The notes beneath the pieces are model-generated. The model was not told where the DNA came from, made no database searches, and saw only the letters and a list, made by a program, of their open reading frames with translations. Shown one piece after another: positions 1-64,000 of a stretch of DNA of 64,000 nucleotides; within the stretch, counting starts at the first letter, position 1; each line of letters starts with the position of its first letter. The DNA is taken from assembly GCA_002707155.1 (NCBI GenBank), contig PAME01000025.1, positions 62,001 through 126,000 of the forward strand, given 5' to 3'. A program made the position numbers and the translations under genes. Source of the stretch: Crocinitomicaceae bacterium (GTDB taxonomy: Bacteria; Bacteroidota; Bacteroidia; Flavobacteriales_G; Salibacteraceae).

Positions 1-1
1 T

Positions 2-718
2 TGGTTGCGAATAAGGGTAACGAAATCGCTTGTCAAATCTTCTACTGCTGTTGCGGTTAACTCGAATTACCTTAGGGAATTAATGGAAAAACAACATTTA
101 CTGTCAAAATATTTCATTGTGCCCAACATAGTTAGGTTTAGTGAAGCAAAAAATGATTCCACTACCCTAGACCAAAAAAAAGTGTTATTCATGAATATCG
201 CTGATCATATTGATTCAGACAAAAACATATCTGGACTTCTAGAAGCATTTGGTTCGGCAAAAAAATCGAACCCCAACATTAGATTAATTCAAATAGGAGA
301 TGGACCTGATAATAAAATACTGCATTTGAAAGCTAAAAGCCTAGGTCTCGAAAAAGAAATTGTTTGGAAGGGGAGATTAGCTAATGAGGAAGTTTTGGAT
401 GTAATTAATAGTTGCGACTGCGGAGTTATAAATAGCAACCAAGAGACGTTTTCTATTGTTGCTTTTGAGTTTTTAGCGGCTAAAAAACCAATTATAATAA
501 CTGAATGCGGTGGTCCTATTGAGTACTTGCCCGCTGTATTCGGCATTAAAATTCCTGTAAACGAACCTACTGTGCTTACAGAGGCAATTGTTGAAATAAG
601 CAAAACGCATGCATCAATACCTCTTGAAACAAGTGCCACTGAAATTCGAGCAATATTTTCGCAAGCTACTTTTCTAAGCAAAATTGAAAAGATGTACCAA
701 TATGCAATAAATCCATGA
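2..718 (+). CDS. Glycosyltransferase family 4, C-terminal part (5' end outside window)
   Basis: The frame is open to the window edge, so this is the distal part of a longer gene and the TTG at 5 is probably internal. The visible 237 residues match the second Rossmann domain of a GT-B retaining glycosyltransferase. A hinge segment ends in VPNIV, followed by the donor-binding half with IGDGP near residue 97. The EX7E motif is E147/E155 within QETFSIVAFE, and the ECGGP loop follows. Such enzymes transfer a sugar from a nucleotide donor to a lipid-linked or glycan acceptor at the inner membrane. The stop overlaps the flippase start (ATGA), and the flippase and asparagine synthase downstream point to a surface polysaccharide cluster. 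Donor and acceptor cannot be told from the sequence. Confidence 0.85.
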   Translation, partial: WLRIRVTKSLVKSSTAVAVNSNYLRELMEKQHLLSKYFIVPNIVRFSEAKNDSTTLDQKKVLFMNIADHIDSDKNISGLLEAFGSAKKSNPNIRLIQIGDGPDNKILHLKAKSLGLEKEIVWKGRLANEEVLDVINSCDCGVINSNQETFSIVAFEFLAAKKPIIITECGGPIEYLPAVFGIKIPVNEPTVLTEAIVEISKTHASIPLETSATEIRAIFSQATFLSKIEKMYQYAINP

Positions 719-1983
719 TTAACAAAATTATTGGAACGACCTTTTCAAGAGGGCTTATGGCAATCTTTGGGCTGCTTACTCTCATTCTAAATACGCGCTA
801 TTTAGGAGCTGAAAAAATGGGTGAATTGGCCGTCTTACTTATTACAATTGCATTAATGGTTCAACTATCGGAGTTTATTGGTGGGCCTTCATTGGTATAT
901 CTTCAAAAGAAATTTTCTACTCCACAAATAATAACTGTTTCACATTTATGGTCACTTGGCATCGCTTTGGCAACTTTTGGGATACTTATTATATTTAAAT
1001 CGGTATTTAACTTTCCAGCGCTATTGATTTCGCTTATAATTCTAACACAAGCAATCAATCACACCCACCTGCATTTATTGGTGGGTAAAGAAATGATAAG
1101 CGGTTACAATTTATCCTCTGTCATTCAATCTTCAGTTGTTGTTTCTGGAATTTTTATATCCTATCAATTTATAGGTGCAACTCAAGTTTGGGACTATTTG
1201 CAAATTTATTTTCTAGGACAAATTATTATGCTGTTTTTTACCAGCTGGTTTGTTTCAAGAATTCCAAAATCTATTTCAAATAATATTTCAAATTGGAAAA
1301 TGGTAAAAGATATCTTTAATTATGGAGCAATTATTCAAGGAACTAACTTGTTGCAATTTGGCGTTTATCGTTTCAACTATTTAATATTAGAGTCCTTTAC
1401 TTCTTATAGCAATTTGGGAATATACTCGGTAGGCAACCAACTTAGTGAAAAGGTACTTATTCCTGGAAATGCAATAAGCACTGTCCAATACTCAAGAATT
1501 GCAAATTCCGAAGAAAAGGAAAAGTCAATCGATCTTACATTTAGTTTAATTGCAATTAGTGCAATGATTACTTTGCTAGCAATTATTGCATTGCTGATAG
1601 TTCCTCAATCTGTTATTTCTTTCATTCTTGGCGGCGAGTTTAGCACGATAAAAAGTCTCTTCTTTTTTTTAGCGCCGGGAGTGTTTTTCATGTCTATATC
1701 GACAATATTTAGTCACTATTTCGCTGGGTTAGCTTTATACAAATACAACTTCCGTACTAGTGGATTTGGATTAATCTTAAGTTTAGTTTTAAGTATTTTA
1801 CTGATTCCTTTATTCAATTTACAAGGAGCTGCTATTGCAACTTCAATCGTTTTTGCAGGTCAAACTCTATTTCAAATAACGCTGTTCAAAAAAGAGACTG
1901 AAATGAGTTGGGGTGCTATCGTTGAAAGATTTATCGCGTCTTCGTCTAAAATAAAAGACATGCTATTAAACAGGTTTAAATAA
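715..1983 (+). CDS. Polysaccharide flippase (MOP superfamily, Wzx-like)
   Basis: A 422-residue protein made almost wholly of hydrophobic helices, about 12-14 membrane segments. It starts with MINKIIGTTFSRGLMAIFG and has the early motif NTRYLGAEKMGELAV, typical of oligosaccharide flippases (polysaccharide_synt family). The family moves undecaprenyl-linked glycan units across the inner membrane. It is translationally coupled to the glycosyltransferase upstream (ATGA overlap) and shares one base with the next start codon, so all three genes form one operon. The substrate is not predictable. Family confidence is good; the export role is inferred from context. Confidence 0.85.
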   Translation: MINKIIGTTFSRGLMAIFGLLTLILNTRYLGAEKMGELAVLLITIALMVQLSEFIGGPSLVYLQKKFSTPQIITVSHLWSLGIALATFGILIIFKSVFNFPALLISLIILTQAINHTHLHLLVGKEMISGYNLSSVIQSSVVVSGIFISYQFIGATQVWDYLQIYFLGQIIMLFFTSWFVSRIPKSISNNISNWKMVKDIFNYGAIIQGTNLLQFGVYRFNYLILESFTSYSNLGIYSVGNQLSEKVLIPGNAISTVQYSRIANSEEKEKSIDLTFSLIAISAMITLLAIIALLIVPQSVISFILGGEFSTIKSLFFFLAPGVFFMSISTIFSHYFAGLALYKYNFRTSGFGLILSLVLSILLIPLFNLQGAAIATSIVFAGQTLFQITLFKKETEMSWGAIVERFIASSSKIKDMLLNRFK

Positions 1984-3869
1984 TGTGCGGAATTACTGGC
2001 TTAATTTCTACTTCAGGCATCGATACTAAACAATTCGTTAACGAGTTGCATCAAATGAACCAACTCATTAAACATCGTGGTCCAGATAATGAAGGGATTT
2101 CTATTTTTAAAACCGATGGTACTTTAATTCCAAATAATTCTGACCAAAAAGCCAGCTTTGGTTTTGGACATCGCAGACTCTCAATAATTGACCTAACGCC
2201 TGAAGCCAACCAGCCCATGTTTGATGAAAAGGGGGATTTCTGTATTTCATACAACGGTGAAATTTTCAATTACATTGAAATTCGCAATGAACTAAAAGCT
2301 AAAGGGCATATTTTTCAAACGCAATCCGATACCGAGGTTTTAATTCATGGATATGATGAATGGGGCACTGAATTATACGAAAAACTTGAAGGAATGTGGG
2401 CTTTTGCCTTATTCTCAAAAAAAGCGAACAAGATTATCCTAAGCAGAGATAGAACTGGAGTTAAACCGCTATTTTATGTTTCGTCGCCAACTGCATTTCG
2501 TTTTGCTTCCGAGATTAAAGCACTCTTGCCTTTTACCGACAACAGCATAAACACGGACTCCTATTCTAAATTTATTCTTGAAAATAAGTTTGATTTTGGC
2601 GCCAACACTTTCTTTCGTTCAGTAAATGAATTAAAACCGGGAACAGAGCTAATTATTGATTTGGCTACCTTTAACACTTCTGTGCATAGATATTTTGATC
2701 CATTGACTTTGTTAAACCAAGACAGCGTTATAGTAAAAAGTGATAATGAATTGAGCGAAGAATTATATTCCATTTTATCCTGTGCAATTAAAATTCACTC
2801 AAGATCAGATGTTGCAGTTGGCTCTTGTCTCAGCGGCGGATTGGACAGTTCAACTATTGTTTCTTTTTTACGAAAATTAAACCCCAATATCTCAATTCCG
2901 GTCTTTTCAGCAATTTTTCCAGGTGAAAAAATGGACGAATCAGAATTAATATCAGCTTCAGTAGATAAACATAACCTCGAGTGGAATTCAATTTACCCAA
3001 CTTCAAATGCACTGAACGAGACACTAGAAGATGTTGCCTTTACTCAGGAGTTTCCATTAATTTCTACCAGCACCTTTGCTCAATATGAGGTTATGAAAGC
3101 AGTGAATAAAAAAGGAATAAAGGTATTGGTAAATGGTCAAGGCGCGGATGAATTGCTAGGTGGGTACATTAAATATGGTCAATTTCAGCAATTAAAATCA
3201 TTGCAGTCTTTCAATATTAACAGCGGGCTTATAGGGCCTTCCAGCCTAAATAATCTAATTAAAGAATTTGGGAAAAATGTGTTAGCTGATGCACCACGGT
3301 TAAAAAAAACATTGCTCTTTAGGTTTAAAAATGATACTAAATTTTTATCGCCCGATATCCTCTCTCAATTCGAATTTTCGGTAAAAGCCAACCCGAGAAA
3401 CCTAAACGAATTCCTCATACAGGATTATTACCAAGGTTTTCTATCTGGTTTGTTAAGGGCTGAAGATAGAAATAGTATGCGCTTTTCAATTGAAAGTAGA
3501 GTGCCTTTTGCAAGTAGTCATGCACTTGCAAAGTGGACTTTTTCCTTGCCTTCTCACTTTAAGTACAAGCATTCAACCAATAAGCCTCTGTTGCGAAATC
3601 TTCTAAGAAAAAAGGATTTAATTCCACCATCAGTCCTTAATAAAAAGAATAAACTCGGTTTCAGTACTCCCATGAATAATTGGATCTCTGCATCTAAGCA
3701 TGAGCTTTTAGACTATATCGATTATATACCCTCAGAATTATTGGCCAATAAAAATTTGAAAGAACAACTTTCTAAATCCATTTCATTAAACGCCGAAAGC
3801 CTAGAAGAAAAGCCGGAAAGTTACAAATGGATAACCTTAGGAAGTTGGTTTAAAGTTTTTAAACAGTAA
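1983..3869 (+). CDS. asnB: Asparagine synthase (glutamine-hydrolysing)
   Basis: A 628-residue two-domain amidotransferase. Cys2 directly after Met is the class II glutaminase nucleophile (MCGITGL), with RGPD near 32-35 and a GATase_6 domain over roughly residues 1-220. The synthetase domain has the ATP pyrophosphatase loop SGGLDSS at 284-290 and later GQGADELLGGY and ESRVPF. The reaction converts aspartate, glutamine and ATP to asparagine, or amidates a related carboxylate. AsnB paralogues inside polysaccharide clusters often amidate sugars such as uronic acids, so here it may act on a glycan precursor rather than free aspartate; that is inference. Its start overlaps the flippase stop (TAATG). 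Confidence 0.9.
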   Translation: MCGITGLISTSGIDTKQFVNELHQMNQLIKHRGPDNEGISIFKTDGTLIPNNSDQKASFGFGHRRLSIIDLTPEANQPMFDEKGDFCISYNGEIFNYIEIRNELKAKGHIFQTQSDTEVLIHGYDEWGTELYEKLEGMWAFALFSKKANKIILSRDRTGVKPLFYVSSPTAFRFASEIKALLPFTDNSINTDSYSKFILENKFDFGANTFFRSVNELKPGTELIIDLATFNTSVHRYFDPLTLLNQDSVIVKSDNELSEELYSILSCAIKIHSRSDVAVGSCLSGGLDSSTIVSFLRKLNPNISIPVFSAIFPGEKMDESELISASVDKHNLEWNSIYPTSNALNETLEDVAFTQEFPLISTSTFAQYEVMKAVNKKGIKVLVNGQGADELLGGYIKYGQFQQLKSLQSFNINSGLIGPSSLNNLIKEFGKNVLADAPRLKKTLLFRFKNDTKFLSPDILSQFEFSVKANPRNLNEFLIQDYYQGFLSGLLRAEDRNSMRFSIESRVPFASSHALAKWTFSLPSHFKYKHSTNKPLLRNLLRKKDLIPPSVLNKKNKLGFSTPMNNWISASKHELLDYIDYIPSELLANKNLKEQLSKSISLNAESLEEKPESYKWITLGSWFKVFKQ

Positions 3870-3904
3870 ATAGTTCAGCCAACCGCTTATTAATTCTCTG
3901 AATC

Positions 3905-3939
3905 TTTGTTGGAAAGTCAAGTTCTTATGGTTAACTTTG
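3905..3939 (+). promoter_or_regulatory. Putative Bacteroidota promoter (TTTG-N23-TAACTTTG)
   Basis: TTTG at 3905-3908 and TAACTTTG (consensus TAnnTTTG) at 3932-3939 are separated by 23 bp. They lie in the 119-bp gap before the large secreted protein that starts at 3989, leaving a leader of about 45 nt. The match is by eye to the Bacteroidota sigma-ABfr consensus. Confidence 0.55.
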
Positions 3940-3988
3940 ACCCAAATTTTTAATATTCAGATAATAATCATTTAAATAAGTTCAGACT

Positions 3989-6900
3989 ATGAAAAAACGA
4001 TTAAGTCTTATTTCTTGCTTTTTTGTTGCAGGTTTTGGAGTAAATGCTCAAACCTCAATTGAAGAAAGTAAGAACATTGCAATCCCAGCTTCTATTGAAG
4101 AAACTATAAAATGGGATAAATACGGAATTTCTTCTGGAAAAAAACAGAGCAACGTTTTGTCTCCAGTAAACTTTGGTTCAAGAGCTTCCTCTAGTAGCGG
4201 CATCGTCTTGGGTGAATCTCAATATGACTTAATGACCAACGCATCTATTGATAACAGATTTGTTAGTCATCCTGATGGAAGTTTTTCAGCAGGTTTTATG
4301 TATTCAAATACTGCTGCGTGGACAGATCGTGGAACTGGCTACTTATATAACAATGGTACCACATGGACTGTAAAAAATCCTACAAAGGAATTAGAGTCTG
4401 AAAGATGCGGATGGCCTTCAATTATGTACACTGGAAATGGTGATGAAATAATTATATCACATTCTACTGTTACTAATCAATTAATAATGTTGAAAAGAAG
4501 CGGTAAAGGAACTGGTACTTGGACAGAAACGAAAGATCCAACGGGCGCTAATTCAGCTCCTAAAGTAGGGTCTGGGTATCTTATTTGGCCGCGTGCTGTT
4601 GTTAGCGGTCCTAATAGTAATATCATTCATTTAGTTGCGCTTACAGAGCCTGTTGCCGTAACTGGCAGCACTTTCAATGGCCAATTAGTCGGCGGAATGG
4701 ACGGCGCTTTAGTGTACAGTCGATCTGATGACGGTGGAGCTACATGGGCAGTGAAAAACCAAATCCTTAAAGGTATTGACGCAAGCGTTTATACTGGAAT
4801 TGGAGGAGACTCCTACGCTATTACGGCTAATGGCAATAACGTCGCAATTGCCGTATTTCACAGGTTTGGTGATGTTAGAGTATTGAAATCTGGCGATAAC
4901 GGTAAAACTTGGGCAACTCATATTCCTTTAGATTTTCAGCGTGATGCTTTTGACCTAGGAGACTTTGCAGTAACTGATACACCTACTACATCTGACAATA
5001 CTGGTGACGTTATTATTGATAACAAAGGAATGGTGCATGTATTTTTTGGAACATGGAGATGGAATGATGATGACATTACTGATAATCCTCCAATGTATAA
5101 TACATTTCCACTTGCTAATGGATTAGCATATTGGAATGAATCTTATGGCGACAATAATCACCAACGATTATTTAATTATCAAGATGTTAATGGTGACGGA
5201 CTTATTGGTTATGTTGGTTATCCTAATAACTTTGACGGACTAACTAATTACGGTGCCAAATCAATTGTATCCTACCCTTCAGTTGGTGTAAATGCAGGTG
5301 GTGACCTTTTCTTGAAGTTTACCAACCTAATGGAAGATGGTTCTGCTACTGGTGGAAAATTGTACAACAATGGATCTCGTCATTTCCGTCACGAATGGGT
5401 AACTCGTTCAAATGACGGTGGATGTACATGGTCAAACCCTAGAGATTTGACTGATGCTGGTGCTGGATTTGAAGAGTGTGTTTACGGAGTTGTACCTAAG
5501 AAAGTGGATAACAAATTCCGCATGATTTATATGGAAGATGGTTCACCAGGGACTGCTGTTGGCCCTGAGGCTCATACTCCAGGAAAAAACGAAATGGTTT
5601 ATTTGGAGTTAAATGCCTCTAGTATTTCGTCGTCTAGTGATATCTGCGTTACAACCATTGCTGGTTCAAATGAACTTTGCCCTGGTGACAGTGCAGTGCT
5701 TACAGCAATCGGCTGCGGTTCTGCTTATGCTTGGAAAGATCAATTTGGAAGTAACTTGGGTTCTAACGCTGAATTGAACATCGTTACCACTGGAGTTTAC
5801 ACTTGCGATATTACAACTGCTTGTGGTGTGCAACAAGAGTCTTTCGAAGTTGTAAGACCTTCAAGTGGTCAAGGTCCAAAAATCAGTGTTTCTTCTTCAG
5901 TGGCTGAACTATGTGCAACTGGATCGCAAGCTGTTCTTAGAGTTAATGCCTCTTCTTTTGGCTCAAATGGAAGTATTATTTGGGATAGAGGAATACCTGG
6001 AACGATTGATACTTTTGTTGTAACTGGACCTGGAACCTACATTGTTGAGGTTGCTAACTGTGCAGGAAGTACGATTGACACTATAATTATCGGTACGGTT
6101 TCCTCGGTAAACGCTACTATTACGGGAGTCCAATTTCTTTGTCCAGGTGAGCAATCTACACTTACAGTACCTGAAAACCCAGACGGAACGTATACATGGA
6201 AAGATGGTGGTGGGTCTACCATTGGTTCTGCAAGATCGGTAATGGTAAGCTCTACTGGAACTTATACTGTTGACGTAACAGCATGTGGTGGATCACTAAC
6301 GGGATCAAATTCAATTAGCGTAAGCGCTGAACCAGATCCAAGTGCTTCTATTTCAATCGTTAATGGTGGCTCGAGAATAGTTTGTCTTGACCCTGATGGA
6401 TCAGTAGATCTATTAGCAAGAGATACTGCTAACGTTACTGCTACTTTTAAATGGAGCAATGGTAGTACGGGATCTTTAATTAGTGTTCCTACAGACAACA
6501 TTGGCACACAAAGTATTACTGCATATTCTTACAATTCATGTGGCGATTCAGCTCTATCAAATTCTATAACAGTTGAAGTAGTTGCGTTACCAAACAAACC
6601 TGTATTGTCTGAAAGTAATAATGTCATTACATCTAATACAAGTACAGGTCTTAAATGGTATTTTAATGATAGAAGACCTAATAGATGGCAATTTGCCAAT
6701 GAAACTGGCGCCACTTTCGACGTAACTGGAAAAGGTTACCCTTCAGGAACACTTATTGGTGCCTCTATTACAGACCTAGCTAGTGGCTGTGAGTCTGAAA
6801 TAGGTGAGCTAGAAGGTTTTACAGTTAGTGTAGATGCACTTTCTGCAAACAATGAGTCAATAGCTATTTTTCCAAATCCAAACTCAGGTGAATTTAATAT

Positions 6901-7102
6901 TAACCTAAGTGGAATCACAGGAGATACAGCAGTTGAGTTAACAATCAACAACAGCGTTGGTCAAGTTGTCTACAACAACGTTATTGATGTAAATTCAAAT
7001 CACTCTGAGCCTGTTAGTCTGAAAGGGTTAGATAAAGGAGTTTACTTCTTAAACGTTTCTAACGGATCTGAAAAAACTACACATAAAATCGTAGTTCAGT
7101 AA
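3989..7102 (+). CDS. T9SS-exported Asp-box (sialidase-like propeller) protein
   Basis: A 1037-residue exported protein. The N-terminus is a Sec signal (MKKRLSLISCFFVAGFGVNAQ). Residues about 80-540 contain three Asp-box motifs of the SxDxGxTW type: SDDGGATW 246-253, SGDNGKTW 301-308 and SNDGGCTW 474-481. These are the hallmark of BNR/sialidase-like beta-propellers, though no sialidase catalytic triad is evident. Residues about 550-880 are Cys-containing Ig/PKD-like repeats. The last 85 or so residues are a T9SS type A sorting domain (IFPNPNSGEFNINL, ending KIVVQ). It is therefore probably a cell-surface or secreted adhesin or glycan-binding protein. It has its own promoter and is followed by a strong terminator. 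Confidence 0.8.
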   Translation: MKKRLSLISCFFVAGFGVNAQTSIEESKNIAIPASIEETIKWDKYGISSGKKQSNVLSPVNFGSRASSSSGIVLGESQYDLMTNASIDNRFVSHPDGSFSAGFMYSNTAAWTDRGTGYLYNNGTTWTVKNPTKELESERCGWPSIMYTGNGDEIIISHSTVTNQLIMLKRSGKGTGTWTETKDPTGANSAPKVGSGYLIWPRAVVSGPNSNIIHLVALTEPVAVTGSTFNGQLVGGMDGALVYSRSDDGGATWAVKNQILKGIDASVYTGIGGDSYAITANGNNVAIAVFHRFGDVRVLKSGDNGKTWATHIPLDFQRDAFDLGDFAVTDTPTTSDNTGDVIIDNKGMVHVFFGTWRWNDDDITDNPPMYNTFPLANGLAYWNESYGDNNHQRLFNYQDVNGDGLIGYVGYPNNFDGLTNYGAKSIVSYPSVGVNAGGDLFLKFTNLMEDGSATGGKLYNNGSRHFRHEWVTRSNDGGCTWSNPRDLTDAGAGFEECVYGVVPKKVDNKFRMIYMEDGSPGTAVGPEAHTPGKNEMVYLELNASSISSSSDICVTTIAGSNELCPGDSAVLTAIGCGSAYAWKDQFGSNLGSNAELNIVTTGVYTCDITTACGVQQESFEVVRPSSGQGPKISVSSSVAELCATGSQAVLRVNASSFGSNGSIIWDRGIPGTIDTFVVTGPGTYIVEVANCAGSTIDTIIIGTVSSVNATITGVQFLCPGEQSTLTVPENPDGTYTWKDGGGSTIGSARSVMVSSTGTYTVDVTACGGSLTGSNSISVSAEPDPSASISIVNGGSRIVCLDPDGSVDLLARDTANVTATFKWSNGSTGSLISVPTDNIGTQSITAYSYNSCGDSALSNSITVEVVALPNKPVLSESNNVITSNTSTGLKWYFNDRRPNRWQFANETGATFDVTGKGYPSGTLIGASITDLASGCESEIGELEGFTVSVDALSANNESIAIFPNPNSGEFNINLSGITGDTAVELTINNSVGQVVYNNVIDVNSNHSEPVSLKGLDKGVYFLNVSNGSEKTTHKIVVQ

Positions 7103-7124
7103 GAAATATTATCTGAATAATGAA

Positions 7125-7160
7125 ACGCCCTTCCGGTTTCCGGAAGGGCGTTTTTTTTTT
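7125..7160 (+). terminator. Rho-independent terminator
   Basis: A perfect 12-bp stem, ACGCCCTTCCGG (7125-7136) with CCGGAAGGGCGT (7140-7151), has a TTT loop and a run of ten T at 7151-7160. It lies 22 bp after the stop of the T9SS Asp-box gene and separates it from the convergent bshB1. Confidence 0.92.
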
Positions 7161-7223
7161 GTGAAAACTAGAAATTAAAAGAATTTAAAACAGCCGAAAC
7201 GCCATACCATATGGCGCATGTGT

Positions 7224-7931
7224 TCAAATCAAGTCTAATACATTTGTTACGCCAATAGGTCTTTCAATAGTAAAACCTTCTCCAAATTCAACACCAATCA
7301 TTCTGCCGTGCTCTCTGGCTCTAGCTTCCAGAAAATCTTTGAACTCTTTAGAACTAATTGGAGAATCTGGTTCTTTTGAATTGGGGTCGTAAAACTGACT
7401 AGAGTAGGCCATTATACTTTCCATTTTTTTTGACCAGTATTCCGTTATATCTATCACAAAATGAGGCGTTAATCCTCTATCTTGTATATAATTATATACT
7501 GCTTTTGGTCGCCACGGTTCTTGATTGGTGTCTGCTTTTACCAAACCACTCAAAAAACAGGCACGAGAAACTAAGGAAGCCCCTCTCCCATGATCGGGAT
7601 GACGATCGGAAACCGCATTTGCAAAAACAACTTCTGGCCGATATTTTCTTATCATTTCTACAACTTTCATTAAGTTGGTTTGGTCAATTTCGAAAAAACC
7701 GTCTGCTACTCCAAGGTTTTCACGAACGGAAAGACCTAGAATCTTTGCTGCCTTTTCTGCTTCTTGCATTCTCAATTCAGCGCTTCCTCTTGTGCCTAAC
7801 TCCCCCTTGGAAAGGTCAACAACTCCAATTTTTTGTCCTAAGCCCTGGTGGTATAATAAAGTACCCGAAGCTGCTAGTTCGATATCGTCAGGGTGAGCTC
7901 CAAAAGCAAGAATGTCTAATTTCATGTTCAA
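7224..7931 (-). CDS. bshB1: Bacillithiol biosynthesis deacetylase BshB1
   Basis: A 235-residue member of the LmbE/PIG-L zinc deacetylase family. The zinc motif AHPDD is at residues 12-16 and the second metal/catalytic HPDH at 111-114. GELGTRGS, and YSSQFY near residue 175, are typical of BshB1. It removes the acetyl group from N-acetylglucosaminyl-malate to give GlcN-malate, the middle step of bacillithiol synthesis. The start may be the ATG at 7931 or the one at 7925 (MKLDILAF). bshA and bshC are not in the window. It is convergent with the upstream secreted protein and divergent from ccmB. Confidence 0.92.
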   Translation of the reverse strand: MNMKLDILAFGAHPDDIELAASGTLLYHQGLGQKIGVVDLSKGELGTRGSAELRMQEAEKAAKILGLSVRENLGVADGFFEIDQTNLMKVVEMIRKYRPEVVFANAVSDRHPDHGRGASLVSRACFLSGLVKADTNQEPWRPKAVYNYIQDRGLTPHFVIDITEYWSKKMESIMAYSSQFYDPNSKEPDSPISSKEFKDFLEARAREHGRMIGVEFGEGFTIERPIGVTNVLDLI

Positions 7932-7987
7932 TAAGTTTCTCCGATTAACTTTGCAAAAGTGAGTATTTAAAGCTTAACAACTATATA

Positions 7988-8647
7988 GTGCAAATTAATC
8001 GTATTAAATCATTGATTCATAAAGAGTTCCTCCTAGACTGGAAGGAGAAAAACAGCCTTGCGAGTATTCTCATTTATGTCACTAGCACCGTATTTGTTTG
8101 CTACTTGTCTTTTCAAACAATAATTGAAACCACTACTTTTAATGCCTTGCTTTGGATTATAATCCTATTTACCTCAGTGAATACCATCACAAAAAGCTTC
8201 GTGCAAGAATCAGAAAATAGATTACTGTATATGTATTCACTAGCCAATCCACAAGAAATAATTGTTGGCAAGTTGATTTACAATTCCATTTTGTTACTAT
8301 TAATTTCTCTAGTCACCTTTTCTGCTTACGCTCTTTTTTTAGGAAACCCCATTGTTAATCTCCCCGGCTTTCTTGGAGCCCTAGTATTAGGTTCTTTAGG
8401 CTTATCGATTCTTCTGACATTAATGGCTGCTATTGCTTCAAAATCATCAAACAACCCAGCACTAATGGCAATATTAAGCTTTCCAATTATCATCCCTTTT
8501 TTAATAACCATTATCGCATTATCACTCAATTATTCTCAAGGTGTTAATGATACTCAAAATTTGAAGTATTTCTTCGCAATTGGAGGCATTATGGCCATTG
8601 GGATAACTATGGCCTACCTATTATTTCCATACCTTTGGCGCGACTAA
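7988..8647 (+). CDS. ccmB: Heme exporter permease CcmB
   Basis: A 219-residue integral membrane protein with about six hydrophobic segments. It has the CcmB N-terminal signature (KEFLLDWKEKN, then the SxxFVCYLSF-type first helix) and ESENRLLYMYSLANPQEIIVGK. In the Ccm system I pathway CcmB is the permease that works with ATPase CcmA and CcmC to load heme on CcmE. The start is GTG at 7988; no better ATG exists upstream. It opens the cluster ccmB-ccmC-ccmD-ccmE-ccmF. No ccmA is found here. Confidence 0.88.
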   Translation: MQINRIKSLIHKEFLLDWKEKNSLASILIYVTSTVFVCYLSFQTIIETTTFNALLWIIILFTSVNTITKSFVQESENRLLYMYSLANPQEIIVGKLIYNSILLLLISLVTFSAYALFLGNPIVNLPGFLGALVLGSLGLSILLTLMAAIASKSSNNPALMAILSFPIIIPFLITIIALSLNYSQGVNDTQNLKYFFAIGGIMAIGITMAYLLFPYLWRD

Positions 8648-8662
8648 AATCAAGGTAAGATT

Positions 8663-9325
8663 ATGGGCAAAAATTGGTGGAAAATATTGGGCGTTGTGCT
8701 AGTGAGTTACAGCATAGTTGGTGGGTTTTTAATCCCGGTTCCTGAGCTTCCGATCTTAAATGAGACCATCAGAAATACTTACTTTCATATACCTATGTGG
8801 TTTGCAATGATGGCTTTGCTTACCTATTCTCTTTTTCATTCTATCAAATATTTATCTGGATTTGAAATAAATCACGACACTAATGCCGATCAAAGTGTTC
8901 AAGTAGCATTGGTCCTTGGTGTATTTGGCTTGCTTACCGGAATGGTTTGGGCCCAATATACTTGGGGTAGTTTTTGGACCAACGATGTTAAACTTAATGG
9001 AACAGCTATTTCAATGTTAACTTATCTGGCCTACATTATACTTAGAGAATCTATTGAAGATGAAAATCGCAAGGCTAAGGTAGCCGCTGTCTATAACATA
9101 TTCGCATGGGTGATGATGATATTGTTCATTATGATAATTCCGAGACTGAACGATAGTCTGCATCCTGGAAATGGAGGTAATCCTGCTTTTGGAAGCTACG
9201 ATATGGACAATACAATGCGTCTCGTTTTTTATCCTGCCGTTATAGGTTGGATACTTATTGGAGCTTGGATTACCAATATAAAAGTTAGAATTAAAAACAT
9301 TGATGACATTCAGAAATATGCTTAG
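8663..9325 (+). CDS. ccmC: Cytochrome c biogenesis heme-handling protein CcmC
   Basis: A 220-residue, six-helix member of the heme-handling (WWD) family. The periplasmic tryptophan-rich motif is WGSFWTND at 101-108. Conserved axial histidines are likely His42 (FHIPMW) and His167 (LHPG). CcmC presents heme to CcmE in the periplasmic face of the inner membrane. It lies 15 bp after ccmB and overlaps the next small gene. Confidence 0.92.
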   Translation: MGKNWWKILGVVLVSYSIVGGFLIPVPELPILNETIRNTYFHIPMWFAMMALLTYSLFHSIKYLSGFEINHDTNADQSVQVALVLGVFGLLTGMVWAQYTWGSFWTNDVKLNGTAISMLTYLAYIILRESIEDENRKAKVAAVYNIFAWVMMILFIMIIPRLNDSLHPGNGGNPAFGSYDMDNTMRLVFYPAVIGWILIGAWITNIKVRIKNIDDIQKYA

Positions 9326-9533
9326 AAATAGCTCTTTTTTCTTAACCGCAGCTCTAGTCCTTATAATGAACGGGCTGAGTGCTCAAGGGGTTGATATGGC
9401 TGCGGGAATGCGCTCGGAAGGCAAAATATACGTTGTAGTTATTGTAGTGCTTATCATTTTTATCGGTTTGGCTATTTATTTGTTTAGTATAGACAAGAAA
9501 GTTAACAAATTGGAGAAAAAGAATCCTAAATGA
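9303..9533 (+). CDS. CcmD-like small membrane protein
   Basis: A short protein (about 71-77 residues, depending on start) with an N-terminal hydrophobic segment ending SAQG, a second helix (VVVIVVLIIFIGLAIYLF), and a charged tail (DKKVNKLEKKNPK). Position between ccmC and ccmE and the topology match the CcmD slot, the small factor that helps release holo-CcmE from CcmC. Sequence conservation is too weak to assign alone. Candidate starts are TTG 9300, ATG 9303 and ATG 9318; all overlap the ccmC end, and ATG 9318 gives the smallest overlap and a cleaner signal segment. Confidence 0.6.
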   Translation: MTFRNMLRNSSFFLTAALVLIMNGLSAQGVDMAAGMRSEGKIYVVVIVVLIIFIGLAIYLFSIDKKVNKLEKKNPK

Positions 9534-9955
9534 AAAAAACTCACATCATAGGTATCATTCTTATTGCCATTTCAATTGGAGTAATTTTTGGCTCTATTAA
9601 TGACTCTAGTACGTATTCGAACTTCACGGCATCTTCAGAAAATGAACAAGCTGAGTTCCACATTGTCGGATATTTAAACAAAGAGAAACCGCAAGTGTAC
9701 GAACCCGAAAAAAACCCAGATTTATTTCAATTTTATATGTACGACAAGGACAGTGTAGAACGCAAAGTTATTCTGCATAAATCAAAACCTCAAGACTTTG
9801 ACCGATCGGAACAAATTGTAATAATAGGGAAGTCAAAAAACGATGAATTTCATGCTGATCAAATTTTAATGAAATGTCCATCAAAATATGAAAATGGGTC
9901 GCCAGAATTTCAAACACCTGAAGAACTCGAAAAAGAACGCACTGCGAATTCATGA
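9530..9955 (+). CDS. ccmE: Heme chaperone CcmE (CxxxY type)
   Basis: A 141-residue protein with one N-terminal membrane anchor (about residues 5-22) followed by an OB-fold periplasmic domain. CcmE binds heme covalently and passes it to CcmF. The usual heme-binding His of the HxxxY motif is replaced by Cys: C116-P-S-K-Y120 (CxxxY), a variant described for some system I pathways. It overlaps the ccmD-like gene by 4 bp and ccmF by 4 bp (ATGA), so expression is coupled. Confidence 0.88.
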   Translation: MKKTHIIGIILIAISIGVIFGSINDSSTYSNFTASSENEQAEFHIVGYLNKEKPQVYEPEKNPDLFQFYMYDKDSVERKVILHKSKPQDFDRSEQIVIIGKSKNDEFHADQILMKCPSKYENGSPEFQTPEELEKERTANS

Positions 9956-12357
9956 AGTATATAGGTGAGCACCTCTTTGTAGGTCAATTAGGGAACTTCT
10001 TTGTTATTACCAGCTTTTGCTTTGCATTACTTGCAATGATCTCTTACTTCTATGCTGCTAAAAACGAAGATAAAGCTTGGGGAAAATTAGCTAATTTTTC
10101 GTTTATTGGCCACACTGCAAGTGTTTTTGGAATAGTTGCAGTGCTATTTTACATGTTGCTCAATCAGTACTTTGAATACTATTATGTGTGGCAACATTCG
10201 AGCAAAGCGCTTCCTCTACGCTATATTTTCTCATGCTTCTGGGAGGGTCAAGAAGGAAGCTTTTTACTTTGGACTTTTTGGCACACCGTTCTTGGCTCAA
10301 TAATTATTTGGAGAAATGGTAAACTGACCAATAGTGTAATGGCCATTTTTTCTTCGGTGCAAGTATTTCTATCTAGTATGCTCTTGGGGATTTATATCTT
10401 GGAATACAAAGTTGGGTCTAACCCTTTCACTGTTTTACTGCGTGATCATCCAGAATTTGTAAATCTTCCACTATTTGAAAATTCAGATTATCTCTTGCAT
10501 CTTGACGGGAGAGGTTTAAACCCACTATTACAAAATTATTGGATGACCATCCATCCCCCTACTCTTTTTCTTGGATTTGCATCAACCCTGGTTCCATTTG
10601 CATATGCACTTGCTGGACTTTGGAAAAAACAATACAACGAATGGATAAAACCAGCAAGGCCATGGACCATTTTCAGCGTTATGATTCTAGGAACCGGAAT
10701 TCTTATGGGTGGTGCTTGGGCATACGAAGCGTTGAGTTTTGGTGGATTTTGGGCTTGGGATCCCGTTGAGAATGCCTCGCTAGTTCCTTGGTTAACGCTA
10801 GTAGGCGGCATGCATTTAATGGTAGTTCAAGAGAAAAAAGGTGGTGTATCTTTTACCATGTTTGGTTTAGTGCTTATCTCTTTCATTTTAATCTTATACT
10901 CAACTTTCCTCACAAGGAGTGGTATTTTAGGAGACTCTTCAGTGCATGCGTTTACCGATTTAGGAATGTCTGGTCAGCTATTGATTTATTTATTATCCTA
11001 TGTAATTATCGCAATCATTGCTTTAATCGTAAATTACAAATCACTTCCAAGAAATAAAAAGGAAGAAGATTTATGGACACGCGAATTTTGGATGTTTACC
11101 GGTTCCCTCGTGCTGTTTATTTCATCTTTTCAAATATTGATTAGTACTTCAATTCCAGTAATCAACAAAATATTTGGCAGTTCGCTAGCTCCGCCAGCCG
11201 ATGCTATTTCGCATTACAATAGTTGGCAAATTCCATTTGCAATATTGATTTTACTCTTTATGAGTTTCAGTCAATTTTTGAAATATAAAAAGTCAAGCTT
11301 CAAAGCTTTTTCTAAAGCCATTTTTCGTTCCTTACTTGCAGCGCTTATTATTACCATTGGTATTGGACTTCTCATTAAAATGACCAATCCTTTTGAGTTG
11401 TTTCTCTTGTTCGCAGGGTCTTTCTCAGTTTTGGGCAATCTTGATTATTGGGTTTCTATTTTAAAGGGTAAATTCCGACATGCAGGAGCTTCTGTTGCGC
11501 ATATTGGTTTTGGAATAATGATGATAGGCGCACTCATTTCGATGAGTCAACAAAAAAACATAAGTAATAATACTTCCAGTTTTGATGTTGAACAACTCGG
11601 CGAGGAATTTGAGAATAAAGAGAATATTCTGCTTATGCAGAATGATACCCTCCCCATGGATGATTATTACGTCAGCTACCGTGGAAAGGAAGAAGAAGGG
11701 GTTAATATCTACTTCTTGGTAGAATATATGAAACGATTGCCCAGTGGTGAATTTGAATCTGCTTTTACCTTAAGACCAAGGGTGCAAACCAACCCAAGAA
11801 TGGGTAATGTTGCTGAGCCCGACACACGTCATTTTTTAGGTAAAGATATTTATACCCACGTTACTTGGGCTATCTTAGAAGAGGATAAAAAGGAAGAAGA
11901 ATATGGTGAGCCCGAAGTGAAAAATGTAAAAGTTGGAGACACTCTCTACTTAAAACAAAGCATTGTTATTTTGGATAGTGTAAGACGTATTCTGCCCATC
12001 GATATTCAACAAGTAGAATTGCAGGAAAGCGATATTGCTGTGGAAGCAAAATTAACGGCTTGGGATTTTAATACTAAAAAACATACCCTAAGACCGCTTT
12101 TCATTGTAAAGGATACCTCTGAAATTTATGGATTACCCGATGGAATTGAAGACATCGGTCTAAAAGTTTCGTTTAACAATATAAACCCTAAAGATGGTTC
12201 GGTTGAACTTACGTTTATTCAAAAAAATGTTCAACGTGATTTTATTGTAATGCAAGCCATTGTTTTCCCTTATATCAACCTGCTTTGGTTGGGCTGTTTT
12301 ATAATGATAATCGGAACGATTATAGCGATTTATTCACGCCTTAAATACGGCAAATAG
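9952..12357 (+). CDS. ccmF: Cytochrome c heme lyase subunit CcmF
   Basis: An 801-residue polytopic protein with about 14-15 membrane helices. The WWD domain includes WAYEALSFGGFWAWDPVEN at about 256-274 and histidines in QHSSKALP near 81 and in IHPPTLFLGF near 200. A large hydrophilic periplasmic segment (about 545-770) precedes the last helix. CcmF with CcmH-type partners attaches heme to apocytochrome CxxCH motifs. It is longer than the roughly 650-residue proteobacterial form because of the extended C-terminal periplasmic part. ATGA coupling to ccmE. No ccmG or ccmH is nearby. Confidence 0.92.
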   Translation: MKYIGEHLFVGQLGNFFVITSFCFALLAMISYFYAAKNEDKAWGKLANFSFIGHTASVFGIVAVLFYMLLNQYFEYYYVWQHSSKALPLRYIFSCFWEGQEGSFLLWTFWHTVLGSIIIWRNGKLTNSVMAIFSSVQVFLSSMLLGIYILEYKVGSNPFTVLLRDHPEFVNLPLFENSDYLLHLDGRGLNPLLQNYWMTIHPPTLFLGFASTLVPFAYALAGLWKKQYNEWIKPARPWTIFSVMILGTGILMGGAWAYEALSFGGFWAWDPVENASLVPWLTLVGGMHLMVVQEKKGGVSFTMFGLVLISFILILYSTFLTRSGILGDSSVHAFTDLGMSGQLLIYLLSYVIIAIIALIVNYKSLPRNKKEEDLWTREFWMFTGSLVLFISSFQILISTSIPVINKIFGSSLAPPADAISHYNSWQIPFAILILLFMSFSQFLKYKKSSFKAFSKAIFRSLLAALIITIGIGLLIKMTNPFELFLLFAGSFSVLGNLDYWVSILKGKFRHAGASVAHIGFGIMMIGALISMSQQKNISNNTSSFDVEQLGEEFENKENILLMQNDTLPMDDYYVSYRGKEEEGVNIYFLVEYMKRLPSGEFESAFTLRPRVQTNPRMGNVAEPDTRHFLGKDIYTHVTWAILEEDKKEEEYGEPEVKNVKVGDTLYLKQSIVILDSVRRILPIDIQQVELQESDIAVEAKLTAWDFNTKKHTLRPLFIVKDTSEIYGLPDGIEDIGLKVSFNNINPKDGSVELTFIQKNVQRDFIVMQAIVFPYINLLWLGCFIMIIGTIIAIYSRLKYGK

Positions 12358-13136
12358 TGAATTCTGCGTCTACTGCGCCAACTGTATTAGTAGTTGGGTC
12401 TGGCAACGTAGCCTGGCATTTATGTTCGGCATTTGAAAAAGCAAAATTACCAGTAGTTGGTGTTGCCAACAGAACGGTAGAAAAACTGCATGAATTTAAA
12501 CAGCACTTTTCTATTCCAGTTTTCGATTTAAAAACCCCTCCTGAAGCGGATATCATTGTGTTAGCAGTTTCAGACAATTCCATTCATTTGGTTTCAGAGC
12601 AGTTTATAAATAGCGTTTCAACCGTTGTGCACACTTCAGGAGTTTTTGGAATAAAAGAACTCCATACTAAAGTGAAAAATAAAGGCGTTTTTTACCCCTT
12701 TCAAAGCTTCACTAAAGGAAATACCTTGGACTACTCGTCTATTCCACTATTTGTGGAATCGGATACTGCTCAATCCAAAAAACACCTAAGCTACCTTGCA
12801 AGCGCCTTCGGCTCAGCGCCCTATTGCATTGACGCGGCTTCAAAAAAAAGCTTACATATATCCGGTGTATTTGCAAATAACTTTATCAATAAATTACTTC
12901 AAGAATCGATGCATTTATTGGAAGAAAACCAAATACCTCAAGAAGTGATTTGGCCGCTGGTAGAAGAAACAATCAAAAAAGCAAAACACATCGGGCCGGC
13001 TAAAGCTCAAACTGGACCTGCAATTCGCAACGATCAAAAAACAATTAACGAGCATTTAGAATACCTCAAAAATCAACCTGAATTGCAAAATGTCTACGCT
13101 AAATTGACTCAACTTATACAAGAAAAAAAATCTTAA
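12357..13136 (+). CDS. Rossmann-fold DUF2520 protein (ProC-like oxidoreductase)
   Basis: A 259-residue protein with an N-terminal NAD(P)-binding Rossmann fold (VVGSGNVAW at 12-20, then VVGVANRT) and a helical C-terminal half. The layout matches the DUF2520 family, related to pyrroline-5-carboxylate reductase and F420-dependent NADP reductases. The substrate is unknown. GTG start overlaps the ccmF stop by one base. With the next three genes it forms a compact plus-strand run. Confidence 0.75.
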   Translation: MNSASTAPTVLVVGSGNVAWHLCSAFEKAKLPVVGVANRTVEKLHEFKQHFSIPVFDLKTPPEADIIVLAVSDNSIHLVSEQFINSVSTVVHTSGVFGIKELHTKVKNKGVFYPFQSFTKGNTLDYSSIPLFVESDTAQSKKHLSYLASAFGSAPYCIDAASKKSLHISGVFANNFINKLLQESMHLLEENQIPQEVIWPLVEETIKKAKHIGPAKAQTGPAIRNDQKTINEHLEYLKNQPELQNVYAKLTQLIQEKKS

Positions 13137-13172
13137 CAACTCCCCCTTCGGTTTAATTTATCTTCGCAAGCC

Positions 13173-13721
13173 ATGAGCAAAAGTTATCTAGAAATTCTTC
13201 CAAACATTAAAGCGCTCTTTTTTGACGTTGATGGCGTGCTAACCGATGGTTCGGTGCGAATGATGACCGATGGAAGTATGGTTAGAAGCATGCATTCAAA
13301 AGATGGCTATGTTTTGCACTTAGCTGCTAAAATGGACGTCCCTATTACCATAATTACTGGAGGAAATTCCCAAGCAGTAAAAGACCGTTTATCGCATCTT
13401 GGTGTTCAGCATATTTATTTGAAATCTGCAAATAAATTAGAGGTATTTGAAGAGCATTTGTTAGGCTACGATATTAAACCAGAAGAATGTATGTACATGG
13501 GTGATGACATCCCCGATTATGAGGTAATGACAAAAGTAGGGTTGGCGTGTTGTCCAAATGATGCAGCCCCAGAATTAAAAAAAATAGCACATTACATTTC
13601 ACCACTAAAAGGCGGTGAAGGTTGTGTACGGGATATCGTAGAACAATATCTTAAAATTCATAACAAATGGTTTAAACCCGAGTATTTAAACACTCCGGAG
13701 GCCTCAAAATTTACGTGGTAA
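13173..13721 (+). CDS. kdsC: HAD phosphatase, KdsC-like
   Basis: A 182-residue HAD-superfamily phosphatase without a cap domain. Motif I is FFDVDGVLTDGS (Asp18 nucleophile, Asp20), motif II ITGGNS, and motif IV GDDIPDYEVM. Length and the early KDGYVLHLAAK segment fit KdsC, which dephosphorylates Kdo-8-phosphate in LPS core synthesis. A related nucleotide-sugar phosphatase (e.g. acylneuraminate type) is possible, since these subfamilies are close. It overlaps the UbiA-family gene by 7 bp. Confidence 0.8.
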   Translation: MSKSYLEILPNIKALFFDVDGVLTDGSVRMMTDGSMVRSMHSKDGYVLHLAAKMDVPITIITGGNSQAVKDRLSHLGVQHIYLKSANKLEVFEEHLLGYDIKPEECMYMGDDIPDYEVMTKVGLACCPNDAAPELKKIAHYISPLKGGEGCVRDIVEQYLKIHNKWFKPEYLNTPEASKFTW

Positions 13722-14701
13722 TGCATCCAGTAATCGCTTTTCTCAAGGCTATTAGAAGCCCGAATTTGTTCATCATTGCCTTAGTCATGTATTGCTTGCG
13801 ATGGCTCATTCTGAAGCCCCTCATTGAACTGCATGAACTTAAACTGCAATTATCAGAATTAGATTTTAGCCTTCTGTTACTATCAGTTGTTTTAGTTGCC
13901 GCCGCAGGAAATATTATAAACGACTATTTCGATTTAAAAATTGACCGTTACAACAAGTCAGAAAGAGTATTAATTGGCAAATACGTAAAAAGACGCATTG
14001 CCATGATGTCTCACATTGTAATGAATGGCATTGCTTTAATAATTGCAATTTATGTTTCTTATAAATGTGGAGTTATGGAACTGGCTTTAATTCATGTAAT
14101 TTGGATATCCTCTCTATGGTTTTACAGTACCAATTTCAAACGTAAATTTCTTTGGGGAAACATCGTCATCGCATTTTGTACTGGACTTGTACCTTTTTCC
14201 ATTGCTCTTTTCGAAATCCCACCACTGGTAGCTAACAATCAAGACTTTCTTGCTGAATATCCACAAGCATACCCTTATTTTAAAGGGCTTGTTTACAGTA
14301 TATTTTACTGGAGCCTTGGGTTTGGTGTTTTCGCATTTTTAATGACCTTAGCTCGTGAAATGACCAAGGATATAATTGACATGGAAGGCGATGAAGTATT
14401 TGGCTGTAAAACACTGCCTGTTGTTTTAGGCATTAAAAAAACCGCATGGATAATAGTCGCTATTTATGCTTCAATTTTAATTGCCATATTTTCTATTCAG
14501 CAAACTTTCTTAGACGATAAGTATAGCTTGGCTTATTTGGCCTTCGTATTTTCTCCTTTGGTATTATGGGCCATGTATCTAACCATTAAAGGAAGCCACA
14601 AATCGCATTTTAATCTACCTGCATTACTCAACAAAATAGCTTCAGTTGTTGGAATTTTATATGCAGTAGTTGCGTTTTTAATTCTTTCTGGACGTATCTA
14701 A
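13715..14701 (+). CDS. UbiA-family prenyltransferase
   Basis: A 328-residue membrane protein with about eight or nine helices and the two Asp-rich motifs of UbiA prenyltransferases: NDYFDLKID at 69-77 and KDIIDMEGD at 218-226. These bind Mg-prenyl diphosphate. In Bacteroidota this subgroup is usually annotated as geranylgeranylglycerol-phosphate geranylgeranyltransferase-like; the acceptor here is not proven. Start options are ATG 13715 (MVMHP) or ATG 13721 two codons on. Confidence 0.82.
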   Translation: MVMHPVIAFLKAIRSPNLFIIALVMYCLRWLILKPLIELHELKLQLSELDFSLLLLSVVLVAAAGNIINDYFDLKIDRYNKSERVLIGKYVKRRIAMMSHIVMNGIALIIAIYVSYKCGVMELALIHVIWISSLWFYSTNFKRKFLWGNIVIAFCTGLVPFSIALFEIPPLVANNQDFLAEYPQAYPYFKGLVYSIFYWSLGFGVFAFLMTLAREMTKDIIDMEGDEVFGCKTLPVVLGIKKTAWIIVAIYASILIAIFSIQQTFLDDKYSLAYLAFVFSPLVLWAMYLTIKGSHKSHFNLPALLNKIASVVGILYAVVAFLILSGRI

Positions 14702-14706
14702 TTATT

Positions 14707-15270
14707 ATGTCGTTCAAGATTATATTAGCTAGCAATTCTCCTCGACGAAAAGAATTACTTACTAAAATGGGACTAGAATTCGAGCTTAGAACCAAAGCAG
14801 TTAACGAAGACTATCCTAATGATTTATCTCCAATACAAGTAGCTGAATATTTGGCAAAGAAAAAGTCGAGCGCTTATCGCGATTCAATTTCAAAAAACGA
14901 ACTTATAATTACAGCCGATACCATCGTATCACTCAACGGCAAAATATTGAACAAACCAGCTTCAAAAGAGAAAGCAATCCAGATGCTTACTCTTTTGTCG
15001 AATAAAAAGCACGAGGTAATTACTGGCGTTAGCCTAATGACTACTGAAAAGCAACTCGTTTTTAGTGTTATTTCCAAGGTTTATTTTGGAGTATTAACCA
15101 AGGATGAAATCAACAAATATGTTGATTCAGGATTACCTATGGACAAGGCAGGCGCTTATGGAATTCAAGACTGGATTGGAGCTATTGGTGTCAAGAGAAT
15201 TGAAGGCAGCTACGAGAATATTGTAGGGTTTCCGACACATGAATTGCATCGTCAACTCAACGTTTTCTAA
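14707..15270 (+). CDS. maf: Maf-family nucleotide pyrophosphatase
   Basis: A 187-residue Maf protein. It has the signature LASNSPRRKELL (residues 7-18), catalytic Asp71 in ITADTIV, and the C-terminal GAYGIQ and GSYENIVGFP motifs. Maf enzymes hydrolyse nucleoside triphosphates (dTTP/UTP or modified pyrimidines) to monophosphates as house-cleaning activity. It lies 5 bp after the prenyltransferase. Its stop overlaps by 4 bp the tail of the convergent T9SS remnant. Confidence 0.92.
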   Translation: MSFKIILASNSPRRKELLTKMGLEFELRTKAVNEDYPNDLSPIQVAEYLAKKKSSAYRDSISKNELIITADTIVSLNGKILNKPASKEKAIQMLTLLSNKKHEVITGVSLMTTEKQLVFSVISKVYFGVLTKDEINKYVDSGLPMDKAGAYGIQDWIGAIGVKRIEGSYENIVGFPTHELHRQLNVF

Positions 15271-15778
15271 AATTTTACAATAGGTATAACTGCCGATTCT
15301 TCTTCTCCGTTCAGTTTTAAGAAATAAATGCCATTCGGTAGTTTTTGTACATCCAGTTCCTTAAATTCTTCCTCACGATCAATTTCGACTTGTATTAGGT
15401 TTCTTCCTGCCATATCACTTAAGATTAATGTGCTAATATTTGCATTGCCAAATTCTACATGAATAGCCGATTGTGTTGGGTTTGGATATACTTTAAATTG
15501 TGCGTTTACGATGGGAGAAATACCCACGCTCAAATCTTTAACTTCAAACTCAAAGCTTTTTTCGCAACCGTTTTTATCCTGTACCACCAAACTATAATTA
15601 CCCGCTGGCAATTTAGTTGCATAGAAGCAACTAGAATTATTCGATAAAACCACCCAAATTCCAATATGGTAATTTTTGCAGTATCGGCCAGCTCGAAAGA
15701 TACCATGAAACAAAAATGCAAGGGTGTAGATTTCACTGGCTTCATTGCTAAACCTATTGATAGAGCGGAGTTAATAAA
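15267..15778 (-). pseudogene. Remnant of a T9SS-exported protein (frameshifted)
   Basis: Two overlapping minus-strand frames together read as the end of a secreted protein. The 3' frame (about 15267-15655) encodes a repeat-like segment (GNYSLVVQDKNGC) and a T9SS sorting domain (FKVYPNPTQSAIHV, ending VIPIVKF). The preceding sequence reads better in another frame (SFELADTAKITILEFG, in 15530-15745). Stops lie in all frames just upstream, near 15780, and no signal peptide or start fits. I read it as a truncated and frameshifted leftover. Cargo function is lost or unknown. Confidence 0.6.
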
Positions 15779-15796
15779 GTCGGTAAATCAATATTA

Positions 15797-17566
15797 CTAG
15801 AGAATTTTCTTCACAAATCGCAGGAAGAAAAAAGAGCCAATAGAGCCAACAAATAACCAAATCCCCATCTGTTGCCATTCCGCAAAAATGAGATAACCCA
15901 TTATAAACAGCAGCGAGTATGTGCTTATGAGAGCAAAAAACCATGTTAACATCATGTTTTTAAAGTACCCGTCCTCTTCTCCTTTCGAAAATATAGACCA
16001 CCAGCCTCCAGGACGAACTCTAATGTAAAATTTCTGAAGTAATTCATCTGATTCAGGTCGGGTAAAATAGGTAACCAAAATCCAAACACAAGTAGTTAAA
16101 AAGATGGTCGCTAAGAAGTTATAAGGGTACTCCAACACGTACACGGAATTGAAAAAATAATACCCAAATAAAGGAGCTAAACTTGCCGCAATTTCTGACC
16201 AAGCATTTATTCTCCACCAAAACCATCGTAAAATCAAAACCAAGCCAAGCCCTGCTCCAGCTTGTATCAGAAATTTAGCCGCAGCATCAATGGTCTCAAT
16301 TTGAGCAGTGACATAAATTGCAACTAACATTATGCCTAGTGTAAAAAAACGAGCCGCTAGCACGTAGTGTTTTTGCGCTTTTTCTTCAGATTCGAACTCC
16401 TCTGACGGTTTTATAAAGCGTTTGTAAAGGTCGTTGGTTAAGAAACTCGCTCCCCAATTCAACTGAGTCGATATGGTACTCATGTATGCACTTAAAAACG
16501 CGACAAGTAATAGTCCTTTTAATCCAGCAGGAAGCACATCACGCATGATGAGCACAAAGCCCTGACCTGTTTCATCTTTGGGTAAATCAGGATACAAAAC
16601 CAATGCGCAGAGTCCAATCAAAATCCAAGGCCAAGGGCGCAAGCAATAATGCATAACCTGAAATAACAGCGTCGCTAAAACTGATCCACGTTCATTTCTT
16701 GTACTCATCATTCTTTGAGCGACATAACCGCCACCGCCTGGTTCCGCGCCTGGATACCAGCTGGCCCACCATTGCACTAATGCAAAAGTTAAAAAGGAAG
16801 CCAAAGAAATACTGTACACACCCTCTGCACTAGAGTCTCCATCTAGCACTGGAAAAAAACTAAATCGCCAATCGGGCAATTGTTCCTTTAAGCCAGATAT
16901 ACCTCCGATTTTCGGCTCGTTCAGCACAAAAATGGCCATGATAATGCAGCCGCCCATAGCAATTACAAATTGAATCGTATCGGTTATAGCAACTCCTTTT
17001 AAACCGGATAATGATGAATAGAAGACCACAATCAACATTGCTCCAATCAAGTACCAAATGATTTCATTGTCAAAAAATGAAATAGACGAATCGAATGCTG
17101 GAATTCCGAAGAATACTTGCAAAATGGTCATCATAGCGTAGTTCACCCATCCGATAATAACAACATTGAGTAGGAGCCCCATGTAAACTGCCTTAAACCC
17201 GCGCAAAAAACGAGCAGGTTTTCCACTGTAGCGCAGCTCAATAAACTCTAACTCGGTAAGAATATCTGCCCTTCTCCACAGCTTGGCAAAGAAGAAAGTA
17301 GTAAGCATTCCACCGATAAGCATATTCCACCAGAGCCAGTTCCCACTTATTCCATGCTGTGCAATTACTTCAGTTACCCATAAAGGAGTATCGGCCGCAA
17401 AAGTTGTAGCCACCATAGAAATGCCAGCAACAAACCAGGGCATATTTCTCCCACCCAAAAAAAAGTCGGAAAGGCTTTTTCCCGCTTGATTTTTATAACG
17501 GTATCCAATGTAAAGAGAGAGCAATAAATAAGCTCCTATGATGACCCAATCAATGGTATCGAGCAT
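15797..17566 (-). CDS. Sodium:solute symporter (SSS family)
   Basis: A 589-residue inner-membrane transporter with about 13-14 helices. Signatures include IDWVIIGAYLLLSLYIGYRY, the SSDFFLGGRNMPWF-type motif after helix 1 (here SLSDFFLGGRNMPWF), and FVAGISMVATTFAADTP. The family couples sodium entry to uptake of sugars, amino acids, vitamins or other solutes; the substrate cannot be predicted. It is a single gene in its orientation, divergent from the TPR membrane protein. Confidence 0.85.
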   Translation of the reverse strand: MLDTIDWVIIGAYLLLSLYIGYRYKNQAGKSLSDFFLGGRNMPWFVAGISMVATTFAADTPLWVTEVIAQHGISGNWLWWNMLIGGMLTTFFFAKLWRRADILTELEFIELRYSGKPARFLRGFKAVYMGLLLNVVIIGWVNYAMMTILQVFFGIPAFDSSISFFDNEIIWYLIGAMLIVVFYSSLSGLKGVAITDTIQFVIAMGGCIIMAIFVLNEPKIGGISGLKEQLPDWRFSFFPVLDGDSSAEGVYSISLASFLTFALVQWWASWYPGAEPGGGGYVAQRMMSTRNERGSVLATLLFQVMHYCLRPWPWILIGLCALVLYPDLPKDETGQGFVLIMRDVLPAGLKGLLLVAFLSAYMSTISTQLNWGASFLTNDLYKRFIKPSEEFESEEKAQKHYVLAARFFTLGIMLVAIYVTAQIETIDAAAKFLIQAGAGLGLVLILRWFWWRINAWSEIAASLAPLFGYYFFNSVYVLEYPYNFLATIFLTTCVWILVTYFTRPESDELLQKFYIRVRPGGWWSIFSKGEEDGYFKNMMLTWFFALISTYSLLFIMGYLIFAEWQQMGIWLFVGSIGSFFFLRFVKKIL

Positions 17567-17671
17567 AATTTTAATTTTTGCACAAATTACAGATTCTTAG
17601 TTCCTGCAAACCGAATATACTCATCTTATACTGACAATAAATCGTGAAAAAAATTCGACCAATTCTATGCT

Positions 17672-17679
17672 TACTTTTG
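17672..17679 (+). promoter_or_regulatory. Putative -7 box TACTTTTG
   Basis: An exact TAnnTTTG match ends 7 nt before the ATG at 17687. No clear TTTG was found at -33. If used, the leader would be only a few bases long. Confidence 0.4.
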
Positions 17680-17686
17680 AAATTCA

Positions 17687-19894
17687 ATGAAAGGAAGTTT
17701 AATAAATAATGCAATCTTTTTTATTGTACTGTTGGTAGCATGCTCACTTGGCCTCAAAGAGCTTATCGAGCCCGACCTATGGTGGTATATGCGAACTGGA
17801 GAGTGGATTCTAGAGAATGCTCAAGTACCCTCAACCGACTTCCTTTCCTATACGCACTTTGGAGCTGAATGGATCAATGTAAAATGGCTGTATGAGGTTT
17901 TAATCTATGCATTTTCAAAAATTGGAGGGCCAGAGTTTGTATCTGTTTTTCAGTCGATAGTAAATATTCTTATTGCTTGGACTCTTTATGAGGTATACAA
18001 GCAATTCACCTCAGCACGAAAAACTGGTGTATGGGCATTTGTCACTATAACTGCGTTTGCAATTTGCAGCTACAGAATTACGGCACGCCCAGAAACTATC
18101 AGCCATTTATTCAGCCTGCTAACGATTCTGATTTATTTATTTGGAAAAAATAAAAACGCAAAATGGTTCTTTTGGTGGATTCCATTGCAAATACTTTGGA
18201 CCAACCTACACGAGGCATATGCTACTGGTATAATTTTAATGATTTCGCTTTCAGCATGGGAATGTTACTTAGCCTACAAACAAAAACGTCCTATTCTAAA
18301 GGCTCCAATCGTTTATTCTGCAGGATTAGCAACATTAGCAATTTGCATAAATCCAAGGGGATACCAGATGTTGCTGCATCCTTTTGAAATATTCAACCAG
18401 CTGAATACGAATAAATTTACTACTGAACTATTAAATTATCAAAGCCCTATTTATTGGAACAAATGGCAGTCTTATGCATTTATTGTTTCAATTGCATTAT
18501 TTGTTTTTTTCTTACTGTTTTCGAACGGAAGGCAAATTAAAAATTCACTCAACAACGCGTTTACTAACCTTTCAGGTGGCTATATTTTAATTCTTTTTCT
18601 TTTTATTTACCTGGGCTTATCGGCTCAACGCAACATTCCCTTTTTCATTCTTGCCGTGTCTCCTTTTCTTGCAATCGGCTTTGCTAAAGTTTTACCCAAA
18701 AAAACTGATAAAATAATACCTATCGTGGCGTTACTTGTAGGAGTTGTTTCCTATTGTTTAGTGGTGAGTGGTCAATTCTATTCCCTTACAAATTCGAAGT
18801 ATAATTTTGGTCTTAAAGTTGACACCTATTCAAATCCGATTGGATTAGGAAATGAGCTCCAAGAATTGGACTATAAGCAAGCGCATTTTTCAGATTACCT
18901 AACCTCCTCATACATTCTTTGGAAGTATAAAGATTACCAGTCATTCATAGACTTAAGAGATTTGGATATTTTTCCAGCCAGTTTTTTTGAAGAAGTTTTA
19001 ATGGTTTCTCAGAATTATAAAGCGTTTAAAGAATTAGATGAAATAAATAATTTCCAATATGTCTATTTAAAGCGGTTGGATTTTACTCCCTTGATTAGCA
19101 ATTTAAATGCTGACTCAAATTGGACAATGGTCTTTGTTGACCCTATCGCCTGTTTATTTATAAAACAAAAAAAGCTTTCTACAATTGACGTTTTCAAGGC
19201 TCCTGAAAAATTAGAAACATCTAACCTATCAGCTGCAGTCAACTTCATTTTTAACCCTATAAGAAAAGAGGAATCCTTCTCAATAAATATAGACTTTATG
19301 GCTGCCTCGTTTTACGACGCAATCTCCGATTATGAGCTAGCCTTGAATCGTCTTAAAAAATTAAATTCAAACGCTGAATTTGAATATCGTTCACTTTGTA
19401 TGCAGGGAAGAATTTTAACCGAGTTGGGATTAAATGCAAAAAGTGATTCATTATTAGCTGAAGGTTTTGCAAGAACTTCAAAAGCTAAAAAATTATTCCC
19501 AAAGAAAAGTCAAGCATATTACACAGCAGGTTTGCAGTTCTATAAACAAGGATTGCTTATCGAAGCTATAACAGATTTTAAATTGTGCTTAAAGCGCGAT
19601 AAGAAAAACACAGATGCATTAAATCAGTTAGCCTTATGCCAAAATGCCTTAGCCCAAATCGATCCGAAAAACAGTGCAATTTACATTGCAGATTGGTTCA
19701 AATATATGGAGCAAGCTTATGAAATTGACCCCAATAACCTGATGTTTGCCTACCAGCTTGGCGTATCGTATTGCGACCGAAATAAATGTGAGGAAGCAAA
19801 AAAATATCTTGAAAAATTGGGAGAACTGCCTTTTCTTGATAAAGCAGAAAATGCTAGTATAATGAGGTGTAAAAAGAAATGCTTGAGCGAATAA
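17687..19894 (+). CDS. Multi-pass membrane protein with C-terminal TPR repeats
   Basis: A 735-residue protein. Residues 1 to about 400 hold roughly 10-11 membrane helices. The first periplasmic loop has EPDLWWYMRTGEWI (residues about 27-40), a motif seen in bacterial GT-C-like membrane proteins of unknown function. Residues about 400-540 are soluble. Residues about 545-735 look like TPR helices (QAYYTAGLQFYKQGLLIEAI, DPNNLMFAYQLGVSY). A glycosyltransferase role is possible but no catalytic residues can be confirmed. It stands alone between a divergent symporter and a convergent PAP2 gene. Confidence 0.6.
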   Translation: MKGSLINNAIFFIVLLVACSLGLKELIEPDLWWYMRTGEWILENAQVPSTDFLSYTHFGAEWINVKWLYEVLIYAFSKIGGPEFVSVFQSIVNILIAWTLYEVYKQFTSARKTGVWAFVTITAFAICSYRITARPETISHLFSLLTILIYLFGKNKNAKWFFWWIPLQILWTNLHEAYATGIILMISLSAWECYLAYKQKRPILKAPIVYSAGLATLAICINPRGYQMLLHPFEIFNQLNTNKFTTELLNYQSPIYWNKWQSYAFIVSIALFVFFLLFSNGRQIKNSLNNAFTNLSGGYILILFLFIYLGLSAQRNIPFFILAVSPFLAIGFAKVLPKKTDKIIPIVALLVGVVSYCLVVSGQFYSLTNSKYNFGLKVDTYSNPIGLGNELQELDYKQAHFSDYLTSSYILWKYKDYQSFIDLRDLDIFPASFFEEVLMVSQNYKAFKELDEINNFQYVYLKRLDFTPLISNLNADSNWTMVFVDPIACLFIKQKKLSTIDVFKAPEKLETSNLSAAVNFIFNPIRKEESFSINIDFMAASFYDAISDYELALNRLKKLNSNAEFEYRSLCMQGRILTELGLNAKSDSLLAEGFARTSKAKKLFPKKSQAYYTAGLQFYKQGLLIEAITDFKLCLKRDKKNTDALNQLALCQNALAQIDPKNSAIYIADWFKYMEQAYEIDPNNLMFAYQLGVSYCDRNKCEEAKKYLEKLGELPFLDKAENASIMRCKKKCLSE

Positions 19895-19904
19895 ATATAA
19901 CTGT

Positions 19905-20468
19905 CTAAGCTAATTTCTTAATTGCCCAACCCGTAATGTTCCCAGTTAATGTACCTATTAACACCCCGAGTAGAGCACCTGCCAAAATATCTGCAGGGTA
20001 ATGAACACCCAAATAAATTCGACTGTAAGCCACTGCCAATGCCCAAATGAACAAACCAAGGCCTAACTTCTTATTCGAAAACAACAAACACAAAAAACTT
20101 GCTAATCCAAAGGTATTTGAAGCGTGACTCGATACAAAGCCATATTGTCCGCCGCAATGGTTTTTAACTAAGTGGACTAAGTGTTGGATTTCCAAATTAT
20201 GACAAGGCCTGTAGCGCAGAAAAACCTCCTTGAATGCCTTTACTGACAGCTGATCGGTTAATGTTATGGTGAGTGTTACTCCCAAAACTACAGGCAGTAA
20301 ACCTTTCCAACCGTATTTTTTGTAAAGTCCAAATAAAAGTACAGCATACAGGGGAACCCAAGTAATCTCTTCAGAGAACCAAAACATGATTACATCCCAA
20401 AAATTGGTGTGTATACCATTTAAAAATAGAAAAAGTTGAACGTCAAGCTGTTCCAAGTACTCAAACAT
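19905..20468 (-). CDS. PAP2-family membrane phosphatase
   Basis: A 187-residue membrane protein with all three PAP2 signatures: KX6RP (K80 to R87-P88), SSH within FVSSHASNTFG (113-115), and SRX5HX3D (S149, R150, H156, D160). Enzymes of this type dephosphorylate lipid phosphates such as undecaprenyl diphosphate or phosphatidylglycerophosphate at the periplasmic face. It lies 18 bp after obgE and may be the last gene of the hpt-adk-obgE transcript. Confidence 0.87.
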   Translation of the reverse strand: MFEYLEQLDVQLFLFLNGIHTNFWDVIMFWFSEEITWVPLYAVLLFGLYKKYGWKGLLPVVLGVTLTITLTDQLSVKAFKEVFLRYRPCHNLEIQHLVHLVKNHCGGQYGFVSSHASNTFGLASFLCLLFSNKKLGLGLFIWALAVAYSRIYLGVHYPADILAGALLGVLIGTLTGNITGWAIKKLA

Positions 20469-20486
20469 GACTCAAAGAAAGGGAAT

Positions 20487-21500
20487 TTATTCTACGTCAA
20501 ATTTACTCCACAGCAAATCTTTCAATTCCATGAGGCCTTCCTGAACGAGCGCTGAAATAAACATCCACTCAATATCCAATTTCATTTCTTTAGCAATCTC
20601 ATCACGAAGCTCCTGATCGAGCATATCGCTTTTGGATATTGCTAAAACTCTATCCTTGTCCATTAACTCTGGATTATATTTTCTGAGTTCTTCGAGTAAA
20701 ATATGATACTCTGCTAAAATATCATCGGTATCAGCAGGAACAATAAACAGTAAAACAGAATTTCGCTCAATGTGTCTTAAAAATCGAACACCAAGTCCTT
20801 TTCCTTCAGCAGCCCCTTCAATTATCCCTGGAATATCGGCCATTACAAAACTCTTGTGGTCGCGGTATTTTACAATTCCTAGATTGGGAACCAAGGTAGT
20901 AAACTGATAATTTGCAATTTCTGGTTTTGCTGCAGAAACGACTGAAAGTAGCGTTGATTTTCCAGCGTTTGGAAAACCTACTAAACCAACATCAGCCAAA
21001 ACTTTCAATTCAAGAATTCGCCAATGCTCAGTCCCCTCTTCTCCTTCTTGCGCATATCTCGGCGTCTGATTAGTAGCTGTTTTAAAGTTCCAATTGCCAA
21101 GTCCTCCACGACCACCTTTAGATAAAATATATTCTTGCCCTTCTTCTGTTATTTCGATGATTGCCTCGTCGGTTTCAGGGTCTTTTATAATTGTACCCAG
21201 CGGAACATCTAAATAAACATCTTCACCTTGTTTTCCGCTTGCACGCTGTTTTAATCCATTGTCGCCGTCCGTTGCTCTTACATGCTTTCGGTATTTAAGC
21301 GGAAGTAAGGTCCACATTTGCTTATTACCACGCACAATGATATGGCCTCCTCTACCACCATCGCCTCCATCGGGTCCTCCCTTAGGCACATATTTTTCTC
21401 GTCGTAAATGAGCGGACCCGTTACCACCATCGCCAGATTTGGCACAAACTTTTACGTAATCTACAAAATTTGAGGAAACAATTTTTCGGTTAAATGACAT
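20487..21500 (-). CDS. obgE: GTPase ObgE/CgtA
   Basis: A 337-residue Obg GTPase. The glycine-rich Obg domain covers about residues 12-168 ([13 protein letters not shown]). The G domain has P-loop GFPNAGKST at 175-183, TTLVPN, and DIPG switch II. The C-terminal OCT domain present in some Obg proteins is absent, as in many Bacteroidota. Obg acts in late 50S ribosome assembly and stress response. It lies 5 bp after adk. Confidence 0.95.
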
Positions 21501-21505
21501 TCGTC

Positions 21506-22075
21506 TTATCGTGCGTCTATCGCTCGTGTTAATCGGTCAAATATTTCTTCAATTGTTCCGACACCATTAATTTCTACCAACTTATTTTGGTTTTTATAAA
21601 ATTCCGCTACGGGAGCAGTACTTTCATTATAATTGGCAATTCTTGTTTTAATAATTGTTGGATCCGCATCATCTGCCCTACCCGACACTTTAGCCCTTTG
21701 AAGTAAGCGTTCTTTTAATTCATCCTCTGGAACAACCAAAGAAAGCATAAGAGTAACTGCCGTATTCTTCTTTTCTAAAAACTTATCTAAGGCAACTGCC
21801 TGATCGGTTGTTCTTGGAAATCCGTCATAAATTACTCCATTAATATCTGAATGTTTCTGAACTTCAGACTCTAATATTTCAATCGTAGTTACATCTGGAA
21901 CCAAGTTTCCTTTGTCAGAATAGCTTTTTGCTAATTTAGCTAAGTCCGAATTTGGATCTAATGCTCTAAATACATCTCCAGTTGAAATGTGCACCAAATC
22001 ATACTGCTTCTTAAGCAAATCAGATTGAGTTCCTTTACCCGCTCCTGGAGGGCCAAATAATACTAGATTCAGCAT
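21506..22075 (-). CDS. adk: Adenylate kinase
   Basis: A 189-residue NMP kinase. P-loop GPPGAGKGT at 8-16, NMP-binding HISTGD, DGFPRT motif, and a short LID (about KVSGRADD). The compact LID is the short form with no zinc cysteines. It catalyses ATP + AMP to 2 ADP. It sits 2 bp after hpt in a purine/ribosome housekeeping operon. Confidence 0.95.
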
Positions 22076-22077
22076 AA

Positions 22078-22626
22078 CTATTGCTTTTTCAATTTATATA
22101 TTTTACTAAGGTTTCGCCCCAGACCATCGTAATCTAACCCGTAACCTAAGACAAATTCATTGGGTATTTCTATCCCCACGAAGTCAATTGGCAAGTTCTT
22201 TTTATACGCTTCTGGCTTATAAAGCAAGGTTGCTGTTTTTATTGAATTAACCGACTTGTGATTTAATAATTCGTGCAGTTTTACTAATGTATTTCCTGTA
22301 TCTACAATATCCTCTACTATTACGACATCAACTCCCTTTAAATCTTCAGTCAGTCCAATAAGCTCATTTACTTTCCCGGTAGTTTGCTGACCTTCGTAGG
22401 ATTGCATTTTGACAAAAGAAACCGTGCAAGAAATCGTAATCTTTTTCAACAAATCGGCGCAAAACATAAAAGAACCATTCAAGACAGCTATAAACACTAC
22501 ATGTTGGTCCTGATATTCAACATTTATAGCCTCAGCGACCTTCCCAATCGATGAATCTATTTCATTTTCAGTAATATAGCTTTCAAATATAGAATTATGA
22601 ATCTCTACTTCTTGCATGAAGCGCAA
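22078..22626 (-). CDS. hpt: Hypoxanthine phosphoribosyltransferase
   Basis: A 182-residue type I phosphoribosyltransferase. The PRPP loop is VVIVEDIVDTGNTL (about 101-114), and the flexible loop SYEGQQTTGK is near 76-85. It salvages hypoxanthine or guanine to IMP or GMP. The start can be ATG 22626 or ATG 22617 (MQEVEIHN); the second gives the more usual length. First gene of the hpt-adk-obgE group. Confidence 0.92.
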   Translation of the reverse strand: MRFMQEVEIHNSIFESYITENEIDSSIGKVAEAINVEYQDQHVVFIAVLNGSFMFCADLLKKITISCTVSFVKMQSYEGQQTTGKVNELIGLTEDLKGVDVVIVEDIVDTGNTLVKLHELLNHKSVNSIKTATLLYKPEAYKKNLPIDFVGIEIPNEFVLGYGLDYDGLGRNLSKIYKLKKQ

Positions 22627-22696
22627 AAGTAAACAAATGGCTTATTTGAAATCACATTAAATAGGGTATAAAACTATCTTCAATCGACTGAAAGTT

Positions 22697-22704
22697 TAAT
22701 TTTG
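22697..22704 (+). promoter_or_regulatory. Putative -7 box TAATTTTG
   Basis: An exact TAnnTTTG match ends 7 nt before the ATG of the TPR sensor gene at 22712. No -33 TTTG was seen at normal spacing. Confidence 0.4.
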
Positions 22705-22711
22705 ATACACT

Positions 22712-24055
22712 ATGAAAAACTCATTCCCTACTATTTTCTCGCTACTAGTGCTTACAACACTTATATTAGGTCTCAGAGCTAGTAATTCCCAAGACAGCCT
22801 TTTAGCCGTTTACAATCAAAGTCAAGACAGTTCTAAAATTTCGATTGGTATACAGCTTACTCAATCGCTTTCGAGTACAGACATGCCTCAAGCTATTAAC
22901 TTAGCGAACGAAATGTATGCTTTTGCGCAGCAATCGAAGGATACAAAGAGTATTGCACGGTGTCAAAATCTTTTGGGCATTTTGTATGGAAAAAATATGG
23001 AAAGTGATATATCGCTTACCTTTCTCAATCAAGCTGCTCTTAACTTCGGAAAAATTGGAGCTTTTGAATCACTCGTTGCTGTGCAGAATAACATTGGGCA
23101 AGTATATTTTACAGACGGCAATTTAATAGATGCCCTAGATTATTTCTTCAAGGCCGACTCCATTTCCTCCCGTCCAAGTTATGCTGGAAAACATAAAACT
23201 GAAACTGCTGTTAATACAGCTACTACGTTAACTGAAATCGGCTTATTCGAGTTATCAAATGACTTTTATAAAAAAGCGTTAACGACTTCTGGTTTCCGTT
23301 CAATGGAAGTGATTATTTATGAAGGGTTATTACTAAATTCAATAGAGCAAAACCAATTGTACTCATCCAATAAATTCGCTGAAAAACTAAAGGATATTGA
23401 AATTCTGAAATCATCAACAGATTATTTAGAAAAAGTCCTTTTTTTAGCATACTACGACTTTCTTTCTGGCAATGATATTATTGGAGAAAAAGGATTAATT
23501 GAAGCTGATGAAATTCTTCAAGAAATCAAGGATAAACAAATTAGTGCCAATACCTATCTTCTATTTGCTAAAGTGCTATTAGTTGCTGATCAAAATCAAA
23601 AATCATTGGAATATGCTCTTCTATCAAAGCAAAAATTGAAAGAGGGTAAAAATTTATATCGGCAAAAAAAGGCCCTTAGTATTGCATTATTGGCTGCTAC
23701 CAAAATTAACTCACCAAATTCACACAAACTCGCAACTGCACTTGATTCTATTGACCAAGTTATTATTCAAGAAACTGGGTTAGATATTTTACGCATAGTC
23801 AATTTACAAACTGAATTTGAGAAAATGTCTGTGGTAAAAGAACAAATTACTGAAGAAAGTAATGAGTTAACCGAAGAAATATCAGCGCGGTCAAAAGCTG
23901 AAAAAATAGGCATTATGCTCATTTTCGCTCTCGTTATGCTGGGAGCGATGTTATTTATGGCCATTCGCCAAATGAAAACTCGACAAAAAGAATTGGAAGA
24001 ACACAAAAGACTGCTAAAAGAAAAGCATGAACGCGCCAAAAAATCGCACAAATAA
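22712..24055 (+). CDS. TPR sensor N-terminal half (split from histidine kinase by in-frame TAA)
   Basis: A 447-residue protein with a signal-like N-terminus, TPR-like helices over about residues 45-330, one membrane helix (about 397-415, IGIMLIFALVMLGAMLFMAI), and a charged coiled coil at the end (RQMKTRQKELEEHKRLLKEK). This is the sensory half of a common Bacteroidota architecture TPR-TM-coil-kinase. The TAA at 24053-24055 is followed, in the same frame, by open sequence that runs into the PAS and kinase domains of the next entry. The gene is therefore probably interrupted, or recently split, rather than naturally short. Confidence 0.75.
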   Translation: MKNSFPTIFSLLVLTTLILGLRASNSQDSLLAVYNQSQDSSKISIGIQLTQSLSSTDMPQAINLANEMYAFAQQSKDTKSIARCQNLLGILYGKNMESDISLTFLNQAALNFGKIGAFESLVAVQNNIGQVYFTDGNLIDALDYFFKADSISSRPSYAGKHKTETAVNTATTLTEIGLFELSNDFYKKALTTSGFRSMEVIIYEGLLLNSIEQNQLYSSNKFAEKLKDIEILKSSTDYLEKVLFLAYYDFLSGNDIIGEKGLIEADEILQEIKDKQISANTYLLFAKVLLVADQNQKSLEYALLSKQKLKEGKNLYRQKKALSIALLAATKINSPNSHKLATALDSIDQVIIQETGLDILRIVNLQTEFEKMSVVKEQITEESNELTEEISARSKAEKIGIMLIFALVMLGAMLFMAIRQMKTRQKELEEHKRLLKEKHERAKKSHK

Positions 24056-24112
24056 AAAATAAACGAGAAGGATAAACTACTGTATATAGTTTTCACAAAA
24101 GCAAACGATCTA

Positions 24113-25114
24113 GTGGTTCTTTGTAAGGTTGAGCAAAATGGAGACGTTATTGTAAAATCTATAAATCAGGCGCTAGAGCTAATTAATTTCAATTTTGGAC
24201 TAAACCTAGAAAAAAGTCAGTTCATTGGCAAAAGCCTCACCAATATTGTTAAGGACTTCCCCTTCTTTAATGCTGATTCAATTGAAAAAAAGTTACTTGC
24301 TGCTAAGGAAGCGTTGAGCACTAAAAAAGCTGTTATTTATGAAACGACTTCTAAATTAAATTCAACTATTATTAATATGGAAGTGACTATAGAACCTATA
24401 GTTAGTGATGATGGGACTGCTAATCATTTGCTTTACACATTAAAAGATATTTCCAAAAGGGTAAAAAAAGAACGCCAACATATTCAAGCCTTGTTACAAG
24501 CCGAAGATCACGAACGAGAAAGAATTGCGAAAGAATTACACGATGGGCTTGGGCAAAACTTAACTGCCGCACAACTGTACTTGGACGGATTTTTGGCCGA
24601 TAAAGAAGACCCGAATATTTACGATGGATTATTCAAAACTCGCAAGTTTCTGAACCTGGGATTAGATGAGTGCAGAAACTTATCCCATAATTTAATTCCA
24701 AAATCTATTGGAGATATCGGATTAAGTGAAACTTTGCTGCAGTTGATCACTGATTTAAACAAATTGAATGATGTTCGTATAGAATTCAACAGTAACCTCA
24801 CTAAAACCAAAATACCTGAATCGATTTCCTTTAATTTATACCGAATTGCTCAAGAAGGAATAAGCAATGCATTAAAATATTCGGCAGCCACTAAAATTTC
24901 GGTTCAACTCCTCTTGTTTGAAGAAATTCTTACACTTTCTATTGAGGATAATGGCAAGGGATTTGACGCACAGCAGATGCTAGAACGTAAAAGTTTTGGA
25001 TTGCATAGTATCTTAAATCGCGGTGAAATTATTGGGGCTGATGTAAATCTCGATAGTAAAATTAATGAAGGAACCTTAATTTCTGTGGAAATCAAAAAAC
25101 CTCGCCTAAGTTGA
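24113..25114 (+). CDS. Histidine kinase part (PAS + HisKA_3 + HATPase), in frame with the upstream sensor
   Basis: Visible domains are a PAS-like segment (about residues 1-120 from the GTG), a HisKA_3 dimerisation box (RIAKELHDGLGQNLTAAQ, with the phospho-accepting His), and a HATPase_c domain (N box EGISNALKYS, G1 box EDNGKGF). It would autophosphorylate and signal to the NarL-type regulator downstream. The GTG at 24113 cuts into the PAS fold. The same frame is open from 24056 and adds about 19 PAS-like residues, but without a normal start codon. This favours an original single gene with 22712-24055. It overlaps the regulator by 4 bp. Confidence 0.75.
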   Translation: MVLCKVEQNGDVIVKSINQALELINFNFGLNLEKSQFIGKSLTNIVKDFPFFNADSIEKKLLAAKEALSTKKAVIYETTSKLNSTIINMEVTIEPIVSDDGTANHLLYTLKDISKRVKKERQHIQALLQAEDHERERIAKELHDGLGQNLTAAQLYLDGFLADKEDPNIYDGLFKTRKFLNLGLDECRNLSHNLIPKSIGDIGLSETLLQLITDLNKLNDVRIEFNSNLTKTKIPESISFNLYRIAQEGISNALKYSAATKISVQLLLFEEILTLSIEDNGKGFDAQQMLERKSFGLHSILNRGEIIGADVNLDSKINEGTLISVEIKKPRLS

Positions 25115-25739
25115 AAAAACTTAATCTACTGATAGCTTATGACCATGCAATATTGAGAGAGAGTTTACTCAATTCTTTGCTCCATCATCCAAGCATTGAA
25201 TCCATAGAAACTGTTGAAAATGGACAGCAGTTGCTGGATGCCTGTAATATTAAATTACCGGAATTAATTCTCCTAGATATTAATATGCCCGTAATAGATG
25301 GTTTGGGTGCGTGCAAGGCGATTAAAAAACTGTACCCTTCAGTTAAAGTTGTCTTTCTTACCATGCATAATAATCCACAATATTTCTATGAAGCGAAAGC
25401 AGTGAATTGTGATGGTTACATTTTTAAGACTGCCGGTTTAGACGAAATTATTAAAAGCATTCATAAAATACAAGCAGGAGAAAAGTACTTTTCCCCTGCA
25501 GTGGTTGATGCATTGCTGTCCAATACTGGTAATGATAAAAATGGGAAACCCAATTTAACAGAACGTGAACACGAGGTACTAAAGCTCATACTAGATGAGT
25601 TTTCAAATAAAGAAATTGCTAAAAACTGATTATCAGTCAGCGAACCGTTGATGCACACAAAAGAAACCTATTGGCTAAAACCAACTCTCGCAATATAACT
25701 GGACTAATAAAGTTTGCATTAACTGAACGTATTCTGTAA
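25111..25739 (+). pseudogene. NarL/LuxR-type response regulator with frameshift in the HTH
   Basis: The receiver domain is intact in appearance (phospho-acceptor Asp56 in LLDINMP; FLTMH; later YIFKTA). The LuxR HTH begins with LTEREHEVLKLILDEFSNKEIAKN, then hits TGA at 25627-25629. The rest of the HTH (ISQRTVDAHKRNLLAKTNSR and on to a TAA at 25737-25739) continues in a different frame. One missing base near 25626-25628 explains both. Unrepaired, the protein ends inside the DNA-binding domain and would not bind DNA normally. It is coupled to the histidine kinase upstream. Confidence 0.8.
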
Positions 25740-25800
25740 TAGGTAATTTACCTAACAGAAATTAGGCATTGTACCAATTTTAAATTAATGTATATACATC

Positions 25801-25808
25801 TATTTTTG
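25801..25808 (+). promoter_or_regulatory. Putative -7 box TATTTTTG
   Basis: An exact TAnnTTTG match ends 4 nt before the ATG at 25813, so a transcript would be nearly leaderless. No -33 element at normal spacing. Confidence 0.4.
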
Positions 25809-25812
25809 ACAC

Positions 25813-26232
25813 ATGGAAAGTAACACATTTAGTATTTCGATTCTTGGTTATAATGCTAACCTAAACGAAGCACTGGCTGATCTTTTTCCAATAGACTGCA
25901 TTACTCAATCCGTTCAACTTAACGCTGACAACCACATCAGTAATGACTTGAAACAACTAATTCATTCTTCAGGAATCATATTCTTAGAGCTTTCAGACGT
26001 AATTGACACCAACTTAGGGATAATAGGAGCATTGCTCCTGATAAAATCAGACCTAAAAATTATCGGATTGAATGAATACACTCAGAAAAGTTATTCAAAG
26101 CGCATTTTAGATTTAGGAGCTAAAGGATACATTCCAATTCATTGCTTTCCCTCAGAATTTAAAAATGCGTTAGAAATAGTAGGAAACGGAGGAGTATATG
26201 AATCTAAATTCATCCGAAAATTCGAGGTTTAA
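25813..26232 (+). CDS. Degenerate receiver-like protein
   Basis: A 139-residue protein with the length and strand/helix rhythm of a receiver domain. The C-terminal half resembles NarL-type receivers (LDLGAKGYIPIHCFPSEFKNALEIV.NGGVY). The phospho-acceptor position is not a clear Asp (FLELSDVID), and the conserved Lys is replaced (IPIHC). It may be a non-phosphorylated pseudo-receiver. Its stop directly abuts the start of the next CheY-like gene, so the two are cotranscribed and may interact. Confidence 0.55.
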   Translation: MESNTFSISILGYNANLNEALADLFPIDCITQSVQLNADNHISNDLKQLIHSSGIIFLELSDVIDTNLGIIGALLLIKSDLKIIGLNEYTQKSYSKRILDLGAKGYIPIHCFPSEFKNALEIVGNGGVYESKFIRKFEV

Positions 26233-26610
26233 ATGCAAAAACATTCCGTATTAGTAATTGACGACAACCAAATCGACGTTCTTATTGCTACTAAATTTCT
26301 AGAAATGAGTAACTTGTTTAGCGCCATACACGTTGCTCAAAATGGTGCAGATGCACTGGTTGCCTTAAAAAACTTAAGCCCAGATTACGTATTACTGGAT
26401 ATCAACATGCCTATACTTGACGGATGGGAGTTCTTAGATGCTTTTGACTCACTTTTTAACCAAACACAAAATCAGCCCAAAATAGTTATGCTAACCTCCA
26501 GCATAAATATAGATGACGCTAATCGCGCTGTAAACCACCCCAGTATTACTGAATTTCTGGTAAAACCTATAAATGCCACAAAAGTCGAACAGTTTATAGG
26601 GAATCCTTAA
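26233..26610 (+). CDS. Single-domain CheY-like response regulator
   Basis: A 125-residue receiver domain with all key residues: acidic pair IDD near 9-11, Asp56 in LLDINMP, Thr88 in MLTSS, and Lys111 in LVKP. There is no output domain. It would receive phosphate from a histidine kinase and act by protein contact. It abuts the pseudo-receiver with zero spacing. Confidence 0.85.
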   Translation: MQKHSVLVIDDNQIDVLIATKFLEMSNLFSAIHVAQNGADALVALKNLSPDYVLLDINMPILDGWEFLDAFDSLFNQTQNQPKIVMLTSSINIDDANRAVNHPSITEFLVKPINATKVEQFIGNP

Positions 26611-26686
26611 AACTCCTAAACTTACTATTCAAAATATTCAATCAAACAGAGGTTTTCATAGTTTTACCTTCTTAAATATTTAAACT

Positions 26687-28816
26687 ATGTACCGTCTTCT
26701 TATTCTATTTTCAGCAGTTCTTTTTTTAACATTTAATTCGACTGCTCAAAAAAAGGAATTTACCTTATCCGATGCCGTTATTGGTGGTTATTCCAAATTC
26801 AGGCCTGAAACAAAATCTCAGCTTCAGTGGCTACCCACTGAGAATTCGATTTCTTGGGTGATCACAGACTCTAATAAGGCTAGACTTGTAAAGAGAAACG
26901 TTGAAGAAAAGGAGGAAATCACACTTACTACATTAAGCACTCTAAAGAAATACGAAGAGTTAAAAGAGTTAAGTCGATTTCCAAGAATAACATGGATGAC
27001 CAACACGCAATTCCGGTTTCAGGTAAAGGAAAAAAATTTCTTATTCGACTTTAAGAAAAATGAACTGGATAATATTGGAACATTACCCATAAATGGAAAT
27101 AACGTAGATGTTTCTCCTAACAATTCTCTTATAGCTTTTACCTACGAGAATACTTTAATCGTAAACGAAATTCCTGTGGGAGTTCCTGAAAAAGAAGATG
27201 AAGTATTTGGGCAGTCTGTTCACCGATTTGAATTCGGCATTTCGAAAGGAACCTTTTGGTCAAACAATGGAAATCTATTGGCCTACTACAAAAAGGACGA
27301 AACTATGGTTACGGATTATCCTTTAACCAACTTTATTACCAAGCCTGCCGAATCAAATATTATTAAATATCCAATGGCAGGAATGCCTAGCCACGAAGTG
27401 ACGGTTGGGATTTGGAACGCCGACACAAAGGAATCTATTTGGCTAAACACTGAAGGCCCGAGAGACCAATACCTTACTAATATTGCTTGGAGCCCGGATG
27501 ATAAGGCTATATATGTAGCAGTATTAAACCGAGATCAAAATGAATTGAAATTAAACCAATACGATCCGATAACTGGAGAATATGTGCGCACGCTTTTTAC
27601 AGAAAAACACGACAAATATGTGCAGCCTCTTCATCCCATGGAGTTTATTGGCTCGAATGGAGAAAACTTTATTTGGCAAAGCGAAAGAGATGGATTCAAC
27701 AACCTTTACCTGTACAACAAAAAAGGTAAAATGGTGAAGCAACTCACCACCCATAAAGCCCCAATAACTAGTGTTGTGCAAGTACAAGGAGAAAACAGTA
27801 TTACCTACATTGTTGCAGATAACAATGGTTTGGATAGAATAGGATATCAACTGAACATTTCCTCGGGAAAAACTGAAAAAATTACACCAGAAAGCGGCGT
27901 ACACTCCATCCGTATGAGTAATGATGGCAACTATTATATCGACACCTACACCAGCATTTCTACTCGAAGAAACACAAACGTGTATAATCTAAAAGGTAAG
28001 AAAGTTATTTCTCTCGTTGAAAATAATAACCCTTACGAAGACTACAACGTTCGACTGCCAGAATTGGGAACCATAACTACCAATGACGGAACTGTGCTTA
28101 ATACTAGAATGTTCAAGCCTGTAGACTTCGATCCTTCTAAAAAGTACAAAGCCCTGCTCTATGTTTACAATGGTCCAGGGGTACAACTTATTACAAATAG
28201 CTGGTTGGCTGGTGGCTCTCCCTGGATGGCCTACCAAGCAAATAAAGGTTATATCGTTTATACGGTTGATGGCAGAGGTTCAGAAAATAGAGGTCGAGAA
28301 TTTGAACAAAAAATCTTTAGAAACTTAGGGGAATTTGAAGTTGTAGATCAACTTTCAGCAGCTGAGTATTTAATGAATTTGGACTATGTTGACCGAAATA
28401 AAATGGCAGTTCATGGTTGGAGTTATGGAGGATTTATGACGACTTCATTAATGCTTAAAGCTCCAGGCATATTAAAGGTTGGAGTTGCAGGTGGGCCAGT
28501 AATTGATTGGAAGTACTATGAAATTATGTATACAGAAAGGTATATGGATACACCCGAACAAAACCCTTCGGGTTATGCAAAAGCCTCGCTTTTAGATAAA
28601 GTTCAAAACTTAAAAGGTGATTTATTGCTTATTCATGGAGCTGACGATGATGTAGTTGTTCCTCAAAACAGTATTGATTTATTAAAGCAATCTGTTGATA
28701 AGGGCGTACAGTTAGATTTCTTTCTTTATCCAGGACACAAACACAATGTTCGAGGAAAAGATCGAGTGCATTTGATGGAAAAGGTACTCAGCTATATTGA
28801 TGAAAAATTGGACTAG
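26687..28816 (+). CDS. Dipeptidyl peptidase IV-like serine peptidase (S9)
   Basis: A 709-residue exported enzyme with a Sec signal (ending FNSTAQ), a DPP-IV N-terminal beta-propeller (about 100-480), and an alpha/beta hydrolase domain. The catalytic triad reads Ser579 in GWSYGG, Asp653 in HGADDD, and His686 in GHKHNV. It removes N-terminal dipeptides, typically X-Pro, in the periplasm or at the surface. It is shorter than mammalian DPP-IV but normal for Bacteroidota. No substrate can be inferred. Confidence 0.9.
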   Translation: MYRLLILFSAVLFLTFNSTAQKKEFTLSDAVIGGYSKFRPETKSQLQWLPTENSISWVITDSNKARLVKRNVEEKEEITLTTLSTLKKYEELKELSRFPRITWMTNTQFRFQVKEKNFLFDFKKNELDNIGTLPINGNNVDVSPNNSLIAFTYENTLIVNEIPVGVPEKEDEVFGQSVHRFEFGISKGTFWSNNGNLLAYYKKDETMVTDYPLTNFITKPAESNIIKYPMAGMPSHEVTVGIWNADTKESIWLNTEGPRDQYLTNIAWSPDDKAIYVAVLNRDQNELKLNQYDPITGEYVRTLFTEKHDKYVQPLHPMEFIGSNGENFIWQSERDGFNNLYLYNKKGKMVKQLTTHKAPITSVVQVQGENSITYIVADNNGLDRIGYQLNISSGKTEKITPESGVHSIRMSNDGNYYIDTYTSISTRRNTNVYNLKGKKVISLVENNNPYEDYNVRLPELGTITTNDGTVLNTRMFKPVDFDPSKKYKALLYVYNGPGVQLITNSWLAGGSPWMAYQANKGYIVYTVDGRGSENRGREFEQKIFRNLGEFEVVDQLSAAEYLMNLDYVDRNKMAVHGWSYGGFMTTSLMLKAPGILKVGVAGGPVIDWKYYEIMYTERYMDTPEQNPSGYAKASLLDKVQNLKGDLLLIHGADDDVVVPQNSIDLLKQSVDKGVQLDFFLYPGHKHNVRGKDRVHLMEKVLSYIDEKLD

Positions 28817-28841
28817 GTCCTAGACAAAATAATAAATACGT

Positions 28842-29303
28842 ATGTCCGAAGAACTGCACGACTACGAAGCTTTAATCGGTAGTTTTTATTCGTCATTTAG
28901 CAATTTAAATCGTGCTGGAATGACAAAGTGCTATCATAGAGACATTCATTTTTTAGACTCAGCTTTCGGAAACCTTCATGGAGAAGATGTTTCAAAAATG
29001 TGGGAAATGCTTATCGCGCGATCGAAAGGAAATTTAGAAATATCATTTTCAGACATTTGGGTAGATGAAAATTATGGTGGTGCAAAATGGGTAGCTAAAT
29101 ACAAATTTGGAAATCGACCTGTTACAAACTTTGTAACTGCTAGATTTAAATTTTCTGAAGGCAAAATCCTTGAGCATTCTGACCATTTCGACTTATGGAA
29201 ATGGAGCCGGCAAGCAATTGGACCAATAGCATATTTGATTGGTTGGACTGGCTTTTTTCAAAAAAGGTTGAGGGCCAAATTCAGAAATTCACTTTTCCAC
29301 TAA
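28842..29303 (+). CDS. NTF2-like/SnoaL-fold protein
   Basis: A 153-residue protein with the NTF2-like pattern: helix at the N-terminus (LIGSFYSSFSNLNRAGMTKCYH), then strands with KWVAKYKF and VTARFKFSEGKILEHSDHFDLWKWSRQAIG. The last part matches the nuclear transport factor 2 family proteins annotated in Bacteroidota. The active role (isomerase, hydrolase or binding only) is unknown. It follows the peptidase by 25 bp and may be cotranscribed. Confidence 0.75.
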   Translation: MSEELHDYEALIGSFYSSFSNLNRAGMTKCYHRDIHFLDSAFGNLHGEDVSKMWEMLIARSKGNLEISFSDIWVDENYGGAKWVAKYKFGNRPVTNFVTARFKFSEGKILEHSDHFDLWKWSRQAIGPIAYLIGWTGFFQKRLRAKFRNSLFH

Positions 29304-29368
29304 GGTTATTTCTATTAAAGGTATACTCTTTCTATACTCACATACTTAAACCTCTTCACCAACACCAG

Positions 29369-30943
29369 CTACTGGACTATAAGTTGAAAAGGTTCTGTCC
29401 TAGTACCTTGTCTATTTGTTAAAACTACTGAATACATTCCATTATTTAAGTAGCTGACATCTATTTCATTATGTTCATCGGATAGTTCATATTCCATAAC
29501 AATACGTCCAGTAAGATCTACAACCTTAATTGCTGAAAATTCGACATTATCAATCCTTAAATCAACATTTAGAATTCCACTTGCTGGATTTGGATACAAT
29601 CTAAAGCTTTCGAATTTGTCATTTTTACTAAATCCAACCGTAGAATAATCGAACTCATCTGAGGATTCAGATACACAACCTTCAAGATTGGTAATTACTA
29701 AAGAATATGTTCCGTCTCGTTTTGGGTTAAAATCCTTTTTCGTCTCACCGCTTATCGCCCCATTCCTATCATACCACTGATAACTACTTGAATTGGGAGA
29801 AGACAAAGTATTTCCGTTTTGTGAGATAATTGGTTTCGCCGGTTTAGCATTCACTTCAATGGTATCTGTTGCCATATTTGAACAGCCAGTACCTCTATCT
29901 GTAAATACATAGTTAATAGGATGCGAACCTACTCCTGACACTTTTGGATTAAAATTAAACCCAACAACTCCATTTCCTGAGAAAACACCTCCAGTAGGAT
30001 TGTTACCATCTAGGCTAGACAATGGATCTCCTTCACAGAATTTTTTTCCTAATAACCGTAAAGTAACTGTTGGCAGTGGATGAACTATTGTTGAAATAGA
30101 ATCGCTTGCAGAACATGAATTCGCATCAGTGTAAGTATACTTTATTGTATGTGTTCCACTTCCAAGTGTTGCTGCATCGAAATTAGTACTAGTAGCACCA
30201 TTAACCAAGTATGATCCACCTGAAGGCATTCCACCAGTTAACGGATGTGCAGTTGAATCTATACACACAGCACCTTTATTCATTAGTGTTACTTGCGGCA
30301 CAGTATCTACTCTTAAGAATTGTGATGCAGTATCTGAGCAACCTACTGTATCAGTATAGGTGTAGGTAACTTTAAACAACCCTGCCCCTGAATTATTGAT
30401 TACAAACAAATTTCCTGAGCTATAGTTAGAAGAAAAGCTTCCTCCTGCTGGAGAACCGCCACTCAATTGTACTGAAAACTCGCTAGCACATGTCGATGTG
30501 AAAGGCGCCAAGCTCGCTGAAGGGTTATTAAAATACTTAACAACCAACACATTACTTGTATCATTGCAAGTACTCCCATTACTCAAAATCATTGAGTAAT
30601 TACCTGCAGAAGCCACCTTTATACTCGACATTGTGTCACTGTTTAGAATTATGCCATTGCGCAACCATTGATACGTAAAACCAATAGTTGCATTTGATAA
30701 GGTAACCGAATCACCATCGCAGCTAGGTACAGTATCCTTTCCCGTTTGTGAGGTTACTACCGGTTTTCCACTTAAAGTATAAGCAAGTATAAATTCACGA
30801 GCGGGTTGACTAGATAACGTATAATCTCCGTTTGTGATACTTGCAGTTGATGCCGACCACGTTGAGCCTGCGTTATTTGCTCTATATAATAGATCGTTAC
30901 TACAACCACCATATTTCTTAAAATGGCTATTAGGTGAATAGTG
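29369..30943 (-). pseudogene. C-terminal part of a disrupted LamG/T9SS protein
   Basis: After an in-frame TAG at 30944-30946 the same frame stays open to a TAG at 29369-29371. It encodes Cys-containing Ig/PKD-like repeats (VTYTYTDTVGCSDTA; IKYTYTDANSCSAS; INYVFTDRGTGCSN) and a T9SS sorting domain (FRLYPNPASGILNVDL, ending QLIVQ). No start codon lies near the beginning of this part (first TTG at 30664), so it is unlikely to be translated alone. It belongs with the N-terminal LamG part upstream; the sorting signal for export is lost to that part. Confidence 0.75.
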
Positions 30944-31891
30944 CTAACTTAAATTATATCGACTATTTGAACCACCTACAACATATACACCCCAATGCCT
31001 ACTGGTGTCCAAAGCGCTAAAACCAGAAGGAATAGCGGTTTTATTTGGAGTACCCTCACGATAATATACATGAACTCCGCCAGCCCCTCCAGTTACACTT
31101 GATGCTAATAATGAATCCCCATCGGGATGTTTTAAAGAAGCACGTATGGAAGAACCATATTGCTGTGCACTTGCTGTGCCAACCGGTGCACCATATGTTT
31201 TCCAAATAGCACCATTATTAATGGTTCCTTTTCTATTATTTCCAGAAGAATCGACAGCTGCAGTACCCGTTCCCTCGTCCAATTTCCAGTAAGCTTCCAA
31301 ATTGCTGTATTTAGAATGTGTACTTCTTACTCCTTTGCACATCCCATCTCTTATTTCTTGTTGGGTTAAAGCAGTACTCCAAATGCGAACTTCATCCATT
31401 TCACCATTAAAGTAAAGGTTACTACCTCCAGGAACTCTGTACCCTAATCTTAAATTTATCCAACCACTAGGAGTATTAACTGTAGAGAGGTTAGACGTTG
31501 TTTGCAAGACTCCATCAACATACATATACCCTGCTCCATTATTTAGTACAAAGGCAACGTAAGTCCATTTGTTTAAAGGCACTGCGTTAGCATTAGTACC
31601 CATATTAGCATTGGTTCCACCAGACGTAAAGCTTAAACCCCTTGAAGTATTGACCATAAACGTATTTCTTGACCCTACTGCATTTCTCCCATAATCAAGT
31701 ATTACCAAGTTACGATTGGGAGCGGTACTAGGGACATAGACCCATGCTTCAAATGTTCTATTGGTTCTCCCCAATACACCAGAGTAATTTGTTTGAATAT
31801 TATCATTACTCCCATCAAAATAGAGCGATTTTTGAGCATTAGAAGTAAAGAACATGGATAATGAAATGACAAGGAGTATGTATTTTTTCAT
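30944..31891 (-). CDS. LamG-domain exported protein, truncated by in-frame TAG
   Basis: From ATG 31891 the protein has a Sec signal (MKKYILLVISLSMFFTSNAQ) and a LamG/concanavalin-like jelly-roll domain (SLYFDGSNDN... FEAWVY... KWTYVAFVLNNGAGYMYVDG... GEMDEVRIWSTALTQQEI). It then ends at TAG 30944-30946, about 315 residues in. The longer frame start at 32032 runs back through the tRNA gene and is not credible. Sequence past the TAG continues the same protein in frame. Without its T9SS tail the product would stay periplasmic. It lies just outside the integrative element boundary. Confidence 0.7.
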   Translation of the reverse strand: MKKYILLVISLSMFFTSNAQKSLYFDGSNDNIQTNYSGVLGRTNRTFEAWVYVPSTAPNRNLVILDYGRNAVGSRNTFMVNTSRGLSFTSGGTNANMGTNANAVPLNKWTYVAFVLNNGAGYMYVDGVLQTTSNLSTVNTPSGWINLRLGYRVPGGSNLYFNGEMDEVRIWSTALTQQEIRDGMCKGVRSTHSKYSNLEAYWKLDEGTGTAAVDSSGNNRKGTINNGAIWKTYGAPVGTASAQQYGSSIRASLKHPDGDSLLASSVTGGAGGVHVYYREGTPNKTAIPSGFSALDTSRHWGVYVVGGSNSRYNLS

Positions 31892-31905
31892 GCAAATGAT
31901 TTTTT

Positions 31906-31913
31906 CAAAGGTA
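31906..31913 (-). promoter_or_regulatory. Putative -7 box TACCTTTG
   Basis: TAnnTTTG on the minus strand, 14 nt before the ATG at 31891 of the LamG gene. A TTG lies 25 bp upstream, slightly beyond the usual spacing. Confidence 0.4.
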
Positions 31914-31962
31914 AGATTATACATGAGTATTAATGAATCAATACTACATTTGCCGACTAATT

Positions 31963-32037
31963 CGGGATGTAGCTTAGTCCGGTTAAAGTGCTGGTCTGGG
32001 GGACCAGAGATCGGAGGTTCGAATCCTCTCATCCCGA
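31963..32037 (+). tRNA. tRNA-Pro (GGG anticodon)
   Basis: A cloverleaf can be folded by eye. Acceptor CGGGATG (31963-31969) pairs with CATCCCG, followed by discriminator A at 32037. The anticodon stem is CTGGT/ACCAG with loop CTGGGGG, giving anticodon GGG (proline). The T arm is GGAGG-TTCGAAT-CCTCT. CCA is not encoded. The 3' end from 32017 is the integration site of the element that follows, and integration restores an identical tRNA end. Confidence 0.9.
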
Positions 32038-32039
32038 CT
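32017..32039 (+). repeat. Element attachment site, left copy (in tRNA-Pro 3' end)
   Basis: A 23-bp sequence beginning GTTCGAATCC and ending ATCCCGACT is repeated exactly at 39476-39498. Flanking bases differ on both sides (G/A before, T/A after). It covers the T loop to the 3' end of tRNA-Pro, the usual target of tyrosine integrases. Confidence 0.92.
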
Positions 32040-32058
32040 TTTTTAATTTTAATGTATT

Positions 32059-32089
32059 CAATATCAGTGAATTAACTTCACTGATATTG
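32059..32089. repeat. Perfect 13-bp inverted repeat
   Basis: CAATATCAGTGAA (32059-32071) and TTCACTGATATTG (32077-32089) flank a 5-base spacer, between the left attachment site and the integrase start. No T run follows, so a terminator is doubtful. An operator or a site for integrase or excisionase is possible. Confidence 0.75.
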
Positions 32090-32090
32090 T

Positions 32091-32117
32091 TTACTCCCCA
32101 TATTACTCCCCAAAACT
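32091..32117 (+). repeat. Arm-type repeats TTACTCCCCA (left end)
   Basis: TTACTCCCCA occurs at 32091-32100 and 32103-32112. The wider 17-mer tattactccccaaaact at 32101-32117 recurs exactly at 39400-39416. It begins 61 bp inside the left attachment repeat, in front of the integrase gene. This matches what is expected of integrase arm-binding sites. Confidence 0.65.
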
Positions 32118-32140
32118 TATAAATATCCTAAATTTGGGTA

Positions 32141-33607
32141 GTGAATGTCTCCCTCAAATTAGACACATCCAATAACGGAAAAGAAAAACCACTTTACATC
32201 AGGTTAAGAGGTAAGTCGGTTAATGGTAAAACTGAAGAAACATCCATTTCAACAGAAATAAAACTACTTCCTCGTCACTTTAAGAACAACGGTATTTCTA
32301 AAAGTTCTCCGAATTACAGTTCGAAAATTAAAGTTGTTAATTCTATTTTGGATGAAATTGAGAAGATTATTGGTGAGATAAACCATCAAGGAGAAATACC
32401 TAATCCTACTCTCGTCAAACATCTATATTTTGAAAATCGTGTTTCCAAGGAAGTTGTTACCCCCAACTATAAAAGTTTTTGGAATTCATTCGAAGAGTTT
32501 TATTTGAGTAAGAAACACAATTCAAGAGGGTATGTTAAAACGTTGTTGACTTTAAAGAATCATTTACTTGGGTTTCAGAAACATTCAAAACGAACAATCA
32601 CATTTGAATACATCACGGGTAAAACGATTCTATTTCAATCTCACTTTCAAGATTATTTGTGGTCTCAAAAGAATTTGAGTAATGGATATATCAATAAACT
32701 ATTTAATAATCTTTCAAACTTTCTTTTTTGGTCTCAACAACTGAATTATATCCAACAAAAACCAAAATTCACCAAACTACGTGAGGTTGACAGAGATGAG
32801 AAAATCTATTTAAAGACTGAGGAGATATACAAGTTGTTTTCCTCTTCAAAGTGGAACTATAAAGAGGAGAAGGATTTAAAAAAGAATCCACATATTACCA
32901 TTATCCGTGAATCATTAGAAGGAACCCGAAGTGAACATTTTGGAAGTGAACTGACAGTGACTAATTGGGAATTAGTTAAAGATGTGTTCCTATTCATGTC
33001 TTCTGTTGGTTGTAGATATTCGGATATTGAACACTTTAAAGTAAGACATTTTGATTTCAACTCTAATGTTCAAACATTGACTTGGATTCAACGAAAAACC
33101 AATAAGAGTGTTTCAGTACCAGTAACTGATATCAGTGGTAATATTTTCAAAAAGTATAGTGGTGGTAAGAGTTTGGAACAACGATTGTTTCCAAAAATAT
33201 CTCAACAAAAATTCAATAAACATCTAAAACTATTACTGAAAGATTTAAAGTTTAATCGATTGGTCTCACACCCTAAAATGAAGGGTTCTGAAATTATCGA
33301 TAATGATGACAAACAACTATGGGAATTGATTTCCTCTCATAGTGGAAGAAGGTCATTCATTAAGAACTTGATTGATTTAGGAAACATGGACTACAAAACC
33401 ATTATGAAATTATCCGGACACAGGTCATACTCAGAGTTCCTTAAATATGTTTCGGTAAACCAAGAGGACTTAATGAAAGGTTCTCAATTGTATAAACTAC
33501 AATCTAGAGACGAACAGGATGAAATGGAAGAAATTATAAATACAATTTCTTCTTTCGATGATGATAAACGGAAGTTAGTGTTACAGATGATTAGGAATTT
33601 GAAGTGA
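32141..33607 (+). CDS. Tyrosine recombinase / site-specific integrase
   Basis: A 488-residue integrase. The N-terminal part (about 1-100) is an Arm-like domain, a SAM-like core-binding domain is near 110-210, and the catalytic domain is at about 225-455. Catalytic residues read as Arg292 (GCRYSDI), Lys319, His400 and Arg403 (HSGR), His427 (LSGHRS) and nucleophile Tyr436. It would cut and rejoin the 23-bp site in tRNA-Pro. The start is GTG 32141, the only one giving an intact N-terminus. It is transcribed away from the tRNA, 100 bp inside the element. Confidence 0.93.
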   Translation: MNVSLKLDTSNNGKEKPLYIRLRGKSVNGKTEETSISTEIKLLPRHFKNNGISKSSPNYSSKIKVVNSILDEIEKIIGEINHQGEIPNPTLVKHLYFENRVSKEVVTPNYKSFWNSFEEFYLSKKHNSRGYVKTLLTLKNHLLGFQKHSKRTITFEYITGKTILFQSHFQDYLWSQKNLSNGYINKLFNNLSNFLFWSQQLNYIQQKPKFTKLREVDRDEKIYLKTEEIYKLFSSSKWNYKEEKDLKKNPHITIIRESLEGTRSEHFGSELTVTNWELVKDVFLFMSSVGCRYSDIEHFKVRHFDFNSNVQTLTWIQRKTNKSVSVPVTDISGNIFKKYSGGKSLEQRLFPKISQQKFNKHLKLLLKDLKFNRLVSHPKMKGSEIIDNDDKQLWELISSHSGRRSFIKNLIDLGNMDYKTIMKLSGHRSYSEFLKYVSVNQEDLMKGSQLYKLQSRDEQDEMEEIINTISSFDDDKRKLVLQMIRNLK

Positions 33608-33712
33608 AGTGTTCATTAATTCGTCCAAACTATCTCAACCCAAACCACTCTATGAATTAGGTTTGATTATTAAGGATATATATGAGATGAAAGTTGGAGA
33701 ATTGATATAAAA

Positions 33713-33740
33713 AAAGGAGAACCGTTTCTGATTCTCCTTT
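33713..33740 (-). terminator. Terminator between integrase and LamG gene
   Basis: Stem AAAGGAGAA (33713-33721) with TTCTCCTTT (33732-33740), loop of 10. On the minus strand it is followed by a run of T (complement of the A run before 33713), so it best serves the LamG/T9SS gene ending at 33762. It could also stop integrase transcripts. The 100 bp before it hold a 33-codon open frame (33609-33710) that I do not call. Confidence 0.75.
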
Positions 33741-33761
33741 AACCATTATTTAATTGAATTT

Positions 33762-34823
33762 TTATTGAAGGACTATCTTTCTAATATCAGTGATGTTTCC
33801 ACTTCCATCAATGAGATGGAGAAAGTATAATCCGTTCCCATTCCATCCATTCATATCGATATTGAAGGGAGATTGAGATACGGGTTCATCAAATACAGAT
33901 TGACCAAGAGAATTGATAATTTTAATAGAGTATCCATTCATTGAAGAAATATCTCCACAATCAATTTGTAGGTAATCGTTGGTTGGGTTCGGGTAAACCT
34001 TTATAGTATTCTGAAATTCAAGAGGATTCGTTGATGTAAGTTGAACATCAATAAATAAAGTATCGGTTACTGAGTATGGAATGGTGTCTAATACAGTGAT
34101 GGTATCGTACACCTGACAAGAACCTCCGTATAAGTTACCTACTTCAGTAATATCTAATACACGATTCCATATACCTACATCATCCATTTCACCAGTTAGA
34201 CTACCAGAGTTAGATTGTGAGTGTCCCAGTCGAATTCCTGTTCCAATCCCAGGTGAATTCGATATTAGAGTATTCTCAATAGAAACTTGTAAACTATTAT
34301 TGAGGTATAGTCTAATAGAGTCTGTGTCGAATATGTAAACAATATGATTCCAGTCAAGTACATTGTATGTGATATCAATCCCCACATTATTGATTCCGTT
34401 ATTATGACCATACCATAAACCACTAGGTGGATTAATTTGAGGTTGTATTACACCTAATTGAAATGACCCACTCCAATTTAAAAACCTCGGATTGTAACAA
34501 CCTTGAATCGAATCTAACTTAACCCAAAAACTTAATGTGAAACCATCATACATCCCTGAGGTATCTAGTTGTGTAACTACCAATCCAGAATTACAATTCG
34601 TATCAGGATTCCATATACCAACCTGATTGTTTGGGTTGTCACGATATCCTCCAAACGTCACTCCATAGTTCGTTGTTGGATTTTGATTAGGTGAAGAGTC
34701 TAAGTGGGTTCCATTCATTGACCAAAACCCAACCAATCCATTAGTAGGAACATAAGAGGGTAAGTTCTGAGAAAACCCATTTAGGGTTATCAGAACAATT
34801 GTTAGGGTTATAATTGTTTTCAT
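33762..34823 (-). CDS. LamG-domain protein with T9SS sorting domain (element cargo)
   Basis: A 353-residue exported protein. It has a Sec signal (MKTIITLTIVLITLNGFSQ) and a LamG/concanavalin-like fold over about residues 28-225 (GLVGFWSMNGTHLDSS; FTLSFWVKLD; GEMDDVGIWNRVL). A linker follows, then a T9SS type A tail (IKVYPNPTNDYLQIDC, ending KIVLQ). It would be attached to or released from the cell surface and probably binds glycan or protein. The ATG is 5 bp after the stop of the serine recombinase, so both are likely on one transcript. The jelly-roll type resembles the disrupted LamG gene just outside the element. Confidence 0.85.
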   Translation of the reverse strand: MKTIITLTIVLITLNGFSQNLPSYVPTNGLVGFWSMNGTHLDSSPNQNPTTNYGVTFGGYRDNPNNQVGIWNPDTNCNSGLVVTQLDTSGMYDGFTLSFWVKLDSIQGCYNPRFLNWSGSFQLGVIQPQINPPSGLWYGHNNGINNVGIDITYNVLDWNHIVYIFDTDSIRLYLNNSLQVSIENTLISNSPGIGTGIRLGHSQSNSGSLTGEMDDVGIWNRVLDITEVGNLYGGSCQVYDTITVLDTIPYSVTDTLFIDVQLTSTNPLEFQNTIKVYPNPTNDYLQIDCGDISSMNGYSIKIINSLGQSVFDEPVSQSPFNIDMNGWNGNGLYFLHLIDGSGNITDIRKIVLQ

Positions 34824-34828
34824 TAATT

Positions 34829-35449
34829 CTAAATTGTTGAAGCAAATATAGTGGATTTATATTTTTTAACTTTCTTAATCAAATTAGGAGAACACCCAAC
34901 TATCTTTTGTATTTCTGAATATTTCAAACCACGTTCTACGAGTTTGAATATCTCTTGGTTCTTAGGTTTAGAGAGGAACTTCTCATTTGATTCTTTCGTT
35001 CCTATTTGTCTTCCCTTATACAATCCTTTCTCTTTTCGGATTTTGATTCCCTCCATCTGTCGTTCCCTTATCAATGAACGTTCGAAATCACTCATTGTAG
35101 ATAGAATACTCATCATCAATTGTGAGAACTTATCTTCTTTACCATTCTCATCGATGTTTCTGAGATTGGGATTTCTACAAATGATGGTAATCTTCTTTTC
35201 AGAGAGTTCCTTCCATACTGAAAGAACATCTAATGTGTTTCTTCCTAATCTATCAATGGAGTGAATCTCCAAATGGGTGAGTTGGTTTGAATCAATTAGT
35301 TTTTTGATTTGAGAACCCTGTGGTCGTTCCCAAAACGGAATCAGACCGGAACACTTATCTACTAGAACATAATCGAATCCATCCGTATTTTGAATCTGTC
35401 GTTCCTCATTCTGAGATTGGGAACTAACACGTGAATAAAGTACCTTCAT
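34829..35449 (-). CDS. Serine recombinase (resolvase/invertase family)
   Basis: A 206-residue small serine recombinase. The catalytic domain has YSRVSSQSQ with nucleophile Ser9, DRLGRNTLDVL with the active-site arginines, and the long E helix around FSQLMMSILSTMSDFERSLIRER. A C-terminal Hin-like HTH is at about 165-200 (VERGLKYSEIQKIVGCSPNLIKKV). It could resolve, invert or shuffle DNA between paired sites. Candidate sites lie directly upstream of its start (35452-35565). It is cotranscribed with the LamG/T9SS cargo gene. Confidence 0.9.
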   Translation of the reverse strand: MKVLYSRVSSQSQNEERQIQNTDGFDYVLVDKCSGLIPFWERPQGSQIKKLIDSNQLTHLEIHSIDRLGRNTLDVLSVWKELSEKKITIICRNPNLRNIDENGKEDKFSQLMMSILSTMSDFERSLIRERQMEGIKIRKEKGLYKGRQIGTKESNEKFLSKPKNQEIFKLVERGLKYSEIQKIVGCSPNLIKKVKKYKSTIFASTI

Positions 35450-35451
35450 TT

Positions 35452-35565
35452 TACTATTATTTAAGGGTAATCAGGAAACGTGTCTAAAATAATAGTATAT
35501 CCTGAGAAAATCAAGGTTTTACAAGGGGTTCGATACTATCATTTGAAGTGTACTCTAAAATGATA
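35452..35565. promoter_or_regulatory. Candidate recombinase binding cluster (res-like)
   Basis: Four copies of an 11-bp motif lie just upstream of the serine recombinase. TACTATTATTT is at 35452-35462 and its exact inverse AAATAATAGTA at 35487-35497. TACTATCATTT is at 35534-35544, and a partial inverse with AAATGATA at 35558-35565. They form two inverted pairs, of 46 and about 32 bp total, like the subsites of a resolvase res site. Function is inferred from position and layout only. Confidence 0.55.
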
Positions 35566-35571
35566 ATGATT

Positions 35572-35720
35572 GAGGTTTTCACCCAACTATAAAAACCTGA
35601 CTTCGATATATAAACCACCCATTTTCAAACTCTAACCAAAGGTTTGAATCGGTTTACAAGAAAATACCCCCACCCCCTTTAGGTGGTTTCACTCATCTTC
35701 TTCCACCAATCGGTTTTGTT
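35572..35720 (+). repeat. Long structured repeat R1
   Basis: First of three direct copies (R1, R2 at 36567-36698, R3 at 37472-37585) sharing a core of about 100 bp. The core has a hairpin TTCAAAC (35624-35630) / GTTTGAA (35642-35648) nested inside AAACCACC (35612-35619) / GGTGGTTT (35682-35689), and a C-rich run between. A further CCACC at 35703-35707 could compete for GGTGG. It lies between the recombinase and the first cargo genes. Shared by R1 and R3 only is the leading segment gaggttttcacccaac. Confidence 0.85.
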
Positions 35721-35750
35721 TTTGGAAATTTGTATCTTGGTTGTTCTAAA

Positions 35751-35885
35751 ATGAAGTTATGGAATTTATCAAAAATATCTGATGAGGTCCTTTACGAGTT
35801 GGGGATTGACAAAATGGTAGTTCTACTTGTTACAAGTGGGATGAAGAAATATCTTAAAAGACACAGAGAAATCTTTAATCAATAA
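35751..35885 (+). CDS. Small ORF of 44 residues
   Basis: ATG 35751 to TAA 35883-35885 encodes a basic 44-residue peptide (begins MKLWNLSKISDEV, ends KYLKRHREIFNQ). It lies between repeat R1 and the lipoprotein gene, 18 bp before the latter. A near-consensus box TATCTTGG is just upstream. No family is recognised; it may be a real small protein or chance. Confidence 0.35.
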   Translation: MKLWNLSKISDEVLYELGIDKMVVLLVTSGMKKYLKRHREIFNQ

Positions 35886-35903
35886 CTAAAAAAGGTTTAG
35901 AGA

Positions 35904-36554
35904 ATGAAACACTTAAAAAAAGTATTAGGTATCATATACATTCTGAGTGTTTTGTCCTCTTGTACAAAAGAAAAAGAGTATCCTAAACCCTGTGTAGGTG
36001 ATTGTGAAACTAAGTTCCATCTGATTTATAAAAACGTAGAAATACCAATTAGTTCTGATGGATATTACAGAATACAATGGGATGGGTTAAATTACTTTCA
36101 AATTGAAGGGGAGTTATCAGAATTAGACCCTCATTATGTTATCAATAAAGTCCCTCTAATTGAGTGTAACTTCGATTCAGACTATTGGATTGTGATGGAC
36201 TCAATAACCTTTCGGACTCCAATGTATTCATATTTAGGTTGGTTTAATGATATTGGTTTAAACACTCCAATTCCAATTGGTCAATATACATATACAATTA
36301 TCACTTTATCTGATTTGTATTCCCCTTTGAATATAGTTGGGTATGAAATTCCAAAAAAAGGATGTTTCGATTGTCCTTACTTCCCTACACTAATTGGAAC
36401 ACATTCAAAATACACCTATAACCCTAAACAAAACATCTTATTCGATAATGAATTTGAAGGAGACACCATCAACATTTTCATACAGTCTATTTTCAATAGT
36501 GATGTTGGGGAAACAGTTACAATTGATGACAAATTCAAGATAATTGTTTTATAA
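35904..36554 (+). CDS. Lipoprotein of unknown function (element cargo)
   Basis: A 216-residue protein with a type II signal peptide. The N-terminus MKHLKKVLGIIYILSVLSSC ends in lipobox LSSC with Cys20 as the lipidation site. The next residues (TKEKE) are charged and may act as the Bacteroidota surface-export signal, which is inference. The mature part is rich in aromatic and hydroxyl residues and likely beta structure. No known family is recognised. It stands between repeats R1 and R2 and is followed closely by R2. Confidence 0.7.
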   Translation: MKHLKKVLGIIYILSVLSSCTKEKEYPKPCVGDCETKFHLIYKNVEIPISSDGYYRIQWDGLNYFQIEGELSELDPHYVINKVPLIECNFDSDYWIVMDSITFRTPMYSYLGWFNDIGLNTPIPIGQYTYTIITLSDLYSPLNIVGYEIPKKGCFDCPYFPTLIGTHSKYTYNPKQNILFDNEFEGDTINIFIQSIFNSDVGETVTIDDKFKIIVL

Positions 36555-36566
36555 AAGACTTGAATT

Positions 36567-36698
36567 AAAAACCTGACACCGATATAAAAACCACCCACTT
36601 TCAAACCCAATGAAAAGGTTTGAATCGGTTTACAAGAAAATACCCCCACCCCCTCTTTAGGTGGTACTCATCTTCTTCCACCAATCGGTTTTTGTTTT
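36567..36698 (+). repeat. Long structured repeat R2
   Basis: The second copy starts 13 bp after the lipoprotein stop. Inner stem TTCAAACC (36600-36607) / GGTTTGAA (36617-36624) is 8 bp. Outer stem ACCACC/GGTGGT ends at 36660-36665. The C-rich run and the downstream CCACCAATCGG are kept. It lacks the leading segment found in R1 and R3 and runs into a fragment of the coiled-coil gene. Confidence 0.85.
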
Positions 36699-36711
36699 GA
36701 GTTGGTACTCT

Positions 36712-36781
36712 TTCATATCAATAGAATCTGATAGTATTCCAAACTCATCAATTTTTGATTCTCTATCATTCTCAAATTTGA
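36712..36781 (-). pseudogene. Fragment of the coiled-coil gene (5' part)
   Basis: The minus strand matches the codons near the start of the gene at 37978-38478 (around DIESKIDEFGILSDKI, compare 38395-38460), with several substitutions. It ends in the 17-mer atcattctcaaatttga at 36765-36781, which recurs at 37289-37305, where the matching remainder of the fragment resumes. Confidence 0.65.
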
Positions 36782-36810
36782 TAATGTATACTGAATTTAA
36801 AAAATTATTC

Positions 36811-36818
36811 TATCTTTG
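36811..36818 (+). promoter_or_regulatory. Putative -7 box TATCTTTG
   Basis: An exact TAnnTTTG match ends 4 nt before the ATG at 36823 inside the element. No -33 TTTG at normal spacing. Confidence 0.4.
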
Positions 36819-36822
36819 ATCA

Positions 36823-37167
36823 ATGGAAAATATAATTTTACCCGGTTTAGGAGGATTAGTTCTCTTCTTAGTAATAACACTTTTAGGTTCACTTGGTGGG
36901 TTTCTATTCAAGTTAAAAGTCATTAAATCAGGTGATTTAAGTAAATACAACAAATCACAAATCATAACTGAACTCGGAGATCCAGTTAACATTATTAATG
37001 AAGAAGAAAATCAAGTCTTAGTTTGGTTGAAATCTTCTGGAACTTATATGTTAAAAATTGAATACACAAATCAGGGGGATTTTGTTAAAATTAACCAACA
37101 ATTAGATCAAACAAAAAATGGACTTAAAGGGTTTCTTTATAATCTTATTTTAAAGTTTATTAAGTAG
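36823..37167 (+). CDS. Small membrane protein of unknown function (element cargo)
   Basis: A 114-residue protein with one N-terminal membrane helix (about residues 6-28, PGLGGLVLFLVITLLGSLGGFLF). A soluble part of about 70 residues follows with LSKYNKSQIITELGDPVNIINEEENQVLVWLKSSGTYML, resembling small domains of the BamE/SmpA type by eye (a weak call). The gene and its flanks (36782-37288) split a duplicated gene fragment and are bounded by a 17-bp direct repeat. This suggests it was inserted as a unit. Confidence 0.6.
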   Translation: MENIILPGLGGLVLFLVITLLGSLGGFLFKLKVIKSGDLSKYNKSQIITELGDPVNIINEEENQVLVWLKSSGTYMLKIEYTNQGDFVKINQQLDQTKNGLKGFLYNLILKFIK

Positions 37168-37288
37168 TTTTAATTACGGGAGAAAGAATAAGAGAAAATT
37201 TCAAAAAGTTGAGTTTGTTGATTGGTATAAAACCAAAGCAGATGACGGTTGTCATGACGGTAGAATATCTTAAGTAGACTGTAGAAAA

Positions 37289-37480
37289 ATCATTCTCAAA
37301 TTTGAATTCATTTAACCTCATCTACTTCCCCCATATATTATTCCATTTAAACTCGTCAGGTTCAACCTCCTGAGTGGTTTCCTGAGGTTTGTTCATCATC
37401 TTAGTGTTCAGATACCTATTGAGGTCAGATAACCTCATGTACCTTTTGTTTTTAGTAATCTTAATGATAGGGAGGTTTTC
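37289..37480 (-). pseudogene. Truncated duplicate of the HTH gene plus coiled-coil gene start
   Basis: On the minus strand the sequence encodes an open segment ENLPIIKITKNKRYMRLSDL and on to FKWNNIWGK, then TAG at 37322-37324. This is directly followed by ATG AGG TTA AAT GAA, the same start (MRLNE) as the intact coiled-coil gene. It parallels 38450-38640 closely but lacks the N-terminal half with the helix-turn-helix; repeat R3 replaces it. No good start codon remains. It is therefore a partial duplication, not a working gene. Confidence 0.75.
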
Positions 37481-37585
37481 ACCCAACTATAAAATCCTGA
37501 CATCGACATATAAACCACCCACTTTCAAACCCAATGAAAAGGTTTGAATCGGTTTACAAGAAAATCCCCCCCCTTAGGTGGGTTT
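37472..37585 (+). repeat. Long structured repeat R3
   Basis: Third copy. It shares the leading gaggttttcacccaac with R1 and the core with R1 and R2. Outer stem AAACCACC (37512-37519) pairs with GGTGGGTTT (37577-37585) with one bulge, and the inner 8-bp TTCAAACC/GGTTTGAA stem is kept. It precedes the DUF6150 cargo gene. The rest of 37168-37288 shows no gene. Confidence 0.85.
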
Positions 37586-37619
37586 ACTTCTAAATCGAAG
37601 AGTTTATTTGAGGATTTGT

Positions 37620-37627
37620 TAAGTTTG
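37620..37627 (+). promoter_or_regulatory. Putative -7 box TAAGTTTG
   Basis: An exact TAnnTTTG match, 24 nt before the ATG of the DUF6150 gene and 34 bp after repeat R3. No clear -33 TTTG. Confidence 0.4.
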
Positions 37628-37651
37628 GTATTATAATAAAACACTCACTTA

Positions 37652-37981
37652 ATGAAACACCTCCTCTTCATATTGTTCCTAATACCAATCACCTCCTACT
37701 CTCAAAAGGTGTTCTCAGTTGAGTATTCAAATCAATCTGATGTAAAGGTGTTTGTAGTTGAATATGAAAATCAATGTGATTTGAAGGTATTCAAAGTAGA
37801 ATACCCAAATCAAGTTGATGGGAACAAAGGGTTGTGGTATTTTGTAGATTACCCTAACCAATCAGATAAAAAGATATACTTCGTTGATTATCCCAACCAA
37901 AGTGATTTGAAGATTTATTTTGTGAAGTATAAGAATCAATCAGGTTGGAGAGATAAATCTAAACAACATTTGATGTATTAG
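37652..37981 (+). CDS. DUF6150-like repeat protein (predicted knotted fold)
   Basis: A 109-residue exported protein. Signal segment MKHLLFILFLIPITSYSQ is followed by six near-regular strands of the form V(x)VxYxNQxD: VEYSNQSD, VEYENQCD, VEYPNQVD, VDYPNQSD, VDYPNQSD, VKYKNQSG. The C-terminus is KSKQHLMY. From memory this pattern is the DUF6150 family, later described as a 7_1 (septoil) knot domain; I could not check this. Function is unknown. It is the last plus-strand cargo gene and its stop overlaps by 4 bp the end of the convergent coiled-coil gene. Confidence 0.75.
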   Translation: MKHLLFILFLIPITSYSQKVFSVEYSNQSDVKVFVVEYENQCDLKVFKVEYPNQVDGNKGLWYFVDYPNQSDKKIYFVDYPNQSDLKIYFVKYKNQSGWRDKSKQHLMY

Positions 37982-38478
37982 GAAACCATCCTCTTCAACA
38001 CCCCATTCAACCCATCAATACTCTTATTGGTATTCTTTAACCTACTGAATAACTTCTTAAAAGGAGATATTAGTTTCTTTAACATTGATTTTAAGGAGAT
38101 TTCATCCATTCTCTGAACACCAATTGTGGATACAACTCTACTAACTGTCTTAGTACTAAGTAGGATATCTTCCAATACCTTTTTGGTTTGTTTATTCACC
38201 TTAGTTAGTGATTCCACAAAACTCTCTTTGTATTTGAAGTTATCTCTATTGTATCCCATTCTTTTCAGAGTTACCAAATACCTCTTTGTTTGAATGGATT
38301 TCTTATTCTGTATTGTGAGTTGTTCCAACGTTGGTCGTAACTCTCCTTCAATCTCTTTGTATCGGTTTGAAAGTTCACTTAGTTCTTTCTTTACTTTATC
38401 AATCTTATCTGAGAGTATTCCAAACTCATCAATCTTTGATTCTATATCGTTCTCAAATCTAAATTCATTTAATCTCAT
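37978..38478 (-). CDS. Coiled-coil protein of unknown function
   Basis: A 166-residue, strongly basic protein. Residues about 10-65 form a coiled coil (KIDEFGILSDKIDKVKKELSELSNRYKEIEGEL); the C-terminus is rich in Lys and Arg (MLKKLISPFKKLFSRLKNTNKS). No domain is recognised. Its ATG directly follows the stop of the HTH gene, and the duplicate fragments at 36712 and 37289 keep that join, so the two are a unit. A role in element maintenance or mobilisation is possible but unproven. Confidence 0.65.
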   Translation of the reverse strand: MRLNEFRFENDIESKIDEFGILSDKIDKVKKELSELSNRYKEIEGELRPTLEQLTIQNKKSIQTKRYLVTLKRMGYNRDNFKYKESFVESLTKVNKQTKKVLEDILLSTKTVSRVVSTIGVQRMDEISLKSMLKKLISPFKKLFSRLKNTNKSIDGLNGVLKRMVS

Positions 38479-38724
38479 TTATTTACTCCATATATTCTTC
38501 CATTGGAAATCTTTATCAGGTTGTGGTTCCTGAGTAGTTTCCTGAGGTTGATTAACCATTTTGGTGTTCAGATACAGATGTAGGTCTGATAACCTCATAT
38601 ACCTCTTATTTTTAGTAATCTTTATAATGGGTAGGTTTTCTTCCGTTACCAATTTCTCAAAGTGACGTCTACTGATATTGAGATATCTCATCACTTCGTA
38701 CTTTGTCATTAGTTTATCTTCCAT
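38479..38724 (-). CDS. Excisionase-like helix-turn-helix protein
   Basis: An 81-residue protein with a MerR-like/HTH_17 winged helix: MTKYEVMRYLNISRRHFEKL, then LPIIKITKNKRYMRLSDLHLYL. This is the fold of phage and ICE excisionases and of small DNA-binding partners of integrases. It overlaps the upstream 86-residue gene by 11 bp. In an element with a tyrosine integrase it is the natural candidate for the directionality factor. Confidence 0.75.
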   Translation of the reverse strand: MEDKLMTKYEVMRYLNISRRHFEKLVTEENLPIIKITKNKRYMRLSDLHLYLNTKMVNQPQETTQEPQPDKDFQWKNIWSK

Positions 38725-38974
38725 AGTACTCCTTTATCTTTCTTTCAAACTCTTTTTGTTTTTCAATAGGGAGTTGTCCTATTCCTTTCTCTAAGGTTCT
38801 CTTTCCATTGAAAAGGATTGAATCTCTATACTTCTCATAAGTAATGAATAGGTTAATTAGAGATTTAGTGGTATCAGGAATCTTATCGGGTGGTAAATGG
38901 TATCCAACCTCATCCGTAAACTCTTTGAGTTTATCCATTAGTTCATTGTGTAATTCATTTGGTGATTGTTTCAT
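38714..38974 (-). CDS. Small hypothetical protein of element
   Basis: An 86-residue mainly helical protein (MKQSPNELHNELMDKLKEF ... KEFERKIKEYYGR); no family recognised. It is first in a three-gene minus-strand operon with the HTH and coiled-coil genes. Its ATG has a clear Shine-Dalgarno AAGGAG at 38983-38988, 8 nt upstream, which is unusual in this window. Confidence 0.65.
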   Translation of the reverse strand: MKQSPNELHNELMDKLKEFTDEVGYHLPPDKIPDTTKSLINLFITYEKYRDSILFNGKRTLEKGIGQLPIEKQKEFERKIKEYYGR

Positions 38975-39475
38975 TTGTTGTTCTCCTTATTACTTATCAC
39001 TTAGATATAATCTATCCTATCAGTGTCGTAATACTCACAATGAATTCAATGTGGAATCCTTTTCCTAAATCCATTGTAGACGACTGATAGGATAACTCAT
39101 CACTTGAGTACTCACTATCACAACCCCATTATCGTTCAGTTCCCCTCCACCGGGTATCACTCCGAGTATATTACAATACTGTCGGTTGTTGACTATAACA
39201 CCTTTCTGAAGGGTGTTAACTATCAATAAGTATGGGAGTAAATCTTTAAACAATAGAAAATCACAGAATTTCTCAAAATTTTTCTGAGAGGGATTCAAAT
39301 CTTAGTGAAGAGGGTGAATAGTGAATGTTTTTCTATGTGAAATTGAAGTAGAGGAAACCCAAAATTGAGTATTGTATAATTGGTCAGAAACTTGGGGAGT
39401 ATTACTCCCCAAAACTATCTAAAAATGAAAAACTACAAAATACAAACACCTGTAAATCAGTAATTTAACACAGTA
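38975..39475. other. Right end of element without clear gene
   Basis: Besides the Shine-Dalgarno site this stretch holds short inverted repeats (GAGTACTC near 39110; AACACC/GGTGTT near 39200-39220) and the integrase arm-like sites at 39393-39416. A 77-codon minus-strand frame at 39065-39298 has no recognisable features and I do not call it. The region may carry excision or origin functions, but nothing specific is shown. Confidence 0.4.
39393..39416. repeat. Arm-type repeats TTACTCCCCA (right end)
   Basis: TTACTCCCCA at 39402-39411 overlaps an inverted copy TGGGGAGTA (39393-39401), giving the palindrome GGGGAGT-ATT-ACTCCCC. The wider 17-mer at 39400-39416 equals 32101-32117. It ends 59 bp before the right attachment repeat, mirroring the left end. 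Confidence 0.65.
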
Positions 39476-39498
39476 GTTCGAATCCTCTCATCCCGACT
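39476..39498 (+). repeat. Element attachment site, right copy
   Basis: Exact 23-bp copy of the tRNA-Pro 3' end (same as 32017-32039). Chromosomal sequence resumes directly after it with a terminator. Confidence 0.92.
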
Positions 39499-39500
39499 AG

Positions 39501-39534
39501 AAAAAAAAGTCGCTCAATTGAGCGGCTTTTTTTT
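39501..39534 (+). terminator. Terminator, probably native to tRNA-Pro
   Basis: Stem GTCGCTC (39509-39515) with GAGCGGC (39520-39526), one G-U pair, loop AATT, flanked by runs of A and T. It starts 3 bp after the right attachment site. Before insertion it would have followed the tRNA directly. It may work in both directions. Confidence 0.8.
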
Positions 39535-39678
39535 GGCAACTCCAAGAATAGTCCACCGTCGGAGGAATCTAGTTCAGTATCTCTATCCAGAAATTCGAGG
39601 CAGTGATTTTGAACTAAATTCAGAATAACCTACAATGCATACGTTAACTAAAAACCCTTAGGACCAACTTCCGTATTC

Positions 39679-39705
39679 AAAAAAAAAGCCCGAATAAATC
39701 GGGCT
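39679..39705 (-). terminator. Terminator of the lamin-tail T9SS gene
   Basis: Stem AGCCCGA (39687-39693) with TCGGGCT (39699-39705), loop ATAAA. The A run at 39679-39687 is a T run on the minus strand, so it ends the gene whose stop is at 39733. Confidence 0.85.
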
Positions 39706-39732
39706 TCCTTATGCTTTAAGAGTTCTAACTTT

Positions 39733-41484
39733 CTATTCAGTCTTTATGAACTTGATTGCAGAACTTTGACTATTCTCATCTAAAATCTGTAGGAAATACA
39801 CTCCACTTTCAATTTCTGTCAAATCAAGTTCAACTTCATTTTGAGTGTCCTTGACATCAAGTACAACATTTCCTATTAGGTCAATAACCTTTAATTGATT
39901 TGCCGAACCTAAACCAGAAACTTTAAGAAAGTTACCTGAGGGGTTAGGATAGACAGAATAATTATTTTGACCAAATTTTGAATTAAAAACTGATCCAGGT
40001 CCTTCAACTTGTTTTTTGGGAAATGGATAAGGATTTGAACAACTGTCATTACTTAAAGTATCATCAAGCGCATCAAAGCCGCCATATGTCCAATTGGTTG
40101 CTACAAAACCATCTCCATCAGGTCCTGTATCTTTTTTTCTTTTAGCCCAACTATTCAGATATTCCCAAACCTCTCCAGTTCCATCAACATTAGCTTCTCC
40201 GTAGTGATCAATTACTCTACCATATTCAAAAAGCTCTAAAGCGTCGTCTCCAGTAAAATTCGTAGCCGTAGTAGTTCCCCTACCTGCAAGAGTATCCAAG
40301 AAATCTGCCTCAAATCCAAAGAAGGTTTTAAATGCGTCAGGTTGCCTCGTTACAAAATAAGATTGTCCTCTTTTTACTGAAACTGCTGGAAATTGAAATT
40401 CTACTCCATCAGTGCCGCCGCCGTTATTTGCACAGCCCAAAGAATAGGTACTCAAGTCAGCAATATCAGATAATGGAATAATTTCAATCAAATTTGGGGC
40501 CGGGTTTTGCTCTCCTATATTTAATATCCCAGCTAATTTTAATTGGCGAGTTAAAACTATATCAAAATTATCTTTATTGATAATAATTTCCAAAGTATCA
40601 TTTGCCAAAGAAGCATTCGCAGGATTCTTTAAAACCAGCCATAAATTTTCTTCTGGCTCATCCAATGTATCATCAACAATAGTTAGCGTAAAAGGCATAG
40701 TCTCATCTTGATTTCCTGTAAAAGAAATGGCAGTAGGTGAACTAAAAACAACATCAGTAGCAACATCACCAGTACCATTAAATGCCTCAACCTCAACAGA
40801 AGAAGCAGCTCCATTGGTATTGTCGATATAAACATCGAATGTTAAAGCTCCGTCATTTTCATCGTGAGTTGAGCTGCGAAATAATACTTGAATTATTGGA
40901 GTACTCGAACATGTTGAGTTCATTGCTCCAGGTGTTCCATAAATTTTTCGTCTGTTATAGACTCCAAAATAATTTGTCGCTCTTCTCCAATTAGCTGCAT
41001 CAGCATTATCTGAAGTAGGGTCACACAACTCAATAGAACAACCTTGTCCATCAGCTAATGTTGGCCATGGTGCATTATCATCATAACGAACCGAATCTTC
41101 TTTGTTACCAGCAGAATCTAATAATTCCAAACGGTAGCCTCCATTAAGTATAAAGCCTGTATACTCAAGAACTGACTTATTATAAAGATCAAAAAAGCCG
41201 ACAGAATCGTTAGTTAATAGCAAGTACTCCCCAGCGTTTATGGTAACATTTCCGAAGGTATAATTAATGCCATTATTTGCAGTTCTTGGTATTTCCCAAC
41301 CAATAAGGTTGACCGGCCCGGTTCCGTCATTGTATAATTCCAAGTATTCCACTCCACCCTGTTTACCTGGGCTATTAGGTGTAAGTGCGTTGTAGCTTAT
41401 TTCATTAATTACAACTTGAGATGATAAGCTAGCCGAGCAAAGTGTAAACACTAGCACAACTAATGAGTAAACTGTTTTTTTCAT
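39733..41484 (-). CDS. T9SS-exported lamin-tail/Calx-beta protein
   Basis: A 583-residue exported protein. The Sec signal is followed by a lamin-tail domain (about 25-165: VVINEISYNA, VEYLELYNDG, INLIGWEI-type strands). A Calx-beta-like domain is at about 190-310 (ISFTGNQDETMPFTLTIVDD, DEPEENLWLVL). A second lamin-tail-like region follows (about 320-480), then a T9SS sorting tail (YSVYPNPSGNFLKVSG). These domains are common in secreted nucleases and adhesins of Bacteroidota, but no catalytic domain is seen. It is the first chromosomal gene right of the element. Confidence 0.82.
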   Translation of the reverse strand: MKKTVYSLVVLVFTLCSASLSSQVVINEISYNALTPNSPGKQGGVEYLELYNDGTGPVNLIGWEIPRTANNGINYTFGNVTINAGEYLLLTNDSVGFFDLYNKSVLEYTGFILNGGYRLELLDSAGNKEDSVRYDDNAPWPTLADGQGCSIELCDPTSDNADAANWRRATNYFGVYNRRKIYGTPGAMNSTCSSTPIIQVLFRSSTHDENDGALTFDVYIDNTNGAASSVEVEAFNGTGDVATDVVFSSPTAISFTGNQDETMPFTLTIVDDTLDEPEENLWLVLKNPANASLANDTLEIIINKDNFDIVLTRQLKLAGILNIGEQNPAPNLIEIIPLSDIADLSTYSLGCANNGGGTDGVEFQFPAVSVKRGQSYFVTRQPDAFKTFFGFEADFLDTLAGRGTTTATNFTGDDALELFEYGRVIDHYGEANVDGTGEVWEYLNSWAKRKKDTGPDGDGFVATNWTYGGFDALDDTLSNDSCSNPYPFPKKQVEGPGSVFNSKFGQNNYSVYPNPSGNFLKVSGLGSANQLKVIDLIGNVVLDVKDTQNEVELDLTEIESGVYFLQILDENSQSSAIKFIKTE

Positions 41485-41811
41485 AAGTATTTAATTTTCA
41501 AGGTCAATAGATAATAAAAGAATTGTAGAGTGCAAAATAGTAATAATTAACAATCTATACACCTGAGCGGAATATTTCCTCTTTTTGCCTTTAGCTCTTG
41601 GACGAGCTTAGAAATGAGGTCATTGAAATAACTCACTTTATATCAAATTAAAAAAGGAAACCTATCGATGTTTATGAGAAAAGTTAATTCTAAACAGGAA
41701 CACTAAATACTCGTTTAAATCGTAAATCAAATTCAATTGGTTCTAAAGTGGCCATTACCTCACATAAGAAAGAAAATCTAAGGATAAAAAACACAATTAT
41801 TAATTGAATTA
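41485..41811. other. Intergenic region without a gene
   Basis: A 327-bp gap between two minus-strand genes. Only a short inverted repeat (AGCTC-TTGGAC-GAGCT near 41591-41607) stands out. I see no RNA gene or promoter I can support. Confidence 0.5.
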
Positions 41812-43140
41812 CTATACTGCCAAAATCGGTTTCTTTTTGTGTGCCAAATCCCAAAGTTTGAGGTTACTTGGGCTCTTATGGAGATCAGACGAAAGCTCGT
41901 TCAATAACTCGTTTATATATCGCTCACCTGTTGGAATTTCTGTTTCATCTTTACCCAAAAGCGACTCAATCACAAAAGAAATAGTCAATTGGTCTTTATC
42001 TCTAGCTGGTTGATATACCATTTGCTTACTCTCTTCCTTTGTAACGATAAGATCTAACTCCACCAAATCTTCAATAACTGTATTAATTCTATGTTGAGGC
42101 AATTCTGTAGCTTCAGCTATTTCTTTTACCGACCGAAAAGGCTTTACATCTTCGTAGTGTTTAACCAATTCTGTAAGTATAATTATCGAAACCTTTAAAC
42201 GCTCATAGGCTGATGGCTCTTTTTTACGGTGCTCTATAACGAGTTCATCAATGCTGCTGTGCGCAAAACTTAACTCAGCACCAAAAAGTACAATTGTCCA
42301 ACTAATTTGCAGCCAAATTAAGAACAGTGGTAATGCAGCAAATGATCCATAAATGGCATTGTATTTTGAAACACCGACTTGAAATGAAATGTAAACCCAT
42401 TCAAATCCATAATATGCAGTACCAGCAATAACTGCCGCAAATAATGCACTTTTAAAGTCCACCTTTTTATTTGGCATAATCATGTAAAGCGATAGAAACA
42501 AAAGCCAAAGTAAAAACAAGGGAGTCCACTGCAACATAGTATCCACAATTGGCCCAACCACAAATTCTACTCCGGTTTTCTCAGCTACGGTCTTGATATT
42601 TGATGATAGAAAAACGGTAATACTGCTGCTAAAAACGAGCATAAACGGAGCAATGAGCATCATGGATAAATAATCCGTGAACTTACGCATGATGCTTCGC
42701 GCTTGCTTTACACGCCAAATCGTATTAAAGGACTCTTCAACCAATGATAATGTATTCAGTATGGTATACAATAAGACGACGATACCAATTCCAGCTACAA
42801 TTCCACCTTGAGTATTTTTAATCGTGTTTTCAGCAAAGTTGAAGAGGTATAAGAACAGTTCTTGATTCTGACTCGTTGAGTTCATTATTTGAACTCTAAG
42901 CTTATCATCTAGTCCAAATCCTTTTGCAATACCAAAAAATAAAGCCAAGATTGGCACTAGAGATAAAACAGAATAATAGGTTAATGCTGATGCTCTTAAA
43001 GAACATTTATCCTCAATAAAGTCTTGAATTGAAACAATGAATACACGCAGAACTTTGAGTAGCCAACCCAAAAAACCACCAATGTGGCTGCCTACATTCC
43101 AAATTTCAACTTCAAAAAACCGCCGAATTTTATTAATCAT
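41812..43140 (-). CDS. YihY/BrkB-family membrane protein with C-terminal winged helix
   Basis: A 442-residue protein. The membrane half (about 35-300) has the YihY signatures LRASALTYYSVLSLVPILALFFGIAKGFG, GGIVAGIGIVVLLYTILNTL and WLQISWTIVLFGAELSFA. The C-terminal 130 residues include an HTH-like segment (FRSVKEIAEATELPQHRINTVIEDLVE). The family was once called ribonuclease BN in error; its true function is unclear. A -7 box ends 4 nt before its ATG. Confidence 0.85.
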   Translation of the reverse strand: MINKIRRFFEVEIWNVGSHIGGFLGWLLKVLRVFIVSIQDFIEDKCSLRASALTYYSVLSLVPILALFFGIAKGFGLDDKLRVQIMNSTSQNQELFLYLFNFAENTIKNTQGGIVAGIGIVVLLYTILNTLSLVEESFNTIWRVKQARSIMRKFTDYLSMMLIAPFMLVFSSSITVFLSSNIKTVAEKTGVEFVVGPIVDTMLQWTPLFLLWLLFLSLYMIMPNKKVDFKSALFAAVIAGTAYYGFEWVYISFQVGVSKYNAIYGSFAALPLFLIWLQISWTIVLFGAELSFAHSSIDELVIEHRKKEPSAYERLKVSIIILTELVKHYEDVKPFRSVKEIAEATELPQHRINTVIEDLVELDLIVTKEESKQMVYQPARDKDQLTISFVIESLLGKDETEIPTGERYINELLNELSSDLHKSPSNLKLWDLAHKKKPILAV

Positions 43141-43144
43141 AAGC

Positions 43145-43152
43145 CAAAGCTA
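43145..43152 (-). promoter_or_regulatory. Putative -7 box TAGCTTTG
   Basis: TAnnTTTG on the minus strand ending 4 nt before the ATG at 43140 (YihY-family gene). No -33 TTTG at normal spacing. Confidence 0.4.
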
Positions 43153-43197
43153 TCAAATAGTACGAATAGTGTTTTAATTTAGCCCCAAAACATTGCA

Positions 43198-43605
43198 ATG
43201 TCAAAGTTAATTGAAGAGTATATAAGGAATAACCAGTTTGGGCAATACTTGGGCATGGAGTTTAACATTATTGAGCAAGGACATGTCGAGTATTATTTAA
43301 CCACTAGTAAACACCTGGAAGCAATTAAAGGAATGACACATGGAGGCGCTATTGCTGGTTTTATGGACGGAATTCTTGGTGTTGCGGCCCTGAGTGAAGT
43401 TGAAAGTGAAAACAAACTAGTGGCCACTATCGAGTTCAAAATCAACTACATGAAGCCTGTTTTTACCAACGAAAAGCTAATCGGGGTTGGTAAGGTTTTG
43501 CAGCGCGGAAAATCAACATTGGTTGTGGAAGGGAAAATAAGTTGCGGTGAAGAGTTAAAAGTGTGCGCGCTGGGCACATTTAAAGCTTACTCAAATTCAA
43601 ATTGA
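43198..43605 (+). CDS. Hotdog-fold thioesterase (PaaI/4HBT)
   Basis: A 135-residue hotdog-fold protein with the acyl-CoA thioesterase core THGGAIAGFMDGILGVAA (about 56-73) and the strand VATIEFKINYMKPV. It probably hydrolyses an acyl- or aryl-CoA in the cytoplasm; substrate unknown. Divergent from the YihY gene; its 3' end overlaps the next convergent gene by 19 bp. Confidence 0.85.
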   Translation: MSKLIEEYIRNNQFGQYLGMEFNIIEQGHVEYYLTTSKHLEAIKGMTHGGAIAGFMDGILGVAALSEVESENKLVATIEFKINYMKPVFTNEKLIGVGKVLQRGKSTLVVEGKISCGEELKVCALGTFKAYSNSN

Positions 43606-44288
43606 TGTTTATCATTATATGCTTTTATGTATTTCATTAAAGTAGCGTAGTTCCTTTTTTCGTTCTGGAATTGACTGCTCAAATCAGGGTCTCGCTCTAC
43701 TATCTTTTCTAAATTTCCCCGTGTTTTTCGAACAATTTCTCTGGCTTCAAAATCCACTATCTCTTCGATGTATTCTGATGCCTCTCTAGGCTCATTGTAT
43801 AAGGCTCCAGCTGAAACTGAGAATGGATCAGGCACACGACGGTAATACTGCACATAGCTAATAACACCTTGCATGGTCACCTTAATAAAGTTTTCGTTTA
43901 CTGCTTCTGAAATATTTAAATAAGGAGTACCTAATACGGTTATAGCAAACACTTCCTTCAAACTTACAAACCGCTCTTTACCTGCTGAGTCTATTCCGTA
44001 GGCAAAACGTGTTTTTATTCGAATGTTTCCGTTAAAATAATCAGGAATACCAATTCCCACAAGAATTCTTCTTCGTTCTAGTGAGTCTTTTTTCCGCCAA
44101 GTTTCTTCTGTAAAATTTGCCCATAGCAAATCAGGTGCATTACTAAAAAATGAACTATCGCTTAAATAGATTCCGGCATTGAGCCAAATTCGAGAAGTAT
44201 CATCCTCCTTTACCCATTGGCCGTTCGCCGCAATAGGACAGAAAGCCCATCCGATAATAAAAAGAAAAAAGGAAGCCGAAAAACGCAT
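43587..44288 (-). CDS. Exported protein of unknown function
   Basis: A 233-residue protein with a Sec signal (MRFSASFFLFIIGWAFCPIAANGQ). The mature part has alternating charged strands and a helical C-terminus (YIEEIVDFEAREIVRKTRGNLEKIVERDP). No family recognised. Single gene, convergent with the thioesterase. Confidence 0.6.
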   Translation of the reverse strand: MRFSASFFLFIIGWAFCPIAANGQWVKEDDTSRIWLNAGIYLSDSSFFSNAPDLLWANFTEETWRKKDSLERRRILVGIGIPDYFNGNIRIKTRFAYGIDSAGKERFVSLKEVFAITVLGTPYLNISEAVNENFIKVTMQGVISYVQYYRRVPDPFSVSAGALYNEPREASEYIEEIVDFEAREIVRKTRGNLEKIVERDPDLSSQFQNEKRNYATLMKYIKAYNDKHQFEFE

Positions 44289-44405
44289 TGCTTCAAAGAT
44301 GAAAAGAATTTTTGGACTTCCCTTTTAATGAAATGAAAAGAGCGTTAATTCCAATAACGATTGTCAGCTTCGTTTTTTAAAGGAAAAGCAAAATCGCTAT
44401 ATCTT

Positions 44406-46481
44406 CTAGTAATCCAATAATTGTTGCAGCTTAACTCTAACCTTTTCTGCATTTGGAATCATTGCCGTTTCTAAAATTGAGTTCAATGGAATTGCTGGCA
44501 TATTTTCAGAGCCAATAGCCATTACTGGAGCATCTAACTGTTCAAAACATTCGCCTTGAATCGCTCCAACCAAGCTCATTGCAAAACTATTTTGCAACGG
44601 TTCTTCTGTAACCACCAAACACTTACTGTGCTTTTTTACCGTTTCAAAAACTAAATTTTCATCTAAAGGATAAAGCGTTCTCAAATCAATAATCTCTATG
44701 CGATCGGCAATGTCTTTTGAAGCTGCTAACGCCCAATAAACACCCATTCCATAAGTAATAATTGCACATGAATTTTCACCTTCATTTGCCGACTGAACTA
44801 CTCTACCTTTTCCAAACGGAATTACATAATCCGCGTCAGGTTCTATGGTTTTAGCACCTTCAGTACCTTTAATTTTTGACCAATACAATCCTTTATGCTC
44901 TAGCATTACAACTGGATTCGGATCGTAATAAGCAGCTTTCATTAAACCTTTTAAATCTGCACCAGTACTTGGATAAGCTATTTTAATTCCACGAATACTT
45001 GTGAGAATAGACTCTACCGAAGAAGAATGATACGGTCCTCCACTTCCATAAGCTCCAATTGGAACTCGAAGAATAGAACTTACTGGCCATTTTCCGTTCG
45101 ACAAATAAAAACTACGACTAACTTCAGTAAACAATTGATTTAGCCCTGGCCATATATAATCGGCAAATTGAACCTCAACTATTGGTTTTAAACCAACAGC
45201 TGACATTCCAACAGTTGAACCTACGATAAACGCTTCTTGTATCGGCGTATTAAATACTCTATCGTCTCCGAATTTTTGAGCTAAGGTTGCCGCTTCTCTG
45301 AATACTCCTCCTAGTCTACCTCCAACATCTTGTCCGTACAACAAGCAGTTTTTATCAGCAGTCATCAGTTCTTGTATGGCAAATAATGCACTATCAACCA
45401 TTACGGTTGCTTCTTTTCCGGCTGGCTCTCGAATGCCTTTTTCCTCGGTTATTGGTGTAGGAGCAAAATCATAGTCAAACAAATCGGTTGGCTCAGGATC
45501 AGGTGCATCTTTTGCCTCTTCAAATTCCTTTTCTACTAAGGCTGATATATCTTTTTGGACTATATCTAAGTCTGTTTGATTAAACCCTAAATCCAGTAGT
45601 TGTTTGTGCAATTTTGGAAGCGGATCTCTAGTTTTATGCTCTTCTAAATCATCTCTATACCACTCTCTTCGAACACCCGAGGTATGATGGCCCAATAATG
45701 GAACTTTGGCATGTAAAAGAAACGGTCTGCGCTCTTTACGCATTATTCCGATAATTTCTTGCAAGGTTGAATACGATTCTTCGAAATTACTTCCGTCAAT
45801 TGATCGAACTTCAATTCCGTTAAACCCTTTGGCGTATTCAGCAGCGTTTTGAGCGCGAATTTCTTCAGCATTTGCCGATATATCCCATTCATTATCTTGT
45901 ACAAAAAACAAAATAGGGAATTGCTTGACTGCTGCCATTTGCATTGCCTCCGAATATTCTCCCTCTGTAGTAGCAGCATCGCCAATTGAACAAACCGCAA
46001 TTGGTTTATCGTCGCCAACATTTTCGGCAATTCCCAATTTCTCTTTGTATTGCATGCCCATAGCAACACCTGTAATTGGAATGGCTTGCATTCCTGTTGC
46101 AGAAGATTGATGAGGAATCTTTGGCATATCCTCTCTTCTCAAACTAGGGTGGCTATAGTAAGTTCGTCCTCCTGAGAATGGGTCATCTTTTTTGGCAAAA
46201 AGTTGCAACATAAGCTCATAAGGAGACATTCCAATTCCTAATAAAATTGAATCGTCTCTGTAATAAGGTGCAACAAAATCCTGAGGCAATAATTGCATTC
46301 CTAGAGCTAGCTGAACCGCCTCATGTCCTCTAGAAGTAGCATGAACATACTTAGCGGTAAGTTTTGCGTTGTCCTCGTATTTATCACTCAACGTTCTGGC
46401 GGTAAGCATTAAACGGTACGCTTTTTCAAAAATAGATCGCTCAATTGTTGAAACTGGAGCTGTCTTTTCTGCTATTGCCAT
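44406..46481 (-). CDS. 2-oxoacid dehydrogenase E1, fused alpha and beta subunits
   Basis: A 691-residue protein. The alpha-type half (about 1-320) has the thiamine-diphosphate motif GDAATTEGEYSEAM... ending DN. The beta-type half (about 355-691) has LLYGQDVGGRLGGVF, NTPIQEAFIVG and the transketolase C-terminal domain. Such fusions in Bacteroidota are annotated as branched-chain 2-oxoacid (or pyruvate) dehydrogenase E1. They decarboxylate 2-oxoacids and pass the acyl group to lipoylated E2, which is not in the window. The start codon overlaps the DUF349 gene stop by one base. Confidence 0.88.
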   Translation of the reverse strand: MAIAEKTAPVSTIERSIFEKAYRLMLTARTLSDKYEDNAKLTAKYVHATSRGHEAVQLALGMQLLPQDFVAPYYRDDSILLGIGMSPYELMLQLFAKKDDPFSGGRTYYSHPSLRREDMPKIPHQSSATGMQAIPITGVAMGMQYKEKLGIAENVGDDKPIAVCSIGDAATTEGEYSEAMQMAAVKQFPILFFVQDNEWDISANAEEIRAQNAAEYAKGFNGIEVRSIDGSNFEESYSTLQEIIGIMRKERRPFLLHAKVPLLGHHTSGVRREWYRDDLEEHKTRDPLPKLHKQLLDLGFNQTDLDIVQKDISALVEKEFEEAKDAPDPEPTDLFDYDFAPTPITEEKGIREPAGKEATVMVDSALFAIQELMTADKNCLLYGQDVGGRLGGVFREAATLAQKFGDDRVFNTPIQEAFIVGSTVGMSAVGLKPIVEVQFADYIWPGLNQLFTEVSRSFYLSNGKWPVSSILRVPIGAYGSGGPYHSSSVESILTSIRGIKIAYPSTGADLKGLMKAAYYDPNPVVMLEHKGLYWSKIKGTEGAKTIEPDADYVIPFGKGRVVQSANEGENSCAIITYGMGVYWALAASKDIADRIEIIDLRTLYPLDENLVFETVKKHSKCLVVTEEPLQNSFAMSLVGAIQGECFEQLDAPVMAIGSENMPAIPLNSILETAMIPNAEKVRVKLQQLLDY

Positions 46482-48274
46482 TACTCGCCTCCTCCTACTT
46501 CTTCGGTATTTTCTGCATTTTCAGCTTCTTCAGCCTTTTTCGCAGCATTAATTTCAATATTTAATTGTTTCATTCTCGCCTCTAGCCCTTCTCGTTTTGA
46601 AACAGCTTGAGAATGATCAGCTTTTGCTTTTTTTATCAATGGATTAGTATCGCTGCCAGAAAAGAAACCAAGATTATTTGCCAACTGAAGTTCTTGCCCT
46701 TTTGCTTTATTAATATCTTGACGCACAGATTTTAGCTCGTATTCTAGCGATTTCAAACTGTTTTTTCCAGACTTTAATTGCTCAACTTTTTGATTGAACA
46801 ACAATTCCTCTTTTTGTGACTTTGAAACACCAGCAATTTTATAAGCACTTTCAACGGCTTTTTCAAATGCTTTTTCTTGTTTCTCTTTTTGCTTAAATGG
46901 CACAAAACCCACTGCATTATATTTTGCAGTTAACGCATCAATTGACGCTAATGAATTATCCTGAGTTTTTCCAGGTTTAAAATCCTTCAATTCCCCAATT
47001 ATCTCGTCCTTCACCTTTAGATTCTTTTCCTCAGCATCTCGTAGGCTTTTATTTTGTTGATCTTTTACCTCAAAAAACTCATCGCAGGTTTTTCTAAACT
47101 TATTCCATAGTTTTTGCTCGTCTTGACGAATAGCTGAGCCTGCCTTTTTCCAATCCCTTTGCAGCGATATAATGCCTTTTGTTGCAATAGCCCAATCTGC
47201 TTTCCCTTCCTCTTTAAATGAGGCTACAAGCTCTTCGGCTGAGGCTATAAGGTCTTTTTTTACTTTAAATATTTCCTTTTGTTGAGATTTAATTTCTCCA
47301 AAAAATTCTTTCTTTTTCGCAAACAGTTCATTACCGACACTTCTAAACTCATTCCATACTTTTTGGTTGTATGCAGCTGGAACAAATCCAATTTTCTTCC
47401 ATTCTTCTTGGTATTCCTTTATTGTGCTAGAGGCAGTTTGCCAATGTTTAGTAGTTTTCAATTCCTCACTAAGCAAGGATTTTACTTTTTCAATTAGCGC
47501 TCTTTTCTTATCAAGATTTTGCTTTTGCTCGTCTCTTATTTGCTTGTAATGTGTTTTTATTTTGTCATTCAGTTCGTGGTAAGTTCCATAAAAATCAGTT
47601 TTTATTTCTTCCCATTTCTCCTTGAATGTTGGCCCTATAGTATCCCATTCAACTAGTAAAGCACGCATAAGAACTTCCAGTTCTTTAATATTATCTTCTT
47701 TCAAAAGTGTTTTTAAGCGGGCTATTACGTCTTGTTTTTGCTCGAAGTTCTTCTTAAGGTCATTTTGCTTCAGTTCTTTATAAATCTGAATCTTGTAATA
47801 AAACTCCTCAGTCAATAATCGGAATTCATGCTGCATTTCTTTGACATGGTTCTGTGGAATGTTACCCACATTTGCCCAACGCTCTTTTATATCGTTAAAA
47901 GAATCGTAAGCAGCACTTATTCTATCCTCATTCTCAACTAAATGCTTTAGCTCATTGAGCAACAATTGCTTAATCTCGTAGTTCTTTTTTTCAGCTGCCT
48001 TCTTTGATTCCTGGGCATTTTTAACTTTCTCTTTAAACTGAGTTTTAAATGCTTCCATAGCATGATCGCTATCATCTTTTGGCATAGAAAAGAATTCAGG
48101 CTTATCGCCATCAGAAACAAAAACAGCCAATTTCTCCGCTGTTTCTTTCTCAAAAATAGAATCATATTCTTTAAGTAATGATTCTATCTCTCGTTTAACT
48201 TCCAGTATGTTATCAGACTTTATTAAAGTCTTTATTTCTTTTACAAGCTCTTCTTTTCGCTCCATTTCAAGCAT
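46481..48274 (-). CDS. DUF349 repeat protein
   Basis: A 597-residue, highly charged, mostly helical protein with about five DUF349 repeats (patterns such as WKKIGFVPAAYNQKVWNEFR and WKKAGSAIRQDEQKLWNKFRKTCDEFF). The C-terminus is a coiled coil ending in Glu/Gly. The family is widespread in Bacteroidota; function is not settled. It is directly coupled to the E1 dehydrogenase downstream. Confidence 0.85.
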   Translation of the reverse strand: MLEMERKEELVKEIKTLIKSDNILEVKREIESLLKEYDSIFEKETAEKLAVFVSDGDKPEFFSMPKDDSDHAMEAFKTQFKEKVKNAQESKKAAEKKNYEIKQLLLNELKHLVENEDRISAAYDSFNDIKERWANVGNIPQNHVKEMQHEFRLLTEEFYYKIQIYKELKQNDLKKNFEQKQDVIARLKTLLKEDNIKELEVLMRALLVEWDTIGPTFKEKWEEIKTDFYGTYHELNDKIKTHYKQIRDEQKQNLDKKRALIEKVKSLLSEELKTTKHWQTASSTIKEYQEEWKKIGFVPAAYNQKVWNEFRSVGNELFAKKKEFFGEIKSQQKEIFKVKKDLIASAEELVASFKEEGKADWAIATKGIISLQRDWKKAGSAIRQDEQKLWNKFRKTCDEFFEVKDQQNKSLRDAEEKNLKVKDEIIGELKDFKPGKTQDNSLASIDALTAKYNAVGFVPFKQKEKQEKAFEKAVESAYKIAGVSKSQKEELLFNQKVEQLKSGKNSLKSLEYELKSVRQDINKAKGQELQLANNLGFFSGSDTNPLIKKAKADHSQAVSKREGLEARMKQLNIEINAAKKAEEAENAENTEEVGGGE

Positions 48275-48381
48275 TTTTATGGGTCTTCAAAAATACACTT
48301 ATTAGCTAGTGTTTTGAGCCCCTCAAGTGTCTTTAGCAATGTTAAATTTACCCCAATGTTAACTCTACGTTAATTTTTTAG

Positions 48382-48389
48382 TAACTTTG
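48382..48389 (+). promoter_or_regulatory. Putative -7 box TAACTTTG
   Basis: An exact TAnnTTTG match, 16 nt before the ATG at 48406. No clear -33 TTTG. Confidence 0.45.
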
Positions 48390-48405
48390 ACGTAACATTA
48401 AGTTA

Positions 48406-48786
48406 ATGATAAGAATACTTTTAATACTCGCACTTCTAATTCCAAGCCTATGTATAGGTCGTTCGGTGGTTAAATACAAATACTATCGCAATGGGAATAT
48501 TAAGTACGAATACGCCAAGCAAAAGAATCAGACCATACGCATTACGCATTTTTATAAAAGTGGAGCCGTCAAATCAATCAGTCATTTCAAAAATGGTCAT
48601 AAACATGGATTATGGCAAGATTTTACGGAAGATGGTCTACAGGTAACTAATGCATTCTTTAACAAAAACAAAAAAGATGGTTATTGGACTTTCTACAATC
48701 CAGAAGGCAACACCCACTGTGCTTTGTATTACAAAGGAAATAAAGTAGTTAAGGTGATTCAAGCGCCTCCAGTTGCTGCCAAATAA
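48406..48786 (+). CDS. MORN-like (YwqK-type) repeat exported protein
   Basis: A 126-residue protein with a signal peptide (MIRILLILALLIPSLCIG). Four or so MORN-type repeats follow: YYRNGNIKYEY, FYKSGAVKSISHFKNGHKHGLWQDF, FNKNKKDGYWTFYNPEGN. Related proteins are often labelled YwqK-family antitoxins, but no toxin is nearby here and the name should not be taken as function. Convergent with NamZ. Confidence 0.75.
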   Translation: MIRILLILALLIPSLCIGRSVVKYKYYRNGNIKYEYAKQKNQTIRITHFYKSGAVKSISHFKNGHKHGLWQDFTEDGLQVTNAFFNKNKKDGYWTFYNPEGNTHCALYYKGNKVVKVIQAPPVAAK

Positions 48787-48789
48787 CAG

Positions 48790-50004
48790 CTACTCAAAGT
48801 CGGCGTAAAGCAAATATTTGCTTCTAATCTTTTTAAATTCAATCAACCCTTCCTGCCAAGATGCTCGAATTTCATCTTCCTTTAAACTGCTTTCAATTTG
48901 TTTTCTCAGCTTATCTGTTCCCGCTAAGCGATCAAAAAAGCCATTTGATAAAAAGAATGAAGTTTCTTCCGTGTTTATCTCTTTGTACATAGTTAGTAAC
49001 CAAAATAAATACAGCTGTTTCCTTTTAGGCAGTGTAGATTCTCCAAAACTCTTCAAATGATATCCAGTACACTTTTGTCCCATGAGCTTTGGTGATTTAG
49101 CACCAGGAAAACTTTGAGGAGTAAATTCCAAGTCTCCTTCTTTTATGTTCGGATGTCCGATAATTTGAAAAGGTGTTTCCGTTCCTCTTCCAACACTTAC
49201 GACGGTTCCTTCAAATAGAGCCAAAGACGGATATAAGAAAATAGACGCCGAATTTGGCAAATTAGGAGATGGCTTTATCCCTAATTTATAATAGTCGTTG
49301 TGGTCGTAATTAAGGCAAGGAACAACAGTTAAGTCACATTTTACGCCATTTTCTAGCCACCCTTCTGAATTTATCATCTTAGCATACTCCCCTATTGTCA
49401 TTCCGTGCACAATGGGCACCTTATGCATGCCGACAAAAGACTGAAATTCAGGATCCAATATAGGGCCGTCTACGTAAAAACCATTTGGATTTGGTCGATC
49501 TAGAACAACTACCTTAATTTTCATTTCGGCACAAGCGGTCATTACATAATGCATTGTGGATATGTAGGTGTAAAATCGTACCCCTACATCTTGCAGGTCC
49601 AGCACAACAACGTTTACATCTGCTAAATGATCGTATGAAGGCTTCTTACTTTTTCCATAAAGGCTAATAAGCTTCAAACCTGTTTTCGCATCACGCTGAT
49701 CCTTAATATGAGCACCTGCATCTGCCTTTCCTCTAAAGCCATGTTCCGGAGAGAATACTCTGAGGATATTGATTTCTTTTTCTATTAAAAAGTCTACGAG
49801 ATGAAGGCTGTCATTTATGACAGAGCTCTGGTTTGCAACTACAGCTACTTTTTCTTCCCTGAGAATATTTTCATATTCATTAAACCGCTCTGCGCCATTT
49901 ATAACAGTAGTATTGGTTTTAAAATAAACTGTCGAATCTTGCCCATAAATCGATAGGCTTAAGAATGCAAAAGCAAAGAAAATGTTGAAAACCTTAAAAC
50001 ACAT
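48790..50004 (-). CDS. Exo-beta-N-acetylmuramidase NamZ family (DUF1343)
   Basis: A 404-residue protein with a signal peptide (ending SLSIYGQ) and DUF1343 motifs: VAVVANQSS, RVFSPEHGFRGKADAG, VVLDLQDVGVRFYTY and LDRPNPNGFYVDGP. Characterised members release N-acetylmuramic acid from peptidoglycan fragments. It is likely periplasmic and involved in cell-wall recycling. Confidence 0.88.
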   Translation of the reverse strand: MCFKVFNIFFAFAFLSLSIYGQDSTVYFKTNTTVINGAERFNEYENILREEKVAVVANQSSVINDSLHLVDFLIEKEINILRVFSPEHGFRGKADAGAHIKDQRDAKTGLKLISLYGKSKKPSYDHLADVNVVVLDLQDVGVRFYTYISTMHYVMTACAEMKIKVVVLDRPNPNGFYVDGPILDPEFQSFVGMHKVPIVHGMTIGEYAKMINSEGWLENGVKCDLTVVPCLNYDHNDYYKLGIKPSPNLPNSASIFLYPSLALFEGTVVSVGRGTETPFQIIGHPNIKEGDLEFTPQSFPGAKSPKLMGQKCTGYHLKSFGESTLPKRKQLYLFWLLTMYKEINTEETSFFLSNGFFDRLAGTDKLRKQIESSLKEDEIRASWQEGLIEFKKIRSKYLLYADFE

Positions 50005-50066
50005 AGCTTATAGCCTTCAAATGTTGTTCCTTTTTGTATTCCTTTGCCCAAAACGCGAGGTATTCT

Positions 50067-51302
50067 GTGAACTTTGAATTGTTTATAGCAAAACGTATTA
50101 TAAAGTCGAAAAACACTGACAATTCCATTAACCAAGGAACCAGGGTGATTCTTCGATTCTCAATAATTGGTGTGGCATTGGGCCTGCTCTTAATGCTGGT
50201 TTCTTTGGCAGTGGTAAAAGGCTTTCAAAGTGAGATTAGGAGCAAAGTAATTGGCTTTGGTGCGCACATTCAAATTACAGAATTTAACTACGAAAACCCA
50301 TTGAACTTTAAACCAATGGAGAAAAACCAACCTTTTTATCCAAGTCTAGCAAATGAAGAGGGAGTTGCGTCCATTCAGATGTATGCCCTTAAGGAAGGTA
50401 TCATTAAAACAAATGAAGAAATTGCAGGAATTATAGCCAAAGGAATTGGTGCAGATTTTAATTGGAAATTCTTTTCACAAAACATGGAAGAAGGCGCTAT
50501 TCTTGAAATTAACGATAGCGTTAAATCAAATTCGGTTATTGTTTCAAGACACCTAGCCAATCAGCTAAAACTCAAATTGAATGACAAATTGCTCATTTAC
50601 TTTATTCAAAATGGAAAAAGTCGTCCTAGAAAGCTCACTATTACAGGAATTTACAATACTGGAATGCAACAATTCGATAAAGCATACATCTTGTTGGACA
50701 TCAAGCACATACAACGGCTTAATGAATGGTCGGGAAACCAAATTAGTGGGTATGAAGTGCTATTAAACCGGTACGAGGATTTATTTCAAATGGACAAAAT
50801 TTTATACAAGAAAATACCTACTCGCCTAAATACAACGACCATTACACAGCAATATCCTGAAATTTTCAGTTGGCTAGAATTACAAGATCTTAATGTTATT
50901 GTGATTGTAACCTTACTTACGCTTGTTTGTGGTATTAATATGATTACTGCCCTTCTGATTCTTATTCTAGAAAAAACCAATATGATTGGCATTATGAAGG
51001 CAATTGGTGCAACAAACAGGCAATTGCGAAAAGTATTTATTTATATGGCCTCATACCTTATCTTATCAGGAATGTTTTGGGGTAATCTACTGGGGCTTGG
51101 ATTTATTTATCTGCAAGATAAATTTCATTTAATAGGGCTAGATAAGACATCCTATTACATGGATTACGTGCCTGTTGATCTTGGAATAGTTGAGTGGGCA
51201 ATTTTAAACCTCGCTACTTTTATACTGTGCTTTATTATGCTGCTTTTGCCAGCGCTGGTAATTAGCAATATTTTACCTTCAAAATCCATACGCTTTAACT
51301 AG
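50067..51302 (+). CDS. ABC transporter permease, LolC/LolE-like (FtsX family)
   Basis: About 411 residues from GTG 50067 (NFELFIAKRI); an upstream TTG at 50034 would add 11 residues that do not fit the family. The first helix at about 30-52 is followed by a MacB_PCD-type periplasmic domain, and three helices near the C-terminus include the FtsX motif (MKAIGATNRQLRKVF). It resembles lipoprotein-releasing permeases that pass lipoproteins to LolA. No ATPase gene is adjacent. Confidence 0.8.
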   Translation: MNFELFIAKRIIKSKNTDNSINQGTRVILRFSIIGVALGLLLMLVSLAVVKGFQSEIRSKVIGFGAHIQITEFNYENPLNFKPMEKNQPFYPSLANEEGVASIQMYALKEGIIKTNEEIAGIIAKGIGADFNWKFFSQNMEEGAILEINDSVKSNSVIVSRHLANQLKLKLNDKLLIYFIQNGKSRPRKLTITGIYNTGMQQFDKAYILLDIKHIQRLNEWSGNQISGYEVLLNRYEDLFQMDKILYKKIPTRLNTTTITQQYPEIFSWLELQDLNVIVIVTLLTLVCGINMITALLILILEKTNMIGIMKAIGATNRQLRKVFIYMASYLILSGMFWGNLLGLGFIYLQDKFHLIGLDKTSYYMDYVPVDLGIVEWAILNLATFILCFIMLLLPALVISNILPSKSIRFN

Positions 51303-51309
51303 ATACAAG

Positions 51310-51317
51310 TACTTTTG
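51310..51317 (+). promoter_or_regulatory. Putative -7 box TACTTTTG
   Basis: An exact TAnnTTTG match, 14 nt before the ATG of the cystathionine beta-synthase gene; no clear -33 element. Confidence 0.4.
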
Positions 51318-51331
51318 CACAAAGAAATAGC

Positions 51332-52690
51332 ATGAAATATTACAACAATATCTTAGAAACTATTGGAAATACGCCTCTCGTTAAACTAAATCGTTTGACT
51401 GAAGGCGTAAATGGGTTGATTCTCGCAAAAGTAGAGACAACGAACCCAGGCAATTCAGTAAAAGATAGAATGGCGCTACAAATGATTCAAGACGCTGAAA
51501 AGGACGGTTTGATAAAGCCTGGCGGTACTGTTATTGAAGGAACTAGTGGAAATACAGGAATGGGTTTGGCACTAGCTTGTATTGAAAAAGGATATAAGTT
51601 GATTTGTACGCTTGCTGATAAACAGAGTAAGGAAAAAATGGATATTCTTCGCGCAATGGGTGCTGAAGTTATCGTTACCCCAACAAATGTAGAGCCTGAC
51701 GATCCGCGATCATATTACTCTGTTGCAAAACGATTGGCAAAAGAAATTCCTAACTCTTTTTATGTAAATCAATACGATAATGCATCAAATGCTAAAGCTC
51801 ATTATATGAGCACAGGTCCAGAAATATGGGAGCAAACTGATGGTAAAATCACTCATTTTGTAGTTGGAGTTGGAACCGGAGGAACAATTTCAGGAGTAGG
51901 TAAATACTTGAAAGAAAAAAATCCAAAAATTAAGATTATTGGAATTGACACTTATGGTTCAGTTTTCAAAAAGTACCATGAAACTGGTGAGTTTGATGAA
52001 AATGAAATTTACCCATATGTAACTGAGGGCATTGGTGAAGACATACTTCCAAAAAATGTAGATTTTGGTATTATTGACCATTTTGAAAAAGTAACCGATA
52101 AGGATGCTGCGTTATTTACTCGTCACCTTGCTCGAAAAGAAGGAATCTTTGTAGGTAATTCAGCTGGTGCTGCAATTTCTGGCATACTTCAATTAAAAGA
52201 AACCTTCAAACCAGAAGATGTTGTCGTGGTTTTATTTCATGATCATGGCAGCAGATATGTCGGTAAAATGTTCAATGACGAATGGATGAAAGATCGAGGT
52301 TTCTTAGAATCTGAGCCTAATGCCTTGGGGCTAATTGAAAAGCACAAGGAGCATGAATTAGTAACCGCGAAGGTTGACGAAAAAGTTTCTTCAGTTGTTC
52401 AAAAAATGCAGCAATTTGGGATTTCTCAGATTCCTGTATTCGATAAAGAAAAGAACGTTGGTTCTCTTACTGAATCTATTATTTTTTCAAAATTAACTGA
52501 AAACGCTGACGTACTAAATAGCGATGTTGAAACAATAATGGCTTTCCCCTTTGAATACGTAGAAGCAAATGCTAGCACTGAGGAAATTTCAAAAAAAATT
52601 GATAAAGAGCATCCCGCAGTATTAGTAAAAGACATGATTGGTAAGACGCATATCATCACTCAATACGACATTATTCACGCTATAAAATAA
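51332..52690 (+). CDS. Cystathionine beta-synthase (PLP enzyme with CBS domain pair)
   Basis: A 452-residue fold type II PLP enzyme. The Schiff-base Lys44 is in NPGNSVKDRMA, the substrate loop TSGNTG at 71-76, and the phosphate-binding loop is VGVGTGGTISG. The C-terminal 125 residues are a tandem CBS regulatory pair (about 325-452). The layout matches cystathionine beta-synthase or a close cysteine synthase, joining serine and homocysteine. It is followed at once by the metal-receptor-like gene, with a one-base overlap. Confidence 0.9.
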   Translation: MKYYNNILETIGNTPLVKLNRLTEGVNGLILAKVETTNPGNSVKDRMALQMIQDAEKDGLIKPGGTVIEGTSGNTGMGLALACIEKGYKLICTLADKQSKEKMDILRAMGAEVIVTPTNVEPDDPRSYYSVAKRLAKEIPNSFYVNQYDNASNAKAHYMSTGPEIWEQTDGKITHFVVGVGTGGTISGVGKYLKEKNPKIKIIGIDTYGSVFKKYHETGEFDENEIYPYVTEGIGEDILPKNVDFGIIDHFEKVTDKDAALFTRHLARKEGIFVGNSAGAAISGILQLKETFKPEDVVVVLFHDHGSRYVGKMFNDEWMKDRGFLESEPNALGLIEKHKEHELVTAKVDEKVSSVVQKMQQFGISQIPVFDKEKNVGSLTESIIFSKLTENADVLNSDVETIMAFPFEYVEANASTEEISKKIDKEHPAVLVKDMIGKTHIITQYDIIHAIK

Positions 52691-53472
52691 TGGTTTTAAA
52701 AACAGTAGATCAACTAAATACTGAGTTACTGTTTCCTACTGTGCCAAAAAGAATAATCTCACTTGTTCCATCGATCAGTGAGCTTTTGGCACATTACGAG
52801 CCAGACATCAGTTTAATAGGCATTACAAGATTTTGCGAACATCCTCTAAGGCTTCGAAAGGAAAAGCACATTGTTGGTGGAACTAAGGATCCCGATATTA
52901 AAAAAATCCTCGAACTTAAGCCAGACCTCATAATAGCTAATAAAGAGGAAAACAGAAAAGAAGATATTGACGCTTTAAGACTTTCTTATCCTGTTTGGAT
53001 AAGTGATGTTAGTAGCCTGGATAGTGGGTTAGAAATGGTTTCAAAACTAGAAGGGCTTTTGCAAATTCCAACAGCTAAGAAATTATCAGCGACCATAAAA
53101 AGTCAAATAAATTCACCATTAGAAGGTATTTCCGGTACCGTGGCATATGTAATTTGGCAAGATCCAATTATGATTGCAGGAAACGATACATTTATTTCAA
53201 GCTGGTTGAATAAAATTGGTCTTAAGAACATAACGAAGAAAAAGCGATACCCCGAAATAAGTATTAAATGGCTCAATAAGCAAAGCCCTGACTACATTTT
53301 CCTATCCTCTGAACCTTTTCCGTTTAAAGAAAAAAACAGATTACAATTCCAATTGAATTGTAAAAACTCTAAAGTTGTTTTGGTTGACGGTCGGCTATTT
53401 AGTTGGTATGGAAAAGCAATTATCGAAGCGCCTAAATATTTTACCAGATTAATATCATCTTTGACAGCATAG
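52690..53472 (+). CDS. Helical-backbone metal receptor / BtuF-like protein
   Basis: A 260-residue protein with the class III substrate-binding fold: RIISLVPSISELLA, GITRFCEHP, VGGTKDPDIKKILELKPDLIIAN, and a C-terminal lobe. It lacks a signal peptide, unlike periplasmic cobalamin or siderophore receptors, so it may act in the cytoplasm. Cys near residue 56 and His near 58 are possible ligands. The substrate is unknown. Start overlaps the upstream stop. Confidence 0.78.
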   Translation: MVLKTVDQLNTELLFPTVPKRIISLVPSISELLAHYEPDISLIGITRFCEHPLRLRKEKHIVGGTKDPDIKKILELKPDLIIANKEENRKEDIDALRLSYPVWISDVSSLDSGLEMVSKLEGLLQIPTAKKLSATIKSQINSPLEGISGTVAYVIWQDPIMIAGNDTFISSWLNKIGLKNITKKKRYPEISIKWLNKQSPDYIFLSSEPFPFKEKNRLQFQLNCKNSKVVLVDGRLFSWYGKAIIEAPKYFTRLISSLTA

Positions 53473-53491
53473 GGTGTATTCCATACATTTG
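53460..53491 (+). promoter_or_regulatory. Bacteroidota promoter TTTG-N20-TACATTTG
   Basis: TTTG at 53460-53463 and TACATTTG at 53484-53491 with 20-bp spacing match both boxes of the consensus. It lies inside the 3' end of the metal-receptor gene and 6 nt before the GTG at 53498. This decides the start of the next gene in favour of 53498 over 53474. Confidence 0.65.
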
Positions 53492-53497
53492 CGTATT

Positions 53498-55810
53498 GTG
53501 AATCTTTTCGTTCGAACCTTTCAACTTCTGTTATTTTCCAGTTTCTTTTTGGGCTCGAATAGCTACGCTCAAAGTATTGGTTTGGTATTAAGTGGTGGCG
53601 GAGCTAATGGCATTGCGCATGTAGGTGTAATAAAGGCGTTAGAAGAAAACAACATTCCAATTGACTTCATTACCGGAACAAGTTCAGGGGCATTCGTAGG
53701 GGCCATGTATTCTGCAGGATACACTCCTGAACAAATGGAAGCTTTCTTTTTATCAGATAAATTTCAACGAATGACCAGAGGAGAAATAGAGGACAAAGAC
53801 CGTTTTTTCTTTAAAGAACATAACAATGGTGCTGGAATGGTGAAATTAAGGTTGTCTAAGAGTTTGTCAATTCCTCTTTCACTTCCCACTAATTTAGCTA
53901 CTCCCTCCTCGGTTGATTATCAGCTCATGCAAGTTTTTGCGGCTGCTAATTCAGCTGCTAAAGGAAACTTCGATAGTCTGCTTGTGCCTTTCAGATGCGT
54001 AGCTGCTGATATAGATAGAAAAGAAGAGTATGTTTTCAAAAATGGAGACCTCGCGACTGCAGTAAGAGCTTCGTTTACTTACCCATTTTATCTAAAGCCG
54101 ATTCAAGTCGACGGTCGAATTTTATTTGATGGCGGTTTGTATAATAACTTTCCTCACGATAAAATGACGGAAAACTTTAATCCGGATTTTATAATAGGAA
54201 TTAAAGTTACCAGCAATGAAGACCCATCAAATGAGGATGACTTATTAAGTCAAGTAAAAAATATGCTGATTAGTAAAACTGACTTTCAGCTTAAATCGAA
54301 AGGAATTATAATAGAACCGGAAACGAACCACGGTACTTTCGAATTTAAAAATATTAAAGATATTATTGATTCTGGTTATGCAGTAACAATTAGAAAGATT
54401 GATCAAATACGCATGTCTGTTGCAGCAGAAGTAACAAAAGACCAAATAAAATATGAAAGAGAAAAGTTCAATTCAAAAAAACCACCTCTAATAATTGATA
54501 GAATTTGTATAGAAGGAGTTTCAGCGCAGCAAGCCAGTTATTTGACCAACAATATGTGGCAAAAAAATCACGAAAAAGCTATAAGTAACATTAGGAAGAA
54601 TTATTATCGTACCTCGGCTGACCCATTTGTATCGTCCTTGTATCCAACTGCGAAATTCAACCCACAATCAAATTTATATGACCTTGATATCATTGCCAAA
54701 AATGAAAAGCCATTTTCCATTGAATTTGGTGGAAATGTTTCGAATAGGCCAATAAGCACAGGATACGTCGGAGTGAAGTTTATGAAATACCGCAAAGTTG
54801 GTTGGCGATTTCGAGCAAACACTTATTTCGGCAGGTTCTATAATTCAGGTTTAGTTGGATTTAGTGTTGACATTACATCCGCACTATTACTAGAATTAGA
54901 AGGAGACTTGGTTTTAAATAATTGGAATTATTTTAAGAGTAAAGACTTTTTCTTTGATGACAAAAAACCAACATACCTTATTCAGTCAGAATCATTTGCA
55001 GAAGCGCGCTTAAATGCACCAGTTGGTAATAATTCAAAAGCAGGGTTAATCTATTCATTTGCAGAATTAAACGACGATTACTACCAATTAAAAGAGTTTA
55101 CCTCAGAGGACATTCCAGACAACACTAGAATGAATACCAATTCGGCAGGGTTTCAATATGAATTTAATACACAAAACCGTAAAATTTATGCAAGTTCAGG
55201 TACTCTTTTTAAATTAAGCTATCGATATAGTGCCGGTGAAGAAGAAACAAACCCTGGAACAACAGCAGAAACTGGCTCTACATTCTCTAATGTATTTCAT
55301 GACTGGCATAATGTAAATTTAAAATTTGATTATTTCTACAAAAAACAAGGCCTAGTTAGAATGGGCGTTTACTCCGACATTAATTATAATAATCAAAACT
55401 TATTTTCCAATTATACAGCAAGTATTCTGCGCTCACCTGTATTTCAACCAACTCCAGAAAGTAAAACTCTTTTCTTAGAGTCCTTTAGGGCATATGAGTA
55501 TGCATCTATTGGCCAAAAATTTATAATAACTCCAATAAACAATTTTGACATTCGCTTTGGCGCGTATTTCATGTCGCCGTACAGAAGAGTTATTAAAAAT
55601 GATGACGGCACACAAAGTGAAAAAATAGGCTTCGAATCTCTTTTCTCCATAGCAACAGGAAGTTTAGTCTACAACTCTCCTGTTGGACCAGTAAGCATAG
55701 GTTTAAACTATTACTATAATGTACCGGAAGTAGCGCCAGAAAACACCACACCGCTTACTTTTCTATTTCACTTTGGATATATTCTATTTAACAAAAAAGC
55801 CTTATTCTAA
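53498..55810 (+). CDS. Patatin-like phospholipase with outer-membrane barrel domain
   Basis: About 770 residues from GTG 53498 (NLFVRTFQLLLFSSFF), which gives a proper signal peptide ending YAQ. Numbering from the upstream GTG 53474, the patatin domain has GGGANG at 41-46, the nucleophile elbow GTSSG with Ser70, and catalytic DGG with Asp219. A POTRA-like segment follows, then about 400 residues of beta strands typical of BamA/surface-antigen barrels. This is the PlpD-type design: a lipase delivered or displayed by its own barrel. Confidence 0.85.
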   Translation: MNLFVRTFQLLLFSSFFLGSNSYAQSIGLVLSGGGANGIAHVGVIKALEENNIPIDFITGTSSGAFVGAMYSAGYTPEQMEAFFLSDKFQRMTRGEIEDKDRFFFKEHNNGAGMVKLRLSKSLSIPLSLPTNLATPSSVDYQLMQVFAAANSAAKGNFDSLLVPFRCVAADIDRKEEYVFKNGDLATAVRASFTYPFYLKPIQVDGRILFDGGLYNNFPHDKMTENFNPDFIIGIKVTSNEDPSNEDDLLSQVKNMLISKTDFQLKSKGIIIEPETNHGTFEFKNIKDIIDSGYAVTIRKIDQIRMSVAAEVTKDQIKYEREKFNSKKPPLIIDRICIEGVSAQQASYLTNNMWQKNHEKAISNIRKNYYRTSADPFVSSLYPTAKFNPQSNLYDLDIIAKNEKPFSIEFGGNVSNRPISTGYVGVKFMKYRKVGWRFRANTYFGRFYNSGLVGFSVDITSALLLELEGDLVLNNWNYFKSKDFFFDDKKPTYLIQSESFAEARLNAPVGNNSKAGLIYSFAELNDDYYQLKEFTSEDIPDNTRMNTNSAGFQYEFNTQNRKIYASSGTLFKLSYRYSAGEEETNPGTTAETGSTFSNVFHDWHNVNLKFDYFYKKQGLVRMGVYSDINYNNQNLFSNYTASILRSPVFQPTPESKTLFLESFRAYEYASIGQKFIITPINNFDIRFGAYFMSPYRRVIKNDDGTQSEKIGFESLFSIATGSLVYNSPVGPVSIGLNYYYNVPEVAPENTTPLTFLFHFGYILFNKKALF

Positions 55811-56133
55811 GCTTGACCAGCTGGGCCTCCAAAGTTCAAAGGAACTGAAGGTGGAGTGTTTGCACCTGTATCCCTAATTTCACCATGCATTGACTCATAC
55901 TTATGTATGTTTTCCGCAAGAGCTCCACTTAGCCTTTTTGCATGCTCCGGTGTCAGAACTATTCTTGCCTTTACTTTTGATTTGGGCGTACCCGGCATAA
56001 TGTTTATGAAATCTACAATAAATTCAGAATTACTATGTGTAATAATAGCAAGATTAGAGTATATCCCTTCTGCTACCTCTTCGGTTAATTCAATATTAAT
56101 TTGACCTTCTTTTTGTTCTTTATTCTCTTCCAT
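55807..56133 (-). CDS. DUF3467 protein
   Basis: A 108-residue protein with the DUF3467 core: AEGIYSNLAIITHSNSEFIVDFINIMPG, then KVKARIVLTPEHAKRLSGALAENIHKYE. Conserved small bacterial protein of unknown function, often near RNA polymerase genes in Bacteroidota. A -7 box ends 4 nt before its ATG. It overlaps the end of the patatin gene by 4 bp (convergent). Confidence 0.88.
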   Translation of the reverse strand: MEENKEQKEGQINIELTEEVAEGIYSNLAIITHSNSEFIVDFINIMPGTPKSKVKARIVLTPEHAKRLSGALAENIHKYESMHGEIRDTGANTPPSVPLNFGGPAGQA

Positions 56134-56137
56134 TCTT

Positions 56138-56145
56138 CAAAGCTA
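56138..56145 (-). promoter_or_regulatory. Putative -7 box TAGCTTTG
   Basis: TAnnTTTG on the minus strand ending 4 nt before the DUF3467 start. Its -33 region falls within the rpoC terminator, so a real promoter here is uncertain. Confidence 0.35.
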
Positions 56146-56152
56146 TAAAACA

Positions 56153-56180
56153 AAAAAGGCCTCACGAAGAGGCCTTTTTT
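56153..56180 (-). terminator. Terminator after rpoC
   Basis: Perfect stem AAAAAAGGCCTC with GAGGCCTTTTTT, loop ACGAA, giving A and T runs on both sides, so it can act in both directions. It ends the rpoB-rpoC transcript before DUF3467. Confidence 0.9.
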
Positions 56181-56194
56181 GAATTTTAATAATA

Positions 56195-59100
56195 TTAATC
56201 TAAAATAACACTGTCTTCTTTAGTTTCGAGCAACTTGTTATACTCTTCCTTAGAACCTACAATGTAATCGTCATATTCTCTGAGTCCAGTTCCTGCCGGA
56301 ATTTTGTGCCCAACAATAACATTTTCTTTCAAGCCTTTCAAGTAATCTCTTTTACCTCTTACGGCAGCCTCATTCAAGACTTTAGTTGTCTCTTGGAAAG
56401 ATGCAGCAGAAATAAAGCTATCTGTTTGAAGAGACGCTCTTGTAATACCTTGTAGAATTGTTTTACCTATTGCAGGTTTAGCTTCTCTACCTTGAAGTAG
56501 TGTAAGCTCTTTTCTTCCAAGCATACTATTTTCATCGTTGAAATTGACTTTAGAAATGATTTGACCAGCTACAAACTTCTCAGAACCGCCAGCCTCTTCA
56601 ACAATCATTTTACCGATAATACCATCATTCTCTTCAATGAAATCAGTCTTATTAACCAATTGCTTTTCGAGGAATCTAGTATCACCAGAGTTCATAATCT
56701 CAACCTTACGCATCATTTGACGTACAATTACTTCAAAATGCTTATCGTTAATTTTCACACCTTGAAGTCGATAAACTTCTTGCACTTCATTAACGATATA
56801 CTCTTGAACAGCTGTAGGACCTTTGATATTTAAAATATCATTTGGTGTAATAGCTCCATCACTTAATGGTGTTCCGGCTTTAACGAAATCATTCTCTTGA
56901 ACCAAAATATGCTTAGATAAGGAAACTAGATATTTCTTTATCATTCCATTTCTCGCTTCAACGATAACTTCTCGATTCCCTCTCTTTATTTTCCCAAAAC
57001 TAACGATACCGTCAATTTCAGAAACCACAGCTGGATTCGATGGGTTACGTGCTTCGAATAACTCTGTTACTCTTGGCAATCCCCCAGTAATATCGCCCGA
57101 CTTACCACTTTGACGTGGAATCTTGACCAAAATTGTTCCTCCTGTGACTTTATCACCCTCGTTTATGATGATATGTGCTCCAACTGGAATGTTGTAAGAC
57201 CTAAGAGATTCGCCTTTTTTGTCCCGAACATGAATAGTAGGGTTCTTTTTCTTGTCTCTATTTTCAATAATTACCTTCTCAGTAAATCCAGTTTGCTCAT
57301 CAGATTCTTCCTTGTAAGTAACACCTTTTTCAATGTTCTCAAATTCAATCTTCCCATCAAACTCCGTAAGAATTACAGCATTATAAGGATCCCATTTACA
57401 AATTTTATCGTCTTTTTTGACTTTATCGCCGCTCTTTTTAAAGATTTCAGCTCCATAAGGTATAACACTTGTAAATAATACTTGTCCCGTTTTAGCATCA
57501 ACGATTCTCATCTCTGCAGAACGTCCAATAACCCATTCGATTTTATCTCCGTTATCCGCTGTTTTAACAACAGTTCTTAGTTCGTCAATTTCTAACTTAC
57601 CACTTGCTTTAGCAATGATTTTTGATTCAGCAGCAATATTAGAAGCTGTACCCCCAACGTGGAATGTGCGAAGCGTAAGCTGTGTACCTGGTTCACCGAT
57701 TGACTGAGCAGCAATTACACCTACAGATTCGCCTTTTTGAACAGCAAATCCAGAAGATAAACTTCTACCATAGCACTTTGCACAAGCGCCTCGACGCGTT
57801 TCACAAGTAAGCGCAGATCGAATTTCAACTTCTTCTATGCCAGCAGCATCAATTTCCTTAGCAATGTCATCAGTTATTACCCCACCAGCTTCTATAATTA
57901 CATTATCACTTTCTGGTTCATAAACATCAACTAATGCAGTTCTTCCTTCAATTCTATCGGAAAGTGACTCTACTATTTCGTCGTTATTTTTAAGAGCAGT
58001 TGCAGTAAGACCTCTAAGAGTTCCACAATCTTGCTCAGTAATTACAACATCTTGAGAAACATCTACCAAACGACGAGTAAGGTAACCCGCATCTGCAGTT
58101 TTAAGTGCAGTATCGGCTAAACCTTTACGAGCACCGTGAGTGGAAATAAAATACTCAAGAATGGAAAGACCTTCCTTAAAGTTAGAAAGAATTGGATTTT
58201 CAATAATATCTTGACCACCCGAATTTCCAGATTTCTTAGGCTTGGCCATAAGTCCCCTCATTCCACTCAACTGTCGAATTTGTTCCTTAGAACCCCTCGC
58301 TCCAGAGTCAAACATCATGTATACAGAATTGAATCCTTGATTGTCATTTTTCAATCGAGTCATCAATGCATTTGTCAATTTAGAATTGGTGTGCGTCCAA
58401 ATATCGATAATCTGATTGTATCGCTCGTTATTGGTAATTAGCCCCATGTTGTAATTTGACAATACACCCTCAACTTCGACATTAGCAGCAGTCAGTAATA
58501 TTTCCTTTTCTGGAGGAACCATTACATCATTCAAATTAAAGGATAAACCACCTCTAAATGCCATATAATATCCAAGTGACTTAATTTCATCTAGAAATGC
58601 AGCTGTTTTAGCAAAACCAGTCTTTTTAAGCACTCTACCGATAATATCTCTTAAAGATTTTTTCGTCAATAATTCGTCTATGTATCCAACTTCAGCAGGA
58701 ACAACTTTGTTAAATAGAACTCTACCACAAGTTGTGTCAATCATGTGTTCAACATGTTCCCCATCAACAACATCCTTAACTTTCACTTTAATGATAGCAT
58801 GTAAGTCAAGAACATTTTCGTTGTAAGCTACGGTAACCTCCTCTGGTGAGTAGAATATCATTCCCTCTCCCTTAACTGGAACTTCTTTAGTATTGGTTCT
58901 TTGTTTGGTCATATAATAAAGACCAAGAACCATATCTTGAGAAGGAACCGCTATTGGAGCACCGTTTGCTGGGTTAAGAATGTTATGAGAAGCTAACATT
59001 AATAATTGTGCCTCTAACACAGCAGCATTTCCTAACGGAAGGTGAACTGCCATTTGATCACCATCAAAATCTGCGTTAAATGCGGTACATACTAACGGGT

Positions 59101-60499
59101 GCAATTGGATTGCTTTACCTTCAATTAATTTAGGCTGAAAAGCTTGAATACCTAACCTGTGCAAAGTCGGCGCTCTGTTCAATAGAACAGGGTGACCTTT
59201 CAATACATTTTCTAAAATATCCCAAACTACGGGCTCCTTTCCATCAACGATTTTCTTTGCAGATTTAACCGTTTTCACGATACCTCTTTCAATCATCTTA
59301 CGAATAATGAAAGGCTTATACAATTCAGCAGCCATTCCTTTAGGAATGCCACATTCATGTAATTTTAATTCTGGTCCCACAACGATAACTGAACGAGCTG
59401 AATAATCAACCCTCTTACCCAATAGGTTTTGACGGAAACGTCCTTGCTTACCTTTCAATGAATCAGATAAAGATTTTAGTGCTCTGTTTGATTCAGTTTT
59501 AACCGCAGAAGATTTTCTAGAGTTATCAAACAATGAATCAACCGCTTCTTGAAGCATACGTTTCTCATTTCGAAGAATAACTTCAGGAGCTTTTATTTCT
59601 AAAAGTCGTTTAAGACGATTATTTCTAATAATCACACGACGGTACAAATCATTTAAATCAGAAGTAGCAAAACGACCACCATCCAATGGAACCAATGGAC
59701 GTAACTCCGGCGGTATCACAGGAACAACCTTAACAATCATCCACTCTGGTCTGTTGTCCATGTGTGATTGGGCTTCTCTAAATGCCTCAACTACTTGAAG
59801 TCTTTTTAGAGCTTCATTCTTACGTTGCTGGGAAGTTTCAGTATTTGCCTTGTGTCTTAACTCATATGATAACTTATCCAAATCAGCGTTTCTCAACAAG
59901 TCATAGAGTGCTTCAGCACCCATCTTTGCGATAAACTTGTTAGGATCAGTATCATCTAAATACTGATTATCATTTGGAATTTTATCTAAGATATCTAAGT
60001 ACTCTTCTTCAGTTAAGAAATCTAGAACATTCAACTCTTCACCTTCAGCGTTTGTTCCTAATCCAGCTTGGATTACAACATATCGCTCATAGTAAATGAT
60101 CGTATCTAATTTCTTACTTGGAAGTCCTAATAAGTATCCTATTTTGTTCGGAAGCGATTTGAAATACCAGATATGAGCAACAGGCACAACAAGTGCAATA
60201 TGTCCCATTCTTTCTCTTCGAACTTTTTTCTCTGTAACCTCAACACCACAACGGTCACAAATAATACCCTTATAACGGATACGCTTGTATTTTCCGCAAT
60301 GACATTCATAGTCTTTTACAGGGCCAAAAATTCTTTCACAAAACAACCCATCACGCTCAGGCTTGTAGGTACGATAGTTTATCGTCTCTGGCTTGAGCAC
60401 TTCGCCTCTTGATTGCTCCAAAATAAGTTCTGGAGATGCAAGGCTTATGGTAATTCTATTGAATTCGCTGTTAACTTTATTTTCTTTTCTTAAAGCCAT
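56195..60499 (-). CDS. rpoC: RNA polymerase beta' subunit
   Basis: A complete 1434-residue RpoC. The zinc ribbon has Cys66, Cys68, Cys81 and Cys84 ([13 protein letters not shown]). The catalytic [12 protein letters not shown] motif holds the three Asp that bind Mg. A second zinc site is around [13 protein letters not shown]. It forms the active-site cleft of the core enzyme. It follows rpoB after a 35-bp gap, the usual order. Confidence 0.98.
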
Positions 60500-60534
60500 C
60501 TTTTATTCTAGTTTGAAACTGGATAATTCTTTAA

Positions 60535-63500
60535 TTAATCTAAGGTAATATTTAAACACAAACCTCTCATTTCGTGCAGTAACACGTTAAATGATTCCGG
60601 AATTCCCGGGGTTGGCATATTCTCACCTTTCACAATTTTCTCATAAGTTTTCGCCCTTCCGATAACATCATCAGACTTAACCGTAAGAATTTCCTGTAGA
60701 ATGTTTGCTGCACCAAATGCCTCTAATGCCCATACTTCCATTTCTCCAAAACGCTGACCTCCAAACTGGGCTTTACCACCCAATGGTTGTTGCGTAATTA
60801 ATGAGTATGGTCCTATTGAACGTGCGTGCATTTTATCATCAACTAAGTGATGCAGTTTAAGCATATAAATAACGCCTACTGTTGCAGGTTGATCAAACTT
60901 CTCGCCTGTTCCACCATCATACAATTGTGTTCTTCCCATTTCTGGAATCCCTGCTTTATCAGAATATTCTTTTATCTGTTCTAGAGTAGCGCCATCAAAA
61001 ATTGGAGTTGCAAATTTAACACCCAATCTCTTTCCAGCCCAACCTAAAACCGTCTCATAAATCTGACCAAGGTTCATCCTTGAGGGCACACCTAGTGGAT
61101 TTAAAACGATGTCTACCGGAGTACCATCTTCCATAAACGGCATATCCTCTTGACGAACGATTTTAGCAACAATACCTTTGTTGCCATGCCGTCCAGCCAT
61201 TTTATCACCAACTTTCAGTTTTCTTTTCTTAGCTAAGAAAACTTTAGCTAACTGAACTATTCCCGGAGGTAGTTCATCACCGATTGAAATTTTAAATTTC
61301 GCACGTTTCATGATACCTACATGCTCACTAGCCTTAACATGGAAGTTGTGCAGTAACCTTTTTATTAAATCATTTTTAGATTCATCAGTAGTCCAACCCG
61401 AAGCACTGATATCACTGTAGTCAACCGTATTTAAAAGCTTAAGCGTAAATTTAGTTCCCTTAGGAATAATTTCCTCTTTGTAGTTATTCAATACTCCTTG
61501 AGAAGTTTTACCACTTACTATGCTAAACAGTTTATCTACCAAAGCAGATTTCAGCGCTTCCAACTCTTTGTTGTAAACGCCTTCAACTTCTTCAAGTTGT
61601 GTTTTTTCTTCAGCTTTAGCTTTTCTGTCTTTTATTTTTCTAGAAAATAATTTCTTATCAACTACAACACCCTGAACAGAAGGAGAAACCTTTAACGACG
61701 CATCTTTAACATCGCCTGCTTTGTCTCCAAATATAGCACGAAGCAATTTTTCTTCTGGAGTAGGATCCGTTTCTCCTTTCGGAGTAATTTTTCCGATAAG
61801 AATATCACCTTCCTTAACGTGAGTTCCAACTCGAACCAATCCATTTTCATCAAGATTCCTAGTAGCTTCTTCACTAACATTTGGAATATCCGCAGTCAAT
61901 TCTTCAAGACCCAATTTGGTGTCTCTAACTTCCAAAGAATACTCCTCAATATGAACTGAAGTATAAATGTCATCTTTTACAACATTTTCAGAAATAACAA
62001 TTGCATCCTCAAAGTTGTAACCTTTCCAAGGCATGAACGCAACCATCAGATTACGACCCAACGCTAATTCACCATCTTGAGTGGCATAGCCTTCAACTAA
62101 TACTTGTCCTTTGTGAACTCGCTCTCCCGGTCTTACGATCGGTTTGTGATTTATACTAGTCGTTTGGTTTGTTTTGGCAAACTTGATCAAGTTGTAAGAA
62201 ACAAGACCATCAGTAAAAGAAACCAACTCATCCTCAGATGAACGATCGTACTTGATAGTAATCTTTCTACCGTCAACATATTGAACTGTACCTTCAGCCT
62301 CTGCAGCTAACAGTACTCTAGAATCTTCAGCAACAGGTTGCTCAAGTCCAGTTCCTACAATTGGAGATTCAGCTCGCAATAATGGAACTGCTTGTCTCTG
62401 CATGTTTGATCCCATTAAAGCACGGTTTGCATCATCATGTTCCAAAAATGGAATAAGTGATGCTGCGATTGAAGCAATCTGATTTGGAGCAACATCCATA
62501 AGAGTAACCTCTTCTGGAGTTACCACTGGGAAATCACCTTCATAACGAGCTTTTACTTTTTCTGTCTGAAACTCGCCTTCATTAGTGATAACAGCATTTG
62601 CTTGAGCAATTGTGTGACCATTCTCTTCTTCGGCTGCTAAGTAAGTAACATCAGTATTTAAATCAACTTTACCATCTGTTACCGATCGATAAGGAGTTTC
62701 AATAAAACCAAGCTTATTTACTTTAGCATAAACACACATTGAAGAAATCAAACCAATATTTGGTCCTTCAGGTGTTTCAATTGTACACAACCGTCCATAA
62801 TGCGTATAGTGAACATCACGCACTTCAAAACCGGCGCGCTCTCTTGAAAGACCGCCTGGCCCCAACGCTGACATTCTTCTTTTATGTGTTACCTCAGAAA
62901 GTGGATTGGTTTGATCCATGAACTGAGACAATTGGTTTGTTCCAAAGAATGAGTTAATGACAGACGAAAGTGTTTTTGCATTAATCAAGTCAATTGGAGT
63001 AAATACTTCGTTGTCACGAACATTCATTCTTTCACGAATTGTTCTTGCCATACGAGCTAAACCAACACCAAATTGATTAAACAATTGCTCTCCAACCGTT
63101 CTTACTCTTCGATTCGATAAGTGATCAATATCATCAACGTCAGTTTTCGCGTTAATTAATTTGATCAAATATTTTATAATTTCAATAATATCTTGTTTGG
63201 ACAATATTTTAGTGTCCATATCGATATCTAGACCTAACTTCTTATTGATTCTGTAACGACCAACCTCACCTAAATCATAACGTTTGTCCGAGAAGAACAA
63301 CTTATCAATAATTCCTCGGGCAGTCTCTTCATCTGGTGGTTCAGCATTTCGAAGAACTCGATAAACGTGCTCAACTGCTTCAATCTCAGAATTTGAAGGA
63401 TCTTTCTGTAAGGTGTTATATATGATAGTATAATCAGCTGCGTTCGTGTCTTCTTTATGAAGAAGAATTGTTTTTGAACCAGAATCCATGATAATGTCAA

Positions 63501-63999
63501 CATGCTCATCTTCAAGGATGGTTTCACGATCCACAATTACCTCGTTTCGTTCGATAGATACAACTTCACCAGTATCTTCATCAACAAAATCTTCAAACCA
63601 AGTTTTGAGCACTCGAGCGGCAAGCTTGCGGCCCTTTACTTTTTTTAGTTGGGTTTTATTTACCTTAACTTCATCAGCTAAATCAAATATTTCAAGGATA
63701 TCCTTATCACTTTCATAACCAATTGCTCTTAACAATGTAGTTACAGGTAACTTCTTTTTTCTGTCAATGTATGCATACATCACAGAGTTGATATCAGTTG
63801 CAAATTCTATCCATGAACCCTTAAATGGAATTACACGAGCAGAATATAGCTTTGTACCGTTTGCATGAAAACTATGTCCAAAAAACACTCCAGGAGAACG
63901 GTGTAATTGCGACACTACGACTCGCTCAGCTCCATTGATAATAAAAGCACCTTTTGGAGACATATAAGGAATAGTTCCTAGATATACGTCCTGAACAAT
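60535..63999 (-). CDS. rpoB: RNA polymerase beta subunit (N-terminus outside window)
   Basis: The frame is open from the window edge; the visible 1150 or so residues include [46 protein letters not shown] (rifampicin region), and the C-terminal [24 protein letters not shown]. The first Met in the window (63963) is internal, since residues before it ([11 protein letters not shown]) also match RpoB. With rpoC it forms the core enzyme. Confidence 0.97.
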
Positions 64000-64000
64000 T

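Follow-up and report, generated by a model that had tools for sequence, protein, structure and literature searches.

Three direct repeats (R1, R2 and R3) lie inside a 7.5-kb integrative island bounded by 23-bp direct repeats at tRNA-Pro, in a window of 64,000 nucleotides from a Crocinitomicaceae bacterium (the whole stretch of DNA analyzed, contig PAME01000025.1, positions 62,001 to 126,000). We think it probable (roughly 0.58) that these repeats are a conserved backbone or boundary sequence, and that cargo genes have been attached and exchanged there by recombination at short or partial homology. Under this model, R1 to R3 would be copies of a non-coding backbone sequence of small integrative islands found in one Flavobacteriales family. 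On one side this sequence would normally have the 3’ end of a 62-aa gene and on the other a serine recombinase dyad, with R1 as the copy in that place. R2 and R3 would then be additional, having arisen as cargo genes or another, related island became joined in. Cargo units may have been attached or exchanged between islands at this boundary, most probably through ordinary recombination where homology is short or incomplete.

The island (Table 1) has an integrase beside the tRNA gene, flanking direct repeats and an xis-like gene, which together mark it as a tRNA-integrated mobile island, and it also encodes a LamG-domain protein. The tyrosine integrase has a 97% identical copy at tRNA-Pro in genome G022, while the small serine recombinase shares 94-97% amino acid identity with those of G011, G018 and two G022 islands. 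The crossover-site-like dyad has its sole match within the window immediately to the left of R1. Among viral contigs, relatives of the serine recombinase were limited to two weak loci, and no relatives of the integrase, xis-like or DUF6150 proteins were found. On one 100-kb viral contig (L102), a 144-aa HNH-like protein (7773-8207) ends in a C-terminus that shares 77% identity with the recombinase’s C-terminal HTH part, a likeness that would suggest domain exchange with phages. A chaperonin-like ORF (1152-2765) is present on the same contig.

Table 1. Features of the island in window coordinates.
Feature	Position	Strand	Basis or remark
Island left attachment repeat GTTCGAATCCTCTCATCCCGACT	32017..32039	+	23-bp exact direct repeat; 3’ end of tRNA-Pro 31963-32038
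Island tyrosine integrase	32141..33607	+	Pfam Phage_integrase 2.7e-9
Small serine recombinase (resolvase/invertase family), HTH-like C-terminal part	34829..35449	-	Pfam Resolvase 1.8e-21; phrog_125 3.3e-34
Crossover-site-like dyad ATCATTTGAAGTGTACTCTAAAATGAT	35538..35564	+	One per island
R1 repeat proper, backbone copy	35572..35678	+	Repeat alignment
3’ remnant of 62-aa gene (...KTDWWKKMSETT stop)	35679..35722	-	Alignment with intact genes in G022C3/G011
Lipoprotein cargo unit	35727..36566	+	Gene 35904-36554 and small upstream ORF
R2 repeat proper	36567..36653	+	Without 5’ arm of first small stem
3’ remnant of 62-aa gene fused to coiled-coil gene relic	36657..36736	-	Alignment
114-aa predicted membrane protein	36823..37167	+	Within relic of the island’s coiled-coil/xis-like genes
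Relic: coiled-coil gene start and xis-like gene	37287..37480	-	Joined to R3 at GAGGTTTTC
R3 repeat proper	37472..37573	+	Repeat alignment
DUF6150 cargo unit, gene 37652-37981	37574..37981	+	Pfam DUF6150 2e-23
Island backbone: coiled-coil 166 aa, HTH_17 xis-like 81 aa, 86-aa protein	37978..38974	-	
Island right attachment repeat	39476..39498	+	23-bp exact direct repeat

The repeats reported in a preliminary description of this DNA are real and are direct copies of one another: a 27-bp core, AAGGTTTGAATCGGTTTACAAGAAAAT, is identical across all three, with 0 occurrences expected by chance. Each stands, as described, ahead of a different plus-strand gene, encoding a lipoprotein, the 114-aa protein and the DUF6150 protein. 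R1 consists of a small stem (GGTTTT/AAAACC), a spacer and a second stem (TTCAAAC/GTTTGAA) followed by GGTTTACAAGAAAATACCCCCACCCCC; R2 lacks the first ~25 bp. The repeat proper is ~105 bp long; the stretch of R1 and R2 that continues past the C-run is a gene remnant outside the repeat. The constant part, a core of ~60 bp, is made up of the stem TTCAAACC/GGTTTGAA and the adjoining stretch TACAAGAAA..ACCCC. The 3’ stem arm and this stretch are intact in 12/12 known copies, with junctions only outside both. The repeat is less conserved among relatives than the recombinase region (73-86% vs 87-96% identity, from small counts), so selection on it is likely rather than certain.

Beyond the C-run, the outer right-hand portion of R1 and R2, GGTGG segment included, is the 3’ remnant of a 62-aa gene on the minus strand, a gene that is coding (pN/pS 0.22-0.32). 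The pairing of GGTGG with either of two CCACC segments can indeed be seen but does not belong to the repeat itself; it arises from the ACC ACC TAA codons of the 62-aa gene, and it is lost where another gene comes after the C-run. The interval between R2 and R3 was likewise more complex than described, containing the small membrane protein gene but also relics of a coiled-coil gene and an xis-like gene. The 114-aa gene segment (36764-37303) is flanked, within the coiled-coil gene relic, by two copies of about ATCATTCTCAAATTTGA, an arrangement that resembles a target duplication or a microhomology insertion.

We found 12 full copies of the repeat in 8/35 genomes of one uncultured Flavobacteriales family, with agreement between BLAST and a covariance model; the comparison genomes are all draft assemblies, mostly MAGs, and the counts are small. 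A half copy also occurs on contig C20 of the same genome as the window. The copies in G007, G019 and C20 are near contig ends, where assembly error is possible, and those in the window, G020 and G022 are within long contigs. A covariance search of 395 class-wide genomes returned matches only in the same family, and neither phage and plasmid records (blastn) nor viral contigs (exact core pattern) gave a match. An exact-core scan of genome contigs recovered 9 loci, all from Flavobacteriales and all in genomes already found. In G013, the sequence beside glmS gave a weak match (E 0.0015) to a putative decayed repeat.

The order of 62- or 67-aa gene, repeat, dyad and serine recombinase recurs in G011, G022C3 and G018. 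R1 has the same order with the 62-aa gene reduced to its tail, and because one copy usually lies between the 3’ end of this gene and the recombinase dyad, we take R1 to be the backbone copy. The carrier islands are otherwise diverse. Those of the window and G022C3 have a tyrosine integrase at tRNA-Pro, those of G011 and G018 another tyrosine integrase at tRNA-Met or tRNA-Gln, and those of G012 and G022C5 a large serine integrase adjoining glmS, with other genes between recombinase and repeat. Neighbors to the left and right of the repeat vary among copies, so that the same sequence stands between different modules, as at a module boundary. The same genes in the same order at every copy would have spoken against a cassette role, and the repeats do not have this arrangement. 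The cargo of the G022C3 island includes a ParB-methyltransferase fusion. In several genomes, islands recur between glmS and a superoxide-dismutase-like gene, where serine integrases and relics of cargo are present (L035:5117-13961, L074:9887-18541, L031:4827-14000). Beside the G022C5 island, a cargo protein (L031:4035-4547) matches a candidate defense family, PDC-S18 (2.5e-76).

The cargo supports the cassette-like layout proposed earlier: the same units occur with repeats in other genomes and other surroundings, and identity changes abruptly at the repeat borders. The lipoprotein unit between R1 and R2 is also present in G007, a member of another genus, where 820/840 positions (97.6%) are identical. 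The repeats that flank it match at 84/113 (74%) and 79/91 (87%) positions (Fisher 2e-16 and 2e-5), and identity falls within a few bases of both borders. The left edge of the DUF6150 unit, beginning at the repeat end, is common to C20, G020 and the window. In C20 the C-run of the half repeat and the 62-aa gene are beside this unit in the opposite orientation, and in G022C3 and G013 the DUF6150 gene has a different upstream sequence. In G020, a tyrosine integrase gene is split by a 484-bp insert composed of the core, DUF6150 and a second C-run; the same gene is intact on another contig of that genome. The insert took the place of 19 target bases, a 30-base deletion is close by, and direct copies of AATACCCCCACCCCCT flank DUF6150 on both sides. 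A 354-aa tyrosine integrase is near-identical (96-99%) across several genomes of one genus (L091, L098, L092, L093), with more than one copy in G020. An apparent insertion of a solo repeat into a kinase-like gene in G019 is not claimed as clean, as a clear homologue match was found on the 3’ side only.

Junctions occur at several positions: ahead of the first small stem, close to AAAACCTGAC, past the C-run and within the tail of the 62-aa gene. Short matches accompany some of them, namely GAGGTTTTC between the xis relic and R3, ATCTGA-AG between the 62-aa and coiled-coil relics, and CCTGA in G020. These scattered junctions with short matches favor general recombination, or recombination assisted by microhomology, at a backbone sequence that the islands share; we infer both the mechanism of recombination and the direction of events. 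Simple homologous recombination within the repeats should often carry along the repeat sequence adjoining the cargo, and the lipoprotein borders count against it. The left edge near AAAACCTGAC recurs (R2/G007a, G019 and G020), as does the right edge after the C-run, which hints at preferred positions.

The tight lipoprotein borders and recurrent edges keep a second explanation in consideration, in which the core is the dedicated site of an unrecognized recombinase and cargo is captured at the C-run or left edge in a non-integron cassette system. We regard this as unlikely. Sharp breaks at both cargo borders, the direct AATACCCCCACCCCCT copies around DUF6150 in G020 and the constant part that no junction enters are all as such a site would predict. 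However, the junctions do not fall at one base, the G020 insert lost target bases and adjoins a further deletion, the carrier islands differ in their integrases and one serine recombinase is only 44% identical, and no single recombinase gene accompanies every copy. With junctions at several positions and no serine recombinase dyad at R2 or R3, the recombination sites of the preliminary description are still conjectural. The more specific proposal that the ~60-bp core and C-run are a capture site adding single cargo genes, a gene-capture platform particular to these Flavobacteriales, is marginally less likely; if the core were a real recombination site, it would represent a gene-capture system outside integrons. 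The likeness of GTTTGAATC to a tRNA T-arm or att core was considered and rejected: no observed junction falls at that point, and the repeat is also present in islands whose integrases are of the serine type.

Two further explanations assign the repeat a role other than recombination. The core could be a functional site of the island, such as an origin of replication, packaging or transfer, at which junctions gather only through its duplication. The strong conservation of a linear motif and the retention of a single copy in each simple island, across islands that differ in their integrases, are consistent with such a site. We nevertheless consider it improbable, since no replication or transfer gene common to the islands was recognized, phage, plasmid and viral collections hold no match, and the core is not more conserved than the recombinase region. 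A role between genes as a structured leader RNA, or as a terminator acting in both directions, is about as doubtful, even though one stem is kept in most copies, minus-strand terminator-like matches occur at R1 and R2, some copies lie between converging genes (G012, G022C5) and the minus-strand R2 RNA has the best fold (z = -3.2). The covariation check proposed for the stems found only TTCAAACC/GGTTTGAA kept, with 0/8 pairs changed on both sides, so a structured RNA is not supported. The terminator stem, which relies on the 62-aa gene’s codons, is missing from G007a, G018 and G022b, and the invariant TACAAGAAA..ACCCC is outside the stem. Fold energies are mostly near those of shuffled sequence, R3 folding no better, and Rfam returned nothing credible in the repeats at gathering or relaxed thresholds. 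The conserved leader RNA first envisaged thus finds no support in these tests. It is highly improbable that the neighboring serine recombinase uses the repeats as its sites: R1 is a few bases from the dyad, as are the copies in G011, G018 and G022C3, but the dyad occurs once per island in five islands with >94% identical recombinase and is absent at R2, R3, G007, G019 and G020 even with 6 mismatches, which makes this recombinase an unlikely agent at R2 and R3. A single dyad per island would suggest a role in multimer resolution.

Small marine integrated islands include tycheposons, VEIMEs and PICMI satellites. The island resembles these in being small, in encoding an integrase and a regulatory or xis-like HTH protein, in its site-specific insertion and in its variable cargo. 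It differs in its genes and in carrying the repeat as well as a serine recombinase that has one dyad. Small marine satellites are treated in PMC10803314. As a boundary sequence, the repeat would provide a concrete case, at the level of sequence, of small islands of uncultured bacteria swapping passenger genes at a common border, a case that includes an interrupted gene and its intact copy within one genome.

The layout has in common with integron cassettes that small cargo genes are separated by related repeats and that the cargo varies between copies. As the preliminary description held, the repeats are nonetheless unlike attC sites. A TIGR02249 search of the genome to which the window belongs found no integron integrase over the cut-off of 265 (best 121.6 bits), and all 14 control genomes likewise match below it. 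The attC R-box, GTTRRRY, is absent in 8/12 copies and inconsistently placed in the remainder. A gene and its repeat do not travel together, as the lipoprotein unit is 97.6% identical and the repeat that follows it 87% up to the C-run, and the junction point is variable. Among the literature titles listed, we found no direct precedent for integron-like cassettes in this group or for resolvase-linked cassettes.

Our preferred reading, of a boundary sequence used in cargo exchange, has its counterpart in the boundary or linker sequences of mosaic phages, discussed in PMC3029335. In both, a short conserved sequence is present at the junctions of exchangeable modules, and general recombination suffices. 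In contrast to mosaic phage boundaries, the repeat described here is ~105 bp long, belongs to integrative islands, is duplicated within one island and has a fixed position in the backbone beside the recombinase dyad.
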